From Bacteroidota bacterium (GTDB lineage Bacteria; Bacteroidota; Bacteroidia; B-17B0; Aurantibacillaceae), in NCBI GenBank assembly GCA_018267475.1, contig JAFDYI010000014.1, positions 1 to 64,000 of the forward strand: a stretch of 64,000 bases of DNA. Reading direction: 5' to 3'. Under the pieces are notes generated by a model, which saw only the letters and a program-made list of their open reading frames with translations, was not told the origin of the DNA and did not search any database. Both the position numbers and the translations under genes were made by a program. Below, one piece after another: positions 1 to 64,000 of the stretch (position 1 is the first letter of the stretch; each line of letters starts with the position of its first letter).

Positions 1-126
1 TGTCGTCATACCATTGGCACTAACTTGCTTATATCCGAAGTATTCTTTCGCTTATACAACGTTTACTTGTTGGCTTGGCGAATGTTTTGTTCGGCTTATT
101 TACAAATACAAATATATACATTTTTC

Positions 127-1224
127 TTACAAATAATCAAAAGGGGAAACTATTTTTTGCAAATTTTTGGTGCTTACATGGGTATAAATCTCTGTAGTGC
201 GGCTGCTGTTATGCCCCAATAATTCTTGTATGTAGCGCAAATCAATGCCGTTTTCTAGCAGGTGTGTAGCGTAGCTGTGGCGCAGCCAATGTAGGGTTAC
301 CGGTTTGTAAATGCCTGCTTTGTTTATGCTTAATTTTAGCACTTGTTGCAGGCTTCGCGCATCATAGGGGCGACCAACAAACTGCCCTTCAAATAAAAAA
401 GTTTTTGGCTTGTTGGCTCGGTAATATAAGCGTAGCATTTCCAGTATTTTTTCGCTTAGCGGTACTATGCGGTCTTTTCCCCCTTTGGCATTTTTTATAA
501 TCAAGAGCTTTCTTTTGCTATCTACGTGCTCGGGTTTTAGGGCTAATAGTTCGCCGCAGCGCAAACCACAACTGTATATCAGGCTTAACATTGTTTTATG
601 TTTTAGGTTGCGCGGGGCTTCTAATATCTTTTTTACTTCTTCCTTGCTTAGCACATTGGGCAATGCCTTCTCTCGTTTTGGGCGGTGTACTTTTTCTAAT
701 TCTATTTTTTTATTGATAACGGTATTAAAAAACAGTTTTACAGCATTTACCATTTGGTTTTGATATGATGCAGATAGTTTTTTTGCGAATATATACTCGT
801 TATTAAATGTTATAATATCGTTGTTTTCTATATCCTCCGGCTGCTTACCATTAAAAAAAGAAAGAAACACATATAATGCGTCTGTATATGTTTTTATGGT
901 ATTGGTGCTATAACGTTTGCTGCGCAGGTATCTTTTAAAAGACTCTATATGCTTGCTTGCTTCGTATCGGTATTGCTGTGTTTTCAACCATTCCGGCTTT
1001 GCATTAGTTTCTTCTGTTGGTGTAGTAGCTTCTATATTAAATTGCTTTCTGTATGCTTCATTATCCGGCAGATGCCAACACTTTAGTGTGGCGCTCCAAC
1101 GGGCACCGGGTAGTTTTTTAAATCGCTCTATCAGTTCGTCCTTTTTGTCAAAATAAACAGCTATGCGCTTTTGCTCTTTATGTGTTATGAGTGTTGCGGT
1201 AAACATAGCTTGGTTGTGATTCAA
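127..1224 (-). CDS. Tyrosine recombinase/integrase
   Basis: A 365-residue site-specific DNA recombinase of the phage-integrase family. The C-terminal catalytic domain has the expected residues: Arg222 (in CGLRCGEL), Lys250 (KGGKDR), His312-x-x-Arg315 (HWLRHSYATH) and the nucleophile Tyr347 (TEIYTHVS). Before it is a SAM-like core-binding domain (about residues 85-175). The first 80 residues form an extra domain that I do not recognise, with an arm-binding look. The C-terminal 'SPFDYL' ending is common in Bacteroidota integrases. I see no integron-integrase insertion. The gene lies 12 bases downstream of gyrB on the same strand and near the window edge, so any element it mobilises would lie to the left. 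Family assignment is firm; the target site is unknown. Confidence 0.93.
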   Translation of the reverse strand: MNHNQAMFTATLITHKEQKRIAVYFDKKDELIERFKKLPGARWSATLKCWHLPDNEAYRKQFNIEATTPTEETNAKPEWLKTQQYRYEASKHIESFKRYLRSKRYSTNTIKTYTDALYVFLSFFNGKQPEDIENNDIITFNNEYIFAKKLSASYQNQMVNAVKLFFNTVINKKIELEKVHRPKREKALPNVLSKEEVKKILEAPRNLKHKTMLSLIYSCGLRCGELLALKPEHVDSKRKLLIIKNAKGGKDRIVPLSEKILEMLRLYYRANKPKTFLFEGQFVGRPYDARSLQQVLKLSINKAGIYKPVTLHWLRHSYATHLLENGIDLRYIQELLGHNSSRTTEIYTHVSTKNLQKIVSPFDYL

Positions 1225-1236
1225 AAAAAAGGAAGG

Positions 1237-3252
<2,016 letters not shown>

Positions 3253-3293
3253 CTAACAAGTTATCCTATAAAAAAGAGCATTTTGACCTCTTT

Positions 3294-6263
3294 TTATTTC
3301 AGTATTTGTGATAGTGGCTGCGCCTTGTTCACGGCTTCATATAATAGTTTTTGTATTTGCGTACGAATACCGCTTTTTGCCAATTTATTTTCGCCGGCAT
3401 CTGGATATACCCTGTTGGATAAAAACACATAAACCAGCCCGTTTTTTGGGTCGGCCCACACCATAGTGCCTGTAAAACCGGTGTGCCCAAAACTTAACGC
3501 CGAACAGGTTGCCGCTACCGGACTTTCTTTGTTGGGCGCTGTTTCGGGTTTATCAAAGCACAAGCCTCTTCGGTTTTTAGGGCAGTACAGGCAGGCTTGA
3601 GTAAATTCTTTTACTGTTTTTTTGTTTAGCCATTGCACGCCTGCATAAAAGCCTTCATTCATGTACATATTCATAAGTATAGCCAGGTTGCTCGCATTAG
3701 CAAATAAACCTGCGTGTCCGCCCACACCTCCCAGCAGGGCTGCGCCGGGGTCGTGTACATAACCTTGCAGTACTTGTTTTCTAAATTTGGTGTCGTTTTC
3801 GGTGGGAGCTGTTTGTTTTTTTTCAAAATATCTAAGAGGTTTGTAGCAAAGGTTGTTTAATCCCATTTTTTGATAAAATGTAATTTCAAGGTAGCTGTCA
3901 AAAGGCTTTTTGGTGAGGCGCTCTACTATTTTTTTTACATAATAATAACCCAAATCGCTATATAAGTACGTACCTTTTTTTCCTAATGGACATTGGTCTA
4001 TTTTTTTATACAAGGTGTCGGTAAATTCGGTTCGCACAAACAGGCTGTCGGCCACTTGGGTTGGATATTCGCTTGTTTTTGTTTTGCTATAATATCCTTC
4101 TTTGTAAGAGTTGTCTTTGTTTAATGTACTCTGATAAAAAGGAATCCACCCAGGCAACCCGGCCTGATGCGTTAGCATTTCTTTAAGAAGAATGTCGCCT
4201 TTGTTGGTTTTTTTTAGCTCGGGTAGGTAGTGGCTTAGCTTTTGGTTTATATCTATTTTTCCTTGTCCGGCCAAATCCATAAGGGCTAAGGCGGAGGCCG
4301 CTACTTTGGTTACAGAGGCTATATCGTATAGGTTTTGATTGTTTACGCTATCCGTATCTTGGTATGTAAAAGTTCCGTACGATTGGTTTAGAAAAATTTT
4401 TCCGTTTAATGCGGCTACTATTTGGCAGCCCGGATAACATTTATCTTTTATGCCTTTTTTTGCGATGCTGTCTATTTGTTGTAGCTTTTTTTTTTCAAGC
4501 CCTAACATAATAGGCGCTACTTGCTGCATACGAAATGTTTTTTCTATTGCAATGCCTGTATATCGTTTGAAAGAGGTGGTGCTTACCGGCAGCTTTCCGT
4601 TTATACTTAGTGCGCCAGCCAGCGCATCTGATGCGGCTTTTTGGGTGTAATTGTTGTATTCGTAGGCTTCTAATACCGCTTTTGCTTGTAATAGGTTTTT
4701 AAATTTATTGATAAGGTAGGGGTTTGAAAATAATACCACGGTGCTTGGTTTTATTTTTAGCAGGCTATCTATAAAGGCTAGACTGGATGCGCTTGTACCA
4801 AAGTTGTCGTCGGGCTTTTGATTGGTTTTATTTACTTGAATGATAAGAGCATCGTATTGGGCTATTTTTTTATACAAGCTATCATATACGCTTTGTTTTT
4901 CGTTGTGCGACAGGCCGTAAAAGTCGGTTTTTAGGTATTGTGCTAAATTTTTAGAAAAGAGATTGGGTTCGGAATATCCAACCGATATTTCGGCGCGTTT
5001 TAGGGTGTCGGCTGGTATAGGAAAAACGGCGTTTTGGTTTTGGAGTAGGGTAAGGGCGCTTTCGTATAGTTTGCTGTTAAGGGCGGTGCTTATATCGCTG
5101 TTCCACTCATCGGTAAGCAGACGCGTAGGGGCAAATTTATTTTTAGGCAAGCCGCACCAGTATTTTACTTGCAAAACCTTCTTGCAGCGGGCGTCAATTT
5201 CGGTTTGTGTAATCTCGTTGTTTTTTATGGCTTTTTTTATTTCTGCTATCGCTTTTGGCACATCTTCGCTAAAGAGCAGCATGTCGTTTCCGGCTAAAAG
5301 AGCTTTGCAATCCAGCAGGCCGGGCTTGTTGTAGTTGGCCGCTCCTTTCATATTTAGGGCATCGGTAAATATCAATCCTTTAAACTGTAAACGTTCTTTC
5401 AATAGGTTTTGCACAATTTTTTTGGATAAGGTAGAGGGAATGTTTTTTGCCGTATCGAGTTGCGGGATAAATAGGTGGGCAACCATAATGCTACCCAAGC
5501 CTCTTTCAAAAAGATATTTAAAGGGGTATAATTCTAAGGTATCCAACCTTTCTAGAGAATAGGGTATAACGGGTAGTGTTTTGTGCGAATCTTTATCGGT
5601 ATCGCCGTGCCCGGGGAAGTGTTTGGCGCAGGCCAATACGTGTTCATCTTGCAAGCCTTTCATATATAAATATGCTTTTTGAGCTACGGCCGTTTTGTCT
5701 TCGCCAAAAGAACGCATGGATATTACGGGGTTGTTGGGATTGTTGTTCACATCGGCTACGGGAGCAAAGTTTACCTGAATGCCTACCTTTTTGCACTCGC
5801 GGGCTATTTGCCGCCCCATGTAATAGATGAGGGAGTCGTTTTGCATAGCCGCTAAGGTCATTTGGCGTGGGTATTGCATGGTGCTATCCAGCCGCATGGC
5901 TAATCCGTATTCGCCATCTATACTCATCAACAAAGGAGTTTTGGCTTTTGTTTGATAGTAGTTTACCAGTTTGGCTTGCCGCACGGGGCCTCCCTGCATA
6001 AAAATAAGTCCGCCTATATTGTATTGACTAATTAAACTGTCAATCCCCCTAATATGCTTGGCATCTTTGTTACTCCAGGCGGCCACCATAAAAAGTTGCG
6101 CCAGTCGTTCGTCGGGTGTAAGGCTTGCCATTACGGAGTCCACCCACTTGCTTTCACTTAAAAAAGGAGGGGTGTTTTGAGCCGTTATATTCGTTTTAAA
6201 CAGGTTACATAAAGAGCATAAAGCTACCCATATCCATACCAAAAATATCTTTTTAAAAATCAT
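3294..6263 (-). CDS. Secreted GH3 glycosidase fused to class C beta-lactamase-like serine hydrolase
   Basis: A 989-residue exported protein with two enzymatic halves. After a signal peptide (about residues 1-29, ending ITAQ) comes a glycoside hydrolase family 3 domain. It has the NagZ-type motif KHFPGHGDTD (residues 214-223, with the general-acid His in the following DSH) and a likely nucleophile Asp301 in FTDALNMKG. A GH3 C-terminal alpha/beta domain follows to about residue 590. The second half (about 610-975) is a beta-lactamase/transpeptidase-like fold with SVTK (Ser650, Lys653), YSD as the Tyr motif and HTG near the end. NagZ-like GH3 enzymes cut N-acetylglucosaminyl bonds in peptidoglycan fragments, so cell-wall or muropeptide turnover is a reasonable inference. 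The fusion is known in Bacteroidota. Confidence 0.93.
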   Translation of the reverse strand: MIFKKIFLVWIWVALCSLCNLFKTNITAQNTPPFLSESKWVDSVMASLTPDERLAQLFMVAAWSNKDAKHIRGIDSLISQYNIGGLIFMQGGPVRQAKLVNYYQTKAKTPLLMSIDGEYGLAMRLDSTMQYPRQMTLAAMQNDSLIYYMGRQIARECKKVGIQVNFAPVADVNNNPNNPVISMRSFGEDKTAVAQKAYLYMKGLQDEHVLACAKHFPGHGDTDKDSHKTLPVIPYSLERLDTLELYPFKYLFERGLGSIMVAHLFIPQLDTAKNIPSTLSKKIVQNLLKERLQFKGLIFTDALNMKGAANYNKPGLLDCKALLAGNDMLLFSEDVPKAIAEIKKAIKNNEITQTEIDARCKKVLQVKYWCGLPKNKFAPTRLLTDEWNSDISTALNSKLYESALTLLQNQNAVFPIPADTLKRAEISVGYSEPNLFSKNLAQYLKTDFYGLSHNEKQSVYDSLYKKIAQYDALIIQVNKTNQKPDDNFGTSASSLAFIDSLLKIKPSTVVLFSNPYLINKFKNLLQAKAVLEAYEYNNYTQKAASDALAGALSINGKLPVSTTSFKRYTGIAIEKTFRMQQVAPIMLGLEKKKLQQIDSIAKKGIKDKCYPGCQIVAALNGKIFLNQSYGTFTYQDTDSVNNQNLYDIASVTKVAASALALMDLAGQGKIDINQKLSHYLPELKKTNKGDILLKEMLTHQAGLPGWIPFYQSTLNKDNSYKEGYYSKTKTSEYPTQVADSLFVRTEFTDTLYKKIDQCPLGKKGTYLYSDLGYYYVKKIVERLTKKPFDSYLEITFYQKMGLNNLCYKPLRYFEKKQTAPTENDTKFRKQVLQGYVHDPGAALLGGVGGHAGLFANASNLAILMNMYMNEGFYAGVQWLNKKTVKEFTQACLYCPKNRRGLCFDKPETAPNKESPVAATCSALSFGHTGFTGTMVWADPKNGLVYVFLSNRVYPDAGENKLAKSGIRTQIQKLLYEAVNKAQPLSQILK

Positions 6264-6439
6264 GGCATAAAAGTACCGGAAGATAAGGCTTGTAAAGTAG
6301 AAAGGTGTTACAGGTTGCTAACAAAATTTTGTTTACGACCAAGCTCAGGTTAAAACCAATCGCTTTATCTTTTTAAAGAAAAATAAAATTATTTGAAGCG
6401 GTAAAACTAATTGATTTTTACTATATTAGCAGCCTTTAG

Positions 6440-7399
6440 ATGAAGATACACTTTATATATATGGTTTTTCTTCTTACCTCTGGTTTGCTTTTTTCCTTTA
6501 CGGAAAAGCCTGTTAAACCGGTGCCTCACAGCTTACCTAAAAAAGATACAGCAAACCTAGGCTACAAGCCCATTTCGCAAAATGAATTGGTTTATTTGGT
6601 GGATAGCATTTTGGACTTAGACAGCATATCGCCCGCCGTTATAAAGATGCTTAGCTATTACAAAACGGAACTTGACCATCAAAAAAACGAAAAACTAAGC
6701 ACCTTGCCGGCCTCTGAGCTATATACCGATTTTGACGACAAAAACTGCTTTGTGCCTGCCGCCAGCGAGTGCGTGCCCGACACTCTAAAGCTGGCCTTAA
6801 CCAGCGACTCCCTAGGTTCTTATTTTGCGCCCATTTGCGGGGTTATTACTTCTAACTACGGTTGGCGCGATAACCGCATGCACAAAGGCATTGACATAGA
6901 CCTAAACCGCGGCGACCAAGTACACGCCGCTTTTGATGGCATGGTGCGCCTAGCAAAATACAATGGAGGGTACGGCAATGTGGTTATTGTTAGGCACTAC
7001 AACGGTTTGGAAACGGTATATGCACATCTTTCTAAAATAAAAGTAAAATCGGGGCAGGTAGTTATAGCCGGGCAAACCATAGGCTTGGGAGGCGCCACCG
7101 GCCACGCTACGGGGTCGCACTTGCATTTTGAAGTACGTTTTATGGGGCACGCTTTAAACCCTGCTCAGTTTATATCCTTTACCGAACATAAAATTTTAGA
7201 AGACTCGCTCGTTATCAGAAAATCAAAATACGGCATGTTGGCTCTGCCTGCCCACGCTACTGTTTACACCGTGCAGCGCGGCGATAGCTGGTACGAAATC
7301 ATAAAGCGATACGGCATAAACAGCAAACAGCTTTGCGCCCTAAACGGTACTACCACGCGTTTTTACCTGCGCGCAGGGCAAAAAATAAGGGTTAATTAA
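6440..7399 (+). CDS. M23 peptidase with C-terminal LysM
   Basis: A 319-residue exported peptidoglycan endopeptidase (LytM/lysostaphin type). It has a signal peptide (about residues 1-20), a linker, then the M23 domain with His148 and Asp152 (HKGIDID) and the H-x-H pair His227/His229 (GSHLHFE). A LysM peptidoglycan-binding domain follows at about 274-318 (VYTVQRGDSWYEI). All zinc ligands are present, so it should be active rather than an EnvC-type activator. The last 73 bases of the gene (7326-7398) are repeated at 9368-9440, bounding the next three genes. The first copy is in frame and completes a normal LysM domain. Confidence 0.94.
   Translation: MKIHFIYMVFLLTSGLLFSFTEKPVKPVPHSLPKKDTANLGYKPISQNELVYLVDSILDLDSISPAVIKMLSYYKTELDHQKNEKLSTLPASELYTDFDDKNCFVPAASECVPDTLKLALTSDSLGSYFAPICGVITSNYGWRDNRMHKGIDIDLNRGDQVHAAFDGMVRLAKYNGGYGNVVIVRHYNGLETVYAHLSKIKVKSGQVVIAGQTIGLGGATGHATGSHLHFEVRFMGHALNPAQFISFTEHKILEDSLVIRKSKYGMLALPAHATVYTVQRGDSWYEIIKRYGINSKQLCALNGTTTRFYLRAGQKIRVN
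7326..7398 (+). repeat. 73-bp direct repeat, copy 1 (3' end of M23 gene)
   Basis: This stretch encodes the end of the LysM domain and matches 9368-9440 at 71 of 73 positions by my alignment. The two mismatches are third-position-like (cggtac/cggcac and cctgcg/cctacg). Copy 1 reaches the stop codon of the peptidase gene. Confidence 0.95.
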
Positions 7400-7460
7400 G
7401 AATTTAGTGCTGTGACATTAGAATGGTTTCCTGTCTTTTGTAAAATTTTGAAAATAAATT

Positions 7461-7490
7461 TTGAGAAACCAAATGGTTGCTATATATTTG
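7461..7490 (+). promoter_or_regulatory. Promoter of the arsR block
   Basis: A near-ideal Bacteroidota promoter: TTG at 7461-7463, a 19-base spacer, then TATATTTG at 7483-7490. It lies just inside the repeat-bounded block, so the block carries its own transcription start. Confidence 0.8.
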
Positions 7491-7495
7491 CAACC
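7475..7495 (+). promoter_or_regulatory. Palindromic operator over the arsR promoter
   Basis: Perfect 6-base arms GGTTGC and GCAACC flank a 9-base AT-rich centre and overlap the -7 element. Position and symmetry fit autorepression by the ArsR-type regulator encoded 35 bases downstream. This is inferred from sequence only. Confidence 0.6.
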
Positions 7496-7530
7496 GATTA
7501 GTTTCTTAATTATAAAGCTAAAAAAATAAA

Positions 7531-7851
7531 ATGAGGCGAGATGTTTTTCAAGCAATAGCAGATCCTACAAGGCGAGCCATTATTGCTTTAATTGCACTAC
7601 AGGCAATGACTGCGGGCGCTATTGCTGACAATTTTAATATAACCCGGCAAGCCGTTTCAAAACATTTGCGCATTTTAACCGAGTGCGAATTAGTTCAACA
7701 AAGTCAATTAGGTAGAGAAGTTTACTATTCACTTGAATTCGAAAAAATGAAAGAAATAGATAATTGGATAGGGCAATATCGCAACCTTTGGGAAAGTCGC
7801 TTTAGACAGTTGGACGATGTGTTGGTTCTATTAAAAAAACAAAAAAAATGA
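7531..7851 (+). CDS. ArsR-family transcriptional regulator
   Basis: A 106-residue winged-helix repressor. The opening [13 protein letters not shown] and the recognition helix [13 protein letters not shown] are typical of the ArsR subgroup often paired with SRPBCC/AHSA1 proteins. No Cys-based metal-binding motif is visible, so metal sensing is unlikely. It overlaps the next gene by four bases (ATGA), and an SRPBCC protein follows, which is the usual partner. A palindrome over its promoter suggests autoregulation. It is the first gene of the block enclosed by 73-bp direct repeats. Confidence 0.92.
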
Positions 7852-8381
7852 AAAATAATAGCTATTGCGCCTTTTTACGCGGCGTAAATGTAAAAGGAAC
7901 TGCCATGAAAATGGCTGAAGTTTGCTCTGTATTTGAAAAGGAAAATGTGGAAAAAGTTTCATCAATATTAGCTTCTGGCAATATCTTGTTTTCTTCCGAT
8001 AAAGATAAAAAGCAATTAAAAATAGTGTTAGAAAAATCATTATCTACACATTTTGATTACGAGGCTTTTCTGTTTATAAAAAGTAAAGAAGAAATAGAAA
8101 CACTTGTAGTCAAAAATCCGCTATCTTTTAGTGCTGCTTTTCATGTTTATGGGTTTGTAGGTATTGATGGGATTGAAAAAATACTAGCAGATGAGTTTGA
8201 AAAATCAAAAAAAATAAATGGAGAAGAAGCTAAAGTGGAGGCAAATAATTTTTACTGGAAAGTGCCTAAGGGTAATACTCTTGATTCTGAATTTGGGAAA
8301 ATATTGGGACAAAAAAAATTAAAAAATTATTTTACTTCCCGCAACATAAACACCTTTGAGAAGGTTTTAAAAAAGATGTAA
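7848..8381 (+). CDS. DUF1697 family protein
   Basis: A 177-residue protein of the DUF1697 family, whose biochemical role is not established. The family signature is at the N terminus ([12 protein letters not shown]) followed by an 'ASGNILFSS' segment, and the length is usual for the family. The start overlaps the arsR stop (ATGA), so translation is probably coupled. The gene looks more AT-rich than those outside the repeats. It is probably cytoplasmic, with no signal peptide. Confidence 0.85.
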
Positions 8382-8400
8382 CTTATAATCAATAAATAAA

Positions 8401-9363
8401 ATGAAAAAAAATCCAGCATTTGACTTTATCGTAGATAAAGCAACCAAAACGATTCGTGTAAAAAGAGAATTTAATTCCGAACTTTCGTTAGTATGGGATG
8501 CTTTTACGAAACCTGAAATTCTTGATCAATGGTGGGCTCCCAAGCCTTTTGCATCAAAAACAAAATACATGAATTTTGAAGTTGGCGGAAAAAGATTTTA
8601 CGCTATGATAAGTCCGGAAGGCCAAGAACATTGGTCTATTCAAGAGTACACGGCTATTTATCCAAAAACTCATTTTAAAATGAATAGCTTTTTTTCTGAC
8701 AAAGAAGGAAACCCTAATTTACCCGGATCTAATTGGGATTTAAACTTTAGCGAGGAAAATGGAACAACAAAAGTGAGTATTACTATTTATAACGAATCTC
8801 TTGACAGGATGGAAAGCATGATAGAAATGGGCTTTAAAGAGGGCTTCACAATGGTTCTTGAAAATCTTGATAAATATGTTGAAGAAAAGTTTATACTTCG
8901 CAAGCAAAATAAAGTAAGCAAGAAGCCAAGGGTATCAAACTATTTAAATTTTGACGGGAAAACGGAAGAAGCTTTTTTGTTTTATAAGTCGGTTTTTAAA
9001 ACGGAGTTTTCAGGAAAAGGAATTCAACGTTTTGGCGATATTCAAGCGAATGCAGGCAGCCCGCCTATTGCAGAAAGTATTAAAAATATGATATTGCATG
9101 TAGAGTTGCCAATTACAGAAAACTATGTTTTAATGGGCACAGATGCACCAAAAGAAATGGGATTTACAATAGTAAAAGGTAACAATATGCACATTTGTAT
9201 TGAGCCTGAAACAAAAGAAGAAGCAGATAGATTGTTTCAGGAACTGTCTATAAAAGGTAGTATTACCATGCCCATGGCTGATATGTTCTTTGGCGCCTAT
9301 TTTGGGGAATTTACAGACCAATATGGGATTAATTGGATGATACATTTTCAAAATACGTTATGA
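8401..9363 (+). CDS. SRPBCC (AHSA1) - VOC (PhnB-like) fusion protein
   Basis: A 320-residue two-domain protein. Residues about 10-160 are an SRPBCC/AHSA1-type ligand-binding domain ([19 protein letters not shown]). Residues about 175-318 are a PhnB-like vicinal-oxygen-chelate domain ([19 protein letters not shown], ending YGINWMIHF). Both domains are common as separate genes beside ArsR regulators, and here they are joined by a short basic linker. No metal or substrate can be assigned. The stop codon is only four bases before the second 73-bp direct repeat, so this gene ends the inserted block. Confidence 0.88.
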
Positions 9364-9367
9364 TGAT

Positions 9368-9440
9368 AACAGCTTTGCGCCCTAAACGGCACTACCACGC
9401 GTTTTTACCTACGCGCAGGGCAAAAAATAAGGGTTAATTA
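9368..9440 (+). repeat. 73-bp direct repeat, copy 2
   Basis: A copy of the 3' end of the M23 peptidase gene (7326-7398), here with no open gene upstream of it. The block between the copies is 1,969 bases, and the repeat-to-repeat period is 2,042 bases. Confidence 0.95.
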
Positions 9441-9489
9441 GCATCGTAAGCCTATATTTCTAGTATTTTTATACCGATTATTTCAAAAA

Positions 9490-10245
9490 ATGAATCGCGC
9501 TTTTTTTTCTATAAAAAAAATATTGTTTTTTGCAGCCCTCTTGCTGCTATCTTGCAAACATTGGCAAAGCACGCAAACACAGGCTCAGCACCTGGTGGCA
9601 AGCGAAGCAGGGATAGATAGTAACGTCGTAAAAACCATAGCGCCCTATAAGCAAAACTTAGACGTTAAAATGCACGAAATTATAGGGATGGCTCCGGCAG
9701 CTTTAGTAAAAAAACTACCAGAAAGTACTTTGGGAAACTTTTTTGCTGATGCTATTTTTGAAAAAGTAAAAAATACAGCGGGTATAGATACGGCTTATGC
9801 TTTTGCTTTATTTAATACGGGCGGTTTGCGCGCTTCGGTACCCGAAGGAAACGTTACAGTAGGTACCATGTACGAGCTGATGCCTTTTGAAAATAAATTG
9901 GTGGTATTAAAAATAAATGCCCAACGTTTACAAAAACTGCTCAATTTTGTGGCCACCAAACACGGAGCGCCCGTAGCCGGTATTCGCTTTGCTATTGATG
10001 ATGAAAAAGCATCGGATATATGGATACAAGGAAAACCTATAAATTCCGAAAAAAACTATTATGTAGCTACCAGCGATTACTTGGCTCATGGCGGCGACCA
10101 TTTTTTTGAAGCTGAAGAAGTTTTTGAAACAGCAGAAACGAATATGCTGCTTCGTGATGTTTTAATTGAGTATTGCAAGAATAAAAATAAACAAAATCAA
10201 CCCCTAACAGCAACCTTAGATGCCCGAATACACTACACAAAATAG
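9490..10245 (+). CDS. Lipoprotein with 5'-nucleotidase C-terminal domain
   Basis: A 251-residue lipoprotein (signal peptide ending LLLLSC, Cys about residue 22). It carries the substrate-binding C-terminal domain of 5'-nucleotidase/UshA-type enzymes: LPESTLGNFFADA, NTGGLRASVPEG and YELMPFENKLV. The catalytic metallophosphatase domain is absent here but is encoded by the next gene, which overlaps by 26 bases in another frame. The two products therefore probably work together as a split periplasmic nucleotidase that dephosphorylates nucleotides or sugar-nucleotides. The C-domain-first order is the reverse of the single-chain enzymes. Confidence 0.9.
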   Translation: MNRAFFSIKKILFFAALLLLSCKHWQSTQTQAQHLVASEAGIDSNVVKTIAPYKQNLDVKMHEIIGMAPAALVKKLPESTLGNFFADAIFEKVKNTAGIDTAYAFALFNTGGLRASVPEGNVTVGTMYELMPFENKLVVLKINAQRLQKLLNFVATKHGAPVAGIRFAIDDEKASDIWIQGKPINSEKNYYVATSDYLAHGGDHFFEAEEVFETAETNMLLRDVLIEYCKNKNKQNQPLTATLDARIHYTK

Positions 10246-11158
10246 AAGAGATTTTTTGCGCTATATGTTTGGCAGTTCTGCTGCCTTAATGCTAAGCGAT
10301 AGTATGTATGCCGAACATCTATATCAAAAAGAAAACATAGAAAAACTAACTATTTTATACACTAACGATGTTCATAGCCGTATAGAGCCTTTTCCCAATA
10401 ACGACCCTAAATACCCTAACCAAGGCGGAGCAGCCCGAAGGGCGGCCATCATAAAAAAAATACGAAGCGAAGAAAAAAACGTGTTGTTGCTAGATGCCGG
10501 CGATATTTTTCAAGGCACCCCATATTTTAATTTTTATGCCGGCGAATTAGAGTATAAATTGATGACACAAATGGGGTATGATATAGCCACTTTCGGAAAT
10601 CATGATTTTGATTTGGGTGTAGAAAACATTGTAAAGCAGCTGCCTTATGCAGGTTTTGAATTTGTTTGTGCCAACTACCAATTTAAAGATTCGCCTTTGG
10701 AAGGAAGAATAAACCCATACAAAATAATAAAAAAAGGTTCCTTAAAAATAGGCGTATTGGGTTTAGGCATTGAACTGCAAGGTTTGGTTGAGAAGAAAAA
10801 ATACGGCGCCATACAATATCAACAACCTATCGAGATAGCACAAAAAACAGCGGCCATCTTAAAACACGATAAAAAATGCGATTATGTAATATGCCTGTCT
10901 CATTTAGGCTATGATTACAAGGAAAATAAGATAAGCGATACTGTTTTGTCTGAAAAAACAGAAAACATAGACCTTATTATCGGAGGGCATACCCACACCT
11001 TTTTAAATGAACCCAAGCTTAAAGTCAATGTCGCTAATAAGCCGGTGTATATTACGCAGGTAGGCTGGGCGGGTATATGGTTAGGACGTATAGATGTGTC
11101 GTTTAGCAAGAGCAGCAAGCATCAAGCAGCTATAAGTTCTGTGTTAAAAGTATCTTAA
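10220..11158 (+). CDS. Metallophosphatase half of split 5'-nucleotidase (Tat-exported)
   Basis: A 312-residue calcineurin-like phosphatase with the 5'-nucleotidase metal motifs in order: TNDVHSR, DAGDIFQGTP, GNHDFDLG, SHLGYD and GGHTHTF. The N terminus has a twin-arginine export signal (NRRDFLRYMFGSSAALML), so it should be folded before export. It overlaps the preceding C-terminal-domain gene by 26 bases, which indicates coupled translation and a shared function. It ends soon after the catalytic domain, at the usual length for a single-domain form. Confidence 0.92.
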   Translation: MPEYTTQNRRDFLRYMFGSSAALMLSDSMYAEHLYQKENIEKLTILYTNDVHSRIEPFPNNDPKYPNQGGAARRAAIIKKIRSEEKNVLLLDAGDIFQGTPYFNFYAGELEYKLMTQMGYDIATFGNHDFDLGVENIVKQLPYAGFEFVCANYQFKDSPLEGRINPYKIIKKGSLKIGVLGLGIELQGLVEKKKYGAIQYQQPIEIAQKTAAILKHDKKCDYVICLSHLGYDYKENKISDTVLSEKTENIDLIIGGHTHTFLNEPKLKVNVANKPVYITQVGWAGIWLGRIDVSFSKSSKHQAAISSVLKVS

Positions 11159-11202
11159 AAAAATACGCAGCACAAAAAAATACCACATAATAAAAAATAG
11201 TT

Positions 11203-11210
11203 TACTTTTG
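11203..11210 (+). promoter_or_regulatory. -7 element (TACTTTTG)
   Basis: A match to TAnnTTTG 30 bases before the lipoprotein start at 11240. No clear TTG lies at -33. It would begin the run of genes to about 17 kb. Confidence 0.5.
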
Positions 11211-11239
11211 GCTAAATATAAAAAGCAAAAAATAAAATT

Positions 11240-12109
11240 ATGAAAAAACTTTTTTACATCAGTCTTTCTGCAAGTACTTTGTGGCTTACTTCTTGTGGAA
11301 ACAGCGAAAATAAAACAAACGAAGCTGAATCAACAGGCGCTGACAGTACGCAGCAAACAGTCAAAAAAGATACAGCACCTAGTGCGGTAGATGCTACGGT
11401 GCAGTTTAAATTTGATTTTGCAGTAGCTAACATTCCTTCGCCTGCACAAATCATCAATAGCTTTTCGCAAAAAGGCTCGGTGTATAACCCCACCTTGCTA
11501 AACAGCCCCGATAACACAAAAAAATACAATACCGATTTTGAAAAAGCCATTGCTTTGGGTGTCTATAATTTAGATATGAGCTATGCTATAGCCTATAACA
11601 ACGGAGGGGATATGATGAAGTACTTTAAATCTTCTATGACCGAAGCCGATGCCTTAGGCTTAAAATCGGCCATTGACCAAACTATGGGCAAACGGGCGCA
11701 AGATAATTTGAGTAATAAAGACAGTCTGTTTAAACTTATAGACCAACTGTATAGCCAAAGCGATAGTTACCTGCGCAGCAACGAGCGAGTGGAAACAGCT
11801 TCGCATATTTTTGTAGGCAGCTGGCTAGAAACTTTATATATTATTTGCCAAACCGGCCTTACGCAAACCGATGCTACTCAAAAGAAAGACACCTACCAAG
11901 AGCTTTGGAACCAACGCTTGTATCTAAAAAATTTAATGGATTTAATAGCCGAATTTAAAAGTGCAGACAGCAAAAAATTAAACGCCAGCCTAGAGCCTAT
12001 TTACAAGCAAATAGCGGCTATAAAAGATGCTAAAGATATAGATGAAAAAATATTTGCCGGCATCTCAGAAAAAATAGCGGCTCTTAGAAAACAGCTTACA
12101 AAAAACTAA
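11240..12109 (+). CDS. Predicted lipoprotein of unknown function
   Basis: A 289-residue protein with a lipoprotein signal peptide (LTSC, Cys about residue 19), then a low-complexity Asn/Glu/Thr/Ser linker and a helical domain. I do not recognise a named family with certainty. The rest is rich in charged helices (SEKIAALRKQL at the end) and has no enzyme motif I can name. It heads a co-directional run with miaA 10 bases downstream. Envelope location is a prediction from the signal; function is unknown. Confidence 0.85.
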   Translation: MKKLFYISLSASTLWLTSCGNSENKTNEAESTGADSTQQTVKKDTAPSAVDATVQFKFDFAVANIPSPAQIINSFSQKGSVYNPTLLNSPDNTKKYNTDFEKAIALGVYNLDMSYAIAYNNGGDMMKYFKSSMTEADALGLKSAIDQTMGKRAQDNLSNKDSLFKLIDQLYSQSDSYLRSNERVETASHIFVGSWLETLYIICQTGLTQTDATQKKDTYQELWNQRLYLKNLMDLIAEFKSADSKKLNASLEPIYKQIAAIKDAKDIDEKIFAGISEKIAALRKQLTKN

Positions 12110-12119
12110 TTTTCTTTTT

Positions 12120-13031
12120 TTGGCACCCAAATTTTTGTTGGTAATAGCGGGCCCAACAGCTGTAGGTAAAACGGCTTTGAGTATTCGTTTAGCCCAGCAT
12201 TTCTCTACCGAAATCATATCGGCTGACAGCAGGCAGGTGTATCAAGAAATGAGTATAGGCACAGCCAAGCCAACGGCTGATGATAGAGAAAAAGCAACTC
12301 ACCACTTGATAGATTGCGTATCTATTCATAAACCGTATAGCGCCGGAAATTACGAGCTAGATGCTTTAAAAAAATTAGATGAGCTATACAGCCAGCATCA
12401 AGTGGTGGTACTGTGTGGAGGTACCGGTTTGTACATTAAGGCGCTATGCAATGGTTTTGATGAGGGTTTAAAAAGCAGCGAGCAGATACGAAGGCAAATC
12501 ACAGAAATGTATCAAAAAGAGGGACTGACATGGCTTCAAGCAGAAGTAAAAAAATGCGATGAAACATACTATCACGCCGCTGACAAACAAAACCCGCAAC
12601 GTTTGATGCGAGCCTTAGAGGTGTATTTGGTAACCGGAAAAGCCTACTCCTCTCTTAGAAAAGAAAAAAAAACAGAACGCCCTTTTATTCCTATTAAAAT
12701 TTTTGTAAACGAAGAAAGAGGCGTTTTGTATCAAAAAATAAACAACCGAGTAGATGCCATGATGCAACAAGGTTTTCTTAAAGAAGCTGAAGCCTTGTAC
12801 CCATACAAACACGAGTTAGCCCTTAAAACAGTAGGATATACCGAGTTGTTTGATTTTATAGAGGGAAAAACGTCGTTAGAAAAAGCGGTTGAACGTATTA
12901 AGCAGCATACGCGCAACTACGCTAAACGCCAGGTTACTTGGTTTAAAAACGATACCGACTACGCCATATACAGCCCTAACGATATAGAAAAAATAATTTC
13001 CTTAACAGAAATTACCATGCAAAAAGCATAA
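12120..13031 (+). CDS. miaA: tRNA dimethylallyltransferase
   Basis: Transfers a dimethylallyl group to A37 of tRNAs that read codons starting with U. The P-loop is at the N terminus (GPTAVGKTALS), followed by SADSRQVYQEM, GTAKP, GGTGLYIKAL and the C-terminal NYAKRQVTWFKND. All are MiaA hallmarks, and 303 residues is normal. The start is TTG, with no in-frame ATG before the P-loop. This makes it one of the few real non-ATG starts here, 10 bases after the lipoprotein stop. Confidence 0.95.
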   Translation: MAPKFLLVIAGPTAVGKTALSIRLAQHFSTEIISADSRQVYQEMSIGTAKPTADDREKATHHLIDCVSIHKPYSAGNYELDALKKLDELYSQHQVVVLCGGTGLYIKALCNGFDEGLKSSEQIRRQITEMYQKEGLTWLQAEVKKCDETYYHAADKQNPQRLMRALEVYLVTGKAYSSLRKEKKTERPFIPIKIFVNEERGVLYQKINNRVDAMMQQGFLKEAEALYPYKHELALKTVGYTELFDFIEGKTSLEKAVERIKQHTRNYAKRQVTWFKNDTDYAIYSPNDIEKIISLTEITMQKA

Positions 13032-13071
13032 GGTTCGTATAAAATAGCGTTATTTGTACAAAGAAAAAAAC

Positions 13072-13572
13072 ATGGCTAGTCGTTTAAAAAACTTATCGAA
13101 AACAGAAGGCGCTATTCCCTCTGCAAAAAACATGAAATTTGCTCTTGTATATGCCGAGTGGAACAGCGAAGTAACGAATGCTTTAAAAGAGGGGGCTATC
13201 AAAACATTGCTAAAATACGGCGCTCATAAAAAAAACATTTTTATACACGCCGTGCCCGGTAGTTTTGAACTTACTTTGGGCGGGCAGTATGCAGCCCTTT
13301 ACACCAAAGCCGATGCGGTTATCTGCTTGGGCTGCGTCATTCAAGGAGAAACGCGCCATTTTGATTTTATTTGCGATGCTGTTTCTAATGGAATTACCGA
13401 ATTAAATATAAAATACAACAAACCCTTTGTGTTTGGAGTGCTTACTACACAAAACCAAAAACAAGCACTGGATAGGGCAGGAGGAAAGCACGGAAATAAA
13501 GGCGACGAAGCCGCTGTTACCGCCATAAAAATGGTGCACCTAAAAAATATATTGTCGAAAAAGAAAAAATAA
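13072..13572 (+). CDS. ribH: 6,7-dimethyl-8-ribityllumazine synthase
   Basis: Riboflavin pathway enzyme that condenses the ribityl-pyrimidine with 3,4-dihydroxy-2-butanone 4-phosphate to give lumazine, normally as a 60-mer or pentamer. Signatures are YAEWNSEVT, VPGSFEL and GCVIQGETRHFDFI, with the catalytic His in RHFDF. I chose the ATG at 13072 (MASRLKN) over an upstream in-frame TTG because it follows a purine-rich stretch and gives the usual N terminus. The length is 166 residues. No other rib genes are in the window. Confidence 0.94.
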   Translation: MASRLKNLSKTEGAIPSAKNMKFALVYAEWNSEVTNALKEGAIKTLLKYGAHKKNIFIHAVPGSFELTLGGQYAALYTKADAVICLGCVIQGETRHFDFICDAVSNGITELNIKYNKPFVFGVLTTQNQKQALDRAGGKHGNKGDEAAVTAIKMVHLKNILSKKKK

Positions 13573-13578
13573 TTTTTT

Positions 13579-14160
13579 ATGATAGAAACCATAAAAGAAA
13601 AAATACAAGACTCTATTCGGTTAAAAAACGCTTTGCTTAACAACCACCAAGTATTGGATTTAGTAGAAAAAACAGCCCAAGAAATTATTGCTTGCTACCA
13701 GCAAGGTGGCAAAGTACTTTGGTGTGGCAACGGAGGCTCCGCGGCTGATTCGCAACACTTAGCAGCCGAATTAAGCGGCCGCTATTATTACGACAGACCT
13801 CCCCTCTTTAGTGAAGCCTTGCATGTAAACACCAGCTATGTTACGGCTGTGGCAAACGATTATTCGTACGACGAAATTTACGCACGATTAGTAAAAGCTA
13901 TGGGAAAAAAAGGCGATGTGCTAATTGGTTTATCTACCAGTGGCAACTCGGCTAACGTAATAAAAGCATTGCAAGTGGCTAACGATTTAGGGCTAATCAC
14001 GGTAGGTTTTACGGGAGAAACAGGTGGGAAAATGAAAAACATTTGTAAATATCTGATAAATATACCCAGCCGAGATACACCGCGCATACAAGAGTGCCAC
14101 ATGCTGTTAGGTCATAGTATTTGCGAGTTGGTTGAAACGCATTTATTCCCAAAAAAATAA
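13579..14160 (+). CDS. gmhA: Sedoheptulose-7-phosphate isomerase
   Basis: First step of ADP/GDP-heptose synthesis, converting sedoheptulose 7-phosphate to glycero-manno-heptose 7-phosphate. The SIS fold is recognisable: GNGGSAADSQHLAAEL binds the sugar phosphate, and STSGNSANV is the second SIS motif. The 193-residue length is typical. The stop codon overlaps the start of the next gene (TAATG), and that gene and the one after it are other steps of the same pathway, which supports a heptose operon. Confidence 0.93.
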   Translation: MIETIKEKIQDSIRLKNALLNNHQVLDLVEKTAQEIIACYQQGGKVLWCGNGGSAADSQHLAAELSGRYYYDRPPLFSEALHVNTSYVTAVANDYSYDEIYARLVKAMGKKGDVLIGLSTSGNSANVIKALQVANDLGLITVGFTGETGGKMKNICKYLINIPSRDTPRIQECHMLLGHSICELVETHLFPKK

Positions 14161-14873
14161 TGCTGAAAGAAGCCATTATATTAGCAGGAGGCTTTGGCAC
14201 ACGGTTAAAAGAAGCAGTGCCCGACCTGCCCAAACCTTTGGCCCAAGTGGCAGAAAAACCTTTTTTAGATTATTTGCTTCAATACCTTGCTCACTATCAA
14301 ATAAAAAAAGTAGTGTTATCCGTAGGCTATATGGCCGAAAAAATACAAACAACATACGGCACCACCTTTAAAGATATAGAAATAGTTTATTCGCACGAAG
14401 AAGAACCCTTAGGTACCGGAGGTGGGATACGCTTAGCACTGGAAAAATGCAAACAAGCCGATGTACTGGTATTGAATGGGGACTCTTTTTTTGATATTGA
14501 CTTACGTGCTTTTTACGACCGCCACAGCGAAGCCATATCCGACTGCTCCTTAGCCTTACGTAAAGTATCCGATGCTTCTAGGTATGGCACCATTACCTTA
14601 GGTGAATTTGATATCATACGCTCTTTTGCAGAAAAATCAGAAACAGAAAAAAAAGAAGGCATTATAAATGCAGGCGTGTACATCTTAGGGCAGGATATGT
14701 ATTTTCAAAAAACACCGGCCGGTAAAAAATTTTCCATAGAAAAAGATTTTTTTGAAAAAAAAATAAGTAAAATAAACATGTATGGTTTTTGTTACGACAA
14801 TTATTTTATAGACATTGGCATACCCTCCGATTATCAAAAAGCACAAAATGATTTTAAAAAATACAACTATTGA
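14160..14873 (+). CDS. Sugar-1-phosphate nucleotidyltransferase (HddC-like)
   Basis: A 237-residue nucleotidyltransferase with the pyrophosphorylase motif AGGFGTRL and PKPLAQV at the N terminus, and GTGGGIRLAL and NGDSFFDID further in. Single-domain proteins of this size beside gmhA and a gmhB-like phosphatase are usually annotated as D-glycero-D-manno-heptose 1-phosphate guanylyltransferase (HddC). The neighbours here support heptose-1-phosphate as substrate, but the nucleotide used (GTP or ATP) cannot be read from sequence. Its first base is the last base of the gmhA stop, and it overlaps the next gene by 26 bases. Confidence 0.85.
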   Translation: MLKEAIILAGGFGTRLKEAVPDLPKPLAQVAEKPFLDYLLQYLAHYQIKKVVLSVGYMAEKIQTTYGTTFKDIEIVYSHEEEPLGTGGGIRLALEKCKQADVLVLNGDSFFDIDLRAFYDRHSEAISDCSLALRKVSDASRYGTITLGEFDIIRSFAEKSETEKKEGIINAGVYILGQDMYFQKTPAGKKFSIEKDFFEKKISKINMYGFCYDNYFIDIGIPSDYQKAQNDFKKYNY

Positions 14874-15408
14874 TACTACATGGACTTTATTTTTGGATAG
14901 AGACGGAGTGATAAACCGCCGCATAGAAAACGACTATGTAAAAATACTGTCCGAGTTTGAGTTTTTAGAAGGCGTAGTGTCTGCTATACAAAAAGCCACT
15001 CTTTTGTTTGGCAAAATAATAGTAGTTACCAACCAACAAGGCATTGGAAAAGGTATATATACCGAAATGCAACTACACCTTATACACAGCTACATGCTTG
15101 ATGAAATTGAAAAGCAAGGAGGGAAAATAACAAAAGTGTACCACTCGCCACACTTAGCTTCCGAAAACCATACGTTTAGGAAACCCAATATAGGCATGGC
15201 TTTGCAGGCAAAAAAAGAATTTCTGGATATTGATTTTTCTAAATCTATTATGATAGGAGACTCTATGAGCGATATGGATTTTGGAAAAAATGCCGGAATG
15301 AAAACTATTTTTATTTCAGATGAAAATATAGTGAACGATAAAATAGACGCCTGTTTTCCCTCGCTATTAGAAGCTATAACGTATCTACAAAAAACAACCG
15401 TATGCTAA
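14848..15408 (+). CDS. HAD phosphatase, heptose-1,7-bisphosphate type (GmhB-like)
   Basis: A HAD-superfamily, histidinol-phosphatase-like enzyme. It has the nucleophile motif LFLDRDGVINRR at the N terminus, VVTNQQGIGKG (Thr and Lys motifs) and GDSMSDMDFGKNAGM as motif IV. The length of 186 residues is that of GmhB, which removes the 7-phosphate of heptose 1,7-bisphosphate. I chose the ATG at 14848, which overlaps the preceding nucleotidyltransferase by 26 bases. An upstream TTG would only add residues in front of the conserved core. The gene order gmhA-nucleotidyltransferase-gmhB strongly suggests a heptose role. Confidence 0.86.
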   Translation: MILKNTTIDTTWTLFLDRDGVINRRIENDYVKILSEFEFLEGVVSAIQKATLLFGKIIVVTNQQGIGKGIYTEMQLHLIHSYMLDEIEKQGGKITKVYHSPHLASENHTFRKPNIGMALQAKKEFLDIDFSKSIMIGDSMSDMDFGKNAGMKTIFISDENIVNDKIDACFPSLLEAITYLQKTTVC

Positions 15409-15809
15409 AAAAGATAGAACACATTGGTATTGCTGTAAAAAACATACAAAGCAGCAACGAACTATTTAAAAAACTTTTTGGAAAAGAGTTATATAAAACA
15501 GAAAACGTAGAAAGCGAAAAAGTAACTACTTCGTTTTTTATGTTAGGCGAAAGCAAAATAGAACTGCTGGAGGCTCAAGATCCCAATTCGGCTATTGCTA
15601 AGTTTATAGAAAAAAGAGGCGAAGGCATACATCACATGGCTTTTGAAGTGGACGATATTTACGCAGAAATAGAACGACTGAAAAAAGAAGGCTTTGAAAC
15701 CATAAACCCGGAACCGAAAAAAGGAGCCGATAATAAACTCATTTGCTTTTTACACCCCAAAACTACAAACGGAGTTTTGATAGAACTGTGTCAAGAAATA
15801 AAAGCATAA
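15402..15809 (+). CDS. mce: Methylmalonyl-CoA epimerase
   Basis: Interconverts the (R)- and (S)-forms of methylmalonyl-CoA in propionate metabolism. It is a 135-residue VOC-fold protein with metal-ligand segments HIGIAVKNI, GEGIHHMAFEVDD and VLIELCQE, all typical of the family. It overlaps the preceding phosphatase by seven bases (ATGCTAA), so it belongs to the same transcription unit although its pathway is different. No mutase genes are in the window. Confidence 0.9.
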   Translation: MLKKIEHIGIAVKNIQSSNELFKKLFGKELYKTENVESEKVTTSFFMLGESKIELLEAQDPNSAIAKFIEKRGEGIHHMAFEVDDIYAEIERLKKEGFETINPEPKKGADNKLICFLHPKTTNGVLIELCQEIKA

Positions 15810-15824
15810 CACACCTATTTATCT

Positions 15825-16967
15825 ATGAAAAAGCAAGACGCCAATGATTTTAAAATGATAGCTACTACTTTTTTTGGCTTGGAAGAAGCCTTAGCTGCCG
15901 AGCTGCGAAAGTTAGGAGCAAAAAATGTAGAAGCCCACAACCGTGCCGTTAGCTTTTATGGCGACGACGGCTTTTTGTATAAAGCCAATATCTGCCTACG
16001 AACCGCTTTAAGAGTATTAAAACCCATAGCTACTGCTTCGGTTTTTAATGATGAAACCCTGTACGACGAAATTAATAAAATAGCTTGGGAGAAATACTTA
16101 AACGTAGAACAAACCTTAGCTGTTACCGCCGTACTAAACACCGAAAATTTTAATCACAACCAGTATGTGGCACAAAAATGCAAAGATGCTATTGTAGATA
16201 GATTTAGAGATAAATTGGGCAAGCGCCCTTCGGTAGATAAAATAAACCCAGACTTTAGTCTTTATGTTTTTATCTTTAAAAATGAAATGACTTTAATGTT
16301 GGATAGCAGCGGCGTGCCGCTGTATAAAAGAGGGTATCGCGAAAGCACCAACTTAGCCCCTATAAACGAATGTTTGGCGGCGGGCTTAGTATTGCTTAGC
16401 GGTTGGGATGCGCGCCTGCCTTTGTACGACCCCATGTGCGGCTCCGGTACTATTTTAATTGAAGCCGCTTTAATTGCAGCTAACATTCCGCCGGGTTACT
16501 ATCGAAGCAGTTATTGTTTTAAAAAATGGCCTGATTTTAACGAAACACTTTACAATACCATTTATGAAAGTTGCATCAACAAAATAAATAGTAATAAGCC
16601 CATATTGATAGGTACAGACATTTCGCCTAATGTGCTGCGAAAAGCAAAAGAAAATGCCGCTTCGGCTAAGGTAGATGAGATGATACAGTTTACCCAGTCT
16701 AACTTTTTTGAAGCTACTTTTGGCGCCGAAAAAAAATACACCCTTATTATGAACCCTCCCTATGGCGAGCGCATGAATAAAGATGAGCTAACAACTTTGT
16801 ACAAAACCATTGGTGATACCTTGAAACACAAATACAAAGGATCTTCGGCTTGGATTATCAGTTCTAGCATAGAGGCTTTTAAAAGCGTAGGATTGAAAAC
16901 ATCGCGTAAAATAAATTTATACAACGGGGGCTTGCCTTGCAAATTCTGCAAATACGAAATGTACTAA
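15825..16967 (+). CDS. THUMP-domain class I RNA methyltransferase (RlmL-type)
   Basis: A 380-residue SAM-dependent RNA methyltransferase. The N-terminal half has a ferredoxin-like plus THUMP RNA-binding region (about residues 5-160). The C-terminal catalytic domain has DPMCGSGTILIEAA (SAM-binding) and the N6/N2-methylation motif NPPYGERM. It corresponds to the N-terminal half of E. coli RlmL, which makes m2G2445 in 23S rRNA. Stand-alone forms of this size are usual in Bacteroidota. The exact target base is inferred. It is the last gene of the plus-strand run and faces a convergent T9SS gene 20 bases away. Confidence 0.9.
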   Translation: MKKQDANDFKMIATTFFGLEEALAAELRKLGAKNVEAHNRAVSFYGDDGFLYKANICLRTALRVLKPIATASVFNDETLYDEINKIAWEKYLNVEQTLAVTAVLNTENFNHNQYVAQKCKDAIVDRFRDKLGKRPSVDKINPDFSLYVFIFKNEMTLMLDSSGVPLYKRGYRESTNLAPINECLAAGLVLLSGWDARLPLYDPMCGSGTILIEAALIAANIPPGYYRSSYCFKKWPDFNETLYNTIYESCINKINSNKPILIGTDISPNVLRKAKENAASAKVDEMIQFTQSNFFEATFGAEKKYTLIMNPPYGERMNKDELTTLYKTIGDTLKHKYKGSSAWIISSSIEAFKSVGLKTSRKINLYNGGLPCKFCKYEMY

Positions 16968-16987
16968 AACAGTCCCTATTTTACCGT

Positions 16988-19867
16988 TTATTCTTTCACA
17001 AACTTTTGCGAGTATATGCCTTGGTTGCTTTTAGCGCGTATAAAATACACGCCACTGGCCAGGCTGCTAACAGGCAATACAGCATAACCATTTAATTGCG
17101 GATATTGATACCCCCCAACTACGTTGCCCAACATATCAAAAACTTCAATAGTTGCGTTTTGCTGAGGTTCCGAAAAATGGACATATAAATTAGTGCTGGC
17201 TGGGTTGGGATATACCGTTAAAGAAAGACTTGGTTCTTTTATTTTCTGAATGCCTACCGAATTCAGGTTTAAGCAAGAGGGAAAATCGTTGTTGTCAAAC
17301 CAACGCTTAATACGTTGATTGTCTTTTTTCGCGCTTTTTATTAAACAAACTTCTTCAGTAACAAAGCCTCCTACGGTATCATACATACAGGCAGCCGAAT
17401 CTTGGGTAAAGACATAAGCATAATTAAGCTCAGTACTTCCGTATGCCGGCAACGAAAAAGGGCCAACTCCCAGCATAAAACGCCTATCGCCAAAGGCATC
17501 GCCGGGGGTATTAAACTCTGCCCAGTTTGGATATGCAGTAGGGGTAGCTACCGGGTTGGCATAAGTGCCGCCTAAGCCCATACCATAAGGGTCGCTATCA
17601 TAAGGGTACAAATATTTGCAAACCGGGTTTGATGCGCTTACAGGGGTAAAACCTAAGTTTCCATAGGTCATTTGTACGCCACCACTCTCCCACACACCCG
17701 CCATAAGGTTGTAGTAGGATTGGGCTCCGAAGGGGGTCCCGTTTAGAGGAGCTCCTGTATTGCTGTAATAAGTAAAATTGCTCATCAGGCATTGCTCGCC
17801 GGGTTCATCTACCAAATAGTTGTGGTTGTTGTCCACCCCATCGTGCGGGTAGGCTAAGGGCCCTGTAAGCACATTGCAAGAAAACACAGGTAAGTTGCTA
17901 TGGTAGCCGCTTAAAAAATCATAATCAGGATCCCAGTTTTCTCCGTTATAGGTATAGCCAAAATTATTCATTACATCGCAGCCTATATAGTCGTCTAAAT
18001 AATAGCCCAGGTCTGAGTCCACCCACAAGTCCATATAAGTTTGGTTGTAGTTGTTAGCGCTTCGGTTGTATATTTTGTAATCGTAAAAGGTAGTGTTGTT
18101 TAGTACTTTATTGCTATCGGCTATGCCGGGGCAGGTATAAGCATAGGCGCTGGCTTGCACTTCTACCCCTAAATTTTGTGCAGACCCGGTTTCGGTGTGT
18201 TTGTTGGCATTGTCGTTAAAAACCCACCAAATCATTTGGTCGCCTTTTATGAGAGGGTAATCGCCTTGCATGCAGTTATAGTGCCCGTCGTGATTTACAT
18301 CTACATAAGGCGCTAAGGTTTGTCCGGGGTAGGGCGAGTTACCGGGCCAAGTAATAAAATCAGCGGGCGGGGTAAACAAGCCGCTTTGCACATTACCTGC
18401 TGCCCAGTTGTACATAAAGTTAGCCACATCAAATCGGTTTATTTTCCAAACACGGTTGTAGTTCATCATCATAGCGCTGTCTATATTGGCATTGTGCGCC
18501 GAATCTAAGGGGCCCGGCCAAAAATCGTAGCCGTTTTGTCGGTAGGTCATAGCGGCCATGCGCAGGTTGTTGCTATTGTCGTAGCCTCCTATCCAAAAGG
18601 CGGAATTATACACCGGGCTTTGCATTTTTTGTTTTGAAGTAAAATACTTGGTAGTACTGCTTAGTACATCACAATGAATTTGCGAGTTGGGCGTCATCAT
18701 AGCATTGATGTTGTTGATATCTAAAAATTGCGAGTTGCTGTTAGATGGATCAATAGCGTGTATAGTAGAAGCTGTGTAATCATACGAATAAAGAATCATT
18801 CCGGCCCCTGCGCCTGCAGCAGAACTATTTAAATTAGTAAAGAAAATTTGATGAGAGCCTTTATCGTGTACGGCAATGGTGGGGTTGTTATTGTTTGAAG
18901 TAGGTGCAAACATAGACGCATATCCACCAGGCAAATTATATGAATACCAGTCTGTATGGGTTACTTCATGAGTGCAGCCTAGAGCAAATTTCCCGTTAAT
19001 CAATTCATTACAAGACATAAAAGCAGCGCCTCCTTTTGGCCCTGTAAAGATGCAGCCTACATTAAGGGGGAAATGCCCCATTCCGAGCGAGTCTTGTGTT
19101 TGTTGTACGGAAAACAGTTGTTGCACGGGGTAGAAATGAGTTCCATCGTATTTTATAACTCCCGAACCAAAAGTACCTAACCATTTGTTGTGCCAGGCAT
19201 CTACATAAATGCAATTTACGGTAACGGTGGTGCTGGGTACTACATTGTAAAAAGTAAAGGCCGTCCCATCAAATTTTTGCAAGCCGCTTTGGTTTCCTAT
19301 CCATACGGCGTTGGGGTTTTCGGCTGTGATGCAGCCGATATAATTGCTTTGCAAGCCGTTAGATATGTTGTAATTGGTGCAGCTGGTACCGTTAAAAACG
19401 GATAGACCGCTGTGATGGGTGCCGGCATATACCATGCCGCCGCTACAAGCAATAGAAATAACGGTGTCGTTAATAAGAGCCGAATTGGCTGTGTTGTAAG
19501 TAGTAAAGGTGCTGCCGTTGTATTTGGTAAGCCCTATGTTAGAGCCTATCCATAAATTATTAGCAGCATCTACCGCCAAAGCATACACTTGGTTGGAGGG
19601 CGATAGCGCGGTAAAAGCAGGAAACGTATCCCACTGGGTACCATTATAGCGCAGCAGTTGAAAAGAATTGGCGTTTTTAAAAGAAAATCCGATCCACTTG
19701 TTGCCGGTACTATCTATTACAAAAGCGCTTCTTTGGTGCATGTTTAAGGGGGTAATTGATGCGCCTGTTATGGTAGTGGGGTAATTGGTAATACCCATAC
19801 CTGCTTGAGCCTTGATGCTTATATTTGCTGCTATAGCAAAAACCAAAAGAAAATAAAAATGCCTCAT
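16988..19867 (-). CDS. Large secreted protein with propeller repeats and T9SS sorting domain
   Basis: A 959-residue exported protein. After a signal peptide (ending IKAQA) come four or more short repeats of the two-component-regulator propeller type at about 50-260 (WIGSNIGLTKYNG, WIGNQSGLQKFDG, WLGTFGSGVIKYDG). The long middle region has a calcium-loop-like motif (DVNHDGHYN). The last 80 residues are a type IX secretion sorting domain (VYPNPASTNLYVHF ... LASGVYFIRAKS). It should pass the outer membrane through T9SS and be surface-bound or released. The ligand is unknown. A TATCTTTG promoter element lies 40 bases upstream. Confidence 0.88.
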   Translation of the reverse strand: MRHFYFLLVFAIAANISIKAQAGMGITNYPTTITGASITPLNMHQRSAFVIDSTGNKWIGFSFKNANSFQLLRYNGTQWDTFPAFTALSPSNQVYALAVDAANNLWIGSNIGLTKYNGSTFTTYNTANSALINDTVISIACSGGMVYAGTHHSGLSVFNGTSCTNYNISNGLQSNYIGCITAENPNAVWIGNQSGLQKFDGTAFTFYNVVPSTTVTVNCIYVDAWHNKWLGTFGSGVIKYDGTHFYPVQQLFSVQQTQDSLGMGHFPLNVGCIFTGPKGGAAFMSCNELINGKFALGCTHEVTHTDWYSYNLPGGYASMFAPTSNNNNPTIAVHDKGSHQIFFTNLNSSAAGAGAGMILYSYDYTASTIHAIDPSNSNSQFLDINNINAMMTPNSQIHCDVLSSTTKYFTSKQKMQSPVYNSAFWIGGYDNSNNLRMAAMTYRQNGYDFWPGPLDSAHNANIDSAMMMNYNRVWKINRFDVANFMYNWAAGNVQSGLFTPPADFITWPGNSPYPGQTLAPYVDVNHDGHYNCMQGDYPLIKGDQMIWWVFNDNANKHTETGSAQNLGVEVQASAYAYTCPGIADSNKVLNNTTFYDYKIYNRSANNYNQTYMDLWVDSDLGYYLDDYIGCDVMNNFGYTYNGENWDPDYDFLSGYHSNLPVFSCNVLTGPLAYPHDGVDNNHNYLVDEPGEQCLMSNFTYYSNTGAPLNGTPFGAQSYYNLMAGVWESGGVQMTYGNLGFTPVSASNPVCKYLYPYDSDPYGMGLGGTYANPVATPTAYPNWAEFNTPGDAFGDRRFMLGVGPFSLPAYGSTELNYAYVFTQDSAACMYDTVGGFVTEEVCLIKSAKKDNQRIKRWFDNNDFPSCLNLNSVGIQKIKEPSLSLTVYPNPASTNLYVHFSEPQQNATIEVFDMLGNVVGGYQYPQLNGYAVLPVSSLASGVYFIRAKSNQGIYSQKFVKE

Positions 19868-19907
19868 ATTTTTTGTTTTAGTGGGTTTGTACTTCGTTTC
19901 TCTGTTA

Positions 19908-19915
19908 CAAAGATA
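19908..19915 (-). promoter_or_regulatory. -7 element (TATCTTTG) of T9SS gene
   Basis: On the minus strand it matches TAnnTTTG and sits 40 bases before the start at 19867. The TTG at 19929-19931 is closer than usual (13 bases). Confidence 0.5.
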
Positions 19916-20009
19916 GAATGTTTAAAAGCAAAAAAGGAACATTTTTAATATCTGGCGGTATTTTTTATATATCTGGTCGGTTTGGGCACAAATTCGGTAA
20001 AAAAGCATT

Positions 20010-20270
20010 TTATAAACAGGAAGGATTAAGCGACATATTTAAGTTGAAGTAGTATAAACGTTCACCCTCTTTCATAGCCAACTGTATATCTTGCGGTTGG
20101 GCTAAGGTAGCTTTTTGAGAAACCGACGGCGCTTTATGCACCTGCCTACAAGCGGTGCAAACATTTCGGAGTTTACGGTTGCCCGCTGCATCATAAGTAT
20201 ATTGCTCTTTTTGTGCTTGCATGGCAAAACTTGCAAAGACCAGTAAAAGTAATGTGAGTGTTTTTTTCAT
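20010..20270 (-). CDS. Secreted RHS N-terminal remnant (single YD repeat)
   Basis: An 86-residue ORF with a signal peptide (ending FAMQAQ), then YTYDAAGNRKLRN, which is a YD/RHS repeat unit, and an unrelated short tail. It looks like the 5' end of a larger RHS gene that has lost the rest, or a very short RHS-like secreted peptide. Its ATG overlaps the stop of the orphan RHS module before it (the ATGA pair at 20267-20270), so it may be translated by coupling. It closes the RHS array; the T9SS protein gene follows on the same strand. Confidence 0.6.
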   Translation of the reverse strand: MKKTLTLLLLVFASFAMQAQKEQYTYDAAGNRKLRNVCTACRQVHKAPSVSQKATLAQPQDIQLAMKEGERLYYFNLNMSLNPSCL

Positions 20271-20605
20271 AGTGTTTTATCCATTAGTGGGTCAATGCTT
20301 AAAAACAAACCCAGTTTGCTGTCGTAAATACGCCCGTTCATATTTATCAGGTCAAAGTTTTGTAAATGCTCGTGCCCGGTAAAGCCTCGGTAAATAATAC
20401 CTGTGGGCGGCCGCACGTTGGTATAAGTCCAGTCGTTTGGGTTTCTATACCTGCCCCAGGGGTCAAAGCTTTGTTCGGCACGGGTTGCGCTTAGTTTTAC
20501 TACAACTGTATCTTCGTTGGCTTGTATGTTTTTTGCAAAGCAAAGTAACAACAGCACAACAACTATTTTACTGCATTTGCTTTTTATGTTATTACTGTTT
20601 TGCAT
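20267..20605 (-). CDS. Orphan RHS core module with own signal peptide (A)
   Basis: A 112-residue protein. A signal peptide is followed by QANEDTVVVKLS and then a stretch of RHS core from RAEQSFDPWGRYRNP to LSIDPLMDKT, where it stops. The core is nearly identical at DNA level to 23586-23791 in the main RHS gene. It has no C-terminal toxin tip, because the frame ends exactly where other copies continue with PGISPYHYA. It is probably a recombination donor or receptor segment, or a decayed cassette. I infer no enzymatic activity. The leader is shared with the two other orphan modules at 20743-21039 and 21450-22367. Confidence 0.75.
   Translation of the reverse strand: MQNSNNIKSKCSKIVVVLLLLCFAKNIQANEDTVVVKLSATRAEQSFDPWGRYRNPNDWTYTNVRPPTGIIYRGFTGHEHLQNFDLINMNGRIYDSKLGLFLSIDPLMDKTL
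20274..20479 (-). repeat. RHS core repeat, copy in orphan module A
   Basis: A 206-base tract that aligns without gaps to 23586-23791, with only scattered mismatches by eye. It encodes RAEQSFDP through PLMDKT. Such tracts allow tips to be swapped by homologous recombination. Confidence 0.85.
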
Positions 20606-20632
20606 TTTTACTAAAAGTGATTTTCTGATACA

Positions 20633-20743
20633 TTACCCGGGATATACACTAAAACTATCTGTAACATATTTATCAAGGCAAATAAATAAGATAATTAACA
20701 GCATAATAATTAGGATTATAATTATGACAACTTTTTTTTTCAT
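20633..20743 (-). CDS. Small predicted membrane peptide (36 aa)
   Basis: An ATG-initiated frame whose first base overlaps the stop codon of orphan module B (TAATG). It encodes three lysines, then about 20 hydrophobic residues rich in Ile/Leu (VVIIIILIIMLLIILFICL), then a short polar tail ending YPG. The position directly after a toxin-tip-like module is where an immunity gene is expected. A 36-residue single-span peptide could be a truncated immunity protein or a chance frame. The tight overlap and the transmembrane pattern are the only support. Confidence 0.45.
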   Translation of the reverse strand: MKKKVVIIIILIIMLLIILFICLDKYVTDSFSVYPG

Positions 20744-21039
20744 TAGCGTATATTAATTGAACCATATATTGCCGAATAAGGGTAATTAGCAAATATTGCA
20801 TTATTTGTATTATTACCGTAATACCCTAATGTAACTTGTCTTCCTGAATATGGAATTTCACCATAATAAGGGGCAACTTCAGGATTAGGTATTAAATCAA
20901 ATTGCGGTAGGTGTTCGTGTCCGGTAAAGCCTCTGTATATTATGCCTGTTGGTAGTTTTACTACAACCGTATCTTCGTTGGCTTGTATTTTTCCAAACCA
21001 AATAAATAACAAGAAAAATATGTATATTATCCTTTTCAT
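20743..21039 (-). CDS. Orphan RHS module with own signal peptide and short tip (B)
   Basis: A 98-residue protein with a signal peptide (ending FGKIQA), the shared NEDTVVVKL leader, then only a short RHS core segment (PTGIIYRGFTGHEHL) that switches to a unique 50-residue tail rich in Tyr, Asn and Pro. The tail does not match any toxin family I recognise. Compared with modules A and C the core has been cut down, and the tail starts right after PQFDLIPNP. It lies 12 bases downstream of the candidate immunity gene at 21052-21438, so it follows the previous toxin-immunity pair. Confidence 0.7.
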   Translation of the reverse strand: MKRIIYIFFLLFIWFGKIQANEDTVVVKLPTGIIYRGFTGHEHLPQFDLIPNPEVAPYYGEIPYSGRQVTLGYYGNNTNNAIFANYPYSAIYGSINIR

Positions 21040-21051
21040 TAAATGTTATAC

Positions 21052-21438
21052 TTATTTTCTAAAGGGGAATTTTTTAAAAGAATAAGTCTTAATTCCTTTG
21101 CCGTATTCGTGTACTCCTATTACTTGTTTTTGAATGCTTTTTGAGTTTAAAATTTGTGATATGTTAGTTATTTTAGTGTCTGAAGTATCTTTAATAGAAA
21201 TAAAGTAAGTGTTCTGTCGTTTTGTTTGTTCATCAGGAACAATATTAAAGTAATATTCTGATAATAAATTCCAACACTGTTTATTCATTAGATTAAAATT
21301 ATTTAGTCCAATAAAATAATTAGTTACACTGTCTTTTAAATACTCTTTATTATCATAAAATACACTAATATCACATTTTTTCTGAGCGTAGGATATATAC
21401 GCTGTAAAAGATAATAGTATTACGAATTTCAATCTCAT
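21052..21438 (-). CDS. Secreted small protein, candidate immunity to module C
   Basis: A 128-residue protein with a signal peptide (ending ISYAQ) and a mature part with no recognised domain. It starts 11 bases after orphan RHS module C and is followed by module B. Position alone (small exported protein directly after an RHS tip) suggests it neutralises that tip in the periplasm, as immunity proteins do in polymorphic toxin loci. Base composition is AT-rich, unlike the RHS core segments but like the variable tips. Function is an inference from context. Confidence 0.6.
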   Translation of the reverse strand: MRLKFVILLSFTAYISYAQKKCDISVFYDNKEYLKDSVTNYFIGLNNFNLMNKQCWNLLSEYYFNIVPDEQTKRQNTYFISIKDTSDTKITNISQILNSKSIQKQVIGVHEYGKGIKTYSFKKFPFRK

Positions 21439-21449
21439 ATTTTAAATCT

Positions 21450-22367
21450 TTACTTTGTAATTTCTATTGCTTTTATTAACGCTTGAAAGTGCATATGATT
21501 TTGATGAGGAAATGTGGCAGATGAATTAGGAATAAAAGGAGCGTTCCCATCTTTGTTTAATGTAATTACATTCCAAATACCTTCATTATTAAATCCAAAC
21601 TTTCTAAAGTAATTTGCGTATTCAGCACTTTTTACAGCATCAGCATTATCATTTCTCGTGTCTGACTGAACAGAATATGGTACTCTTTCTTTACCAATAT
21701 ATTGAACATCAACTAATGTTTTCTTAGAGGGTTTACCTGGATTTTTTTGGTTTGTATTATTGGGAGAATGAACCCCTTCTTCATTCATTAGCTGATTAAC
21801 TTTTGAAACGTAGCCTGTCTTTTCAAAATATGAATATGTAGCACCTAAGAAAGATGCTGCGCCATCTTCGGGTAAAAAATTTGTTCCTTGATAAAACAAT
21901 TGATGAGCAAAGAAAGATGTTTTTTGAGGTAATTCAATCATACCTTTTTTATTAACTTTATATGTCCCTAAATCTACTTTTGTACCATCATGTTTTACAT
22001 AAGTATATGTATTCGTTAGGTCTTTAGTTCTTTCAACTCCTACTGCTCCGTCTTCGTGTATCAAATAATTATCTTCATAGTTCCCTGTAATATCAGTAAA
22101 CTTAAGCGGGTTGTTATTAGCATAGTGGTAAGGGCTAATACCCGGTGTTTTATCCATCAAAGGGTCAATACTTAAAAATAAGCCAAGTTTACTGTCGTAC
22201 ACACGTCCGTTCATATTTATCAGGTCAAAGTTTTGTAAATGCTCGTGCCCGGTAAAGCCTCGGTAAGTAATACCTTTAGATAGCTTTACAACAACTGTAT
22301 CTTCATTTGCTTGTACTTTTGCAAGCATAATAAAAAATAAAGCTATCATTTGTAGTGTTTTTTTCAT
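21450..22367 (-). CDS. Orphan RHS module with signal peptide and toxin-like tip (C)
   Basis: A 305-residue protein. It has a signal peptide (ending AKVQA), the shared NEDTVVVKLS leader, an RHS core (GITYRGFTGHEHL ... GISPYHYANNNPLKFTD, about residues 30-95), then a unique 210-residue tip. The tip ends with VDVQYIG and HQNHMHFQ, which resemble the Asp and H-x-H zinc ligands of LAS-type murein peptidases (MepA/M15). I do not find the expected first His, so a peptidoglycan-cutting role is only a suggestion. An exported 128-residue candidate immunity protein follows 11 bases later. Confidence 0.75.
   Translation of the reverse strand: MKKTLQMIALFFIMLAKVQANEDTVVVKLSKGITYRGFTGHEHLQNFDLINMNGRVYDSKLGLFLSIDPLMDKTPGISPYHYANNNPLKFTDITGNYEDNYLIHEDGAVGVERTKDLTNTYTYVKHDGTKVDLGTYKVNKKGMIELPQKTSFFAHQLFYQGTNFLPEDGAASFLGATYSYFEKTGYVSKVNQLMNEEGVHSPNNTNQKNPGKPSKKTLVDVQYIGKERVPYSVQSDTRNDNADAVKSAEYANYFRKFGFNNEGIWNVITLNKDGNAPFIPNSSATFPHQNHMHFQALIKAIEITK
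22093..22270 (-). repeat. RHS core repeat, copy in module C
   Basis: Encodes the core from ITYRGFTGHEHL to NPLKFTD and is closely similar to about 23535-23716 in the main RHS gene. It extends 40 bases further toward the tip than the copy in module A. Confidence 0.8.
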
Positions 22368-22374
22368 CTATTGA

Positions 22375-22794
22375 TTAATTCTTTTTGCAATCTTCGTATT
22401 TTCCATTAAAAATTAAACTAAAATCATAAGACCGCCATAATGATTTTCCACTATGAAAATCTTTTGTTTCTTCATCTGTCATTTCTTTTTTAGTTAAAAA
22501 TAAACTATCTGGAATAGTATTCTCTATTATTGAATTGCTAATAACTGTTATGGGATTTGCTCCCCAATTAATATCCATACCTCCTGAATAAATATGCATT
22601 TTAATGTATTCTTTTCGTTTTATATTGTCATAAGCACCAAAAAAAAGTCTTACATACTTACTTTCATTTGGAATAATCGAAGTCGTATACTCTAACGTTA
22701 AACTTTCTTTTTTATTCGGAGAATAGATTGTATAACTTTCGTGAAAACACGAAGTCAAAAAAAACACACTAATTATATAGAATAATATCTTCAT
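22375..22794 (-). CDS. Lipoprotein, candidate immunity to the main RHS tip
   Basis: I place the start at the ATG at 22794 (MKILFYIISVFFLTSC), giving 139 residues with a clear lipobox Cys about residue 16. A longer frame upstream would bury the signal peptide. The start is one base after the stop of the main RHS gene, so translation is almost certainly coupled. The mature part has no family I recognise. A small lipoprotein directly after an RHS toxin is the usual layout of an immunity gene, and the lipid anchor would place it in the periplasm or on the membrane. Confidence 0.68.
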   Translation of the reverse strand: MKILFYIISVFFLTSCFHESYTIYSPNKKESLTLEYTTSIIPNESKYVRLFFGAYDNIKRKEYIKMHIYSGGMDINWGANPITVISNSIIENTIPDSLFLTKKEMTDEETKDFHSGKSLWRSYDFSLIFNGKYEDCKKN

Positions 22795-22795
22795 T

Positions 22796-24424
22796 TTATT
22801 TTTGAAATTGATAGTAACCTGCCCTTTGTAAATCTTGAGACACTTTGTCGTCGTGGAATGCGGGTGAAATATTAATACCTTGAATCGGTGTCCCGTTAAT
22901 AGCACCTCCCATTAATTGTTGGTCAAGCCAATTTAATCCAGATTTTAAATAAAATAAAAATCCTTTTTGATTTCCATTATCGTTATATGCTCCAAAACCA
23001 GACATTGTTGTTTCATATGACAATCCTAACATATTGGCAGTTCTTCCTGCAAAAAAATTACCTTGGTCTCTTCTAGTCATAATTAAATACTCATTATAAA
23101 AAGAAGCTTGGTATCCATATTTATCTCTTTCTGCTTGCGTTGTGTTTTTATAATCAAGCCCAACAGATTTAATATCATATTTACCTCCATTTCCCGCATT
23201 AGCCATATAATCTTTAAAAGATTCATACATACTATGACTTAACATAAAATTTCCTAATGTTCTAGTTGCGTTTGAAACATTCTGATGAGCTTCATCCCCA
23301 AAATCGACTTTCCCAATCCATTCTCCTGTTTTTGGATTTTTAAACGTATATTCAGATCCTGTATATCCAACATATGTGCCTGATTTTTTATATTCTTCTG
23401 TTTTACCTTCATCAAACTTTTCTTTTGTAACACCTTTCACTTGATATACTCCTTTATCTCCGTCAATTTTTCCTCCAATCACATTTCCAAATTCATCTAC
23501 AAAAGTGCTTTGCCCGGTTGTGCCACTCGGGTCAGTAAATTTAAGTGGGTTATTCAAAGCATAGTGGTAAGGGCTAATACCCGGTGTTTTATCCATCAAA
23601 GGGTCAATACTTAAAAATAAGCCCAGTTTGCTATCGTACACACGCCCGTTCATATTTATCAGGTCAAAGTTTTGTAAATGCTCGTGCCCGGTAAAACCTC
23701 GGTAAATAATACCTGTGGGCGGCAGCACGTTGGTATAAGTCCAGTCGTTTGGGTTTCTATACCTGCCCCAGGGGTCAAAGCTTTGTTCGGCTCTTACAGT
23801 TCCGTTGGCATCAGTTAGTTTTAAAATACTGCCCAGGTGGTCGGTATATACAAAATACAAAGTATCATCGCTACCGTTTTTGGCGTATATGGCGCATAAG
23901 CCGCTGGGGGCTTGTATGTAGCTAAGCTCACGGCTGTATTGGTTTGCTCCTGTTGTTTTTTCGTAGTTGGGTACATAGTCTCTTTTTAGCTGTGTGCCTG
24001 TATTGGTGTTGGTTAGTATGCTTTGTACGCGCTGCATATCGGGTCCGTAGCTTATGTCGTAGGTATAATCGCCTTCGGTTAGGTTGGTAAGTTTGCTAAA
24101 GCTGTTGTAGGCAGCACTTTGGGTGTTGCTGCTAATGCTTGCGTCCACGTTTTCTACGGTGTTTAGTTGGTTAAAGGCGTTGTTTTGATAAGCATAGTTA
24201 CCTAAGTTAGAGCCATTAGGGCTTGTGGATGTTTTTTTGGCAATGTTGCCTGTGCCCGTAGTTTGGTACGCAAGGGTAGTAACGTTGGCATTAATGGTGT
24301 TGGTGGTAAGGCGGTTTATGCCATCGTAGCCAAAGGTTTCGGTAAGGCCGCGCAAGAGGTCGCTTCTGCCGGTTATGTTGCCGTTGGTAATATCGGGTGT
24401 GATGCGTACATTATAGGTACTCAT
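22796..24424 (-). CDS. RHS-repeat protein with C-terminal toxin-like tip
   Basis: I start this 542-residue protein at ATG 24424 (MSTYNVRITP), six bases after a perfect promoter -7 element. Residues about 1-225 carry YD/RHS repeats (ETFGYDGINRL, DYTYDISYGPDMQR, YFVYTDHLGSILKL). The conserved core end RAEQSFDPWGRY to NPLKFTDPSGT runs to about 300, and a 240-residue variable tip follows. The tip has a GNFFAGRTANMLGLS segment that faintly recalls the polymorphic toxin-44 family; I would not assign an activity. There is no signal peptide, and the core is much shorter than that of typical RHS proteins, so either the 5' part has been lost or export depends on something else. Confidence 0.82.
   Translation of the reverse strand: MSTYNVRITPDITNGNITGRSDLLRGLTETFGYDGINRLTTNTINANVTTLAYQTTGTGNIAKKTSTSPNGSNLGNYAYQNNAFNQLNTVENVDASISSNTQSAAYNSFSKLTNLTEGDYTYDISYGPDMQRVQSILTNTNTGTQLKRDYVPNYEKTTGANQYSRELSYIQAPSGLCAIYAKNGSDDTLYFVYTDHLGSILKLTDANGTVRAEQSFDPWGRYRNPNDWTYTNVLPPTGIIYRGFTGHEHLQNFDLINMNGRVYDSKLGLFLSIDPLMDKTPGISPYHYALNNPLKFTDPSGTTGQSTFVDEFGNVIGGKIDGDKGVYQVKGVTKEKFDEGKTEEYKKSGTYVGYTGSEYTFKNPKTGEWIGKVDFGDEAHQNVSNATRTLGNFMLSHSMYESFKDYMANAGNGGKYDIKSVGLDYKNTTQAERDKYGYQASFYNEYLIMTRRDQGNFFAGRTANMLGLSYETTMSGFGAYNDNGNQKGFLFYLKSGLNWLDQQLMGGAINGTPIQGINISPAFHDDKVSQDLQRAGYYQFQK
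23586..23791 (-). repeat. RHS core repeat, copy in main RHS gene
   Basis: A 206-base segment shared with 20274-20479 and, over its 3' two thirds, with 22093-22270. Confidence 0.85.
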
Positions 24425-24429
24425 AAGTG

Positions 24430-24460
24430 CAAATATAGTACACATTTTTACCTAAAGCAA
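24430..24460 (-). promoter_or_regulatory. Promoter of the RHS array
   Basis: On the minus strand TTG (24458-24460), 20 bases, then TATATTTG (24430-24437). The start codon at 24424 follows within six bases, so the transcript would be nearly leaderless. Confidence 0.75.
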
Positions 24461-24614
24461 AAACACGAGTGGTTATTCCTTATTTTTGATTACAAAGAAT
24501 GTTTTTTACTTTTTATTTAGTTCACGAAAAACAGACCTCCTTCTTTTTGCCAAAGATTTTTTTACAGCCCCTATGAAAAGAAAAAAAATCTCGCTCTTGC
24601 TTTAAACATTTTAT

Positions 24615-24622
24615 TAGATTTG
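24615..24622 (+). promoter_or_regulatory. -7 element (TAGATTTG) of aspC-like gene
   Basis: A match to TAnnTTTG 19 bases before the aminotransferase start. A TTG at 24597-24599 lies 15 bases upstream, slightly close. Confidence 0.5.
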
Positions 24623-24640
24623 GAGCATAAATAAAGCAGT

Positions 24641-25831
24641 ATGTATTTATCTAACCGAGTAAATCATTTAGCAGAAAGCCAAACCATTGCTATGGCTCGC
24701 AAAACCCGAGACCTTATAGCGCAAGGCGCCGACATTATAAACCTTACCTTAGGCGAACCCGATTTTAACACGCCCGACGTAATAAAAGAGACGGCGAAAA
24801 AAGCCGTTGATGCTAATTTTAGCTTTTATACCCATGTTTCGGGATATTTGGAACTGAGGCAAGCTATCTGCCAAAAGTTTAAGCGCGACAACGATTTGGA
24901 TTTTACCCCCGAAGAAATTGTAGTAAGTACCGGTGCCAAACAAAGCATTGCTAATGCCGTGCTGTGCATGCTCAACCCCGGCGATGAGGTTATTATTCCG
25001 GCACCCTACTGGGTTACCTATACCGAAATTTTAAAATTATCAGAGGCTAAACCTGTGTTAGTACAAACCACTATTGATAGTAATTTTAAAATAACAGCCC
25101 AGCAACTAAAAAAAGCCATCAGCCCCAAAACGCGCATGATGATTTTTTCTTCGCCTTGTAACCCATCGGGCTCGGTGTATAGTGCGCAAGAGTTAGCGGC
25201 CTTAGCCGACGTTATTAAGGAACATGAAAACCTATACGTAATAAGCGACGAAATATACGAACATATCAATTTTGTAGGTAAGCACGCCAGTATTGCCCAT
25301 ATAAACGGCATGAAAGAACGCACCCTTATTATCAACGGCGTTTCAAAAGGATTTGCTATGACGGGTTGGCGCGGCGGCATTTTAGCTGCCCCAAAGTGGA
25401 TAGCCCAAGCCTGCGATAAAATGCAAGGCCAGTTTACATCAGCCACCAGCAGCATTACCCAAAAAGCCATGTATGCAGCCATGCTGTTGCCAGCAGAAAG
25501 TACTCATTACATGCGCGATGCTTTTAAAAAACGAAGAGATTTGGTGGTAAAAAAACTAAATGAAATAAAAGGCTTTGTGTGCAACAACCCCGATGGGGCA
25601 TTTTACGTGTTCCCGGATGTGCGTTTTTTCTTAGGAAAAAAATACCAAGAAAAAACAATACAAAACACCAGCGATTTCTGTTTGTTTTTATTAGAAACGG
25701 CAGGGGTTTCTACGGTGCCGGGTAGTGCCTTTGGCCACGATACCTGCATACGCATCAGCTATGCTACGGCAGAAGAAAAATTACAGAAAGCTATGGACAG
25801 AATAAAACAAGCCGTAGAAAAATTACATTAA
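24641..25831 (+). CDS. aspC: Aspartate aminotransferase (class I PLP enzyme)
   Basis: A 396-residue pyridoxal-phosphate aminotransferase of subgroup I. The PLP lysine is Lys236 in SKGFAMTGWRGG. Other signatures are NLTLGEPDF at the N terminus, SSPCNPSGSVY, ISDEIYEHI and the C-terminal RISYATAEE with the substrate-carboxylate Arg. Aspartate is the likely main substrate, but the Ib-type subfamily can also use prephenate or other acids. The sugar kinase gene begins three bases after its stop. Confidence 0.9.
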   Translation: MYLSNRVNHLAESQTIAMARKTRDLIAQGADIINLTLGEPDFNTPDVIKETAKKAVDANFSFYTHVSGYLELRQAICQKFKRDNDLDFTPEEIVVSTGAKQSIANAVLCMLNPGDEVIIPAPYWVTYTEILKLSEAKPVLVQTTIDSNFKITAQQLKKAISPKTRMMIFSSPCNPSGSVYSAQELAALADVIKEHENLYVISDEIYEHINFVGKHASIAHINGMKERTLIINGVSKGFAMTGWRGGILAAPKWIAQACDKMQGQFTSATSSITQKAMYAAMLLPAESTHYMRDAFKKRRDLVVKKLNEIKGFVCNNPDGAFYVFPDVRFFLGKKYQEKTIQNTSDFCLFLLETAGVSTVPGSAFGHDTCIRISYATAEEKLQKAMDRIKQAVEKLH

Positions 25832-25834
25832 GAG

Positions 25835-26851
25835 ATGAAAAAATTTTCGATAAAAAAAGAGCATATACGCGAGCTTTTTAAATCGTTTGCTAACCTAAAT
25901 GTATTGGTTATAGGCGATGTAATGGTTGATTCATATATGTGGGGCAGCGTATCGCGCATATCACCCGAAGCACCGGTACCCATTGTAACTGTAAAAGAAA
26001 AAGAACGCCGCTTAGGAGGTGCCGCCAACGTGGCTCTTAACCTACAAGCCTTAGGAGCCACCCCTATTTTATGCAGTGTAATTGGAGTGGATCATGAAGG
26101 GCAATTTTTTTTAGACCTTTTAAAAAAACAAAAATTAAGTCAAAAAGGGATTTTAAAATCAAGAGAGCGCATTACTACGGTAAAAACACGTGTAATAGGC
26201 AACAACCACCAGGTAGTGCGGGTTGATGAGGAGATGGAGGAAGATATTTTAGCACAAGAGATAGATCAGTTGCAACAGCTTATTTCTTTCATTCTTCAGC
26301 ACGATAAAATTGATGTCATTATTTTTGAAGATTACAACAAAGGGCTCATCACTCAAAAAATCATTCAAAAAACGGTAGAGTTAGCAAAAAAACAAGGTAT
26401 CCCGGTAGCTGTGGATCCTAAAAAGAAAAACTTTTTGAATTACAAAGGCGTTACCCTTTTTAAACCCAACTTAAAAGAGTTGCGCGAAGGGCTAAAAGTA
26501 GATTTTGATATCAATAAAGAAAACGAAATACAACGCATTGTAAGTAGTTTTAGAAATCGTCAAAAAATAGCCACCGTGCTGCTCACTCTTTCAGAAAAAG
26601 GAATATGTACGAACTCGCGCAGCATCAAACAAATTATACCGGCGCACTACCGAAATATAACCGATGTATCAGGCGCAGGCGATACGGTAATAAGCGTAGC
26701 CGCTTTGTGTTTGGCTTTAGAGATAGATCCTATTCTTACCGCCGCCTTATCCAACTTGGCAGGAGGATTGGTGTGCGAAAAAGTAGGGGTAGTACCGATT
26801 AACAAAGAGCAACTTTTGAAAGAAGCACTGAGTTTAGATTTTGTGCGGTAA
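25835..26851 (+). CDS. Heptose-7-phosphate kinase (RfaE/HldE domain I type)
   Basis: A 338-residue PfkB/ribokinase-fold kinase. The N-terminal GDVMVDSYMWG and RISPEAPVPIV match the kinase domain of HldE (RfaE domain I), and DVSGAGDTV near the C terminus is the PfkB anion-hole/catalytic-Asp signature. The C-terminal nucleotidyltransferase of the bifunctional HldE is absent. It would phosphorylate heptose 7-phosphate at C1, the step missing from the gmhA cluster 11 kb upstream, so the pathway genes are spread over two loci. It starts three bases after the aminotransferase. Confidence 0.87.
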   Translation: MKKFSIKKEHIRELFKSFANLNVLVIGDVMVDSYMWGSVSRISPEAPVPIVTVKEKERRLGGAANVALNLQALGATPILCSVIGVDHEGQFFLDLLKKQKLSQKGILKSRERITTVKTRVIGNNHQVVRVDEEMEEDILAQEIDQLQQLISFILQHDKIDVIIFEDYNKGLITQKIIQKTVELAKKQGIPVAVDPKKKNFLNYKGVTLFKPNLKELREGLKVDFDINKENEIQRIVSSFRNRQKIATVLLTLSEKGICTNSRSIKQIIPAHYRNITDVSGAGDTVISVAALCLALEIDPILTAALSNLAGGLVCEKVGVVPINKEQLLKEALSLDFVR

Positions 26852-26861
26852 GCGCGTGAAA

Positions 26862-27737
26862 TTAAAAGTAGAGGTCATCGGCCTTTAGGCGTAAGTAGCG
26901 CCGTACAGAAAGAGCCGCGCTAAGTCCCGATATAAGAACGCCCAGTAATATAGTTAGTAAAAATAAAACGAGTAAATAGTTGGGGTTTTGCACTACTAAT
27001 AATTCCGGAATAAATTTATTAGAGGCTATTACAAACAACACTACCAACATATCGGCAATAATGCCGGCTATTACCCCGTTAATAATACCGGCAACAATAA
27101 AAGGTTTCCGAATAAAGCCTTGGGTAGCGCCTACCAGATACATGGTTTTTAAAAGAAATCGTTTGGAGTAAATAGATAAACGAATTGTATTATTAATAAG
27201 CGCTACGGCTATGATGATTAATAGGCTTGAAAAAAACAGAATAATAGCCGATATTTTTCTTGTGTTTTTATGAATGTTTTCTACCAATACTTTTTGATAT
27301 ACCACTTCGCGCACCGTTTTTTCAGCGCTTATTTCTTTTTCAATCCAAGTCAGGCTATCAGGATTGGCATATTCCGCTTTTATATTGGCTGTAATGGTGG
27401 CGGGCAACGGGTTTATACCGCCTAATAAACTTAAATCGTCGTGTGTTATTTTTTTATACTCTTCCAAAGCCTCTTCTTTACTTTTGTACGAAGTATTTTT
27501 GATATAAGGAGCAATATCCAACACTTTTTTAAGTTTGTCAATTTCTACTTCAGCGGCGTCTTCTTTCAAATAAACCTGAAAACCTACATTTTCTTTTACG
27601 TGGTTTATAATAAGGCGGGCGTTGATAAAAACCCAACCTACCAGCGCCAATAAAAACAATACTAAGGAAAGACTGATGATGATAGTAACCGACGATGTTT
27701 TTATTTTATTTTGAATGGTGTTGTGCGTCATAAGCAC
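26862..27737 (-). CDS. ftsX: Cell division protein FtsX
   Basis: A 291-residue membrane protein of the FtsEX complex that links division to peptidoglycan hydrolases. It shows the FtsX plan: a first transmembrane segment (about 20-42), an extracytoplasmic loop (about 45-165) with VYLKEDAAEVEIDKLK and VREVVYQKVLV, and three more membrane segments after about 170. The family FtsX/MacB permease domain ends with ALSVRRYLRLKADDLYF. The FtsE ATPase is not adjacent. Length is normal. Confidence 0.9.
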   Translation of the reverse strand: MLMTHNTIQNKIKTSSVTIIISLSLVLFLLALVGWVFINARLIINHVKENVGFQVYLKEDAAEVEIDKLKKVLDIAPYIKNTSYKSKEEALEEYKKITHDDLSLLGGINPLPATITANIKAEYANPDSLTWIEKEISAEKTVREVVYQKVLVENIHKNTRKISAIILFFSSLLIIIAVALINNTIRLSIYSKRFLLKTMYLVGATQGFIRKPFIVAGIINGVIAGIIADMLVVLFVIASNKFIPELLVVQNPNYLLVLFLLTILLGVLISGLSAALSVRRYLRLKADDLYF

Positions 27738-27875
27738 AGCTAAAATACAACGGTTTTTCTTGCCCTTACGGGTATAAAAAAGTATTAACTAACAACTTGT
27801 TGTTGAATGATAGCATCCTTACATAGCAGAAACATTCCACTGCTTTTTTCCTTTTTATTCTTTATAAATGTTGTT

Positions 27876-29057
27876 TTAGTTGAGGCAGTTTACTAAAATT
27901 TGGCAAGCTTGTGTCAATTCCTGGTTGGTAATAGTAAGCGGCGGGGCTAAACGCATGCTTTGTGTATTAAACAAAAACCAATCGGTAATAAGGCCGGCCT
28001 CTATGCAAGTCGAAATAGCTTGAAAGTTTATCCCCTCATCGGCAAAATCAACCGCCGCCAAGGCGCCCTGCACGCGCAATTCTTTTACTTTTGGGTGCCG
28101 TATCTGCTGCTGCATGATGCTGCCTATTTCTTTAGCCCGAAGCCAAAGTTTATTTTCTACTAACACCTGTAAAGAGGCCAGGGCAGCGGCGCAGCATACG
28201 GGGTGCCCGCCAAAGGTAGTAATGTGCCCTAACACCGGTTTATGGCTAAGCGCACTCATGATGCTTTGTGTGGCTACAAAAGCGCCAATGGGCATACCGC
28301 CTCCCATGCCTTTTGCTATCAATAAAATATCCGGTACCAAGTTGTATTGCTCAAAGGCAAAAAGACTGCCTGTTCTTCCAAAACCGGTTTGAATTTCATC
28401 TATAATAAGCAAGGCGCCTACTTGAGTGCAACGCTCGCGCAGCTTTTGTAAAAACGCAGGTAGGGCAGCCACCACACCTGCCTCGCCTTGTATTGCTTCT
28501 ATAATTACACAAGCTGTTTTAGAAGAAATATATTGCAAATCGGCTTCCTTGTTAAAAGTAAGCGCGCGAACATCAGGCAACAACGGGCGAAACTCGGTTT
28601 TAAAATCTTCGCTGCCCATCACACTCAAGGCCCCTTGGGTGCTGCCATGGTATGCGTTTTTAAAAGAAATAATTTCACTACGACCGGTGTAGCGCTTGGC
28701 CAATTTTAAAGCGCCTTCGGTAGCTTCGGCGCCGGAGTTTACAAAATACACACTGTTTAGACTAGGCGGTAACGCTTTTGTTAGAGCCTGAGCTAAAGCC
28801 ACTTGCGGACTTTGAACATACTCGCCATATACCATCAAGTGCATATACGTTTCGCTTTGTTTTTTTACCGCCGCCACCACCGCGGGGTGGCAATGCCCGA
28901 TGTTGCTAACCGAAATGCCCGATATAAAATCTATATATTTTTTTCCTTGCGCATCATACAAATAAATTCCTTGTGCAGAAACTATTTCTAAAGCAAGTGG
29001 TGTAGGACTGGTTTGAGCTACATGTTGTAAAAAAAGTTGTTTCTGCGAAATGTGCAT
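27876..29057 (-). CDS. Class III aminotransferase (acetylornithine/ornithine type)
   Basis: A 393-residue PLP-dependent class III aminotransferase. Family segments are [59 protein letters not shown] and LLIAKGMGGGMPIGAFVA, whose Lys binds PLP. It resembles acetylornithine aminotransferase (ArgD) and related enzymes, but the substrate cannot be settled from sequence. It starts one base after the dapA stop, so the two are co-transcribed and a role in lysine or arginine synthesis is possible. A second class III enzyme in the window (39160-40392) is the ornithine aminotransferase. Confidence 0.85.
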   Translation of the reverse strand: MHISQKQLFLQHVAQTSPTPLALEIVSAQGIYLYDAQGKKYIDFISGISVSNIGHCHPAVVAAVKKQSETYMHLMVYGEYVQSPQVALAQALTKALPPSLNSVYFVNSGAEATEGALKLAKRYTGRSEIISFKNAYHGSTQGALSVMGSEDFKTEFRPLLPDVRALTFNKEADLQYISSKTACVIIEAIQGEAGVVAALPAFLQKLRERCTQVGALLIIDEIQTGFGRTGSLFAFEQYNLVPDILLIAKGMGGGMPIGAFVATQSIMSALSHKPVLGHITTFGGHPVCCAAALASLQVLVENKLWLRAKEIGSIMQQQIRHPKVKELRVQGALAAVDFADEGINFQAISTCIEAGLITDWFLFNTQSMRLAPPLTITNQELTQACQILVNCLN

Positions 29058-29058
29058 G

Positions 29059-29946
29059 CTATTTGTAAGAAGTTACCAAGTGCTTTAGTCTTTGCTGAAC
29101 CAATTCGTTGGGCTTTACTAAGGGCAAGCGCAACGTTGCCCCGCATATTTTTAACAATTCTAAAGCGTATTTTACGCCGCCGGGGTTTCCGTCGGCAAAA
29201 AGTTGATTGGTTATTTCAAATGTTTTGTAATGCAGCTTTTGTGCGGCAGTAAAATTACCTTTTAACCCCATACGCACCATTTCCGAAAAATCTTTTGGAA
29301 AGGCATTAGCCAGTACCGAAATCACGCCGTCTGCACCACAGGCAAGCAGGGGCAAGGTTAGGTTATCATCGCCGCTTATTACCAAAAATGGTTTGGGTTT
29401 ATTTTTAATAATACTCATGCACTGTTCTATATTACCCGAGGCTTCTTTTATAGCTACTATATTTTTAAACTGGTGTGCTAATTTTAAAGTCGTGTCGGCC
29501 AAGATATTAGACCCTGTTCTGCCGGGTACGTTATATAAAATAATAGGCTTGTCTGTAGCCTGTGCGATGGCTTTGTAGTGTTCGTAAATGCCTTGTTGCG
29601 AAGGCTTGTTGTAATATGGGGAAACCGATAGTATGGCAGAGAAGGCCGTTAAATCAGTGTGTTTTAGCGTTTCTACAATTTCTTGTGTATTGTTTCCTCC
29701 AACACCCAACACTAAGGGTATTCGTTTTTTGGTTTCTTTTATTACATGCGCAATTACCTGTTGCTTTTCTTCTTTAGAAAGGGTAGCCGTTTCTCCGGTA
29801 GTACCCAGCGCCACCAAATAATCCACTTTGCCTTTTATAAGATGCTTTATTAGTTTGCTCAATCCTAAAAAATCGACCGAGCCCGTTGCGGTAAAAGGTG
29901 TAACTATAGCTACCCCTGTTCCTTTTAGTTGTTTGTGTATAGACAT
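29059..29946 (-). CDS. dapA: 4-hydroxy-tetrahydrodipicolinate synthase
   Basis: Condenses pyruvate and aspartate semialdehyde in lysine/diaminopimelate synthesis. The TIM-barrel signatures are present: ALGTTGETATLS, the Tyr motif in LYNVPGRTGSNI and the Schiff-base lysine in IVAIKEASG. The 295-residue length is standard. The promoter element TACATTTG lies only five bases before the ATG, so the mRNA is probably leaderless. It is followed without a gap by the class III aminotransferase. Confidence 0.94.
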   Translation of the reverse strand: MSIHKQLKGTGVAIVTPFTATGSVDFLGLSKLIKHLIKGKVDYLVALGTTGETATLSKEEKQQVIAHVIKETKKRIPLVLGVGGNNTQEIVETLKHTDLTAFSAILSVSPYYNKPSQQGIYEHYKAIAQATDKPIILYNVPGRTGSNILADTTLKLAHQFKNIVAIKEASGNIEQCMSIIKNKPKPFLVISGDDNLTLPLLACGADGVISVLANAFPKDFSEMVRMGLKGNFTAAQKLHYKTFEITNQLFADGNPGGVKYALELLKICGATLRLPLVKPNELVQQRLKHLVTSYK

Positions 29947-29951
29947 GAGGG

Positions 29952-29959
29952 CAAATGTA
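29952..29959 (-). promoter_or_regulatory. -7 element (TACATTTG) of dapA
   Basis: On the minus strand it matches TAnnTTTG five bases from the dapA ATG. No TTG is at -33. Confidence 0.5.
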
Positions 29960-30030
29960 GTTAATTTGATGATGTTCTTTCTAAAAAATAAAAAGCGTAT
30001 AAAAAAAGAATGGAATGAGGCTTTTTTTGT

Positions 30031-30038
30031 TACTTTTG
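30031..30038 (+). promoter_or_regulatory. -7 element (TACTTTTG) of the gene at 30054
   Basis: A match to TAnnTTTG 15 bases before the ATG at 30054; it supports that start rather than an earlier in-frame one. No clear TTG lies at -33. Confidence 0.5.
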
Positions 30039-30053
30039 GAAACTGCTTTGTGT

Positions 30054-31058
30054 ATGCAAATAACCCAATTTATAGACTTGCTAAACAATCCTACGGAGTT
30101 AAAGGAAGAGCATCTTGCGCCTTTAGAAAAAATGTTGGAGCATTACCCTTTCTTTCAAAGTGCGCATTTGCTGTATGCTAAAGCCCTGCAAAACAACAAA
30201 AACATCAACTACCATAATGCCCTAAAAAAAACAGCCGTAATAGCCGGCAATAGAGCTGTGTTATACCGATTGATACAAGGCGCCAACAGGGGACAAACGC
30301 TTATAGAAACGTTAGAGCCCAAACAAGCCCCCCACCTCACCATAGCAGAGCAAAAAACGCCACATACAGAACCCGTAAGCGAGCCTACCCCTACTGAAAA
30401 AAAAGAAAACCCAGTATCGGTAACAGGAGCAAGCCCTCTCAACATCTCATACACATGGGTAAACGCCCCTTCTGACGAAGCAAGAAAAGATTTTAAAAAA
30501 GAAACGAATCCGGAAGAAATAAATACAGAGGCCACTGCTCCGCAACCAAGCCCTGAAGCAAGTTTAAACGAGATAACGATAACACCGGTTGTAGAAGCCT
30601 ATATAGAAACCGAAATTTTAAAAATAACGGAGAAAACACCGGAACTATCGCTTGACGAACCACGCCCTTTTAGTCAATGGCTCAACGAATTAAATAAAAA
30701 GGAACAGCCTATACTTGTAAATACCTTAGCAGCAGAGGCAAAATGTATGCCGCAAGAAACAAAAAAACAAGAAAATAAGTTAAAAAAACAGGCTATATTA
30801 GAAAAGGTGCTAAACACTGAATTGCGCCGTACAAAGCCTGCCCAAGCAGATAAAAACTTTTTTGTTGCCCAACAAAAAACGAGAAGCAGCGTGCTGGAAG
30901 ACGAAAATTTAGTAACCGAAACTTTAGCCAAAATATACGCCATGCAAGATAACCCACAAAAAGCTATTCGGGCCTATGAAATTTTAAGTTTGAAGTTTCC
31001 CGAAAAAAGTGCTAAATTTGCCGCCCTTATTAACGAATTAAAAAAAAATCAAAAATAA
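30054..31058 (+). CDS. Protein of unknown function, tetratricopeptide-like ends
   Basis: A 334-residue cytoplasmic protein. The N-terminal ~70 residues form helices (LAPLEKMLEHYPFFQSAHLLYAKAL) and the C-terminal ~50 residues again look TPR-like (TLAKIYAMQDNPQKAIRAYEILSLKFPEK). The middle (about 90-260) is low-complexity and rich in Pro, Glu, Thr and Lys. I do not recognise a specific function. I chose the ATG at 30054, which follows a TACTTTTG element. secG follows nine bases downstream and may be co-transcribed. Confidence 0.8.
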   Translation: MQITQFIDLLNNPTELKEEHLAPLEKMLEHYPFFQSAHLLYAKALQNNKNINYHNALKKTAVIAGNRAVLYRLIQGANRGQTLIETLEPKQAPHLTIAEQKTPHTEPVSEPTPTEKKENPVSVTGASPLNISYTWVNAPSDEARKDFKKETNPEEINTEATAPQPSPEASLNEITITPVVEAYIETEILKITEKTPELSLDEPRPFSQWLNELNKKEQPILVNTLAAEAKCMPQETKKQENKLKKQAILEKVLNTELRRTKPAQADKNFFVAQQKTRSSVLEDENLVTETLAKIYAMQDNPQKAIRAYEILSLKFPEKSAKFAALINELKKNQK

Positions 31059-31067
31059 CACCTTAGT

Positions 31068-31445
31068 ATGAGTACACTAATTTCAATCGCACTGTTTATT
31101 ATCTGCATCTTGTTATCGCTAATAGTTTTGGTACAAAAAGGAAAAGGCGGTGGGCTTTCCAGTTCATTTGCTTCAAACAACCAATTGTTTGGTGTAAAAA
31201 GAACAGCCGATGGCTTAGAAAAGCTTACTTGGGGTTTTGCAATAGCTTTATTTGTATTATGCTTGCTAAGCGTACCTAAAAAGCAAGCAAGCGCAGATGC
31301 CGCTGCAGCCGGCACCGAATCGGTTACTCGTAAAAAAGCCGAAACCATGATGCCTACGGCCTCTCCGGCTACGCCACAAGCGCCTGCCGCACAACCGGTT
31401 CAACAACAACAGCCTGCAAGCAATCCGGCACCTCAAGGAAAATAA
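31068..31445 (+). CDS. secG: Preprotein translocase subunit SecG
   Basis: The small SecYEG subunit: 125 residues with two transmembrane segments (about 3-23 and 55-75) separated by a Gly-rich polar loop (KGKGGGLSSSFASNNQLFG). A C-terminal tail rich in Ala, Pro and Gln follows, as is usual in Bacteroidota. The loop QKGKGGGLSS is the family hallmark. Confidence 0.93.
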   Translation: MSTLISIALFIICILLSLIVLVQKGKGGGLSSSFASNNQLFGVKRTADGLEKLTWGFAIALFVLCLLSVPKKQASADAAAAGTESVTRKKAETMMPTASPATPQAPAAQPVQQQQPASNPAPQGK

Positions 31446-31508
31446 TCTTTTTAGTTCGTACGAAAAGAGTGTTGCTTCGTAGCATTAAAAAAATAGAGCT
31501 ACGTGCTT

Positions 31509-31533
31509 GATACTGTTTTTAGTTTTACCTTTG
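31509..31533 (+). promoter_or_regulatory. Promoter of the ACMSD-like gene
   Basis: TTG at 31507-31509, a 16-base spacer, then TACCTTTG at 31526-31533, followed by the ATG at 31538. The transcript would have almost no leader. Confidence 0.6.
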
Positions 31534-31537
31534 CATC

Positions 31538-32545
31538 ATGCTAAGTATTGATATTCACACCCATATTTTGCCCGAAAATATCCCTAACTGGAACAAAAAG
31601 TTTGGCTATGGCGATTTTATTCATTTAGAGCACCATAAGCCCTGTTGCGCTAAAATGATGAAGGGTACCCAATTTTTTAGAGAAATAGAAAACAACTGCT
31701 GGAGCCCTGAAAAACGGATAGAAGAATGCAGTACGCACCATGTAAGTCAGCAAGTGCTATCAACCATACCGGTACTTTTTTATTACTGGGCCAAGCCTAA
31801 AGACGGTTTAGAAACAGCCGTTTTTTTAAACGACCATATAGCCGAGGTGGTGAGCCGCTACCCTAAAAAGTTTATAGGTTTAGGTACCGTCCCCTTACAA
31901 GATGTAGATTTATCTATTAAAGAATTGGAGCGTTGTAAAAAAAATGGGTTGGTAGGCGTGCAAATAGGAAGTAATGTAAACCAACAAAATTTAAGCGAAC
32001 CCCATTTCCACCGTTTTTTTGAAGCTTGCGAGGCCTTAGACATGTGCTTGTTTATACACCCTTGGGAGATGATGGGACAGCAAAACATGCAAAAATACTG
32101 GCTTCCGTGGTTGGTGGGCATGCCGGCAGAAACTTCGCGCGCTATATGCTCTATGCTGCTAAGCGGTGTGTTTGAAAAGTATAAAAAATTGCGTGTAGCC
32201 TTTGCTCATGGCGGCGGCTCCTTTCCCTTTACACAGGGGCGCATCGCACATGGTTATGATTGTCGCCCCGATTTAGTAGCGATAGACAACCCCATACACC
32301 CCAATCATTTTAAAGGCAAATTTTATGTAGATAGTTTGGTGCATGCGCCGCAAGCGTTAGACTTTTTGATAGACGTTATGGGCGAAGACTTTATTGCGTT
32401 AGGCAGCGATTACCCTTTCCCGTTGGGAGAAAATATACCGGGCAACCTAATCAGGCAACATATTCATAAAAAAGAGTTACAAGAAAAGCTGTTGGCTAAT
32501 AATGCCTTAAAATGGCTAAATTTAGAAGCTACCTCATTTTTATAG
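31538..32545 (+). CDS. Amidohydrolase, aminocarboxymuconate-semialdehyde decarboxylase type
   Basis: A 335-residue metal-dependent decarboxylase of the amidohydrolase superfamily. Metal ligands can be seen in IDIHTHILPE (His7 and His9), the central His of FIHPWEMMG, FAHGGGSFPF and the terminal Asp in ALGSDYPFP. The spacing and sequence match ACMSD, which removes CO2 from 2-amino-3-carboxymuconate semialdehyde in tryptophan breakdown. No other kynurenine-pathway gene is in the window. The gene overlaps the convergent WbqC-like gene by six bases at its stop. Confidence 0.87.
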   Translation: MLSIDIHTHILPENIPNWNKKFGYGDFIHLEHHKPCCAKMMKGTQFFREIENNCWSPEKRIEECSTHHVSQQVLSTIPVLFYYWAKPKDGLETAVFLNDHIAEVVSRYPKKFIGLGTVPLQDVDLSIKELERCKKNGLVGVQIGSNVNQQNLSEPHFHRFFEACEALDMCLFIHPWEMMGQQNMQKYWLPWLVGMPAETSRAICSMLLSGVFEKYKKLRVAFAHGGGSFPFTQGRIAHGYDCRPDLVAIDNPIHPNHFKGKFYVDSLVHAPQALDFLIDVMGEDFIALGSDYPFPLGENIPGNLIRQHIHKKELQEKLLANNALKWLNLEATSFL

Positions 32546-33139
32546 AAAAGAGGCGGCGTGGTTTCCTTGATTGAACAATAAATCAATACAACTGAGGTTT
32601 TCTTGAAATCCAAAGCGCTCAGAGAACAGTTGTGCATAAGGCTTACAAGGGGAGTGATAGTCTATATTTTTAGGATGCAGGATGTTTCTAAAATCAACAT
32701 CTAATGCATCTTTCTCATAATTTTCGGTAAACAGTATGGGCGTGTCTATTTTAAAAAGGCGCAGCAGTACCTGAAGCCATTCGGTATTATAGTCTAATAA
32801 AAAATCGTATTTTCTTTGATAAAAAGGTTGTATTGCGTCTTCGTAATACATGAAATAAGGGGTGTTTCTGTAGGCACTGGTAATCGCGCGCCAATGTTTT
32901 TGCTGCCATTTTTCAGAATAGGAAATACGAACCGTAGAAACAACTTGCTTTTGATGCGTTTGAGTAATAGGTACGCTTAATGGAAGCACACCGTTAGCCG
33001 TAAGCACGGTACACCTATTCCGATAGCTTTGCTTTTGGTAATGCTCGTGTTTTTCTATAAAAAAGGGGCGATTGTTTTTTATTTTTTGTAGGTATGCAAC
33101 GGGAGGCAAATAAGCAGTGCTTAGCAACAACGCGCTCAT
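32540..33139 (-). CDS. WbqC family protein
   Basis: A 199-residue member of the WbqC-like family, some of which lie in O-antigen or polysaccharide clusters; their activity is not well established. Characteristic segments are LSTAYLPPVAYLQKI at the N terminus and ISYSEKWQQKHWRAITSAYRNTPYF in the middle. It begins exactly where the preceding 76-residue gene stops, which itself abuts queD, so the three appear to be one operon. No signal peptide. Confidence 0.87.
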   Translation of the reverse strand: MSALLLSTAYLPPVAYLQKIKNNRPFFIEKHEHYQKQSYRNRCTVLTANGVLPLSVPITQTHQKQVVSTVRISYSEKWQQKHWRAITSAYRNTPYFMYYEDAIQPFYQRKYDFLLDYNTEWLQVLLRLFKIDTPILFTENYEKDALDVDFRNILHPKNIDYHSPCKPYAQLFSERFGFQENLSCIDLLFNQGNHAASFL

Positions 33140-33370
33140 TTACAAAGCGGCTTTATATTGCAGATACATGTCGTTAAAGCGCTTGCGCACTCCATCGATA
33201 AAACTTGCATCAATCATTTTTTTTAAGTTTTCTATGCTTTTTACTTCCATCGTATCAAACTTAAAAACTTGCTCCATCATGGCCGCTTCAAATTTCACTA
33301 AATACTTTTCATTCATCTGAAAAATACTAATTTGTAAGGATGGGTGCGGTATGGTATCTACAATGCGCAT
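33140..33370 (-). CDS. Conserved small hypothetical protein
   Basis: A 76-residue acidic/basic mixed protein with no signal peptide and no motif I can name (opening MRIVDTIPHPSLQISIFQMN). Its start abuts the queD stop and its stop abuts the WbqC start with no intergenic base, so a real, translationally coupled gene is very likely. The family name is unknown to me. Confidence 0.75.
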   Translation of the reverse strand: MRIVDTIPHPSLQISIFQMNEKYLVKFEAAMMEQVFKFDTMEVKSIENLKKMIDASFIDGVRKRFNDMYLQYKAAL

Positions 33371-33784
33371 TTATTCTCCAAAATATTCCACACAATTATT
33401 TTCTGTTTCGCACAATTTTATTGCGTGCAGATTGGTTCCTAACTCTTTAATTTTGGGTGCCAGTTTGTTAAAAATAACGATGGCCACGTTTTCGGTACTG
33501 GTCATAACACCTTGCATAAAATCAACATCTAAGTTTAGATTTTTATGATCTAGTTTGTCGCAAATTTCGGTGCGAATAAGCGCGCTTAAATCTTTTAAAT
33601 TAACCACAAATCCTGTTTGCGGATTTACAGATCCCTTTACGGTTACAAACAATTCGTAATTATGCCCATGCCAGTTGGGATTAGCGCATTTACCAAAAAC
33701 AGTTTCGTTCTTTTCAGGGCTCCAGCTTTCGTTATACAGCTTATGAGCTGCATTGAAATGCTCTCTTCTAGTAACATAAATCAT
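33371..33784 (-). CDS. queD: 6-carboxytetrahydropterin synthase (QueD/PTPS family)
   Basis: A 137-residue T-fold enzyme. The zinc-binding histidines are in REHFNAAHKL and WHGHNYEL, and the catalytic Cys is in GKCANPNWHGH. It should convert dihydroneopterin triphosphate to carboxytetrahydropterin for queuosine, or make a related pterin. The TACCTTTG promoter is five bases before the ATG. Genes for QueC and QueE are not present nearby. Confidence 0.88.
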   Translation of the reverse strand: MIYVTRREHFNAAHKLYNESWSPEKNETVFGKCANPNWHGHNYELFVTVKGSVNPQTGFVVNLKDLSALIRTEICDKLDHKNLNLDVDFMQGVMTSTENVAIVIFNKLAPKIKELGTNLHAIKLCETENNCVEYFGE

Positions 33785-33788
33785 GCGG

Positions 33789-33796
33789 CAAAGGTA
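33789..33796 (-). promoter_or_regulatory. -7 element (TACCTTTG) of queD
   Basis: On the minus strand a full TAnnTTTG match, five bases from the start codon; no TTG is obvious at -33. Confidence 0.55.
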
Positions 33797-33901
33797 TTGT
33801 TTTTTGCTTATATTTTAGAGAGCAGGTATTTTTAATGCACTCTGAAAAAAAGCGTTTTTAGTAAAGCGGAGTAACTTATATTTATTATTTCAGCAAAAAT
33901 T

Positions 33902-33949
33902 AACACTTTTTAACTGTTTTATTCTGTTTTTATTGTTAAAAAAAGTGTT
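33902..33949. repeat. Inverted repeat between queD and the M4 peptidase
   Basis: AACACTTTTTAAC (33902-33914) and GTTAAAAAAAGTGTT (33935-33949) form a long AT-only stem with a 20-base loop. It lies in the 238-base divergent region between queD and the M4 peptidase. It could be an operator or an RNA hairpin; I see no gene in the rest of this region. Confidence 0.45.
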
Positions 33950-34022
33950 TTTACTAATGGTAGGTATTGACAAGCATCTATTTCATGTTGTATATTGCGC
34001 ACAAACCTAAAACCCATTTACT

Positions 34023-37000
34023 ATGAAAAAAACAAAACACATTACCGTAACTCTTGCTGTTGCAAGTGTTTTTTCAGTTCTAAGTATAAAGGCGCAAACA
34101 GCTTCTACCAGGCTTGCCCAATCGCACGTAATAGGTACAAGCCAAGCAACCCGTTTACCTAATTTTATAAAATTAAAACAAGAACAGCAAATAGGTTCAG
34201 AACGTTTTGTAGATTGGGCTGTATATTCTTTTAATTTACCCGGCAATAGCACGTTAAAGCCTTATAGTATTGAAACAGACGAAATAGGATTCACGCATAC
34301 GCGCTACAAACAATATGTAAATAACTATCCGGTAGAAGAAAGTCAAGTAATCACTCATGCGCGAAACGGAAAAATAGAAATGGTAAACGGAGATTACTAC
34401 CAGGCATTTTCAGCTAGTGCCAATGCTTCGCTAAACGAGCAGCAAGCGTTAAATAAAGCATTAAACAAAGTAAATGCCATTCACTATATGTGGGAGGATA
34501 AAGAACACGAAACAACGTTAAGAAAGACCTTAAACAACCCTAATTTTACTTTTTTTCCAAAAGGAGAGTTGGTTATAGTGCATAAGCAAAAAACAAATTA
34601 CGACGCAGAGAATATGCGCCTAGCTTATAAATTTAATATCTACGCCTCAGAGCCTTTATATCGCGCTAATGTATATGTAGATGCGCAAACAGGCGAAGTT
34701 ATTGCGGAACATAATTTAATACACACTACCGACGTTGCAGCGGCAGCCACTACCAAATATAGCGGAAATGTAACCATCACTATGGATAATTTTGCCGCTA
34801 ATCAGTACCGCCTGCAAGAAACAGGGCGCGGCAATGGTATTACTACTCAAAACCTAAGCACTGGCACAAATTACAGTGCTGCTACTGATTTTATTACGGC
34901 CACTAATACATGGACTGTAACCGGAAACGACCAAGCTGCAGCCGATGCACACTGGGGCGCCGAAATGACTTATGACTACTATAAAAATATCCATAATAGA
35001 AACAGTATTGATGGGGCGGGCTACGCTCTACCAAGTTATGTGCATTACAGCACTAACTACGTAAATGCTTTTTGGGATGGCACCGAAATGACTTATGGCG
35101 ATGGAAATGTAAGTCAAGGCTTTTTAATTATGACCGCCTTAGATGTATGCGGACACGAAATTACACACGGTCTTACTTCTTTCACTTCTCAACTTAATGG
35201 AGGAGGAACCGATGAAGCCTCTGCCCTTAATGAAGGCAATAGCGATATTTTTGGTACAACCATTGAGTGGTATGCGCGCCCCCTACAACACGATTGGCTT
35301 ATGGGCGCCGATATTACTTGCACTACTTCCGGGGTGCAAAACCATGTGGGCATTCGCGATATGTCAAACCCAAAAAATTTAGGACAGCCCAACTGTTACC
35401 ATGGGGTAAACTGGGATCCTAATGGAGAGTGCCACAACAATAACGGGCCTTTTATTTATTGGTATTATTTACTTTGCCAAGGCGGCAGTGGCACCAACGA
35501 TATTGGCAATACCTGGGCCGTTACCGGAATTACTATGAACAAAGCTAAGTATATAGCGTACCGCCAAAATGTTACCTATTTTACTCCCAACACTACTTAT
35601 GCCGATGCCCGAAACTACAGCATACAAGCAGCTACCGATTTATATGGCCTTTGCTCTCAAGAACTTACTTCAACTACCAATGCCTGGTATGCCGTAGGTG
35701 TAGGGGCTGCCGCAACAGGGGCGGGTGTGCCTACAGCTGCCTTTACAGCGCTAAATACCTCTAGCTGTTCAGCGCCTTTAGCTGTTTCTTTTTCCAACAG
35801 TTCAACCGGTGCTGTTTCCTACGCTTGGAATTTTGGTGATGGGAATACGAGTGCTAATACATCGCCCGCTCATACCTACACTGCAGCCGGAATTTACCCT
35901 GTAACTTTAATTGCCACCGGCACCTGTTCCTCTACCAGTAAAGACACGTTAGTAAAAACTTCTTACATAAAAATAAACGGGGCGCCTGCTGTAAGCGGAG
36001 CAGGAAGCAGTTGCGCACCACAATCGTTTACATTAACGGCAAACTCCGTTGGTAACCCTGTATGGACTAATGCCTCAGGTACTACGGTTAGTACTAGTTC
36101 TGTTTTTGTTACGCCCGTTTTAAGCACAACAACTTCTTACTCGGTAACCAGTAGCATACAAATACCCGGAACCGCTACTACATCTGGAGCACCTGCCAGC
36201 AACACCACCTTAGGCGCAGGAGCCTATTTGGGTATAAACAACAATCACTACTTAGTATTTAATGCTACTGCCGGGTTTACACTAAAAACAGTAGATATCT
36301 ATGCGCAAAGCACTACTTCGGTTACCACCATACAATTGCAAGATGCTAGCAATAACGTATTATATTCTATCACGCCTACTCTAAGTGTGGTAGGCAAAAA
36401 CACCATACCGCTAAACTGGCACATAGCTACCGGAACAGGGTATAAATTGATGGCTGTTGGTACGAATGGATTATACAGAAATAGTGCGGGAGCTACCTAT
36501 CCTATTGCGGTCAGTACGGTTGCTTCTATTACTGGAAATGACGTGATGGGCACCGCCCCAACTTATTATTATTGGTTTTACAACTGGGTAGTAGCCGCAG
36601 ACATGACGTGTACCAGTGCCCCTACCGCTGTTACGAATACTATTGGCAGCGGCACACCTGTTAGTTTTAACTACACAGGCTCTTCCTTATGTAGCGCAGG
36701 AACTGCTATTACTTTAACAGCTACACCGGCAGGAGGGGCTTATAGCGGTACAGGAGTATCCGGAAACCAATTTAACCCTAGTGGCTTAAACGGGACCTAC
36801 GTATTATCATACAGCTACACTTCTGGAGGTTGCACAAGCTCTGATACGGCTCATATAACAGTATATCAAAACCCAACAATAGCCTTTACTTATACAGCAG
36901 GCCCAATATGCGACACCATTAGTGCTGTTGCGTTATCTGCTACCCCTGCAGGCGGTACATACAGCGGCACAGGTGTAAGCGGCTCCCAATTTCATCCGGC

Positions 37001-37358
37001 CGGCTTATTTGGAAATTACACATTAAGTTACGCATACACGTCTAATGGTTGTTCCAGTAGCGCTACTACCACCGTAAACGTAATACATTGCTCTAGCTCA
37101 ACTGGTATTGCTTCGGTAAATAATACGAATTCTATTGATGTGTTTCCAAACCCTTCTCATGACTACATCTTTATTACTTCAAATGAAGATATTGTTTCTA
37201 TAGCCGTAACGGATATTTTAGGAAAAGCGCTTCTTACATTCAGCGGCGATACAAGTGCCAAAGCTCAAATAGATATAAGCTCTCTCGCTTCAGGTATGTA
37301 TTTTATAAAAATAAATACCCCTACCCTGCAAAAACAAGTAAGCATCATAAAAGAATAA
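34023..37358 (+). CDS. Secreted M4 (thermolysin-like) metallopeptidase with T9SS domain
   Basis: A 1,111-residue exported zinc peptidase. A signal peptide (about 1-24) is followed by an FTP/PepSY propeptide (about 30-230). The M4 catalytic domain (about 240-570) has HEITH (His378, Glu379, His382) and NEGNSDIFG (Glu404 as third ligand). Then comes a PKD domain at about 570-650 (YAWNFGDGNTS), a domain of unknown type, two similar Cys-containing repeats (about 870-1025, with AGGAYSGTGVSG and AGGTYSGTGVSG), and a T9SS sorting tail (VFPNPSHDYIFITS ... ASGMYFIKI). It is likely released or surface-attached and acts on extracellular protein. Confidence 0.93.
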   Translation: MKKTKHITVTLAVASVFSVLSIKAQTASTRLAQSHVIGTSQATRLPNFIKLKQEQQIGSERFVDWAVYSFNLPGNSTLKPYSIETDEIGFTHTRYKQYVNNYPVEESQVITHARNGKIEMVNGDYYQAFSASANASLNEQQALNKALNKVNAIHYMWEDKEHETTLRKTLNNPNFTFFPKGELVIVHKQKTNYDAENMRLAYKFNIYASEPLYRANVYVDAQTGEVIAEHNLIHTTDVAAAATTKYSGNVTITMDNFAANQYRLQETGRGNGITTQNLSTGTNYSAATDFITATNTWTVTGNDQAAADAHWGAEMTYDYYKNIHNRNSIDGAGYALPSYVHYSTNYVNAFWDGTEMTYGDGNVSQGFLIMTALDVCGHEITHGLTSFTSQLNGGGTDEASALNEGNSDIFGTTIEWYARPLQHDWLMGADITCTTSGVQNHVGIRDMSNPKNLGQPNCYHGVNWDPNGECHNNNGPFIYWYYLLCQGGSGTNDIGNTWAVTGITMNKAKYIAYRQNVTYFTPNTTYADARNYSIQAATDLYGLCSQELTSTTNAWYAVGVGAAATGAGVPTAAFTALNTSSCSAPLAVSFSNSSTGAVSYAWNFGDGNTSANTSPAHTYTAAGIYPVTLIATGTCSSTSKDTLVKTSYIKINGAPAVSGAGSSCAPQSFTLTANSVGNPVWTNASGTTVSTSSVFVTPVLSTTTSYSVTSSIQIPGTATTSGAPASNTTLGAGAYLGINNNHYLVFNATAGFTLKTVDIYAQSTTSVTTIQLQDASNNVLYSITPTLSVVGKNTIPLNWHIATGTGYKLMAVGTNGLYRNSAGATYPIAVSTVASITGNDVMGTAPTYYYWFYNWVVAADMTCTSAPTAVTNTIGSGTPVSFNYTGSSLCSAGTAITLTATPAGGAYSGTGVSGNQFNPSGLNGTYVLSYSYTSGGCTSSDTAHITVYQNPTIAFTYTAGPICDTISAVALSATPAGGTYSGTGVSGSQFHPAGLFGNYTLSYAYTSNGCSSSATTTVNVIHCSSSTGIASVNNTNSIDVFPNPSHDYIFITSNEDIVSIAVTDILGKALLTFSGDTSAKAQIDISSLASGMYFIKINTPTLQKQVSIIKE

Positions 37359-37634
37359 AAAAACAGGCATTAAAAAAAGGCAGTTAGCTAAAAAAATATT
37401 ACGTTTATGACGCTTATGTTTTCAGAAAATACTTCTTTGGAGGAGGTATGTTTGTAAACCATCAATTACCAATAAAAAACAAATACCCTACAAGACACCG
37501 GAAGGTACGCTTTTTTTTCATAAAAACAAAACGCAAACATGACTTTTGTAAAAAAGGCTACATTTGGCTTTTGTAGCAGATTACTTTTCTGAATACAAAA
37601 CGGAAACGAATAGGTATCGCCTTTTAACCATTAA

Positions 37635-38015
37635 TTGAAAAAAAACGTGAAAGCACTCTACACCCTACTGTTGTTAATCCTATCCAACATCTTTATGACC
37701 TTTGCTTGGTATGGGCACTTAAAATTTAAAGAAATGAGTTGGTCGCACAATTTAGGGCTGCCCGCTATTATTCTTATTAGCTGGGGTATTGCGCTTTTTG
37801 AATACTCCGTGCAAGTTCCTGCTAATAGAATAGGGTTTCATGAAAACGGAGGCCCTTTTAACCTGTGGCAACTAAAAGTAATTCAAGAAGTGATAAGCTT
37901 GGTTGTATTCAGCCTTTTCACTATCTTCGTATTCAAGAACGAGCATTTTCGTTTAAATCACGCGATAGGTTTTTGTTTTTTAATCTTGGCCGTTTATTTC
38001 ATTTTTAAAAAATAA
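37635..38015 (+). CDS. DMT superfamily protein, DUF486
   Basis: A 126-residue membrane protein with four predicted transmembrane segments and family segments FMTFAWYGHLK and FEYSVQVPANRIGF. DUF486 proteins are small drug/metabolite-transporter-like proteins of unknown substrate. No ATG starts the frame: TTG at 37635 and GTG at 37647 are the options, and the GTG start would still keep the first membrane helix. The 276-base region before it (37359-37634) holds no gene I can support, only a weak hairpin near 37557-37578. Confidence 0.8.
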   Translation: MKKNVKALYTLLLLILSNIFMTFAWYGHLKFKEMSWSHNLGLPAIILISWGIALFEYSVQVPANRIGFHENGGPFNLWQLKVIQEVISLVVFSLFTIFVFKNEHFRLNHAIGFCFLILAVYFIFKK

Positions 38016-38026
38016 AGTTCTCTTAG

Positions 38027-38998
38027 CTAAACCGCCTCTTTCTTTTTTTCCGAAAAAGCGGCTTTGGGGCTAAGTCCGAGTATTTTAAACATTTCCATGT
38101 CTTGATTAAACTCCGGGTTGGGCGTGGTAAGCAACTTATCGCCTGCAAAAATAGAGCTGGCACCTGCCATAAAGCAAAGAGCTTGAGCCTCCATACTCAT
38201 GCTTAAACGCCCTGCCGAAAGGCGTACTGTTGCCTTAGGCATTACAATGCGGGTGGTGGCAATCATACGCACCATATCCCAAGTAGGTACCTGGGCTTGA
38301 TGCTCTAAGGGAGTACCCTCTACCGGTACCAGTCCGTTTATAGGTACTGATTCGGGTTGTGGAGTCAGGTTAATAAGGGTGTAAAGCATGCCTATGCGGT
38401 CATCTATGCTCTCGCCCATACCTATAATGCCACCCGAGCACACCGTCATACCTGCTTTGCGCGCGTGGTTGATGGTGTTTAGTCTATCATCGTAGGTGCG
38501 TGTAGTAATAATATCGCCATAAAACTCTTCTGAGGTATCGATATTATGGTTGTATGCGTATAAGCCTGCATCGGCCAATTTTTGTGCCTGCTCTTCGGTA
38601 AGCATTCCTAAGGTGCAGCATACTTCCATATCTTTAGCGTTAATAGCTTTTACCATATCCAGCACGCGGTCAAAATCTTTATTATCCCGTACTTCGCGCC
38701 AGGCTGCGCCTAAGCACATGCGTGAGGCGCCGGCGGCCTTGGCATTAGTTGATGCGGCTTCTACCTCGGGCAAGCTCATCAGTTTATGCACTTTTATATC
38801 GGTATGATAGCGAGCTGCCTGCGGGCAATAAGCACAATCTTCGGTGCAACCGCCTGTTTTTATAGAAAGCAAGGAGCTTACCTGTACTTCGCCTGCTTTG
38901 TGATGCTGGCGATGCACCTGGGCTGCTTCATACACCAATTCAAGCAAGGGCTTGTTATATATTTCCAAAATTTCGGCTTTAGTCCACTTTTTCGACAT
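38027..38998 (-). CDS. bioB: Biotin synthase
   Basis: A radical-SAM enzyme that inserts sulfur into dethiobiotin. It has the CxxxCxxC cluster motif in [18 protein letters not shown], the [2Fe-2S]-binding region later in the chain and the C-terminal [13 protein letters not shown] chose the ATG at 38998 (MSKKWTKAE), giving 323 residues, because an upstream TTG would lie inside the TATATTTG promoter element. The other biotin genes are not in the window. Confidence 0.95.
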
Positions 38999-39019
38999 AT
39001 CTTTCTTTTTTTGTTCCGA

Positions 39020-39027
39020 CAAATATA
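39020..39027 (-). promoter_or_regulatory. -7 element (TATATTTG) of bioB
   Basis: A minus-strand TAnnTTTG match 21 bases before the bioB ATG. It overlaps the alternative TTG start, which argues against that start. Confidence 0.55.
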
Positions 39028-39104
39028 CCTACTAAAATTTATACTCACCACCTTATTTTTCATTATTTATCGCCCTCTTGCAGCAGCCTATACAAGCCTT
39101 CTTT

Positions 39105-39135
39105 TTGGTATCTGCGCCTTTATTTTGTACCTTTG
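39105..39135 (+). promoter_or_regulatory. Promoter of ornithine aminotransferase
   Basis: TTG at 39105-39107, a 20-base spacer, then TACCTTTG at 39128-39135. The ATG at 39160 follows 24 bases later. Confidence 0.7.
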
Positions 39136-39159
39136 CCTGTATTTTTTAATCTTATCAGT

Positions 39160-40392
39160 ATGCATCTTATGGAAGCCAACAAAACTCAAACAGCCCATTT
39201 AATAGCCTTAGAAAATCAATATGGAGCGCACAACTACCACCCCTTGCCCGTAGTGCTGGACAAAGGAAAGGGTGTTTTTGTTTGGGACGTAGAAGGCAAA
39301 AAATACTACGATTTTCTTTCGGCATACTCGGCCGTTAATCAAGGACACTGCCACCCAAAAATAACGGCGACTCTTATAGAGCAAGCACAAAAGCTATCCT
39401 TAACCTCGCGCGCTTTTTATAATAGTTCACTAGGAGAATACGAAAAATTTATTACCCAATACTTTGGGTACGACAAGGTATTGCCTATGAACAGCGGTGC
39501 CGAAGCAGTAGAAACCGCCATAAAAATAGCCCGAAAATGGGGCTACGAAAAAAAAGGAGTAAGCGAAAATAACGCCAAAATAATCGTGTGCGAACATAAT
39601 TTTCATGGGCGCACCGTAAACATCATATCTTTCAGTAGCGATAGCGACTCAAAAAACAATTTTGGTCCTTTTAACCCGGGCTATGTTACCATTCCCTACA
39701 ACAACACACAAGCCCTTGAAAAAGCCCTTGAAGATACGCATGTAGTAGGCTTTTTGGTAGAACCAATACAAGGAGAAGCCGGAGTGATAGTACCCGATGA
39801 AGGATACCTAAAGACCAGTTATGAGCTTTGCAAAAAAAACAACGTGCTTTTTATGGCTGATGAAATTCAAACCGGCTTATCGCGCACGGGGCGCCTGCTC
39901 GCCTGCGATTGGGAACACGTACACCCTGATATTTTAATTTTAGGAAAAGCCCTTTCAGGAGGCGTGTACCCCGTATCGGCTGTATTAGCCAACAACGACA
40001 TAATGCTGTGTATAAAACCCGGACAGCACGGCTCTACCTACGGTGGCAACCCTTTGGCAGCGCGAGTAGCCATTGCCGCTTTAGAAGTATTGCGCGATGA
40101 AAAGCTATCAGAACGAGCCGAATACTTAGGCGCTATTTTTAGGTCCGAATTAAAAAAAATAAAAAACCCTTTAATAAAAGCCATACGCGGAAAAGGATTA
40201 CTAAACGCTATAGAAATTTTTGAAAACCCGGAGAAACAAGCTTGGGATATTTGCTTGCTTTTAGCCGAAAAAGGACTGTTGGCCAAACCCACCCACGGCA
40301 ACATCATTCGTTTGGCTCCTCCTTTAGTTATAACCGAAGAACAAATAAAAGAATGCGCTCGCATCATTACCGAAGTAGTTGAAAATTTTTAA
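39160..40392 (+). CDS. rocD: Ornithine aminotransferase
   Basis: A 410-residue class III PLP enzyme that converts ornithine and 2-oxoglutarate to glutamate semialdehyde and glutamate. Signatures are [55 protein letters not shown] and [10 protein letters not shown] with the PLP lysine. The N-terminal [13 protein letters not shown] is typical of ornithine aminotransferases, which separates it from the class III gene at 27876. The start (ATG 39160, or 39169 four codons on) sits behind a good promoter. Confidence 0.92.
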
Positions 40393-40445
40393 GAAAAGCA
40401 TTAGACAACAAAACCACCTCCGCTACTATTCCGAATATTAAAACA

Positions 40446-43433
40446 ATGAAAAAAACAATTTTTGCTTGGCTCTTTCCTTTATTGGGTTTGGCGCAAAAAC
40501 AATACTTCCAGCAACAAACCAATTATACTATTGACGTAAAACTAAACGATGTAAAACACGAGCTAAGCGCCTTTGAAAATATAGAGTACACCAACAACTC
40601 AACTGATACCCTGCATTTTATCTACTTTCACTTATGGGCTAATGCTTACAAGAACAACAATACCGCACTGATAACACAACTGCTTCGAAACGGAAACCGG
40701 TCTTTATATTTTGCCAAAGACGAAAACAGGGGATATATAGACAGTTTAAATTTTAAATCAGGCAGCCAACCTCTAAAAATAGAATACGATAAAAACCATG
40801 TAGATATATGCAAGGTATATTTAAACAAGCCCCTTGCTCCGCAACAAAGCGTTACCATTAGCACTCCCTTTAAAGTAAAAATTCCTTCCGCTATCTACTC
40901 TCGTATGGGGCACGATGGGCAAGCCTACTACATTACCCAATGGTACCCAAAACCTGCTGTATATGATGCCCAAGGCTGGCACCCCATGCCCTATATAGAT
41001 CAAGGCGAATTTTACTCGGAGTTTGGTAGCTTTGATGTGCGCATTACCCTACCCAAAAACTATGTGCTGGCCGCCACCGGCGAGCGCGAAGAAAATGCCG
41101 AAGAAGAGCAGTTTTTGCAAGAAAAAAACAAACAAACAAAAAATAAGATACAACAACTAAGCACTACCGGTTTTAACCGAAATATGCGTTTTCCTAAATC
41201 AGATACGGCGCTAAAAACCATTCGTTTTAAACAAAACAACGTACATGATTTTGCCTGGTTTGCCGACAAACGCTACAACGTGCTAAGTGGCGAAGTAACC
41301 CTGCCTCACACCAAAAAAACAGTTACGGCTTATACCTACTTTACCGATAGCGACTTTGAGCTTTGGACCCGATCTATAGACTACGTAAAAGATGCTGTTT
41401 TTTATTACTCGCTATGGAATGGAGACTACGCCTACAACACCGTAGCCGCCGTAGATGGCCTTATATCTGCCGGGGGCGGCATGGAATATCCCACCATTAC
41501 CATTATAGGAAGTGTATCTACCGATTTTGAACTTGATTTAATTATTGCACACGAGGTAGGACACAACTGGTTTTATGGCATGCTGGGCAACAACGAACGC
41601 CGGTATCCCTTTATGGATGAAGGCATTAACTCCTTCAACGAAATGCGCTATGTGCAAAAAAAGTACCCACACGCCACACCCGCTATGGTGCTGGGGCGCG
41701 ATAGCACTTTTAAACTCATGCACATTAATAAATACAAACAAGCCTACCAATACTACTGGATGTACGCCATGCAAGCCAAGCAAGGAGCCGACCAGGCCTG
41801 CAACCTACCCGCCGATGCTTATACCGAAATCAATTACGGAGCTATTGTGTATAGCAAAACCGCGTTACTTTTTGATTATCTAAAAAACTATATGGGCGAA
41901 AATGATTTTGATATTGCCATGCAATTTTATTTTGAACACGCTAAGTTTAAACACCCAAGCCCCATCGACCTGCAAAAAACACTCGAATACTTTAGCGAAA
42001 AAGATTTAAGTTGGTTTTTTGACGACCTGATAAGAACTACCAAAAAACTAGATTACAAAGTGCGCTCTGTAAAAAAACAAAGCGATGGCTCTTACTCTAT
42101 AGAAGTAAAAAATACCGGCGAAATAAAAGGCCCCGTAGCTTTGTATGCACTAAACAAAAATAAAGTTATAGGCTTGGTTTGGTACGATGGCTTTGAGGGA
42201 AGCAAAACCTTATCGTTTCCCAGTGCCGATATTACCTCGTTTAGAATAGATTACGAAGAGTTTATGCCCGACATAAACAGGAAAAACAATACCATAAAAA
42301 CAAAAGGGCTTTTTAGAAAAACAGAGCCTATAAAATTAGAATTTCTGCCCGCCTTTGATAACCCTTACAAAACACAAGCGTTTATTCAACCGGCCTTAGG
42401 CTATAATTTATACAATGGTTTTATGCTGGGGGCTGCCTACTACAACCACATACTCTTTGAAAAAAAGTTTGAAACCGAACTCATGCCTATGTACGCTTTT
42501 AAAAGCAAAAGCATGGCCGGCATTGCCAACGCCAAATACAATATGCACTTCAACAAGCTGTTTCAAACGGTAAATGTGGGTATAAAGTCGCAACACTTTG
42601 CCGAAAAAGGATACAGCAGTATAGATAACTACAATAAGTTTGCTCCGTTTATCAACTTCGATTTTAAAAAGAAAGAAGAAATCGCAACACTGCAACACCG
42701 CCTTACCTACCGTTTTGTGTGGATACAAAAAAAAGATTACAACGAAAACAAACTTAGCTACGGAGTACACGACCTAAGCTATCAGCTTTTAAATAAAAAC
42801 CCCTTATTTCCTACCCTCATCAGCATAAACGGGCAAGCTAACGCACAAATGCAAAAAGCATCAATAACCCTTACCCAAAAGTTTTATGTAAATAAAAAGA
42901 AGTTTTTTGAGTTACGCGCTTTTTTTGGCAAGATGCATCAAAACCCAAACTATACCTTGGTTGATTATCGCTTTCGTATGAGTGGCTGGACAGGCAATCA
43001 AGACTATCTATACGACTACCTTTATTTAGGACGAAGCGAGTACAAAGGCTTAGCCGCCAACCAATTTACCGAAACGAACGGCGCCTTTAAAATGTACACC
43101 GGCTATGGCCAAACATCAAACTGGCTGTTTAGCCTAAACATAAAATCGCCTCAGATATTTAAACTCCCCATTTTACTGTATGCCGATATAGGTACCTGCG
43201 CAGCCGATGGCTACATAAACCCTTCGCAAAAACTATTTTTTAACGCCGGTATAGACATTGTGCTGTGGCGCGATATGTTTGAAATTTTTGTCCCCATACC
43301 TGCCCTTACCAGCAACAATTTGCGCGACTTTAATAATACCAACGGCATTGATTTTTGGCACCAAATACGCTTTGTACTCAACTTATATAAGGCCAACCCT
43401 TTTGCTTTACTAAAACAAGCTATTAACTTTTAA
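40446..43433 (+). CDS. M1-family metallopeptidase with beta-barrel-like C-terminal region
   Basis: A 995-residue exported gluzincin. After a signal peptide (about 1-16) is the M1 aminopeptidase-like N domain, then the zinc motif HEVGH (His369, Glu370, His373) and the third ligand Glu392 in FMDEG. The Ala-rich segment GGMEYP precedes it in place of GAMEN. The last ~370 residues (about 620-995) are rich in alternating hydrophobic/aromatic strands (GYNLYNGFMLGAAYYNH) and resemble an outer-membrane barrel of the bacterial surface antigen type. Together they suggest a membrane-anchored peptidase. The barrel call is by pattern only. Confidence 0.87.
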   Translation: MKKTIFAWLFPLLGLAQKQYFQQQTNYTIDVKLNDVKHELSAFENIEYTNNSTDTLHFIYFHLWANAYKNNNTALITQLLRNGNRSLYFAKDENRGYIDSLNFKSGSQPLKIEYDKNHVDICKVYLNKPLAPQQSVTISTPFKVKIPSAIYSRMGHDGQAYYITQWYPKPAVYDAQGWHPMPYIDQGEFYSEFGSFDVRITLPKNYVLAATGEREENAEEEQFLQEKNKQTKNKIQQLSTTGFNRNMRFPKSDTALKTIRFKQNNVHDFAWFADKRYNVLSGEVTLPHTKKTVTAYTYFTDSDFELWTRSIDYVKDAVFYYSLWNGDYAYNTVAAVDGLISAGGGMEYPTITIIGSVSTDFELDLIIAHEVGHNWFYGMLGNNERRYPFMDEGINSFNEMRYVQKKYPHATPAMVLGRDSTFKLMHINKYKQAYQYYWMYAMQAKQGADQACNLPADAYTEINYGAIVYSKTALLFDYLKNYMGENDFDIAMQFYFEHAKFKHPSPIDLQKTLEYFSEKDLSWFFDDLIRTTKKLDYKVRSVKKQSDGSYSIEVKNTGEIKGPVALYALNKNKVIGLVWYDGFEGSKTLSFPSADITSFRIDYEEFMPDINRKNNTIKTKGLFRKTEPIKLEFLPAFDNPYKTQAFIQPALGYNLYNGFMLGAAYYNHILFEKKFETELMPMYAFKSKSMAGIANAKYNMHFNKLFQTVNVGIKSQHFAEKGYSSIDNYNKFAPFINFDFKKKEEIATLQHRLTYRFVWIQKKDYNENKLSYGVHDLSYQLLNKNPLFPTLISINGQANAQMQKASITLTQKFYVNKKKFFELRAFFGKMHQNPNYTLVDYRFRMSGWTGNQDYLYDYLYLGRSEYKGLAANQFTETNGAFKMYTGYGQTSNWLFSLNIKSPQIFKLPILLYADIGTCAADGYINPSQKLFFNAGIDIVLWRDMFEIFVPIPALTSNNLRDFNNTNGIDFWHQIRFVLNLYKANPFALLKQAINF

Positions 43434-43475
43434 CTTTATTTTTTTTACAGGCGTTTTATTTTGCTAAATCATAAG

Positions 43476-43483
43476 TACCTTTG
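43476..43483 (+). promoter_or_regulatory. -7 element (TACCTTTG) of fumarylacetoacetase
   Basis: Ten bases before the ATG at 43493. It also shows that an in-frame TTG at 43481 is part of the promoter, not the start. Confidence 0.5.
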
Positions 43484-43492
43484 TTGCCAATT

Positions 43493-44764
43493 ATGGAAAT
43501 AAAAGCAAATAACCCCAATTTAAAATCGTGGGTAGAAGTTTCTGCACAAAGCGATTTTTCAATACAAAACATACCCTTTGGTATCTATACCGACAAAGAA
43601 GCAACGCACCATGCCTGCACGGCCATAGGCGAGTACATACTGGATTTGCATGAAGCACATCAGTTGGGATACTTTAAAGACCTTAATTTACCCAACGCTA
43701 TTTTTTCTCAAAAACACCTAAACGATTTTATAGCCTTAGGTAAAGAAACTACCCGCCGGGTACGCAACCGAATATCAGACTTGTTAAATCTTGAAAATAA
43801 CGAACTGCAACACGCCGCGCACAAAAACAAAATACTAAAAAAGCAAAGCGAGGTGCGCATGCTCATACCCGTACACATAGGCGACTATACCGATTTTTAC
43901 TCCAGCATAGACCACGCTACCAACGTAGGAAAAATGTTTAGAGATCCAGAAAATGCCTTATTGCCCAATTGGAAACACTTGCCGGTAGGCTATCACGGCA
44001 GGGCCTCCTCTATACGTGTATCAGGCCATAGCTTTCATCGCCCGAAAGGGCAAAGCAAACCCAACCCCAATGAGCCTCCCGTTTTTGGTCCTTGCAAATT
44101 ATTGGATTTTGAATTAGAAACGGCTTTTATTATCGGAAAAAACACCGAAATGGGGCACAGCATCTCTACTGAAAAAGCCGACGATTCTATTTTTGGTATG
44201 GTGCTCTTTAACGACTGGAGCGCACGCGACATACAAACCTGGGAATATGTACCTCTTGGCCCTTTTTTAGCTAAAAACTTTGCTTCTACCATATCACCCT
44301 GGATTGTTACCCTGGATGCCTTAGAGCCTTTTAGAACAAAAGGCTATGAACAAGAGCCTAAAGTACTGCCCTACCTGCAATACACCGGCAATAAAAATAT
44401 AGACATTAACCTTGAAGTGCTGATACAGCCCGAAAACACTGATGCAACCGTAGTATCTGAAAGCAACTACAAATACATGTATTGGACTATGGAACAGCAA
44501 CTGGCGCACCACACCGTAAACGGCTGCAACGTACAAGTAGGCGATATGATGGCCTCTGGCACCATCAGCGGCACCGAAAAACACCAGTTCGGATCTATGT
44601 TAGAGCTTACCTGGCGCGGTGCCAACCCTATAAAAATGAACGACGGCAGCGAGCGTAAGTTTATAAACGATAACGATACCGTAATAATGAAAGGTTGGTG
44701 CCAAAAAGAAGGGGTGCGTGTAGGCTTTGGCGAGTGTAAAGCAAAAGTACTTCCAGCACTTTAA
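43493..44764 (+). CDS. fahA: Fumarylacetoacetase
   Basis: Last step of tyrosine degradation: hydrolyses 4-fumarylacetoacetate to fumarate and acetoacetate. The N-terminal SH3-like part (IQNIPFGIY, IGEYILDL) is followed by the FAH catalytic domain with DFYSSIDHATNVG, YHGRASSI, DFELETAFIIG, NDWSARDIQTWEYVPLGP and the Glu/Lys segment SGTISGTEKHQFGSMLEL. The length of 423 residues matches the family. I chose ATG at 43493 because the frame's earlier TTG lies within the promoter. Confidence 0.95.
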   Translation: MEIKANNPNLKSWVEVSAQSDFSIQNIPFGIYTDKEATHHACTAIGEYILDLHEAHQLGYFKDLNLPNAIFSQKHLNDFIALGKETTRRVRNRISDLLNLENNELQHAAHKNKILKKQSEVRMLIPVHIGDYTDFYSSIDHATNVGKMFRDPENALLPNWKHLPVGYHGRASSIRVSGHSFHRPKGQSKPNPNEPPVFGPCKLLDFELETAFIIGKNTEMGHSISTEKADDSIFGMVLFNDWSARDIQTWEYVPLGPFLAKNFASTISPWIVTLDALEPFRTKGYEQEPKVLPYLQYTGNKNIDINLEVLIQPENTDATVVSESNYKYMYWTMEQQLAHHTVNGCNVQVGDMMASGTISGTEKHQFGSMLELTWRGANPIKMNDGSERKFINDNDTVIMKGWCQKEGVRVGFGECKAKVLPAL

Positions 44765-44841
44765 TTAATTTTACCTTAAAAATAATTATTGAATTAAAAA
44801 AAATGAGTACCTTGCACTCATAAACCTTTAAAAACAAAATC

Positions 44842-45702
44842 ATGAAAAAAATAATATGCATGGCTTCGCTTCTAGTGAGCAGCTTCACTTACGCACAATA
44901 TCCTTTTTCGCAAAATTTTGATGCGATATCTACCAGTGGGAACCCGCAAACCGGGCCACTTCCTACGGGGTGGGTAGGCTCTAGCGGCTTTAAAGTATAT
45001 GGTATGGAAAACATGGTGCCTCACGGCTACTCCGTACCCAACTCATGCTCGGTAGAGATGAACAGCACCAACACCCAAGATACCCTGATAACTCCCATGA
45101 TTGGCCCTGTTACCGCTAACACCAAAATAGGGTTGGAATATCGTTTTGTAAACAAAGCAGGATACCCCGCTAACGGCTATCAATTGCAAGCCGGCGATAA
45201 AGTTACCATAGATGCGTACCTTGGATCGACTATTGGGTGGCAAAACAACATAGCTTCTTTAACTACCTCTAGCGCTACCGCTAGCTATACCACTTACACC
45301 TACTCCAGCAGCATGGCTTCTTTTATTGCCGGCCAAAACATACAAATACGCTTAGTCGTTACCCGTGCCAGCGGCGATTGGTATTTGGATATTGATAATT
45401 TTCAAGTGGCCGATAATTTAACCAGTGGCATAGAACAACATAACGCTGCAACTCCACAAATAAGCGTATATCCCAACCCCAGCAACGGAAACTTTAGTAT
45501 TGCTTTAAAAAATTACCAAGCAAGCGGTAAGGCCGAGGTAACGATTTATGATGTAATAGGAAAAAAAGTAAAAACCCTTAGTGCAGAAACTACAACAAAC
45601 GCCCCTATTAATGTAAATACCAGCGATTTGCAACGAGGTTTATACTTTGTAGAAGTTAGAGCCGGAGGCGAAGTAGCTACCAGCAAAATACAAATTGATT
45701 AA
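44842..45702 (+). CDS. Secreted choice-of-anchor-J-like protein with T9SS domain
   Basis: A 286-residue exported protein. It has a signal peptide (about 1-18, ending YAQ), a jelly-roll domain (about 20-190) with FSQNFDAISTSG, KIGLEYRFVN and DWYLDIDNFQV that resembles the choice-of-anchor-J family, and a T9SS sorting tail (VYPNPSNGNFSIAL ... LQRGLYFVEV). Such proteins are surface or secreted adhesin/enzyme-associated proteins; no catalytic motif is present. A TACCTTGC element lies about 28 bases upstream as a possible promoter. Confidence 0.88.
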   Translation: MKKIICMASLLVSSFTYAQYPFSQNFDAISTSGNPQTGPLPTGWVGSSGFKVYGMENMVPHGYSVPNSCSVEMNSTNTQDTLITPMIGPVTANTKIGLEYRFVNKAGYPANGYQLQAGDKVTIDAYLGSTIGWQNNIASLTTSSATASYTTYTYSSSMASFIAGQNIQIRLVVTRASGDWYLDIDNFQVADNLTSGIEQHNAATPQISVYPNPSNGNFSIALKNYQASGKAEVTIYDVIGKKVKTLSAETTTNAPINVNTSDLQRGLYFVEVRAGGEVATSKIQID

Positions 45703-46375
45703 AAAAAACATCTATAAAAAAAACGGCACGGGCTTTCGCTTGGTGCCGTTTTTGTTGCTCCTTGTTCTATTAACAACGAGTGCCTCTTCTTTTTCCCAAA
45801 ACAAAGCGCCAGACGATAGTCGTTACATACAACTATCAGGTGTGGTAGTAGAGGGCGATAGCATGAAGGGAGTGCCCTTTACTTCTTTAGTAATAAAAAA
45901 CACCAACTACGGAGCCGTTACCGACCGCGATGGTTTTTTTACCCTTATAGTAAAGCCGGGCGATGAAATTAATTTCGTGAATTTAAGCTACAAAGATGCG
46001 CACTATACCATACCCGATACGCTAAAAGCTACTCATTACTCCATTGTACAAATTATACACAAAGATACTTTTACCCTAAAAGAAGTGTCCATCTATCCCT
46101 GGCCTGATAAAGAAGATTTTAAAGCAGCTTTTTTAAAACTAAACGTAGCCAACACCGATTTAGACCGTGCCAAACAAAACCTAGCCGCCGAACAAATGCG
46201 CGAGTTGGTGCGCGGCATCAGCATGGATGCCTATGGCAATTATCGTTATGCCATGCAGCAGCAATACTACAAAATGTCGTACTTAGGAGGCTACCCGCCC
46301 AACAACCTGCTAAATCCCATGGCTTGGGCGCAATTTATAAAAGCACTAAAAAGCGGCAAGCTAAAAATACAATAA
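45695..46375 (+). CDS. Carboxypeptidase-regulatory-like domain protein
   Basis: A 226-residue exported protein. A signal peptide ends around LTTSASSFSQ, and a carboxypeptidase-D regulatory-like beta-sandwich follows (about 45-130: LSGVVVEGDSMKGVPFTSLVIKNT, TDRDGFFTLIVKPGD). The C-terminal ~90 residues look helical. The frame starts at a TTG overlapping the preceding stop; no in-frame ATG precedes the signal peptide. The domain is common in Bacteroidota outer-membrane systems, but the role here is unknown. Confidence 0.78.
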   Translation: MIKKNIYKKNGTGFRLVPFLLLLVLLTTSASSFSQNKAPDDSRYIQLSGVVVEGDSMKGVPFTSLVIKNTNYGAVTDRDGFFTLIVKPGDEINFVNLSYKDAHYTIPDTLKATHYSIVQIIHKDTFTLKEVSIYPWPDKEDFKAAFLKLNVANTDLDRAKQNLAAEQMRELVRGISMDAYGNYRYAMQQQYYKMSYLGGYPPNNLLNPMAWAQFIKALKSGKLKIQ

Positions 46376-46408
46376 GTTGTATAGCCGTTTGAATTTATTT
46401 CAACCCAG

Positions 46409-46580
46409 ATTATGCATGAGTTCCGTTCATCACCTTTGAAACATAATAACAGTAATGGTTTCGGAAGATTTTATCTATCCCCTTTTTTAACGCATAGCAT
46501 TAGAAATGGTATTTTGAAACACTAGTGTTGTCAAGGAATACGGATCAAAATAACGGAGCGAAATTTGCCTAATGCATAAT
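46409..46580. mobile_element. MITE-like element, copy 1 (172 bp)
   Basis: Bounded by inverted ends ATTATGCATGAG (46409-46420) and CTAATGCATAAT (46569-46580), matching at 11 of 12 positions when one is reversed and complemented, with weaker pairing beyond. No transposase or open frame is inside. No clear target-site duplication was seen. It ends six bases from the stop codon of the adjacent minus-strand gene. Confidence 0.55.
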
Positions 46581-46586
46581 TTGGCT

Positions 46587-47390
46587 TTATTCAAACGACT
46601 TCAAGTTACCAAAACCACCGTAGGTACAACTGTATTTTTTTATGAGCGCTTTGGGTATTTTAAAGTAGGCGATATGGTCTGCGTAAACAATAGCCATCTC
46701 ATTACCGTTGTTTTTAAAAGATATGGTTATCTCGCAATCTTTTTTATACTTCACATCTGTACATTTAAAAGTCCATTCGCTTTTAGAAGCGGTATCTGCG
46801 CTTAACACAGTATAGGTATTACCCTAAATGCTGCTTTTTACATTGTGTAATACAAGTTCTTTATGAAAGTCGTCAATGATAAAGTTCCACCGTTGGGGTA
46901 AGTCATCATAGAAGGTTTTAGTGGTATTGCTGTACATAACACAAGAGGTAAAAGGCAAAGAGCGCTCGGTTATTTCCTCGTAGTTCATAAAGCGTATAAC
47001 CCCTATATAGTCCCTCATTTCCTTAACCCCATCGTACAAATGGAAGCAGTAGTCGCAGGTGTAGCCCGGAAACATATCTTGTTTGGTAATAGGGCTCGTG
47101 TACGCACACCCTATAAACACAACGCTATCTCTATATACGATAACCTGTTTAGCAACAATAACCCCGTCTTTACATAATAACCCATTTTTACGATATGCTA
47201 AAATTTTTTTTTCACTTGGGTATATTACCGTATTGTGTTCCTGTCTATTTTGGTTAGAGTACTTGTCTGTCTTATAGTCGTAATAGGCATACATTGTGGT
47301 ATAAAATTTTTTGCCGTCTAAGTCATGCGCTTGAGCGTTAATAGCTATACACACAATAATTGCGGCAGCTATTGTTTTAATGGTTTTCAT
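46587..47390 (-). pseudogene. Secreted protein gene copy with in-frame TAG
   Basis: The same 804-base frame as the intact copy at 47653-48456. It is interrupted at codon 189 by TAG (46824-46826), where the other copy has CAG (Gln). The part before the stop is a 188-residue protein with signal peptide (ending NAQA). The part after it (79 codons) encodes exactly the same residues as the intact copy. N-terminal residues differ at 14 of 188 positions by my count, so the copies are not newly made. Because the downstream part keeps only synonymous differences, either the stop is recent, it is read through, or the C-terminal part is still used. Confidence 0.8.
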
Positions 47391-47474
47391 ACGTTTTGTT
47401 TTTTTAAAGGTTTATACTTGGTTTCATCAATTTATAATTAAAGTATTAAAAGGTAACCAAGTATTTCAACCCAG

Positions 47475-47646
47475 ATTATGCATGAGTTCCGTTCATCACC
47501 TTTGAAACATAATAATAGTAATGGTTTCGGAAGATTTTATCTATCCCCTTTTTTAACGCATAGCATTAGAAATGGTATTTTGAAACACTAGTGTTGTCAA
47601 GGGATACGGATCAAAATAACGGAGCGAAATTTGCCTAATGCATAAT
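47475..47646. mobile_element. MITE-like element, copy 2 (172 bp)
   Basis: A near-identical copy of 46409-46580 with the same inverted ends. It probably arose by the tandem duplication, not by a second insertion, because the flanks match too. Confidence 0.55.
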
Positions 47647-47652
47647 TTGGCT

Positions 47653-48456
47653 TTATTCAAACGACTTCAAGTTACCAAAACCACCGTAGGTACAACTGTA
47701 TTTTTTTATGAGCGCTTTGGGTATTTTAAAGTAGGCGATATGGTCTGCGTAAACGATAGCCATCTCGTTGCCGTTGTTTTTAAAAGATATGGTTATCTCG
47801 CAATCTTTTTTATACTTCACATCTGTACATTTAAAAGTCCATTCGCTTTTAGAGGCAGTGTCCGCGCTTAACACAGTATAGGTATTACCCTGAATGCTGC
47901 TTTTTACATTGTGCAGCACCAACTCTTTATGAAAGTCATCAATGATAAAGTTCCACCGTTGGGGTAAGTCATCATAGAAGGTTTTAGTGGTATTGCTGTA
48001 CATAACACAAGAGGTAAAAGGTAAAGAACGCTCGGTTATTTCCTCATAGTTCATAGAGCGTATAACACCTATGTAGTCTCTCATATCAGTAACCCCATCG
48101 TACAAATGGAAGCAGTAGTCGCAAGTGTAACCCGGATACATATCTTGCTTGGTAATAGGGCTTGTGTATGTACACCCTATAAACACAACACTATCTCTAT
48201 ATACGATAACCTGTTTAGCAACAATAATACCGTCTATGCACATCGCCCCGTTTTTTCGATAAGCTAAAATTTTTTTTTCGCTTGGGTATATTACCGTATT
48301 GTGCTCAACCCTATTTTGATTAGAGTACTTGTCTGTCTTATAGTCGTAGTCGGCATACATTGTGGTATGAAATTTTTTGCCGTCTAAGTCATGCGCTTGG
48401 GTGTTAATAGCTATACATATAATAATTGCGGCAGCTATTGTTTTAATGGTTTTCAT
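47653..48456 (-). CDS. Secreted protein of unknown function (intact copy)
   Basis: A 267-residue protein with a signal peptide (about 1-20, ending NTQA) and a mature domain with several Cys residues (FIGCTY, YTCDYCFHLYDG, FTSCVMYS) that may form disulfides. No family is recognised. It is the intact member of a tandem pair with 46587-47390. The MITE-like element lies immediately downstream of its stop. The 197 bases upstream of its start hold the end of the duplicated unit and no other gene. Confidence 0.75.
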   Translation of the reverse strand: MKTIKTIAAAIIICIAINTQAHDLDGKKFHTTMYADYDYKTDKYSNQNRVEHNTVIYPSEKKILAYRKNGAMCIDGIIVAKQVIVYRDSVVFIGCTYTSPITKQDMYPGYTCDYCFHLYDGVTDMRDYIGVIRSMNYEEITERSLPFTSCVMYSNTTKTFYDDLPQRWNFIIDDFHKELVLHNVKSSIQGNTYTVLSADTASKSEWTFKCTDVKYKKDCEITISFKNNGNEMAIVYADHIAYFKIPKALIKKYSCTYGGFGNLKSFE

Positions 48457-48653
48457 ACGTTTTGTTTTTTAAAGGTTTATACTTGGTTTCATCAATTTAT
48501 AATCAAAGTATTAAAAGGTAACCAAGTATTTTAAAGTTTATTTTAAGCAATAAACAAAACACCCGCGCAGGTTTCTGCCGTTTTTTGTTTTAGCGTTAAA
48601 TGACCGGAAATAAAAGTATTTATAGTAGAAATGCCGTAGGCAAGTAAAATGCT

Positions 48654-49181
48654 TTATTTTCTTTTATTGTCTGTAAACCAGGAGGCATACATCAGGTAGT
48701 TATTGGCAATGCGGTTTACTTCGCCTTCCAATAAACGCGAGTCAATATCTTTAACCTTCTTTGCAGGCACTCCGGCAAAAATAGTGCCGGCCGGCACTCG
48801 CGTATTTTCTGTAAGAACGGCTCCCGCAGCAATAATGCTGTTGCTTTCTATCACGCAATTGTCCATTACAATAGCTCCCATGCCTATCAGCACATTGTCG
48901 TGTATGGTGCAGCCGTGTACTATGGCGTTATGCCCTATAGATACGTTGTTGCCTATATGCACTTTTGTTTTTTGATAGGTGCAGTGCAGCACGGCGCCAT
49001 CTTGTATGTTTACCTTATTGCCTATGCTAATGCTGTTTACATCGCCGCGTATTACCGCATTAAACCACACGCTACAATCGTTGCCCATGTTTACGTCGCC
49101 CACCAAGGTGGCATTTTCAGCCAAAAAACAGTTCGTACCAAGCTTCGGTGTTACTCCGTTTACTTCTTTTATCAGTGCCAT
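48654..49181 (-). CDS. Gamma carbonic anhydrase family protein
   Basis: A 175-residue left-handed beta-helix (hexapeptide-repeat) protein of the gamma-class carbonic anhydrase-like family. The repeats carry ENATLVGDVNMG, VWFNAVIRGDVNSISIG, VNIQDGAVLHCT and SIGHNAIVHGCTI, whose His residues are the expected metal ligands at a trimer interface. Whether it hydrates CO2 is not certain for this subgroup. I set the start at ATG 49181 (MALIKEVNGV). It lies 16 bases after the thiC stop and could be co-transcribed. Confidence 0.88.
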   Translation of the reverse strand: MALIKEVNGVTPKLGTNCFLAENATLVGDVNMGNDCSVWFNAVIRGDVNSISIGNKVNIQDGAVLHCTYQKTKVHIGNNVSIGHNAIVHGCTIHDNVLIGMGAIVMDNCVIESNSIIAAGAVLTENTRVPAGTIFAGVPAKKVKDIDSRLLEGEVNRIANNYLMYASWFTDNKRK

Positions 49182-49197
49182 ATTTGTGTTTTTTACG

Positions 49198-51042
<1,845 letters not shown>

Positions 51043-51068
51043 TTATAGATTTGTAAAGGTTGTGATTA

Positions 51069-51593
51069 TTATAGGTTTAATTTCATTAAAATATCGGTTT
51101 GTTCATCGGTGCCGAGTTTAAAAATATGTTGGTCAAAGGAAGTAAATCCGTTTTTTTGATAAAAATGCAGAGCGCGTTCGTTCTTTTCCCAAACGCCGAG
51201 CCACAGATAAGCGACTTTTTTTTCTCTAGCAAGTTGCAAAGCATAATCGAGTAAAAAAGGCCCGACTTTTTTTCCATGAAACTGTTTTAATACATAAATG
51301 CGTTCTATTTCGAGGGCGTTTTTATCGTACATTTCTGTTGGCGCCTTTCCTGTGTTTATTTTTAGGTAGCCAATAATTTGGTTGCGATAAAGGGCAAAAT
51401 AAAAAGCAGATTGTGGTTGGTTTATTTCTTGTTGTATTTTTTTAATAGAAAGGTTGTGGTGTAAATAAGCACTCATATCCGCTTTGGTGTTGTGCTGCGA
51501 AAAGGTTTCAACAAAGGTTTTTTTGCTAATGTCTTGAAGGTTTTCAACATCGGCCTGGGTAACTTTTTTTATGTTCAATTCTATGTGCAACAT
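51069..51593 (-). CDS. GNAT N-acetyltransferase
   Basis: A 174-residue acetyl-CoA-dependent transferase. The fold motif is FHGKKVGPFLLDYAL (motif A, pyrophosphate loop), preceded by EIERIYVLKQ and followed by YLWLGVWEKNERALHFYQKNGF. No substrate can be assigned. It lies 18 bases after thiS and 35 bases before thiC on the same strand, behind the TPP riboswitch, so it is probably expressed when thiamine is low. A role in thiamine salvage or an unrelated passenger are both possible. Confidence 0.87.
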   Translation of the reverse strand: MLHIELNIKKVTQADVENLQDISKKTFVETFSQHNTKADMSAYLHHNLSIKKIQQEINQPQSAFYFALYRNQIIGYLKINTGKAPTEMYDKNALEIERIYVLKQFHGKKVGPFLLDYALQLAREKKVAYLWLGVWEKNERALHFYQKNGFTSFDQHIFKLGTDEQTDILMKLNL

Positions 51594-51611
51594 TTTGAAT
51601 TCCTAATTAAG

Positions 51612-51815
51612 CTATCCGCCCTGGGTTGCTTTAATAATGGTTATTTTATCGTTTGGGTTTACTGTTTGGGTTTGCCATTCGTTTTTTTGAATGATGCGGC
51701 TGTTTATCGCAACGGCAATTCCTTTGGTAACGTGAATGCCGGCTTGCTCTAAAAGGGTTGATACGCTTGCGTTTTCAGCAAGGTCAGTAGCTTGGTTGTT
51801 TATAAAAACGGTCAT
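51612..51815 (-). CDS. thiS: Sulfur carrier protein ThiS
   Basis: A 67-residue ubiquitin-like sulfur carrier. It ends with ATQGG; the terminal Gly-Gly is adenylated and thiocarboxylated to give sulfur to the thiazole of thiamine. The central IAVAINSRIIQKNEWQ is typical. It is the first gene after the TPP riboswitch, with its ATG at 51815 about 30 bases after the terminator-like hairpin. Confidence 0.93.
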   Translation of the reverse strand: MTVFINNQATDLAENASVSTLLEQAGIHVTKGIAVAINSRIIQKNEWQTQTVNPNDKITIIKATQGG

Positions 51816-51842
51816 TTTTTTGCGTTTTAACTTTAAGAAGCT

Positions 51843-51863
51843 GAAAAAATACAGAATGTATTT
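51843..51863 (-). terminator. Riboswitch expression-platform hairpin
   Basis: On the minus strand AAATACA-TTC-TGTATTT followed by further T residues, between the aptamer and thiS. The stem is A/T-rich, so termination strength is uncertain. Position fits a ligand-dependent terminator. Confidence 0.55.
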
Positions 51864-51868
51864 CTTTT

Positions 51869-52006
51869 ACTTTTCCCTTCGCAGGCATTATCCTGTGCCG
51901 GTTATGAGGGTTTTTTCTCAGCAAAAGAAATTTTTAAGTTAAACGATTATGATGAAGCAGATATCATCTTTATTCAACATTCAATATCTCAACGCACCCC
52001 TAAAGT
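51869..52006 (-). promoter_or_regulatory. TPP riboswitch (THI element) with long P3
   Basis: On the minus strand the conserved pieces occur in order: P1 ACTTT (from 52006), GGGGTGC (51994-52000), a roughly 70-base variable arm, CTGAGA (51916-51921), ACCCTC, then CAGGATAATGCCTGCGAAGGGAA, and P1 closing AAAGT (51869). These match the thiamine pyrophosphate aptamer. The arm between GGGGTGC and CTGAGA is longer than in many examples. It sits in front of thiS-GNAT-thiC, as expected for feedback by TPP. Confidence 0.88.
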
Positions 52007-52015
52007 TTTACGATA

Positions 52016-52023
52016 CAAAGGTA
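52016..52023 (-). promoter_or_regulatory. -7 element (TACCTTTG) of the thi operon
   Basis: On the minus strand, ten bases before the riboswitch P1, so transcription would start at the aptamer's edge. The TTG at 52038-52040 is 14 bases away, shorter than usual. Confidence 0.6.
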
Positions 52024-52030
52024 TAAATTA

Positions 52031-52063
52031 TTGAATACAAAAAAAAGAGTATCTTTACTTTTG
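52031..52063 (+). promoter_or_regulatory. Promoter of the TPR/OmpA gene
   Basis: TTG at 52031-52033, 22 bases, then TACTTTTG at 52056-52063; the ATG follows at 52078. It is divergent from the thi promoter. Confidence 0.65.
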
Positions 52064-52077
52064 AAATAACAATATCT

Positions 52078-54555
52078 ATGAAGCCAGTTGTACTTTTATT
52101 TTCATTATTTTTTTCAACGCTTATGGTGGCGCAATCGCCCAAAAAAATAGTGAAGCAAGCCAAAAAAGATTTTAATAACCAACATTACAAAGAAGCGGCA
52201 GATGGGTTTAGCAAAGCCATACAACTAAAACCAAACGATTACAAGCTTTTTATGGCTCGCGCCCTGGCTTATGAAAAGATACCGGACACACTTTTATCTA
52301 TAGCTGACTACAAACAAGCGGTAGAGCTAAAACCGAAAGATAAAAAAACATACATGAAAATAGCCGATTTGGCTATGGCCACACACGATTTTAAAACGGC
52401 TGTTACTTACTTAGAAAAATACATGGCGAAAGATGCCACCCGAATTGATGTGCTGCAAAAAATATCTTTTTCGTATCTGAATTTAAAACAATTTCAAACA
52501 GCCTTAGAAATGGCCGACCGGGCTTTGGCTGAACAAAAAATGAATCACCTTAGTCATTATTACAAAGCTCTTGCCTTAGATAGCTTGGGGCAGTACGGAA
52601 CAGCTCATATAGAATATACTTCGGCTATAAAAATTATGAAAGGTTTGTATGCTTATGGGCAGAAACCAGATGCACAATACAAACCGTATTACGCCAACCA
52701 CGCCCTCGTTTTGTACCGAATAGGGGAGTTTGACGAGTCTATAAAAGAATACGAAACAGCCGTTTCTTTAGATGTGGCAGATAGGGTAGAGCCTAAGCAG
52801 TACCGGGTTTTTTACTTAGAGCATCAACCCTATTTAAAAAAAAGCGATTTTACCAATGCTATCGGTTATTTAAATAAATCAATTGCCCTTAACGCGCAAT
52901 ATACCGATGCTTTTTATGCCCGTGCGTTGGTGTATAAGCAAACCAGTCAGTTTCATAGTGCTATTAGCGACTATACCAAAGTATTGCAGTTGCAACCTAA
53001 AAATTACATGGCTTTTTATGAGCGCGCTCAATGCTACATAGAATTAGCTAATTACCCCAACGCCATAACCGATTTAAAGCAAGCTAACCAGTTGCAGCCC
53101 GCTAATACCTCTATACAGTATTTGCTACGAAAAACGGTAGATAAAGACTATAATGCCAACAGAGAAAACGATGCGCCCACCCTTTTGTTATTGTCTCCGC
53201 AAACGGATAACAACGGGTTTATTAACGTATATGATGTGCAGCAAAACATATTGATAGAGGGAGAGGTAAAAGACAAAAGCCTTATAGATAAAATTACGAT
53301 AAACGACCAAAAGGTAAAATTTAATGCCTCCGATAAAAATCCTATTTTTTCATGCTTTTTTCCCAACTCAATCAATTTATCTAAATTAGAAATTGCAGCT
53401 AAAGACGTGTATGGAAACGTTACCTCAAAAACCATAAAGGTGGGGCATATTATTGAAACAACCCGCCAACGCGTACATTTTGCAGGATATATACAAGCAG
53501 ATAATACAAGCAAAACACCCTATGCCAATCAATCTATTTATCTAACCAATGTAAGGGGCGAGGTGTTTTTTAAAACCCAAACCGATATAGAAGGGCGTTT
53601 TAAATTTGATAACCTTCCCTTTGATAGGAGCTATCTTTTAAGTTTGGATACCGTAAAAAATGAAGTTTTAAAAACGGTTAATCGTTTTGTGGTATCTGAT
53701 GGCAAAGGACATATTTTACTCACATCTTCTTCGCCGCAAAAAGGAAAATTTAATTTTGAAATCATACCTTCCGATGCCAAAACGTTAGAGTTAATCACAG
53801 TAAACGACGCTCCTATAAAAATTGATTTGCGAGGCAAGCTTATTGCCGCCAACGGAAGCCGCGCCCCTCTTTCGGCTATTAAGTTTTTATTAACTAATGA
53901 AAGTAATGAAGTAATAGCTTTTAATATAACGGATGCCGAAGGTAATTTTTCTTTCCCTAACCTAATGCCGAATGCTTTTTACGGCTTTGCTATTGACGCC
54001 TTAGACGTGGGAAAAATTGCATACGAGAAAATTTATGTAACCGATGAGAACGGGAAAATTATTAAAGAAATATCTAAAAATACAGACGGCACGTTTAAAT
54101 TTAAATTTCTTGAAAGCGAACGAGCCATGCTTAGTGCCTTAGCACAAGATGAGTTTGACCCATGGATAAACATCAACTTTACAACACAAAAAGCACCGGT
54201 AGAGATTATAGAAAATATCTACTACGAATCAGGATCGTACAAAGTTTTGCCGGCAGCCGAAGCCGTGTTGCAAAAAGCCATAACGGCTATGCAAAAAAAT
54301 CCCACGCTATTACTAGAAATACAATCGCATACCGATGCTACCGCCAGCGATGAGTACAATATGGACTTATCGCAAAAAAGGGCTAATGCGGTGGCTGATT
54401 TTTTAATAGCAAATGGGATTGCCGCTAAACGCATTACCGCCAAAGGTTATGGCGAAACGCAGCTAATAAATCGTTGTGTTAATGGGGTTGAATGCAGCGA
54501 CGAAGAGCATAAGCAAAACCGCCGTACGGTGTTTAAATTGAGCTATCCGCAATAA
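52078..54555 (+). CDS. TPR-repeat, carboxypeptidase-regulatory and OmpA domain protein
   Basis: An 825-residue envelope protein. A signal peptide (about 1-18) is followed by tetratricopeptide repeats (about 25-350; for example YTDAFYARALVYKQTSQFHS), a region of beta-sandwich domains of the carboxypeptidase-regulatory/CNA-B type (about 440-690; TDIEGRFKFDNLPFDRSY), and a C-terminal OmpA peptidoglycan-binding domain (about 700-820; IQSHTDATASDEYNMDLSQ, GYGETQLINRC). The layout resembles the PorE-like proteins that attach the T9SS machinery to the cell wall, but the WD40 propeller of PorE is lacking, so I only suggest a related role. Confidence 0.87.
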   Translation: MKPVVLLFSLFFSTLMVAQSPKKIVKQAKKDFNNQHYKEAADGFSKAIQLKPNDYKLFMARALAYEKIPDTLLSIADYKQAVELKPKDKKTYMKIADLAMATHDFKTAVTYLEKYMAKDATRIDVLQKISFSYLNLKQFQTALEMADRALAEQKMNHLSHYYKALALDSLGQYGTAHIEYTSAIKIMKGLYAYGQKPDAQYKPYYANHALVLYRIGEFDESIKEYETAVSLDVADRVEPKQYRVFYLEHQPYLKKSDFTNAIGYLNKSIALNAQYTDAFYARALVYKQTSQFHSAISDYTKVLQLQPKNYMAFYERAQCYIELANYPNAITDLKQANQLQPANTSIQYLLRKTVDKDYNANRENDAPTLLLLSPQTDNNGFINVYDVQQNILIEGEVKDKSLIDKITINDQKVKFNASDKNPIFSCFFPNSINLSKLEIAAKDVYGNVTSKTIKVGHIIETTRQRVHFAGYIQADNTSKTPYANQSIYLTNVRGEVFFKTQTDIEGRFKFDNLPFDRSYLLSLDTVKNEVLKTVNRFVVSDGKGHILLTSSSPQKGKFNFEIIPSDAKTLELITVNDAPIKIDLRGKLIAANGSRAPLSAIKFLLTNESNEVIAFNITDAEGNFSFPNLMPNAFYGFAIDALDVGKIAYEKIYVTDENGKIIKEISKNTDGTFKFKFLESERAMLSALAQDEFDPWININFTTQKAPVEIIENIYYESGSYKVLPAAEAVLQKAITAMQKNPTLLLEIQSHTDATASDEYNMDLSQKRANAVADFLIANGIAAKRITAKGYGETQLINRCVNGVECSDEEHKQNRRTVFKLSYPQ

Positions 54556-54559
54556 AAAA

Positions 54560-55159
54560 TTATATTAAAAGTAAGTTGTAGCGTAGGTAGTGGTATAACT
54601 TAAAACCAATAAAACCGGTAAAAGCACCCACCACACACGATTCTAATACGTTTATGGGCAGCCTATCGCCTACGTATATGCGGCTGTAAGCCACCACGAA
54701 AGACCAGGTTATCAAAACTAATTTTAACCCTAAGAAGTCTTTTTTTGCAAACAGCAACACAAAAACAGTAAGGCAAACAGCCGTGCACGAACGATACCCA
54801 ATGTAAGCGTGCATGTGGTTGGGCACACACTCGCCTCTTAAAAGCCGTATAAACGAAGCTATGTTGGCGTTAGCGCAAGGCTTTTGTATAGGATAAAACG
54901 CTTTTGAAATTTCAGGAATGGCATAAAAGCAAAGAAGAAAAAGGGAGAATAAAGTACCTACAATAAGCGCATTATATAGCACCTTTAAATAAGGGTTGTT
55001 TTGTTCTTTGGTTTGTTTTATACCTATATAAAGGGCTATAAAAAGAATGGGAATAAAAGATAATTTGCTGCTGGCGGCTAGCATCAAGCTATCTAAGGCA
55101 TCGTAATGTTTGCCATTGATAACCAAAAATAGGCTCGTATCTATATCTTCCCAACTCAT
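54560..55159 (-). CDS. PAP2-like membrane protein with altered active site
   Basis: A 199-residue protein with six predicted membrane segments and the layout of phosphatidic-acid-phosphatase type 2 proteins. The usual motifs are degenerate. KxxxxxxRP is YPIQKPCAN. PSGH is PNHMHAY, with a possible His. SRxxxGxHxxxD reads SRIYVGDRLPINV, so the usual catalytic His is Arg and the Asp is Asn. Catalysis by the normal PAP2 mechanism is therefore doubtful. It is convergent with the TPR/OmpA gene, four bases from its stop. Confidence 0.75.
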   Translation of the reverse strand: MSWEDIDTSLFLVINGKHYDALDSLMLAASSKLSFIPILFIALYIGIKQTKEQNNPYLKVLYNALIVGTLFSLFLLCFYAIPEISKAFYPIQKPCANANIASFIRLLRGECVPNHMHAYIGYRSCTAVCLTVFVLLFAKKDFLGLKLVLITWSFVVAYSRIYVGDRLPINVLESCVVGAFTGFIGFKLYHYLRYNLLLI

Positions 55160-55210
55160 ACCAAATGCAAATATACAATAAGTAGTTAAATTAACAAAAA
55201 AAACAGAATT

Positions 55211-56146
55211 TTATTTTTTTAGGTTAATCAGGTATTCTGTAATGCAGTTTCCGTTTAGATATAAGGTAAGGTCGGTAGGTTTAATTTGATTGAAAAAAAC
55301 TTTGATGTAATAGCTTTGCTTTTGCTCGTCAAAAAGCAGGGGAGTAGGGCTTATGTATTTTTCATCATTGAGCAATATGGCGGCTTCGGTTAGTTTATAG
55401 TTAGTGGTAATAAAAAAAGCAAGACTGTCTTTTGCGCGCCACGAAAAAAAACCTTTATCGGGGCTTACGCTTTGTATGTTGTAATGAAAATAATCGGGAT
55501 AATATACCGGCATTTTCACAAAAACCGATTTTTTCATGGGTTTATCCAAAAATTGATATTTTTTGTCTTGAGGAAAATGGTCTAAAATAAATTTTTCGGG
55601 GGGGGTAAGGAAGTAGTGCTCGTCAAACTCTTTTATAAATTTTTTTGCCACCACATTGTATTTGCTGGTAGCCCAGGTAACGTCCACCAAATACCAAGCG
55701 CCATATAGCTGCACACAGTTCCAGGCATGGTCGGTTTTTTTTAGTTTTTTATTAATGTCGCTTACTTCCGTTTTGGTATATCCCGTTATTACCTCGCAGG
55801 CAATATTTTGCAGATTGCACATTTCTTTTAGTAAATTAGAAAAACCCTGACAAACTGCTTTGTTTTTTCGTACTACTTTATAGGCATCGGCGGTGTTTTG
55901 AGCGCTTTTATTATATTCTATGTTATGGGTTATCCATCTAAAAATAGCTCTAAATTTTTCGTGCTGGGTAGTCAGTTTTTCGGTTAAGGCAGTTGCTATT
56001 TCAGGTACGGTTTTATATTCTTTTTTTGAAAGACTAAGCGCTATGCTATCGGCTTTTTTGTAATTAAAATTTTTAAGAGTAGAAAAAGACTGCGCCTCTA
56101 GTATAAAAGGAGTAAAAAAAAAGAATATAAGGCGATGGAGCGACAT
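55211..56146 (-). CDS. Secreted transglutaminase-like protein
   Basis: With the start at ATG 56146 (MSLHRLIFFFF), 311 residues. A signal peptide (ending LEAQ) precedes a transglutaminase-like domain with the Cys-His-Asp triad: Cys in KNKAVCQGFSNLL, His in DHAWNCVQL, Asp in YLVDVTWAT. The C-terminal ~100 residues form a beta-rich tail. The fold is used by proteases and crosslinkers, and the substrate is unknown. In-frame upstream ATGs exist but would hide the signal peptide. Divergent from gcvT. Confidence 0.83.
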   Translation of the reverse strand: MSLHRLIFFFFTPFILEAQSFSTLKNFNYKKADSIALSLSKKEYKTVPEIATALTEKLTTQHEKFRAIFRWITHNIEYNKSAQNTADAYKVVRKNKAVCQGFSNLLKEMCNLQNIACEVITGYTKTEVSDINKKLKKTDHAWNCVQLYGAWYLVDVTWATSKYNVVAKKFIKEFDEHYFLTPPEKFILDHFPQDKKYQFLDKPMKKSVFVKMPVYYPDYFHYNIQSVSPDKGFFSWRAKDSLAFFITTNYKLTEAAILLNDEKYISPTPLLFDEQKQSYYIKVFFNQIKPTDLTLYLNGNCITEYLINLKK

Positions 56147-56177
56147 GAGATTGCAAGCGAAAATACAAAAAAGCATT

Positions 56178-56205
56178 TTGGGTAAACGAAAAAAAGATAC
56201 TTTTG
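56178..56205 (+). promoter_or_regulatory. Promoter of gcvT
   Basis: TTG at 56178-56180, 17 bases, then TACTTTTG at 56198-56205; the gcvT ATG is at 56236. Confidence 0.7.
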
Positions 56206-56235
56206 CTCCAACTTTTTTTAACAACATACTTTATT

Positions 56236-57318
56236 ATGCAACACATAGCTTTAGAAAAAACACACATAGCCCTTGGTGCTAAAATGATAGAGTTTGCCGG
56301 ATTTAATATGCCGGTAAGCTATTCCGGCTTAAATGACGAGCACCAAACGGTGCGCAACGCCGTGGGGGTTTTTGATGTAAGCCACATGGGCGAGTTTATT
56401 TTAAAAGGCGATAAAGCCTTGGATTTAATACAGCGCGTTACCAGTAACGATGCTTCGGTGCTTAGCGATGGCAAAGCGCAGTACTCTTGTTTGCCTAATG
56501 GCAAAGGAGGCATTGTTGATGATTTGCTGGTGTACCGCATAGATGAAAAAACATATATGTTGGTAGTAAACGCATCTAACATAGATAAAGATTGGAACTG
56601 GATTAGCAGCCACAACACCCAAGGGGTAGAAATGAAAAACATTTCAGAAAAAACTTCGCTTCTGGCCGTACAAGGCCCCAAAGCCCTAGAGGTATTACAA
56701 AAGCTAACCAATGTAAAATTAGCCGATATACCCTATTATAGTTTTGTAAAAGGTACTTTTTGCGGTTTTGACAACGTACTTATATCCAATACAGGCTATA
56801 CCGGAGCCGGCGGTTTTGAATTGTATTTTGAAAACGAACAGGCCGAAAAAATATGGAACGCCGTTTTTGAAGCAGGCGCTTCTTTTGGTATTAAACCCAT
56901 AGGCTTGGGCGCTCGCGATACCCTGCGCCTAGAAATGGGCTTTTGCTTGTATGGAAACGATATTGACGACAGCACCTCGCCCATAGAAGCAGGCTTGGGC
57001 TGGATAACCAAATTTACGAAAGAGTTTACCGACAAAAACCATCTTCTTTCTCAAAAAGAAAAAGGAACCGATAAAAAATTAGTAGGTTTTGAAATGATAG
57101 AAAGAGGCATTCCGCGCCACGGATACCCTATTGTAGATGTTCAAGGAAATATACTAGGAGCTGTAACTTCCGGCACCCAATCGCCTACGCTAAACAAAGC
57201 CATTGGTATGGGCTATGTAAAAACCGCTTTTGCCAAAGCAGGCACTGAAATTTTTGTGCAAATACGCGATAAAAACATTAAAGCAATCGTATGCAAAATC
57301 CCATTTTTAAAGAAATAA
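56236..57318 (+). CDS. gcvT: Glycine cleavage system T protein (aminomethyltransferase)
   Basis: Transfers the methylene group of glycine from the H protein to tetrahydrofolate. The N-terminal [37 protein letters not shown] and [18 protein letters not shown] with the catalytic Asp segment are typical, followed by the C-terminal barrel [20 protein letters not shown]. The start at ATG 56236 ([10 protein letters not shown]) gives 360 residues; a TTG further upstream lies in the promoter. The P and H genes are not in the window. Confidence 0.95.
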
Positions 57319-57353
57319 AAAAAAACGGATAAAGCACTGCTTTAACCCCATTT

Positions 57354-57788
57354 ATGAATATAATTATAGAAAAATACATTGAGTTTAATAAGTTTGGAAA
57401 AGAGCTGGGCTTGCACTTTGAAATAGAAGCCCCCGGCGTGGTGCACCACCGTCTTACTATTAAGCCTCAGCACTTAGCTACCCCCGCAGCCGTACACGGA
57501 GGGGTGATAGCCGCCATGATGGATGCCGTATTGGGCGTGGCAGCCCTTTCCATATCCAGCCAAAATATGAACATAGTATCTACAGTAGAGTTTAAAATAA
57601 ATTATTTTAACCCCTGCTTGTTAGGCGATGAGTTAATAGGCGAGTCGTATATAGAGCGAGCCGGTAAACGCATTATTATAGTAAGCGGCGTGATAAAAAC
57701 AGCCAACCGAAACAACGAAATTATAGCCAAAGCCATGGGCACCTTTAATTCGTATCCCGCATTAAAGGTAGGACTTATAGGCGATTGA
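57354..57788 (+). CDS. PaaI-type hotdog thioesterase
   Basis: A 144-residue hotdog-fold acyl-CoA thioesterase. The active-site region is HGGVIAAMMDAVLGVAAL (catalytic Asp in MMDA), preceded by HHRLTIKPQHL and followed by VEFKINYFNP. Substrate is unknown. It lies between gcvT and the ribosomal operon and has no clear promoter of its own, so it may be read from gcvT. Confidence 0.85.
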   Translation: MNIIIEKYIEFNKFGKELGLHFEIEAPGVVHHRLTIKPQHLATPAAVHGGVIAAMMDAVLGVAALSISSQNMNIVSTVEFKINYFNPCLLGDELIGESYIERAGKRIIIVSGVIKTANRNNEIIAKAMGTFNSYPALKVGLIGD

Positions 57789-57818
57789 AAAAAGGCAATA
57801 AAAAAATAATATTTTTTG

Positions 57819-57847
57819 TTGTATGTAACAAAAAAAGTATATCTTTG
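57819..57847 (+). promoter_or_regulatory. Promoter of the rplM operon
   Basis: TTG at 57819-57821, 18 bases, then TATCTTTG at 57840-57847, 34 bases before rplM. This is one of the best promoter matches in the window and fits a highly expressed operon. Confidence 0.75.
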
Positions 57848-57880
57848 CACCCCCTTATAGGGATTTAAAATTATATAAAA

Positions 57881-58339
57881 GTGGATTCATTAAGTTATAA
57901 AACCGCATTTATCAACGAAGCCAACGCTCAAAAAAAATGGTATATCGTTGATGCCGAAAATCAAATTGTAGGCCGTTTAGCCTCAAAAGTAGCCTACATT
58001 TTAAGAGGTAAAAACAAAGCCTCTTTTTCTCCCAACAGCGATTGTGGGGATAACATTATTATCATCAACGCCGATAAAGTTCGTTTTACGGGAAAAAAAG
58101 CCGAAGATAAAGAATACATTCGCTATACCGGCTACCCAGGCGGACAGCGCTTTGCTACCCCTAACGAGTTGTTAAAACGCAAACCAACCGAAATACTTCG
58201 TTTGGCCATACACGGCATGTTGCCCAAAAACCGTTTGGGACGTCAGCAAAACACCAACGTATTTATATACGCCGGTACCGAGCACAAACACGAAGCACAA
58301 CAACCTATTAAATTAGATATCAATACCATTAAGGCATAA
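57881..58339 (+). CDS. rplM: Ribosomal protein L13
   Basis: Large-subunit protein, 152 residues. Family segments are WYIVDAENQIVGRLASKVAYILRGK, RYTGYPGG and HGMLPKNRLGRQ. The start is GTG (57881), the only in-frame start near the usual N terminus. It is followed after seven bases by rpsI, the conserved L13-S9 pair, and then rpsB and tsf. Confidence 0.97.
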   Translation: MDSLSYKTAFINEANAQKKWYIVDAENQIVGRLASKVAYILRGKNKASFSPNSDCGDNIIIINADKVRFTGKKAEDKEYIRYTGYPGGQRFATPNELLKRKPTEILRLAIHGMLPKNRLGRQQNTNVFIYAGTEHKHEAQQPIKLDINTIKA

Positions 58340-58346
58340 AAAAAGA

Positions 58347-58733
58347 ATGGAACAAATAGCCACATCAGGAAGAAGAAAAACATCAGTAGCACGCGCTTTT
58401 CTTAGTAAAGGAAAAGGAGATATCACCATCAACGGGCGCGATTACAAAGAGTATTTTGCTACCTCTACTTTGCAGTTTTACGCAGAGCAATCATTATTAG
58501 CGGCCAACGTGCGCAACGAATATAATGTGAAAGTTAATGTGCAAGGCGGCGGCACCACAGGGCAAGCACAAGCTACACGCTTAGCCATAGCCAAAGCATT
58601 GGTAGAAGAAAATCCCGAGTTTCGTGCAATGATGAAACCCGATAGTTTATTAACCCGCGATAGCCGCATGGTAGAGCGTAAAAAATTCGGTCGTGCAGGT
58701 GCACGTCGTCGTTTCCAATTCAGCAAACGTTAA
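58347..58733 (+). CDS. rpsI: Ribosomal protein S9
   Basis: Small-subunit protein, 128 residues. Signatures are SGRRKTSVARAFL, the Gly-rich GGGTTGQAQATRLAIAKAL, and the conserved C-terminal FGRAGARRRFQFSKR that reaches the P-site tRNA. It is encoded directly after rplM, as in most bacteria. Confidence 0.98.
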   Translation: MEQIATSGRRKTSVARAFLSKGKGDITINGRDYKEYFATSTLQFYAEQSLLAANVRNEYNVKVNVQGGGTTGQAQATRLAIAKALVEENPEFRAMMKPDSLLTRDSRMVERKKFGRAGARRRFQFSKR

Positions 58734-58757
58734 TCCTTATATATTTAGAATAAAAAC

Positions 58758-59603
58758 ATGGCAATCACATCGTTTAACGAATTATTAGAAGTAGGTGCTC
58801 ACTTTGGGCACATGCGCAGCAAATGGAACCCTGCAATGGCTCCTTATATTTTTGCTGAAAAAAATGGCATTCATATTATAGACCTAAACAAAACGGTTGT
58901 AAAAATAGAAGAGTCGGCCAACGCGCTAAAACAAATAGCTCGTTCCGGCAAAAAAATTCTTTTTGTAGCAACTAAAAAACAAGCTAAAGAAATTGTAGCC
59001 GAAAAAGTAAAAGCGATTGGTATGCCCTACGTTACCGAGCGCTGGCCCGGTGGTATGCTTACTAACTTTGCTACCATACGTAAAACCATTCGTCGTATGG
59101 CGCAAATAGATAAAATGACCAAAGACGGTACTTTTGATAACATTTCTAAAAAAGAGCGTTTAAGTATTTCGCGCGAGCGTGCCAAACTTGAAACTCAATT
59201 TGGTTCTATCGTGGAATTAACACGCCTTCCATCGGCTATTTTTATTGTAGATGTGCATAAAGAAAATATCGCAGTAGCCGAAGCAAAAAAATTAAACATT
59301 CCTTCTTTCGGCATTGTGGATACCAATTCAAACCCCAATTCAGTTGATTTTGCTATACCGGCTAATGACGATGCTTCTACCTCTATAGCTTATATTATGG
59401 ATGTTATTTGCAAAGCGGTAGCCGAGGGCTTATCAGAGCGCAAGCACGATAAAGACGCCTCTGCCGATGCCGAAGAAAAAGAGGAGTACGCTGATGAAGC
59501 AGACACCAAATACGCAGTAGGAAAAGAAGAAGAAGAAGGAAGGGATAAAAAAGAGCCTGCTAAAAAAGGAGCTCGCAAAAGAACAACTACCGCAAAAAAA
59601 TAA
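58758..59603 (+). CDS. rpsB: Ribosomal protein S2
   Basis: Small-subunit protein. The core (about 1-225) has VGAHFGHMRSKWNPAMAPYIF, LFVATKKQA, RWPGGMLTNFATIRK and the conserved PAFIVDVHKE-type segment (SAIFIVDVHKE). A charged tail of about 55 residues, rich in Glu, Asp, Lys and Ala, follows, longer than in E. coli but usual for this phylum. It is 281 residues in total. The gene is followed 11 bases later by tsf. Confidence 0.97.
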   Translation: MAITSFNELLEVGAHFGHMRSKWNPAMAPYIFAEKNGIHIIDLNKTVVKIEESANALKQIARSGKKILFVATKKQAKEIVAEKVKAIGMPYVTERWPGGMLTNFATIRKTIRRMAQIDKMTKDGTFDNISKKERLSISRERAKLETQFGSIVELTRLPSAIFIVDVHKENIAVAEAKKLNIPSFGIVDTNSNPNSVDFAIPANDDASTSIAYIMDVICKAVAEGLSERKHDKDASADAEEKEEYADEADTKYAVGKEEEEGRDKKEPAKKGARKRTTTAKK

Positions 59604-59614
59604 GAACCTATTTA

Positions 59615-60451
59615 ATGGAAACAAAAATGGCTATTACCGCTGCAGATGTAAATAAATTGCGCCAACAAACCGGCGCCGGCATGATGGATTGCAAAAAAGC
59701 GTTAGAAGAAGCGCAAGGAGATTTTGAACAAGCAATTGATTTTCTTCGCAAAAAAGGACAAAAAGTAGCTGCCAACCGCCAAGACCGCGAAGCAAAAGAC
59801 GGACTGGTGATAGCATCTATCAACGCCGATGCCAAACACGGAAGCCTTATTTTAGTAAGCTGCGAAACAGACTTTGTAGCTAAAAACCAAGATTTTGTGG
59901 ACTTTGCTAATACCGTTTCTAAAATATCGATTGATAAAAAGCCCGCCTCCTTAGATGCTTTTAAAGCGCTGCCTTATAATAATGAAATTACGGTAAACGA
60001 TAAGTTTATTGAGCAAATAGGTAAAATAGGCGAAAAGATTGAGTTAGGCTACTACCAAACTGTTGATGCTGCCCATGTAATTGCCTACAACCACCCTGGA
60101 AACCGTTTGGCTTGCGTGGTAGGTTTTAATAAAGCGGTAAGCGAAGAGGTAGCCAAAAACGTGGCCATGCAAGTGGCTGCTATGGCGCCTGTAGCCGTTG
60201 ATAAAGAAGATGTGGATACTAAAACCTTAGAGCGCGAATTAGACGTAGCGCGTGAGCAAGTACGTGCCGAAGGAAAACCGGAAGATATGGTAGAAAAAAT
60301 TGCTCAAGGAAAGTTAAATAAATTTTACAAAGAGTTTACCCTGCTAAATCAAGAATTTATAAAAGATAATAAAATGGACATACGCAAATACCTACAAAGC
60401 GTAGAAAAAGATTTAACGGTAACGGCTTTTAAACGATACCAGTTAGGTTAA
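59615..60451 (+). CDS. tsf: Translation elongation factor Ts
   Basis: Guanine-nucleotide exchange factor for EF-Tu. The N-terminal UBA-like part LRQQTGAGMMDCKKALEEAQGDFEQAI is followed by the core ETDFVAKNQDFVDFAN with the family TDFVA. The start is ATG 59615 or the ATG four codons on (MAITAADVN); both fit. At 278 residues it has the usual length. A strong terminator follows. Confidence 0.97.
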   Translation: METKMAITAADVNKLRQQTGAGMMDCKKALEEAQGDFEQAIDFLRKKGQKVAANRQDREAKDGLVIASINADAKHGSLILVSCETDFVAKNQDFVDFANTVSKISIDKKPASLDAFKALPYNNEITVNDKFIEQIGKIGEKIELGYYQTVDAAHVIAYNHPGNRLACVVGFNKAVSEEVAKNVAMQVAAMAPVAVDKEDVDTKTLERELDVAREQVRAEGKPEDMVEKIAQGKLNKFYKEFTLLNQEFIKDNKMDIRKYLQSVEKDLTVTAFKRYQLG

Positions 60452-60467
60452 AAAAAACAAACCTATC

Positions 60468-60497
60468 AAAGCCCGACTATTTAGTCGGGCTTTTTTG
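60468..60497 (+). terminator. Rho-independent terminator of the rplM-tsf operon
   Basis: AAAGCCCGACTA (60468-60479) pairs perfectly with TAGTCGGGCTTT (60482-60493), followed by a T-run. It lies 17 bases after the tsf stop and is the clearest terminator in the window. Confidence 0.93.
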
Positions 60498-60505
60498 TAC
60501 CTTTG
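60498..60505 (+). promoter_or_regulatory. -7 element (TACCTTTG) of anmK
   Basis: Directly after the terminator T-run and 12 bases before the anmK ATG; the -33 region is occupied by the terminator stem and has no TTG. Confidence 0.5.
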
Positions 60506-60517
60506 ATTTCTTAGATA

Positions 60518-61588
60518 ATGAAAACAACCTATACCGCTATTGGCCTTATGAGTGGCACTTCGCTTGATGGGCTTGATGTGGCTTTGTGCTCTTTTACCAA
60601 AAATAAAAAAGATTGGAGCTACCATATAATAGACGCAAAAACATATACCTACAACAAACAATGGAAAGAACGATTAGAAAAAGCCCCTGTTTTAGATGCT
60701 CAAAGTTTTTGGAAATTACATGTGGACTTTGGTGTTTTATCCGCCCAAAAAGTAAATGCCTTTTTAAAAAATAAAAAACAACGTATTGATGTTATCGCAT
60801 CGCATGGACACACTGTTTTTCATCAGCCACAAAATAATTTTACATGCCAAATAGGCGACGGTGCCAGTATAGCAGCACATAGCGGCATACAAACTCTTTG
60901 TGATTTTAGAAGTACCGATGTAGCCCTTGGCGGACAAGGAGCGCCTCTGGTTCCTATAGGCGATGCGCTTTTATTTAGCTCTTTCGATGCTTGTTTAAAT
61001 ATAGGAGGCATAGCCAACATTTCATTCACTCAGAATAAAAAACGCATTGCTTTTGATGTTTGTCCGGCTAATATGGTGTTTAATTTTTATGCCCAACAGG
61101 TAAAAAAAACATACGATAAAGGAGGGCTTTTAGCAAAAAAAGGAGTAGTTTGTAATGATGTTTTGAAAAAACTGAACGCGCTACCTTATTACAAAAAGCA
61201 ACAAAACAAATCGTTAGGCAGGGAGTGGGTAGAACAACATTTTATTTCACGCATAGAAGAGAAAAAACTTTCGGTATATGATAAGTTAGCTACTTCTGTA
61301 GAACACAGCGCTTTACAAATAGCGACTGTATTAAATAAAAATAAAATAAAAAATGTGTTGATAACAGGCGGTGGAGCTTACAATACCTTTTTAATAGAAC
61401 AAATAAAAAAACACAGCGCTTGCCGCCTGGTGATACCCAATGATAATATAATACAATACAAAGAAGCTTTAATTTTTGCTTTTTTAGGCGTGCTACGCAT
61501 GCGCAACGAGGTTAATTGCCTAAAAGGGGTAACGGGAGCGCGCAGCAATTCCATATCAGGGGCTTGCTATCAGGCTCCGCCTCGTTAA
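60518..61588 (+). CDS. anmK: Anhydro-N-acetylmuramic acid kinase
   Basis: Recycles peptidoglycan by opening and phosphorylating 1,6-anhydro-MurNAc. The N-terminal GLMSGTSLDGLDVAL (nucleotide/sugar-binding) is diagnostic, with VIASHGHTVFHQP, DFRSTDVALGGQGAPLVP and ITGGGAYN also present. It is 356 residues, a usual length for Bacteroidota. It overlaps the convergent BtrH-like gene by four bases. Confidence 0.95.
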   Translation: MKTTYTAIGLMSGTSLDGLDVALCSFTKNKKDWSYHIIDAKTYTYNKQWKERLEKAPVLDAQSFWKLHVDFGVLSAQKVNAFLKNKKQRIDVIASHGHTVFHQPQNNFTCQIGDGASIAAHSGIQTLCDFRSTDVALGGQGAPLVPIGDALLFSSFDACLNIGGIANISFTQNKKRIAFDVCPANMVFNFYAQQVKKTYDKGGLLAKKGVVCNDVLKKLNALPYYKKQQNKSLGREWVEQHFISRIEEKKLSVYDKLATSVEHSALQIATVLNKNKIKNVLITGGGAYNTFLIEQIKKHSACRLVIPNDNIIQYKEALIFAFLGVLRMRNEVNCLKGVTGARSNSISGACYQAPPR

Positions 61589-62610
61589 AAAGAAGGGTTT
61601 AGCTTGGATAACGCGGTAAAAGCTTCTTTTTCTATCTCCGATATTTGATGCAAATAATCAGCCATCAGGTTAAAATCAGCTTGGGCACTTAGCCTCCCTT
61701 TATATATGCCTGCGGCGTGCGCCGCTGCCTTGCGCCATATATCACCCGATTGCGTAAAAGATTCTGAAATAGAAAGCAATGAGTCGTTTTTTAAATAGGC
61801 GTGTGCCTCTTGCAAAAAAGCAGCGTATATAAACCTAAAGCCCCCTCCGCCGGTACCAATTTCTTCTTGCATGCGCACCAATTGGGCTAGGTACAAACCG
61901 GCGGTATGCAAGCCTAATGTGTCTTTCCAGGTTTTTATTTGATTGGCGGTGCGTTTAATACCTCGTACACCTGCAATGTTGCCCGGTAGTTTCAGCATAT
62001 AAAATGCATTTTTTTTAATTCCTTTTTTAATCGCTTTTTTCATTTGCTCCGAGCTAATAACAACATTTCCTTTCGGAAAATAAATTTGTCCTTTAGGGGC
62101 TAAAGCCCCCTTAGCAAAACGTACCCGCTGTAAATCGTATGCAGAAAGTGTGGTAACGGTTTCCATTACCGGGTCGCTTACAAAATAAGTATCGGCTTCT
62201 TTGCCATACACTATAATGTTGTGTGCGTTAAAATGAAAGCGGTATTCTTTCGGAAAATAAGGAAGATAATACACGCCTACTTGGCAGCCCACTGCGCGCC
62301 TGTATGTAAGCAGTTGTTCCTCTAAAAACGCCTGTGCTTTTTGTGGCGACGAAAATTTTTTTCTTATTACGGGTATATTTAGTTCTTGACAAGTTCGTTT
62401 AAAAATGGCTCCGGGCATGTTTCTAAAGGCTATAGCGGGCCCGTTGTTTATTTTTAAAAAAGGAATTTGTATGTAAAATAAGCCGGAACCAATACCAAAA
62501 GCTAAAGGTTCGGTCATTTGATGCACGCCTGCTTGCTTTAATAAATTGGTGGTAACTCCGTTTTCGCAGTGGGCAGATTGTATATGGGTAAATTCAACTT
62601 TCATGCACAT
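61585..62610 (-). CDS. BtrH-like / DUF4872 protein of the flexirubin-type cluster
   Basis: A 341-residue protein. The N-terminal part has the Cys of BtrH/C39-like acyltransferase domains in QSAHCENGVTTNLLKQAG. The later VSDPVMETVTTLS and the helical C-terminal part (RFIYAAFLQEAHAYL) belong to the DUF4872 type. Such proteins sit in flexirubin/dialkylresorcinol clusters and may transfer or release acyl groups. The start may be ATG 62610 or the ATG two codons later (62604). It overlaps the 135-residue gene before it by 17 bases. Confidence 0.8.
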   Translation of the reverse strand: MCMKVEFTHIQSAHCENGVTTNLLKQAGVHQMTEPLAFGIGSGLFYIQIPFLKINNGPAIAFRNMPGAIFKRTCQELNIPVIRKKFSSPQKAQAFLEEQLLTYRRAVGCQVGVYYLPYFPKEYRFHFNAHNIIVYGKEADTYFVSDPVMETVTTLSAYDLQRVRFAKGALAPKGQIYFPKGNVVISSEQMKKAIKKGIKKNAFYMLKLPGNIAGVRGIKRTANQIKTWKDTLGLHTAGLYLAQLVRMQEEIGTGGGGFRFIYAAFLQEAHAYLKNDSLLSISESFTQSGDIWRKAAAHAAGIYKGRLSAQADFNLMADYLHQISEIEKEAFTALSKLNPSF

Positions 62611-63001
62611 TCATTTTTTTTAACTGGTCCATGCTTACCTCAAATACAGAAGCATATTTTTGCATTTTTTTTTCGCTTAATCGGTTAAAAACAGAAGGGT
62701 TAAAATGGCGCTTTATTTGCCATTGCCAAAAACCAGTGTAAGCGGCCAAGGTGGGCAAATCCATTAGTTTTATTTCTAAAAAAAATTTTAAAGGACTTGT
62801 TTTCCCTTGCAGCGCCTCTTGTTTGGCTGCCTCGGCGCGTTGCTGTACCTCGTCCCAAGTTGTTTGCAAGGCGAGGGCTTTTACTTCCCACCCGGTACTT
62901 AGCTGAGTGGTGTATGCGCCCTTATCATCTACAACGTAGCAAACCTCTTTTGTAAAGTTTTTTAGCTTGCTATCGTCTTGAGGTATTTCTGTTTGTTTCA
63001 T
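62594..63001 (-). CDS. Small protein of the pigment cluster, unknown function
   Basis: A 135-residue protein without signal or membrane segment; I do not recognise a named domain. The sequence is acidic at the start, then mixed helical, with a C-terminal HFNPSVFNRLSEKKMQKYA that has a helix-turn-helix-like look but no firm match. It overlaps the DarA-like gene by four bases and the BtrH-like gene by 17 bases, so it belongs to that operon. Confidence 0.7.
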   Translation of the reverse strand: MKQTEIPQDDSKLKNFTKEVCYVVDDKGAYTTQLSTGWEVKALALQTTWDEVQQRAEAAKQEALQGKTSPLKFFLEIKLMDLPTLAAYTGFWQWQIKRHFNPSVFNRLSEKKMQKYASVFEVSMDQLKKMNVHES

Positions 63002-63897
63002 TTTATTCCTAAAAAATAGTTCTTTTTATTTCTAATTTGTTTCGTTAAAAAAGGAGCAAAAAACATTCTGTAAATCAATAAGACAAGAGGGGCTACTGCA
63101 AACAAAGCTACAATTAAATAGTATTTGTAAAAAAATAAAGCTCTTTTTCGGTTTTTGGCGCGCATCACAATGGCTGCCCAAATAGCGAACAGGCGCTTTG
63201 CTCGTCCTTCTATAAACATCAGGTTGGTTTTTACTTCTACGGCTTTGGCTTGTATTAACTGCTCTTGCAAAGCAGAGAGTGTGTTTTGTTGTAGGTGGGT
63301 GAGGGCTATTTGTCCAAAAACAGAGGCTTTTTCAATATCATCATCAGCTACGCCCGGTTTAGGAAATATATTTAAAAAACGGTCTTTTTTTCCGGTGAAA
63401 GCCCAATACATAATGGTTACGGCGCTTATGGAGTTGAGGTGCCTATCAAAAAAAGCAACGTTGCCCACTAAAGATGCTTGTATGTTTTGCAATTTAGCTT
63501 TTACTTGCTCTTGGGCGTTGAGCCACATATTGCGCGAGCCTATTAAAGTAATAACGGGCGTATGAGCCGCTATTTTTGCAAAAGCGGGGTGCAGCAGCAG
63601 TGAGGTGGTAGGTATGCTGGGCGATAAAAACCAAGGTTGGTAGCCCAGTATAATTAAATCGTAGGTGTTTTCTTTAAAATGAAAAGAGGATAGGGGAGTG
63701 GGAGCCCCCTGTACGCTCTCCGGCATCGCATCAAAAAAAGAAGCGCTGCTCCACGGAAAAGAAAATTTTTTATCGGTATCTAAACGTATTTTATCTATCA
63801 GGCAACCGGCTTCTTCAAAGGGTTGGATAAAGTTTTTTACAATATCGCCCAACTGCCCCGATTGGGTGTAATATAAAACGGCTATTTTTTTATTCAT
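62998..63897 (-). CDS. darA: DarA-like dialkylresorcinol condensing enzyme
   Basis: A 299-residue protein of the type annotated as dialkylrecorsinol condensing enzyme DarA. The N terminus IAVLYYTQSGQLGDIV looks like a flavodoxin FMN loop, LIILGYQPWFLSPSIP and ITLIGSRNMW are further family segments, and a hydrophobic stretch near the C terminus (about 255-280) may be a membrane anchor. With DarB it makes the 2,5-dialkylresorcinol part of flexirubin. Its own start overlaps an incomplete gene (63890-64000) that runs off the window. Confidence 0.78.
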   Translation of the reverse strand: MNKKIAVLYYTQSGQLGDIVKNFIQPFEEAGCLIDKIRLDTDKKFSFPWSSASFFDAMPESVQGAPTPLSSFHFKENTYDLIILGYQPWFLSPSIPTTSLLLHPAFAKIAAHTPVITLIGSRNMWLNAQEQVKAKLQNIQASLVGNVAFFDRHLNSISAVTIMYWAFTGKKDRFLNIFPKPGVADDDIEKASVFGQIALTHLQQNTLSALQEQLIQAKAVEVKTNLMFIEGRAKRLFAIWAAIVMRAKNRKRALFFYKYYLIVALFAVAPLVLLIYRMFFAPFLTKQIRNKKNYFLGIK

Positions 63898-64000
63898 ACT
63901 GCCCTCTTAAAGTATTGGATTGCTTGCTGTATTCTTTTACAAATTGCTGCACGGGATACGGCATGGTGTTAAAATGTTTTTTTATGTATGTTTTATCTTC
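63890..64000 (-). CDS. C-terminal fragment, possible DarB ketosynthase
   Basis: Thirty-six residues of a gene that runs off the right edge (ending LRGQYE). The frame overlaps the darA start by eight bases. The order DarB-DarA is the usual one, so the rest is probably the KAS III-like DarB, but the fragment itself carries no diagnostic motif. Confidence 0.45.
   Translation of the reverse strand, partial: EDKTYIKKHFNTMPYPVQQFVKEYSKQSNTLRGQYE

Follow-up and report, generated by a model that had tools for sequence, protein, structure and literature searches.

A three-gene regulatory operon between two copies of an M23 peptidase gene end in a Bacteroidota genome, possibly left by a one-off insertion

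Introduction

The window, the whole 64,000-nucleotide stretch of Bacteroidota DNA analyzed here, carries an M23 peptidase gene, a block of three genes behind it, and then a second copy of the last bases of the peptidase gene. How did a small regulatory operon come to lie between a gene end and a duplicate of that end? The preliminary description of this DNA offered two answers: that the block had been inserted into the 3′ end of the peptidase gene while restoring it, as integrative elements do at tRNA genes, or that it had arrived by recombination with DNA of a donor that carried the block at this locus.

Results

We compared the two copies of the M23 gene end base by base. The last 73 bases of the M23–LysM gene (7326–7398) recur at 9368–9440 as a direct repeat with two mismatches and 97% identity, exactly as previously reported, and the match reaches one base further, to the M23 stop codon, giving 74 columns that end in TAA and TAG. 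For a 73-bp repeat of this kind, about 1e-29 pairs are expected by chance in 64 kb. All of the differences are silent third-position transitions, namely T at 7348 against C at 9390 (GGT/GGC), G at 7369 against A at 9411 (CTG/CTA), and A at 7399 against G at 9441 in the stop codon (TAA/TAG). Copy 2 starts at AACAGC, 4 nt past the stop codon of the SRPBCC–VOC gene (9361–9363); it lacks its own start codon, is preceded by in-frame stops, and is otherwise undamaged, with no indels. Downstream, unrelated sequence runs into split 5′-nucleotidase genes. The cargo is accordingly enclosed by direct repeats at the 3′ end of the M23 gene, which is left intact, an arrangement shared with integrative elements and CIMEs.

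The silent character of the differences was then set against two models. Under plain transition decay of copy 2, the probability that all three would be silent is 0.05, and under a two-copy in-situ model it is 0.15; the silent differences modestly favor two pre-existing coding alleles over decay in situ. Polarizing the three differences with outgroups failed because third positions were too variable, and three differences are few. A search of the 37-contig draft genome revealed no other copy of the 74-bp repeat. Its fold was not unusual compared with synonymous-codon controls, 15% of which fold equally well, and a recombinase core site within the repeat was rejected, as the fold is no stronger than the codons dictate.

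The block itself comprises 2.04 kb and exactly one operon of three genes (Table 1). Pfam domains bore out the earlier naming of its products as an ArsR regulator, a DUF1697 protein, and an SRPBCC–VOC fusion. NCBIfam models placed the regulator in an ArsR/SmtB-type subfamily, and the SdpR autorepressor model NF033789 matched it below its cut-off. Judging from its families, the SRPBCC–VOC product may be a regulated small-molecule protein. Pfam searches found no recombinase, recombinase remnant, or any mobility gene among the three genes, in agreement with the preliminary description, which had seen no integrase inside. The nearest recombinase is an integron-integrase/XerA-like tyrosine recombinase on the minus strand at the contig end (127–1206), ~6 kb upstream and beyond gyrB and a GH3 gene.

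Table 1 Features of the M23 locus and their coordinates in the window
Feature	Coordinates	Strand	Basis
M23 peptidase with C-terminal LysM, intact	6440..7399	+	PF01551, PF01476; orthologues stop at same residue
Repeat copy 1, coding, stop TAA	7326..7399	+	sequence comparison of copies
Predicted operator 1, GAAACCAAATGGTTGC, 16-bp pseudo-palindrome	7465..7480	+	motif conserved before homologous arsR
Match to Bacteroidota −7 box TAnnTTTG, TATATTTG, directly before operator 2	7483..7490	+	
Predicted operator 2, GCAACCGATTAGTTTC, 16-bp pseudo-palindrome	7490..7505	+	motif conserved before homologous arsR
ArsR-family regulator, probable autorepressor	7531..7851	+	PF01022/PF12840; NF033788 above cut-off
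DUF1697 protein, at ATGA joint of regulator and SRPBCC gene	7848..8381	+	PF08002
SRPBCC (AHSA1-like)–VOC fusion	8401..9363	+	PF08327, PF06983 (3-dmu-9_3-mt/VOC)
Repeat copy 2, untranslated scar of M23 3′ end, ends TAG	9368..9441	+	sequence comparison of copies
CATCGTAAGCC	9442 onward		directly after repeat copy 2
5′-nucleotidase C-terminal domain protein, right flank	9490..10245	+	PF02872
Metallophosphatase half of split 5′-nucleotidase, right flank	10220..11158	+	PF00149

We next examined the region upstream of the regulator gene, where the preliminary description had placed a promoter of the block's own and a palindromic operator. The case proved stronger than that, with two pseudo-palindromes conserved before homologous operons. 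The operator motif was found upstream in 69 of 100 homologous arsR genes, compared with 0.11 expected from shuffles; in 31 upstream regions two copies are spaced 24–26 bp apart, and in 63 a TAnnTTTG box lies directly before the second operator, counts that are slightly inflated because five of the loci (L001, L003, L033, L146, and L170) are overlapping views of the window locus. TAnnTTTG is the consensus of the Bacteroidota −7 box (PMC9723704). The double operator GAAACCGAATAGTTGC-N10-GCAACCGATTAGTTTC around this box also stands before the ArsR–SRPBCC operons in L081, L087, L110, and many other loci. Since double operator and box are conserved upstream, the operon brings its own promoter and is probably autoregulated, with the ArsR protein predicted to bind both operators. 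The double operator before Bacteroidota ArsR–SRPBCC operons thus amounts to a testable regulatory prediction.

ArsR followed by SRPBCC(–VOC) is a widespread operon of Bacteroidota, frequently joined by an ATGA overlap. The block belongs to this family, having an ArsR-type regulator followed by an SRPBCC gene and the conserved operator, and it shares with the other ArsR–SRPBCC(AHSA1)(–VOC) operons both the gene pair and the double operator around the TAnnTTTG box. It differs from them in the DUF1697 gene at the ATGA joint, which among the compared loci occurs only here.

Is the block foreign to this genome? Its genes have GC contents of 0.374, 0.303, and 0.345, compared with 0.398 ± 0.042 for the 54 other genes in the window; the DUF1697 gene is the most AT-rich (z = −2.2). 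That the block is AT-richer than its flanks, as claimed earlier, is therefore real, though the difference is moderate. GC3 in the block is 0.24–0.30, compared with 0.38, and its codon-bias distance (0.280 vs 0.204 ± 0.043) exceeds the mean for comparably sized gene runs by 1.8 SD, while staying below their maximum. Phylogenetic analysis grouped the SRPBCC–VOC protein with proteins from a Bacteroidetes MAG, another genus of the same family, and a group made up mostly of Pedobacter; the full-length homologue from the same genus (G006) is distant, being only 50% identical. The best relatives of the block are scattered over Bacteroidota. Taken together, composition and tree suggest that the block was acquired horizontally.

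We then analyzed the gene neighborhoods of relatives. Neither the block nor a duplicated M23 end was present at any of the M23 orthologues in the genus and family (0 of 13), so that the relatives lack both at M23 and none showed the block alone or the repeat alone, the patterns that the preliminary description had named as telling against insertion. Adjacency of M23 and 5′-nucleotidase genes was seen in no relative (13 M23 loci and 11 nucleotidase loci, with no shared neighborhood), and no donor with M23 adjoining the block was found. The M23 proteins are 61–72% identical within the genus, too distant for population-level inference, and a search of the genus yielded no second genome close enough to be the same species.

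Carriage of the block by other replicons and as a recurrent cassette was also considered. Phage carriage was rejected, as searches of IMG/VR gave no relative of the SRPBCC–VOC protein, and two pieces of the repeat had no exact match there; so was plasmid carriage, for which there were partial matches only and none covering 80%. Homologous operons with flanking repeats were found at 2 of 64 loci, no excess over the 3.9% of control intervals, and the notion of a recurrent repeat-flanked cassette was rejected at this rate despite two promising loci, L120 and L081. In Flavobacterium cauense (L120:4742–7252), a duplicated CAP-domain lipoprotein gene encloses an ArsR–SRPBCC operon; the two copies align at 94% identity across 734 columns and share a long central stretch free of differences. 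In Pedobacter mendelii (L081:5298–5375), an 80-column, 88% copy of a VOC gene 3′ end stands upstream of an ArsR–SRPBCC operon.

Discussion

Three routes lead to the same product. An element bearing the gene end could insert site-specifically, a circle bearing it could integrate by a single crossover, or a homologous crossover within M23 could be combined with an illegitimate join on the right. Our tentative preference, held with a little less than even confidence, is for the last, with the block a horizontally acquired, autoregulated operon that was inserted at the M23 3′ end together with a diverged allele of that end through one homologous and one illegitimate join. Incoming DNA would have carried the operon and a slightly different allele of the M23 end. 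One crossover within the M23 homology would have left the M23 gene ending in the donor version, now copy 1, and the other join would have been illegitimate, perhaps at the short AACAGC match, placing the operon end before the last 74 bases of the recipient M23 gene, now copy 2. The M23 gene would thereby have stayed intact, its former end surviving as a silent remnant ahead of the nucleotidase pair, and a later exchange between the two copies could cleanly remove the block. The three silent differences would fit a donor M23 allele.

Illegitimate joins at 3–10-nt matches during transformation are documented in work cited in PMC8504540. Homology-facilitated illegitimate recombination in transformation, cited in that source, combines a homologous anchor with a short-match join and would give exactly such a product; for the present organism it is a proposal. 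Recombination from a donor, which the preliminary description had offered as its alternative, explains the locus at least as well as an integrative element does, but not in its simplest form: a simple double crossover at the same locus would make no duplication. Either one join must have been non-homologous or the repeat was already present in the donor.

Could the block instead be a decayed or cis-mobilizable element, inserted by a recombinase as a circle bearing the M23 3′ end, with its integration genes lost or supplied in trans? We regard this as less likely than one-off recombination, but as a serious rival to it. In E. coli MG1655, we measured the e14/icd repeat at 165 bp with 12 differences, 11 of them at third positions and 10 silent. 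Both e14 in icd, with its icdC scar, and the M23 locus consist of an intact gene, cargo, and an untranslated 3′-end copy differing almost only at third positions, the topology and silent signature that an element would leave. The two differ in that e14 is about 15 kb long, encodes intE and xisE, and has the 165-bp repeat, whereas the block is 2 kb, recombinase-free, and bounded by 74 bp. Phage 21 also integrates in icd of E. coli, restoring the gene. The mode of insertion is already known from cases such as prophage e14, and the M23 locus is a further example; because the e14 signature appears here on a smaller scale, the analogy with integration drawn at the outset is sound in form. Cargo between gene-end repeats without an integrase is likewise known from CIMEs (PMC5704250) and from 15 Dehalococcoides ssrA islands (PMC3146451), which resemble the block in being bounded by copies of a gene 3′ end and lacking integration genes. 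These, however, stand in tandem with, or descend from, integrase elements at the same site, none of which was seen here.

A tyrosine recombinase of non-XerC/D type does lie 6 kb from the block, but gyrB and GH3 stand between them. Against an element we also count the missing recombinase or remnant within the block, the ordinary fold of the repeat and its lack of further genomic copies, the 13 orthologues without a duplicated M23 end, and the two repeat pieces that found no match in IMG/VR. The silent differences do not decide the matter, since both the illegitimate-join and the element routes predict two alleles. What tips the balance toward one-off recombination is that the block is a single complete operon ending just past its last gene, and that no recombinase, further repeat copy elsewhere, unusual fold, or excess of flanking repeats at homologous operons was seen. 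Of the original proposal, insertion restoring the M23 3′ end agrees with the anatomy and the e14-like signature, while the integrative element lacks a recombinase, a further repeat copy, a fold signature, an IMG/VR match, or an excess of repeats around homologous operons to support it. That the block is a recombinase-less 2-kb cassette with the M23 end as its attachment site, moved in trans, for example by the recombinase 6 kb away, strikes us as highly improbable.

Two further explanations were weighed. The block might be an older resident between the M23 and nucleotidase genes, the 74-bp end having been copied later by template switching or local duplication. M23 gene order is not conserved in relatives, which would allow for an old block here, but a copy landing precisely in the gap that separates the final stop codon of the operon from the flank would then be a coincidence, and the atypical composition of the block and the silence of every repeat difference speak against it; we consider this improbable. 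A chimeric assembly that merged a block-carrying strain with a strain lacking the block would accord with a 37-contig draft and with silent differences at about 4%, which resemble strain-level divergence. The longest exact run between the copies, however, is 29 bases, below usual k-mer lengths, and the junction at 9364–9373 matches at only about six bases, which would leave a k-mer assembler no overlap by which to join the strains; a chimera seems very unlikely. Under the favored one-off insertion, the locus would show a small regulatory operon entering the chromosome behind a cell-wall gene without harm and leaving a scar that permits its clean loss.

Other features of the window and genome

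The 126 bases beside the 127–1206 recombinase recur at the ends of contigs C3 and C4 with 93–95% identity. They can form a symmetric nested hairpin (CCGAA/TTCGG, TTCGC/GCGAA, and CAAC/GTTG), the fold energy of which is not unusual (z = −0.3), and this contig-end repeat is possibly a recombination-site repeat. Near the homologous recombinase in relatives, a search for integron-type repeats gave nothing clear. In relative G010, a fragment (L184:4681–4926) corresponds to the C-terminal 82 residues of the window recombinase with 77% identity and is separated from the nucleotidase genes by ~2 kb.

Contig C11 of the same genome (L204:1–7773) encodes a second tyrosine recombinase on the minus strand (6667–7773) beside small uncharacterized genes, and this region is possibly a prophage or another integrated element. 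Elsewhere in the window, 46396–48534 is duplicated in tandem, with a 1066-base period and parts that are 99% identical. A minus-strand cluster of open reading frames at 20267–24445 has no Pfam match; several of its members are very low in GC, and the cluster shares internal repeats of 40–208 nt.

Follow-up and report, generated by a model that had tools for sequence, protein, structure and literature searches.

Orphan cdiA-CT/cdiI and rhs-CT/rhsI modules have been described in E. coli, Dickeya and Salmonella. According to the available accounts, translation starts are usually absent from them and the orphans of E. coli EC93 and Salmonella are without export signals (PMC3150448, PMC3967940), so that an orphan tip of this kind would have to recombine into a full-length gene in order to be exported. 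The orphan modules of E. coli EC93 are reported to be co-transcribed with the main gene (PMC3150448), and a Salmonella rhs orphan is described as a toxin-antitoxin module whose toxin is expressed without recombining into the main gene (PMC7043789). Our literature search listed no paper on orphan RHS units in which a start codon and an export leader precede core and tip, and the sequence-only reading of the locus studied here named no such description either.

Layout of the array and its main gene

In the window, i.e., the whole stretch of 64,000 nt that was analyzed, the minus strand of a Bacteroidota genome carries a tightly packed RHS array at 20010-24461, with its head at 24461. The genes follow each other in the order main RHS gene, imm1, module C, imm2, module B, a 36-aa membrane peptide, module A, and D, and are spaced by 1, 7, 11, and 12 nt, an overlap of 1 nt, 27 nt, and an overlap of 4 nt, the gap of 27 nt being the largest between neighbors. 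The array DNA contains repeat families of 208, 63, and 40 nt, which are beyond chance. All frames and the three copies of the leader motif QANEDTVVVKL reported from the sequence alone are present, and none of the seven frames checked, including main, imm1, C, imm2, B, and A, has an internal stop.

A promoter-like site of the Bacteroidota type (TTTG-N20-TATATTTG; 24430..24461, minus strand) lies 5 nt upstream of the ATG at 24424. Scanning for the two-box pattern TTTG-N17..23-TAnnTTTG yielded 16 sites in the window compared to 6.2 expected, a number reached in none of 100 shuffles; by itself, the −7 box (TAnnTTTGC) shows no enrichment there (28 vs 30 expected). The site at the array head is the sole two-box site on the minus strand from 18936 to 24461, and the pattern scan found no two-box promoters belonging to A, B, or C on the array's minus strand. 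Based on the gene spacing and this lone promoter-like site, the array genes probably form one operon, with a single transcript that would start at ~24425 and cover every gene from main to D, the 36-aa peptide included. This arrangement gives no support to separate transcription of the orphans, which the sequence-only reading had suggested checking. The neighboring gene (16988-19867) carries a type IX C-terminal sorting domain according to a family profile search, which detected no such domain in the main gene, in the three leader modules, or in D. A PADLOC search gave a best E of 0.014. The genome's other RHS locus has a murein-peptidase tip.

The main gene (22796..24424, minus strand) contains an RHS core that scores 53.5 bits against TIGR03696 (RHS repeat-associated core; curated cut-off 32.5 bits). 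It is 5′-truncated and lacks a signal peptide: its start lies ~245 residues ahead of the core compared to ~1836 in the full-length relative L043, and among the SpvB-type domains (SpvB, TcdB_midN, FG-GAP, and RHS repeats) it keeps RHS sequence only. Profile searches detected both SpvB and FG-GAP in L043 and neither in the window's RHS proteins. What had been read as a promoter-bearing RHS toxin gene thus has a promoter-like site but, as its sequence indicates, is an incomplete RHS toxin. By sequence comparison, its tip (~22796-23521) is a genuine RHS tip, with 56% identity to a tip in genome G319, which there closes a 3443-aa open frame. Both resemble Ntox44 (PF15607), with scores of 16.7 bits for the main tip and 17.4 for the G319 protein that stay below the gathering score of 24 bits. 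Of the Ntox44 motifs DxK, GNxxxG, and DxxxD tabulated in PMC3482391, the first two are seen by eye in the main tip as YDIK and GNFFAG and the third is inexact. Comparison of the main tip with solved structures returned one match (E 0.15).

The adjacent imm1 (22375..22794, minus strand) encodes a putative lipoprotein or exported immunity protein of 139 aa, with a lipobox recognized by eye (...FFLTSC...). In G319, a homolog directly follows the homologous tip; it was found there by eye and then shuffle-tested (score 97, against at most 50 in 1000 shuffles). Main gene and imm1, with their homologous pair in G319, also show the layout of an orphan rhs-CT/rhsI. A tblastn search of the comparison loci with imm1 and imm2 gave no match, and a candidate immunity homology in G209 was rejected, as 314 of 1000 shuffles were equally good.

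Orphan modules and their common leader

Each of the modules A, B, and C begins with an ATG and, as called by a crude script, a strong signal-peptide-like segment. All three carry the 11-residue leader motif (copy C, 22281..22313; copy B, 20953..20985; copy A, 20492..20524; all minus strand), whose identity in three copies is beyond chance, and no further copy occurs in the genome with up to three mismatches allowed. Unlike classical orphans, these units thus possess a translation start and an export signal, which supports the earlier view of an RHS toxin/immunity array whose orphan units are furnished with start codon and export leader. The leaders read (I/V)QANEDT and, by eye, lack a lipobox cysteine at the likely cleavage site; the LLLLC of module A lacks the small residue before the Cys. 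The leader had been described as joined to three different lengths of core. The three modules were confirmed, but there are only two junctions, since B (KL-PTGIIYRG) and C (KL-SKGITYRG) are fused to the core at one point and A differs by 28 extra residues at the junction, 25 of which are core from RAEQS.

Module C (21450..22367, minus strand) consists of signal peptide, leader, an RHS core from SKGITYRG with a TIGR03696 score of 56 bits (cut-off 32.5), and a tip of ~212 aa ending in HQNHMHFQ.... It is followed by imm2 (21052..21438, minus strand), which encodes 128 aa with a signal-peptide-like start and is the putative immunity gene of C by position only; with this proviso, module C and imm2 have the core, tip, and immunity gene of an orphan rhs-CT/rhsI. 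One distant homolog of tip C was found, an RHS tip on a leaderless RHS orphan in G586. A second candidate, in G113, sits within an esterase-like protein and was rejected as chance. Solved structures gave no match to tip C. For imm2, profile searches returned no family above cut-off and 394 other genomes no credible homolog; candidates in G581 and G736 were attributed to chance, as the frames contain stops and no RHS gene was seen nearby.

The layout of C is what classical orphans look like in the published descriptions, and would suit silent donor cassettes as in Salmonella and E. coli, with the leaders as irrelevant flanking sequence. We consider this very improbable. The assembly contains no full-length RHS gene with the array's core, so that silent donors would lack a recombination target, and the core of module B, 21 codons with 73% DNA identity to main, would be a poor recombination substrate.

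Module B (20743..21039, minus strand) joins signal peptide and leader to 21 core residues (PTGIIYRG...FDLI), without a TIGR03696 match, and a 48-aa tail. Its stop is overlapped (TAATG) by the 36-aa membrane peptide (20633..20743, minus strand), possibly an immunity remnant. In module A (20267..20605, minus strand), signal peptide and leader precede 70 core residues from RAEQSFDP, with a score of 29.3 bits, below the 32.5 cut-off, and no tip. The orphan rhs-CT/rhsI layout is accordingly doubtful for B and absent from the tipless A. D (20010..20270, minus strand), a truncated frame with signal peptide and one YD repeat, starts within the last 4 nt of A, across its stop, and ends roughly where relatives start a type IX sorting-domain-like tail, which intact relatives keep (by eye). 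A, B, and D look eroded.

The leader copies differ by five nucleotide changes, every one of them synonymous (P 0.0008-0.0026, an optimistic value because the 11-codon stretch was chosen for its identity), and the 48 nt upstream of the motif copies share only 19-29 identities. In the core, the A branch shows 7 synonymous changes and 1 nonsynonymous change and the C branch 3 and 2, respectively; this synonymous excess may be older than the fusion. Leader DNA and core DNA group the modules differently. An origin of the leader from the main RHS gene was rejected: the protein score was matched by 1868 of 2000 shuffles, the DNA score by 418 of 500 shuffles for A and by 473 of 500 for C, and module A has just the 8-nt TAAAACTA in common with main. 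Structure predictions without alignment gave unusable models (mean pLDDT 31 and 37).

Distribution of the leader and possible decay of the array

The search for QANEDTVVVKL leaders beyond this genome, suggested by the sequence-only reading, returned none in 296 other relatives and none in a collection of 84,980 species with one genome each. Outside this genome, 120 distinct short RHS-core frames were compared; a signal peptide was called in 3 of them, and the only credible one has an unrelated leader. Genome G361 (locus L146) holds a unit of signal peptide, core, and tip, with a leader unrelated to QANEDTVVVKL. As far as sequence tells, RHS orphans of the relatives are leaderless. In L111, a match extending into the leader region proved to be a 48-aa frame without signal peptide. 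Among 11 stretches that a search for the leader returned on viral contigs, none of the 10 read joins a signal peptide to an RHS core. Plasmid matches to module C comprised 43 records, none covering more than 80% of the module length, and the two reaching deepest into the leader half, among 15 listed of the 43, belong to much longer RHS genes.

A serious rival is decay of the orphan array. In this reading, displaced RHS fragments became fused to a signal-peptide leader by chance on one or two occasions, duplication followed, erosion is under way, and the leader proteins have no role. We judge it possible, if somewhat doubtful. It would account for the tipless A, the short-tailed B, the truncated D, the 5′-truncated main gene without signal peptide and the leader being private to one genome, and it agrees with the lack of an RHS frame beside the same aminotransferase gene: none was seen in G005 and G006, and none in G004 and G001 within the reach of their short contigs. 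Against decay, main, imm1, C, imm2, B, and A are all free of internal stops, the leader changes are synonymous throughout, and the A-branch core changes are 7 to 1 synonymous. Occurrence in this genome only, together with decay, had been named in advance as evidence against exported orphans, and applies by half: leader modules are known from one genome only, at one genome per species, and three units look eroded.

The tight packing would also suit a relay in which the leaders merely keep ribosomes moving so that the downstream exported immunity genes are made and the toxin parts are inert. In line with this, the EC93 orphan immunity protein is reported to be made from a shared transcript and the orphan toxin apparently not (PMC3150448), and a metal-ligand stretch may have disappeared from tip C, in which the HHKDGRNLD of its homolog has no obvious counterpart. 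However, the EC93 orphan immunity gene has no such leader and is expressed nonetheless, and coupling needs no signal peptide, which would place an envelope toxin at its site. We regard such a relay as improbable.

Proposed exported mini-RHS proteins and known systems

We propose, with about even confidence for and against, that the locus is an RHS polymorphic-toxin/immunity array whose orphan units have turned into translated, Sec-exported 'mini-RHS' proteins. Three fragments gained one export leader, and so normally silent fragments may be made and exported. A, B, and C would be translated from their start codons with a type I signal peptide cleaved after (I/V)QA, leaving mature proteins with the conserved start NEDTVVVKL and a core stub, followed in C by a full tip. 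The tips would be active in the envelope, the site of their exported partners, as suggested by the partner genes and by the murein-peptidase tip of the genome's other RHS locus. The leader-core fusion may go back to one or two events in this lineage, with later spread by duplication and recombination, because B and C have a common junction and leader and core DNA group differently. More speculatively, and rather unlikely in our estimation, NEDTVVVKL would be a shared address or assembly tag on free-standing Sec-exported mini-RHS effectors, in place of the ~2000-residue RHS delivery shell, so that a lineage deprived of its full-length RHS gene by loss re-uses orphan tips by a new exit route; the unit in G361 would then be an independent instance. 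If exported mini-RHS proteins are indeed made, the locus would show a second way of using tips, with start and export signal on each orphan and no full-length recipient gene in the assembly, and the array offers a testable case for such use together with exported partners.

As here, the reported cdiA-CT/cdiI and rhs-CT/rhsI orphans are tip fragments that retain parts of the parent gene, each ahead of an immunity gene and all downstream of the main gene. In contrast to them, A, B, and C have a translation start and export signal and one common leader. The Salmonella rhs orphan uses an internal promoter and starts at a CTG codon; it acts inside the cell, and the account of it describes no export leader (PMC7043789). 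MafB proteins of Neisseria are likewise secreted polymorphic toxins with signal peptides; full-length MafB combines its signal peptide with DUF1020, an RHS core is not mentioned in the text available, and those mafB-CT cassettes that have start codons begin in an intein-like domain, without signal peptide (PMC4287609). SitA proteins, encoded in toxin/immunity cassettes of myxobacteria, also carry tips behind a signal sequence of their own, but are reported to be lipoproteins handed over by outer-membrane exchange (PMC5562445), whereas visual inspection shows no lipobox at the likely cleavage site of the array leaders. TcdB/TcaC (SpvB)-type RHS toxins of Bacteroidota (PMC3482391; locus L043 of G003) share the RHS core type RGFTGHEHL... 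with the array. L043 combines a signal-peptide-like start with SpvB, TcdB_midN, FG-GAP, and RHS repeats, compared to RHS sequence only in the array's main gene, and the N-terminus of signal peptide, SpvB, and propeller that defines this type is missing from the array. Partly decayed as it may be, the array is a variant of the known toxin-and-immunity array.

Layout of the array and composition of its leader modules

Eight open frames lie in a string on the minus strand between positions 24461 and 20010 of the window: the main RHS gene (24424-22796), the putative immunity gene imm1 (22794-22375), module C (22367-21450), a second putative immunity gene, imm2 (21438-21052), module B (21039-20743), a 36-aa membrane peptide (20743-20633), module A (20605-20267) and the YD-repeat frame D (20270-20010). 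Adjacent frames are separated by no more than 27 nt, with overlaps in two pairs. A pattern search of the whole window for TTTG-N17..23-TAnnTTTG found 16 sites against 6.2 expected, a number reached in 0 of 100 shuffles, and this excess fits the Bacteroidota promoter consensus; the -7 box alone was not enriched in the window (28 against 30 expected). One site stops 5 nt short of the ATG of main at 24424, and the same search found none on the minus strand inside the array. The frame packing and the lone promoter-like site suggest that the array is a single operon.

Modules C, B and A start with MKKTLQMIALFFIMLAKVQANEDTVVVKL, MKRIIYIFFLLFIWFGKIQANEDTVVVKL and MQNSNNIKSKCSKIVVVLLLLCFAKNIQANEDTVVVKL, respectively. 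The hydrophobic parts of their leaders diverge (19-29 of 48 nt identical), and the eleven codons of the leader motif QANEDTVVVKL vary among the three at five nucleotide positions, all of them synonymous. With a synonymous share of 24-30% among single changes without constraint, five of five gives P 0.0008-0.0026, a value that is optimistic because the stretch was chosen for its residue identity. The joint to the RHS core falls at the same residue in B and C, and A has 28 extra residues there. A and B are the nearest pair in leader DNA (97%); in core DNA the similar ones are A, C and main (90-94%), with B as the outlier (73% to main). Since leader and core DNA group the modules differently, the two parts recombined or were converted separately. 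Over the 44 core codons common to A, C and main, the A branch had 7 synonymous changes and 1 nonsynonymous, the C branch 3 and 2, and the main branch 2 and 0.

Rarity of the leader and of signal peptides on RHS orphans

The only genome among 297 relatives to contain the pattern EDTVVVKL was the window's own, and the longer ANEDTVVVKL had no match in an 84,980-species collection in which our record is possibly not included. The own genome holds three copies of QANEDTVVVKL and no further copy at up to 3 mismatches. That the leader was found in no second genome by either search counts against a function and for a serious, if less probable, rival explanation, namely that the array is in decay and its leader modules are without function. 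The missing tip of module A, the short tail of module B, the end of D before its sorting-domain-like tail and the lack of a signal peptide on main point the same way.

RHS cores were present in 75 of 395 genomes of the class at E 1e-9; with the threshold at E 0.001, 36 of 60 relatives had them (own genome counted in both). In the class they frequently form tandem short orphan frames. One locus of about 14 kb (L026, genome G050) carries eight leaderless orphan frames of about 300-390 aa in tandem, a long tip store. The frames that we scored come from a fetched part of the RHS core places. Without the own genome, the fetched loci numbered 144 and yielded 120 distinct short frames with the core at most 200 residues from the upstream stop, a count that omits frames with a 5' end beyond the locus or a core deeper in, and a signal-peptide-like start was flagged in three of them. 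Two flags (L027 and L028) fall on codons inside RHS sequence, and L146 is the sole genuine-looking one. All three leader modules of the window were flagged, but neither main nor the second RHS locus of the own genome on contig 37. Among long frames with the core deeper in, 3 of 5 were flagged, and 24 intermediate frames were left unscored by the script; an earlier, smaller scan including intermediate frames gave two flags, L037 and L038, at internal GTG codons. By eye, the L146 unit (749-1906, genome G361) consists of a signal peptide, an unrelated spacer of ~60 residues, a core and a tip, and is an independent unit of this build; its neighbour (134-730, 198 aa) has a signal-peptide-like start and looks exported. 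Neither has a Pfam match.

Tips, partners and companion genes

The main gene scored 16.7 bits against Ntox44 (cut-off 24), and its tip matched in 3 of 247 genomes, own counted. In G319, the homologue of the main tip (56% identity; 58% in another comparison) terminates an open frame of 3443 aa that contains an RHS core. The gene after it encodes an imm1 homologue of 132 aa whose N-terminus is hydrophobic (alignment score 97, against at most 50 in 1000 shuffles). As both homologues recur in G319, the pair is present on two different RHS genes. Its partner protein looks exported or membrane-anchored in both genomes. Elsewhere, in G209, an RHS orphan whose tip is distantly related to that of main (L168) adjoins two genes that by eye resemble tyrosine recombinases, a possible route of cassette capture.

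Tip C matched in one other genome of 395 (G586, E 2e-5), where the homologue is a leaderless RHS orphan tip whose neighbour has a hydrophobic N-terminal stretch; the two tips show 24% identity across 220 alignment columns (pairwise E 1e-11). Both tips have an HxH near the end. The HHKDGRNLD stretch of G586, which is reminiscent of LAS peptidases, has no clear counterpart in tip C, the alignment being gappy there, and the G586 tip protein has no Pfam hit. The only other match of tip C among 120 relatives was dismissed as chance. The second RHS locus, adjoining groEL on contig 37 (L004 13-1842; L049 4999-6795), is a 5'-truncated RHS gene with a Peptidase_M15_3 tip (E 3e-12), and by eye a lipoprotein-like gene comes next. 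Together, the main tip with imm1, tip C and the M15 tip with their partners point to putative envelope-acting toxins with exported immunity proteins.

A small companion of 145-176 aa recurs at RHS loci with the core type of the array. It combines a signal peptide, one YD repeat (YxYDxxGNR), a linker and, by eye, a type IX sorting-domain-like tail. In 121 loci scanned it was found at six fetched loci outside the own genome (L035, L043, L057, L082, L120 and L125) and in two copies in the own genome, one intact (L049 4311-4748) and one truncated, which is D (20010-20270).

Lineage distribution and comparison with known systems

The own assembly (99% complete, 37 contigs) has five core places in all, four of them by the RHS core profile TIGR03696; it contains no full-length RHS gene with the core of the array, the longest frame being 551 aa. 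A full-length relative of 2186 aa from the same genus (L043 in G003) has a signal-peptide-like start, SpvB, TcdB_midN, FG-GAP and RHS repeats, which is the TcdB/TcaC type described by Zhang et al. (PMC3482391). Beside the same aminotransferase gene, by eye, G005 and G006 have no RHS frame, and G004 and G001 have none within contig reach. Judged from these frames, the array is lineage-specific at the aminotransferase flank, the sole flank compared, via insertion or another rearrangement.

Among the papers listed by a literature search, none showed a signal peptide on an orphan RHS unit, which is no proof of absence. The orphan cdiA-CT/cdiI and rhs-CT/rhsI modules of E. coli, Dickeya and Salmonella usually have no translation start, and those of E. 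coli EC93 and Salmonella have no export signal either (PMC3150448, PMC3967940). A Salmonella orphan is able to act as a toxin-antitoxin module (PMC7043789). Start codons are present in some of the mafB-CT cassettes of Neisseria, with no signal peptide described for any in the sections concerned (PMC4287609). SitA toxins bring a lipoprotein signal of their own (PMC5562445), and the TANFOR toxins of Bacteroidetes are large, most with signal peptides (PMC7073777). Set beside these systems, the array of the window belongs with the orphan RHS toxin/immunity arrays as a variant form.
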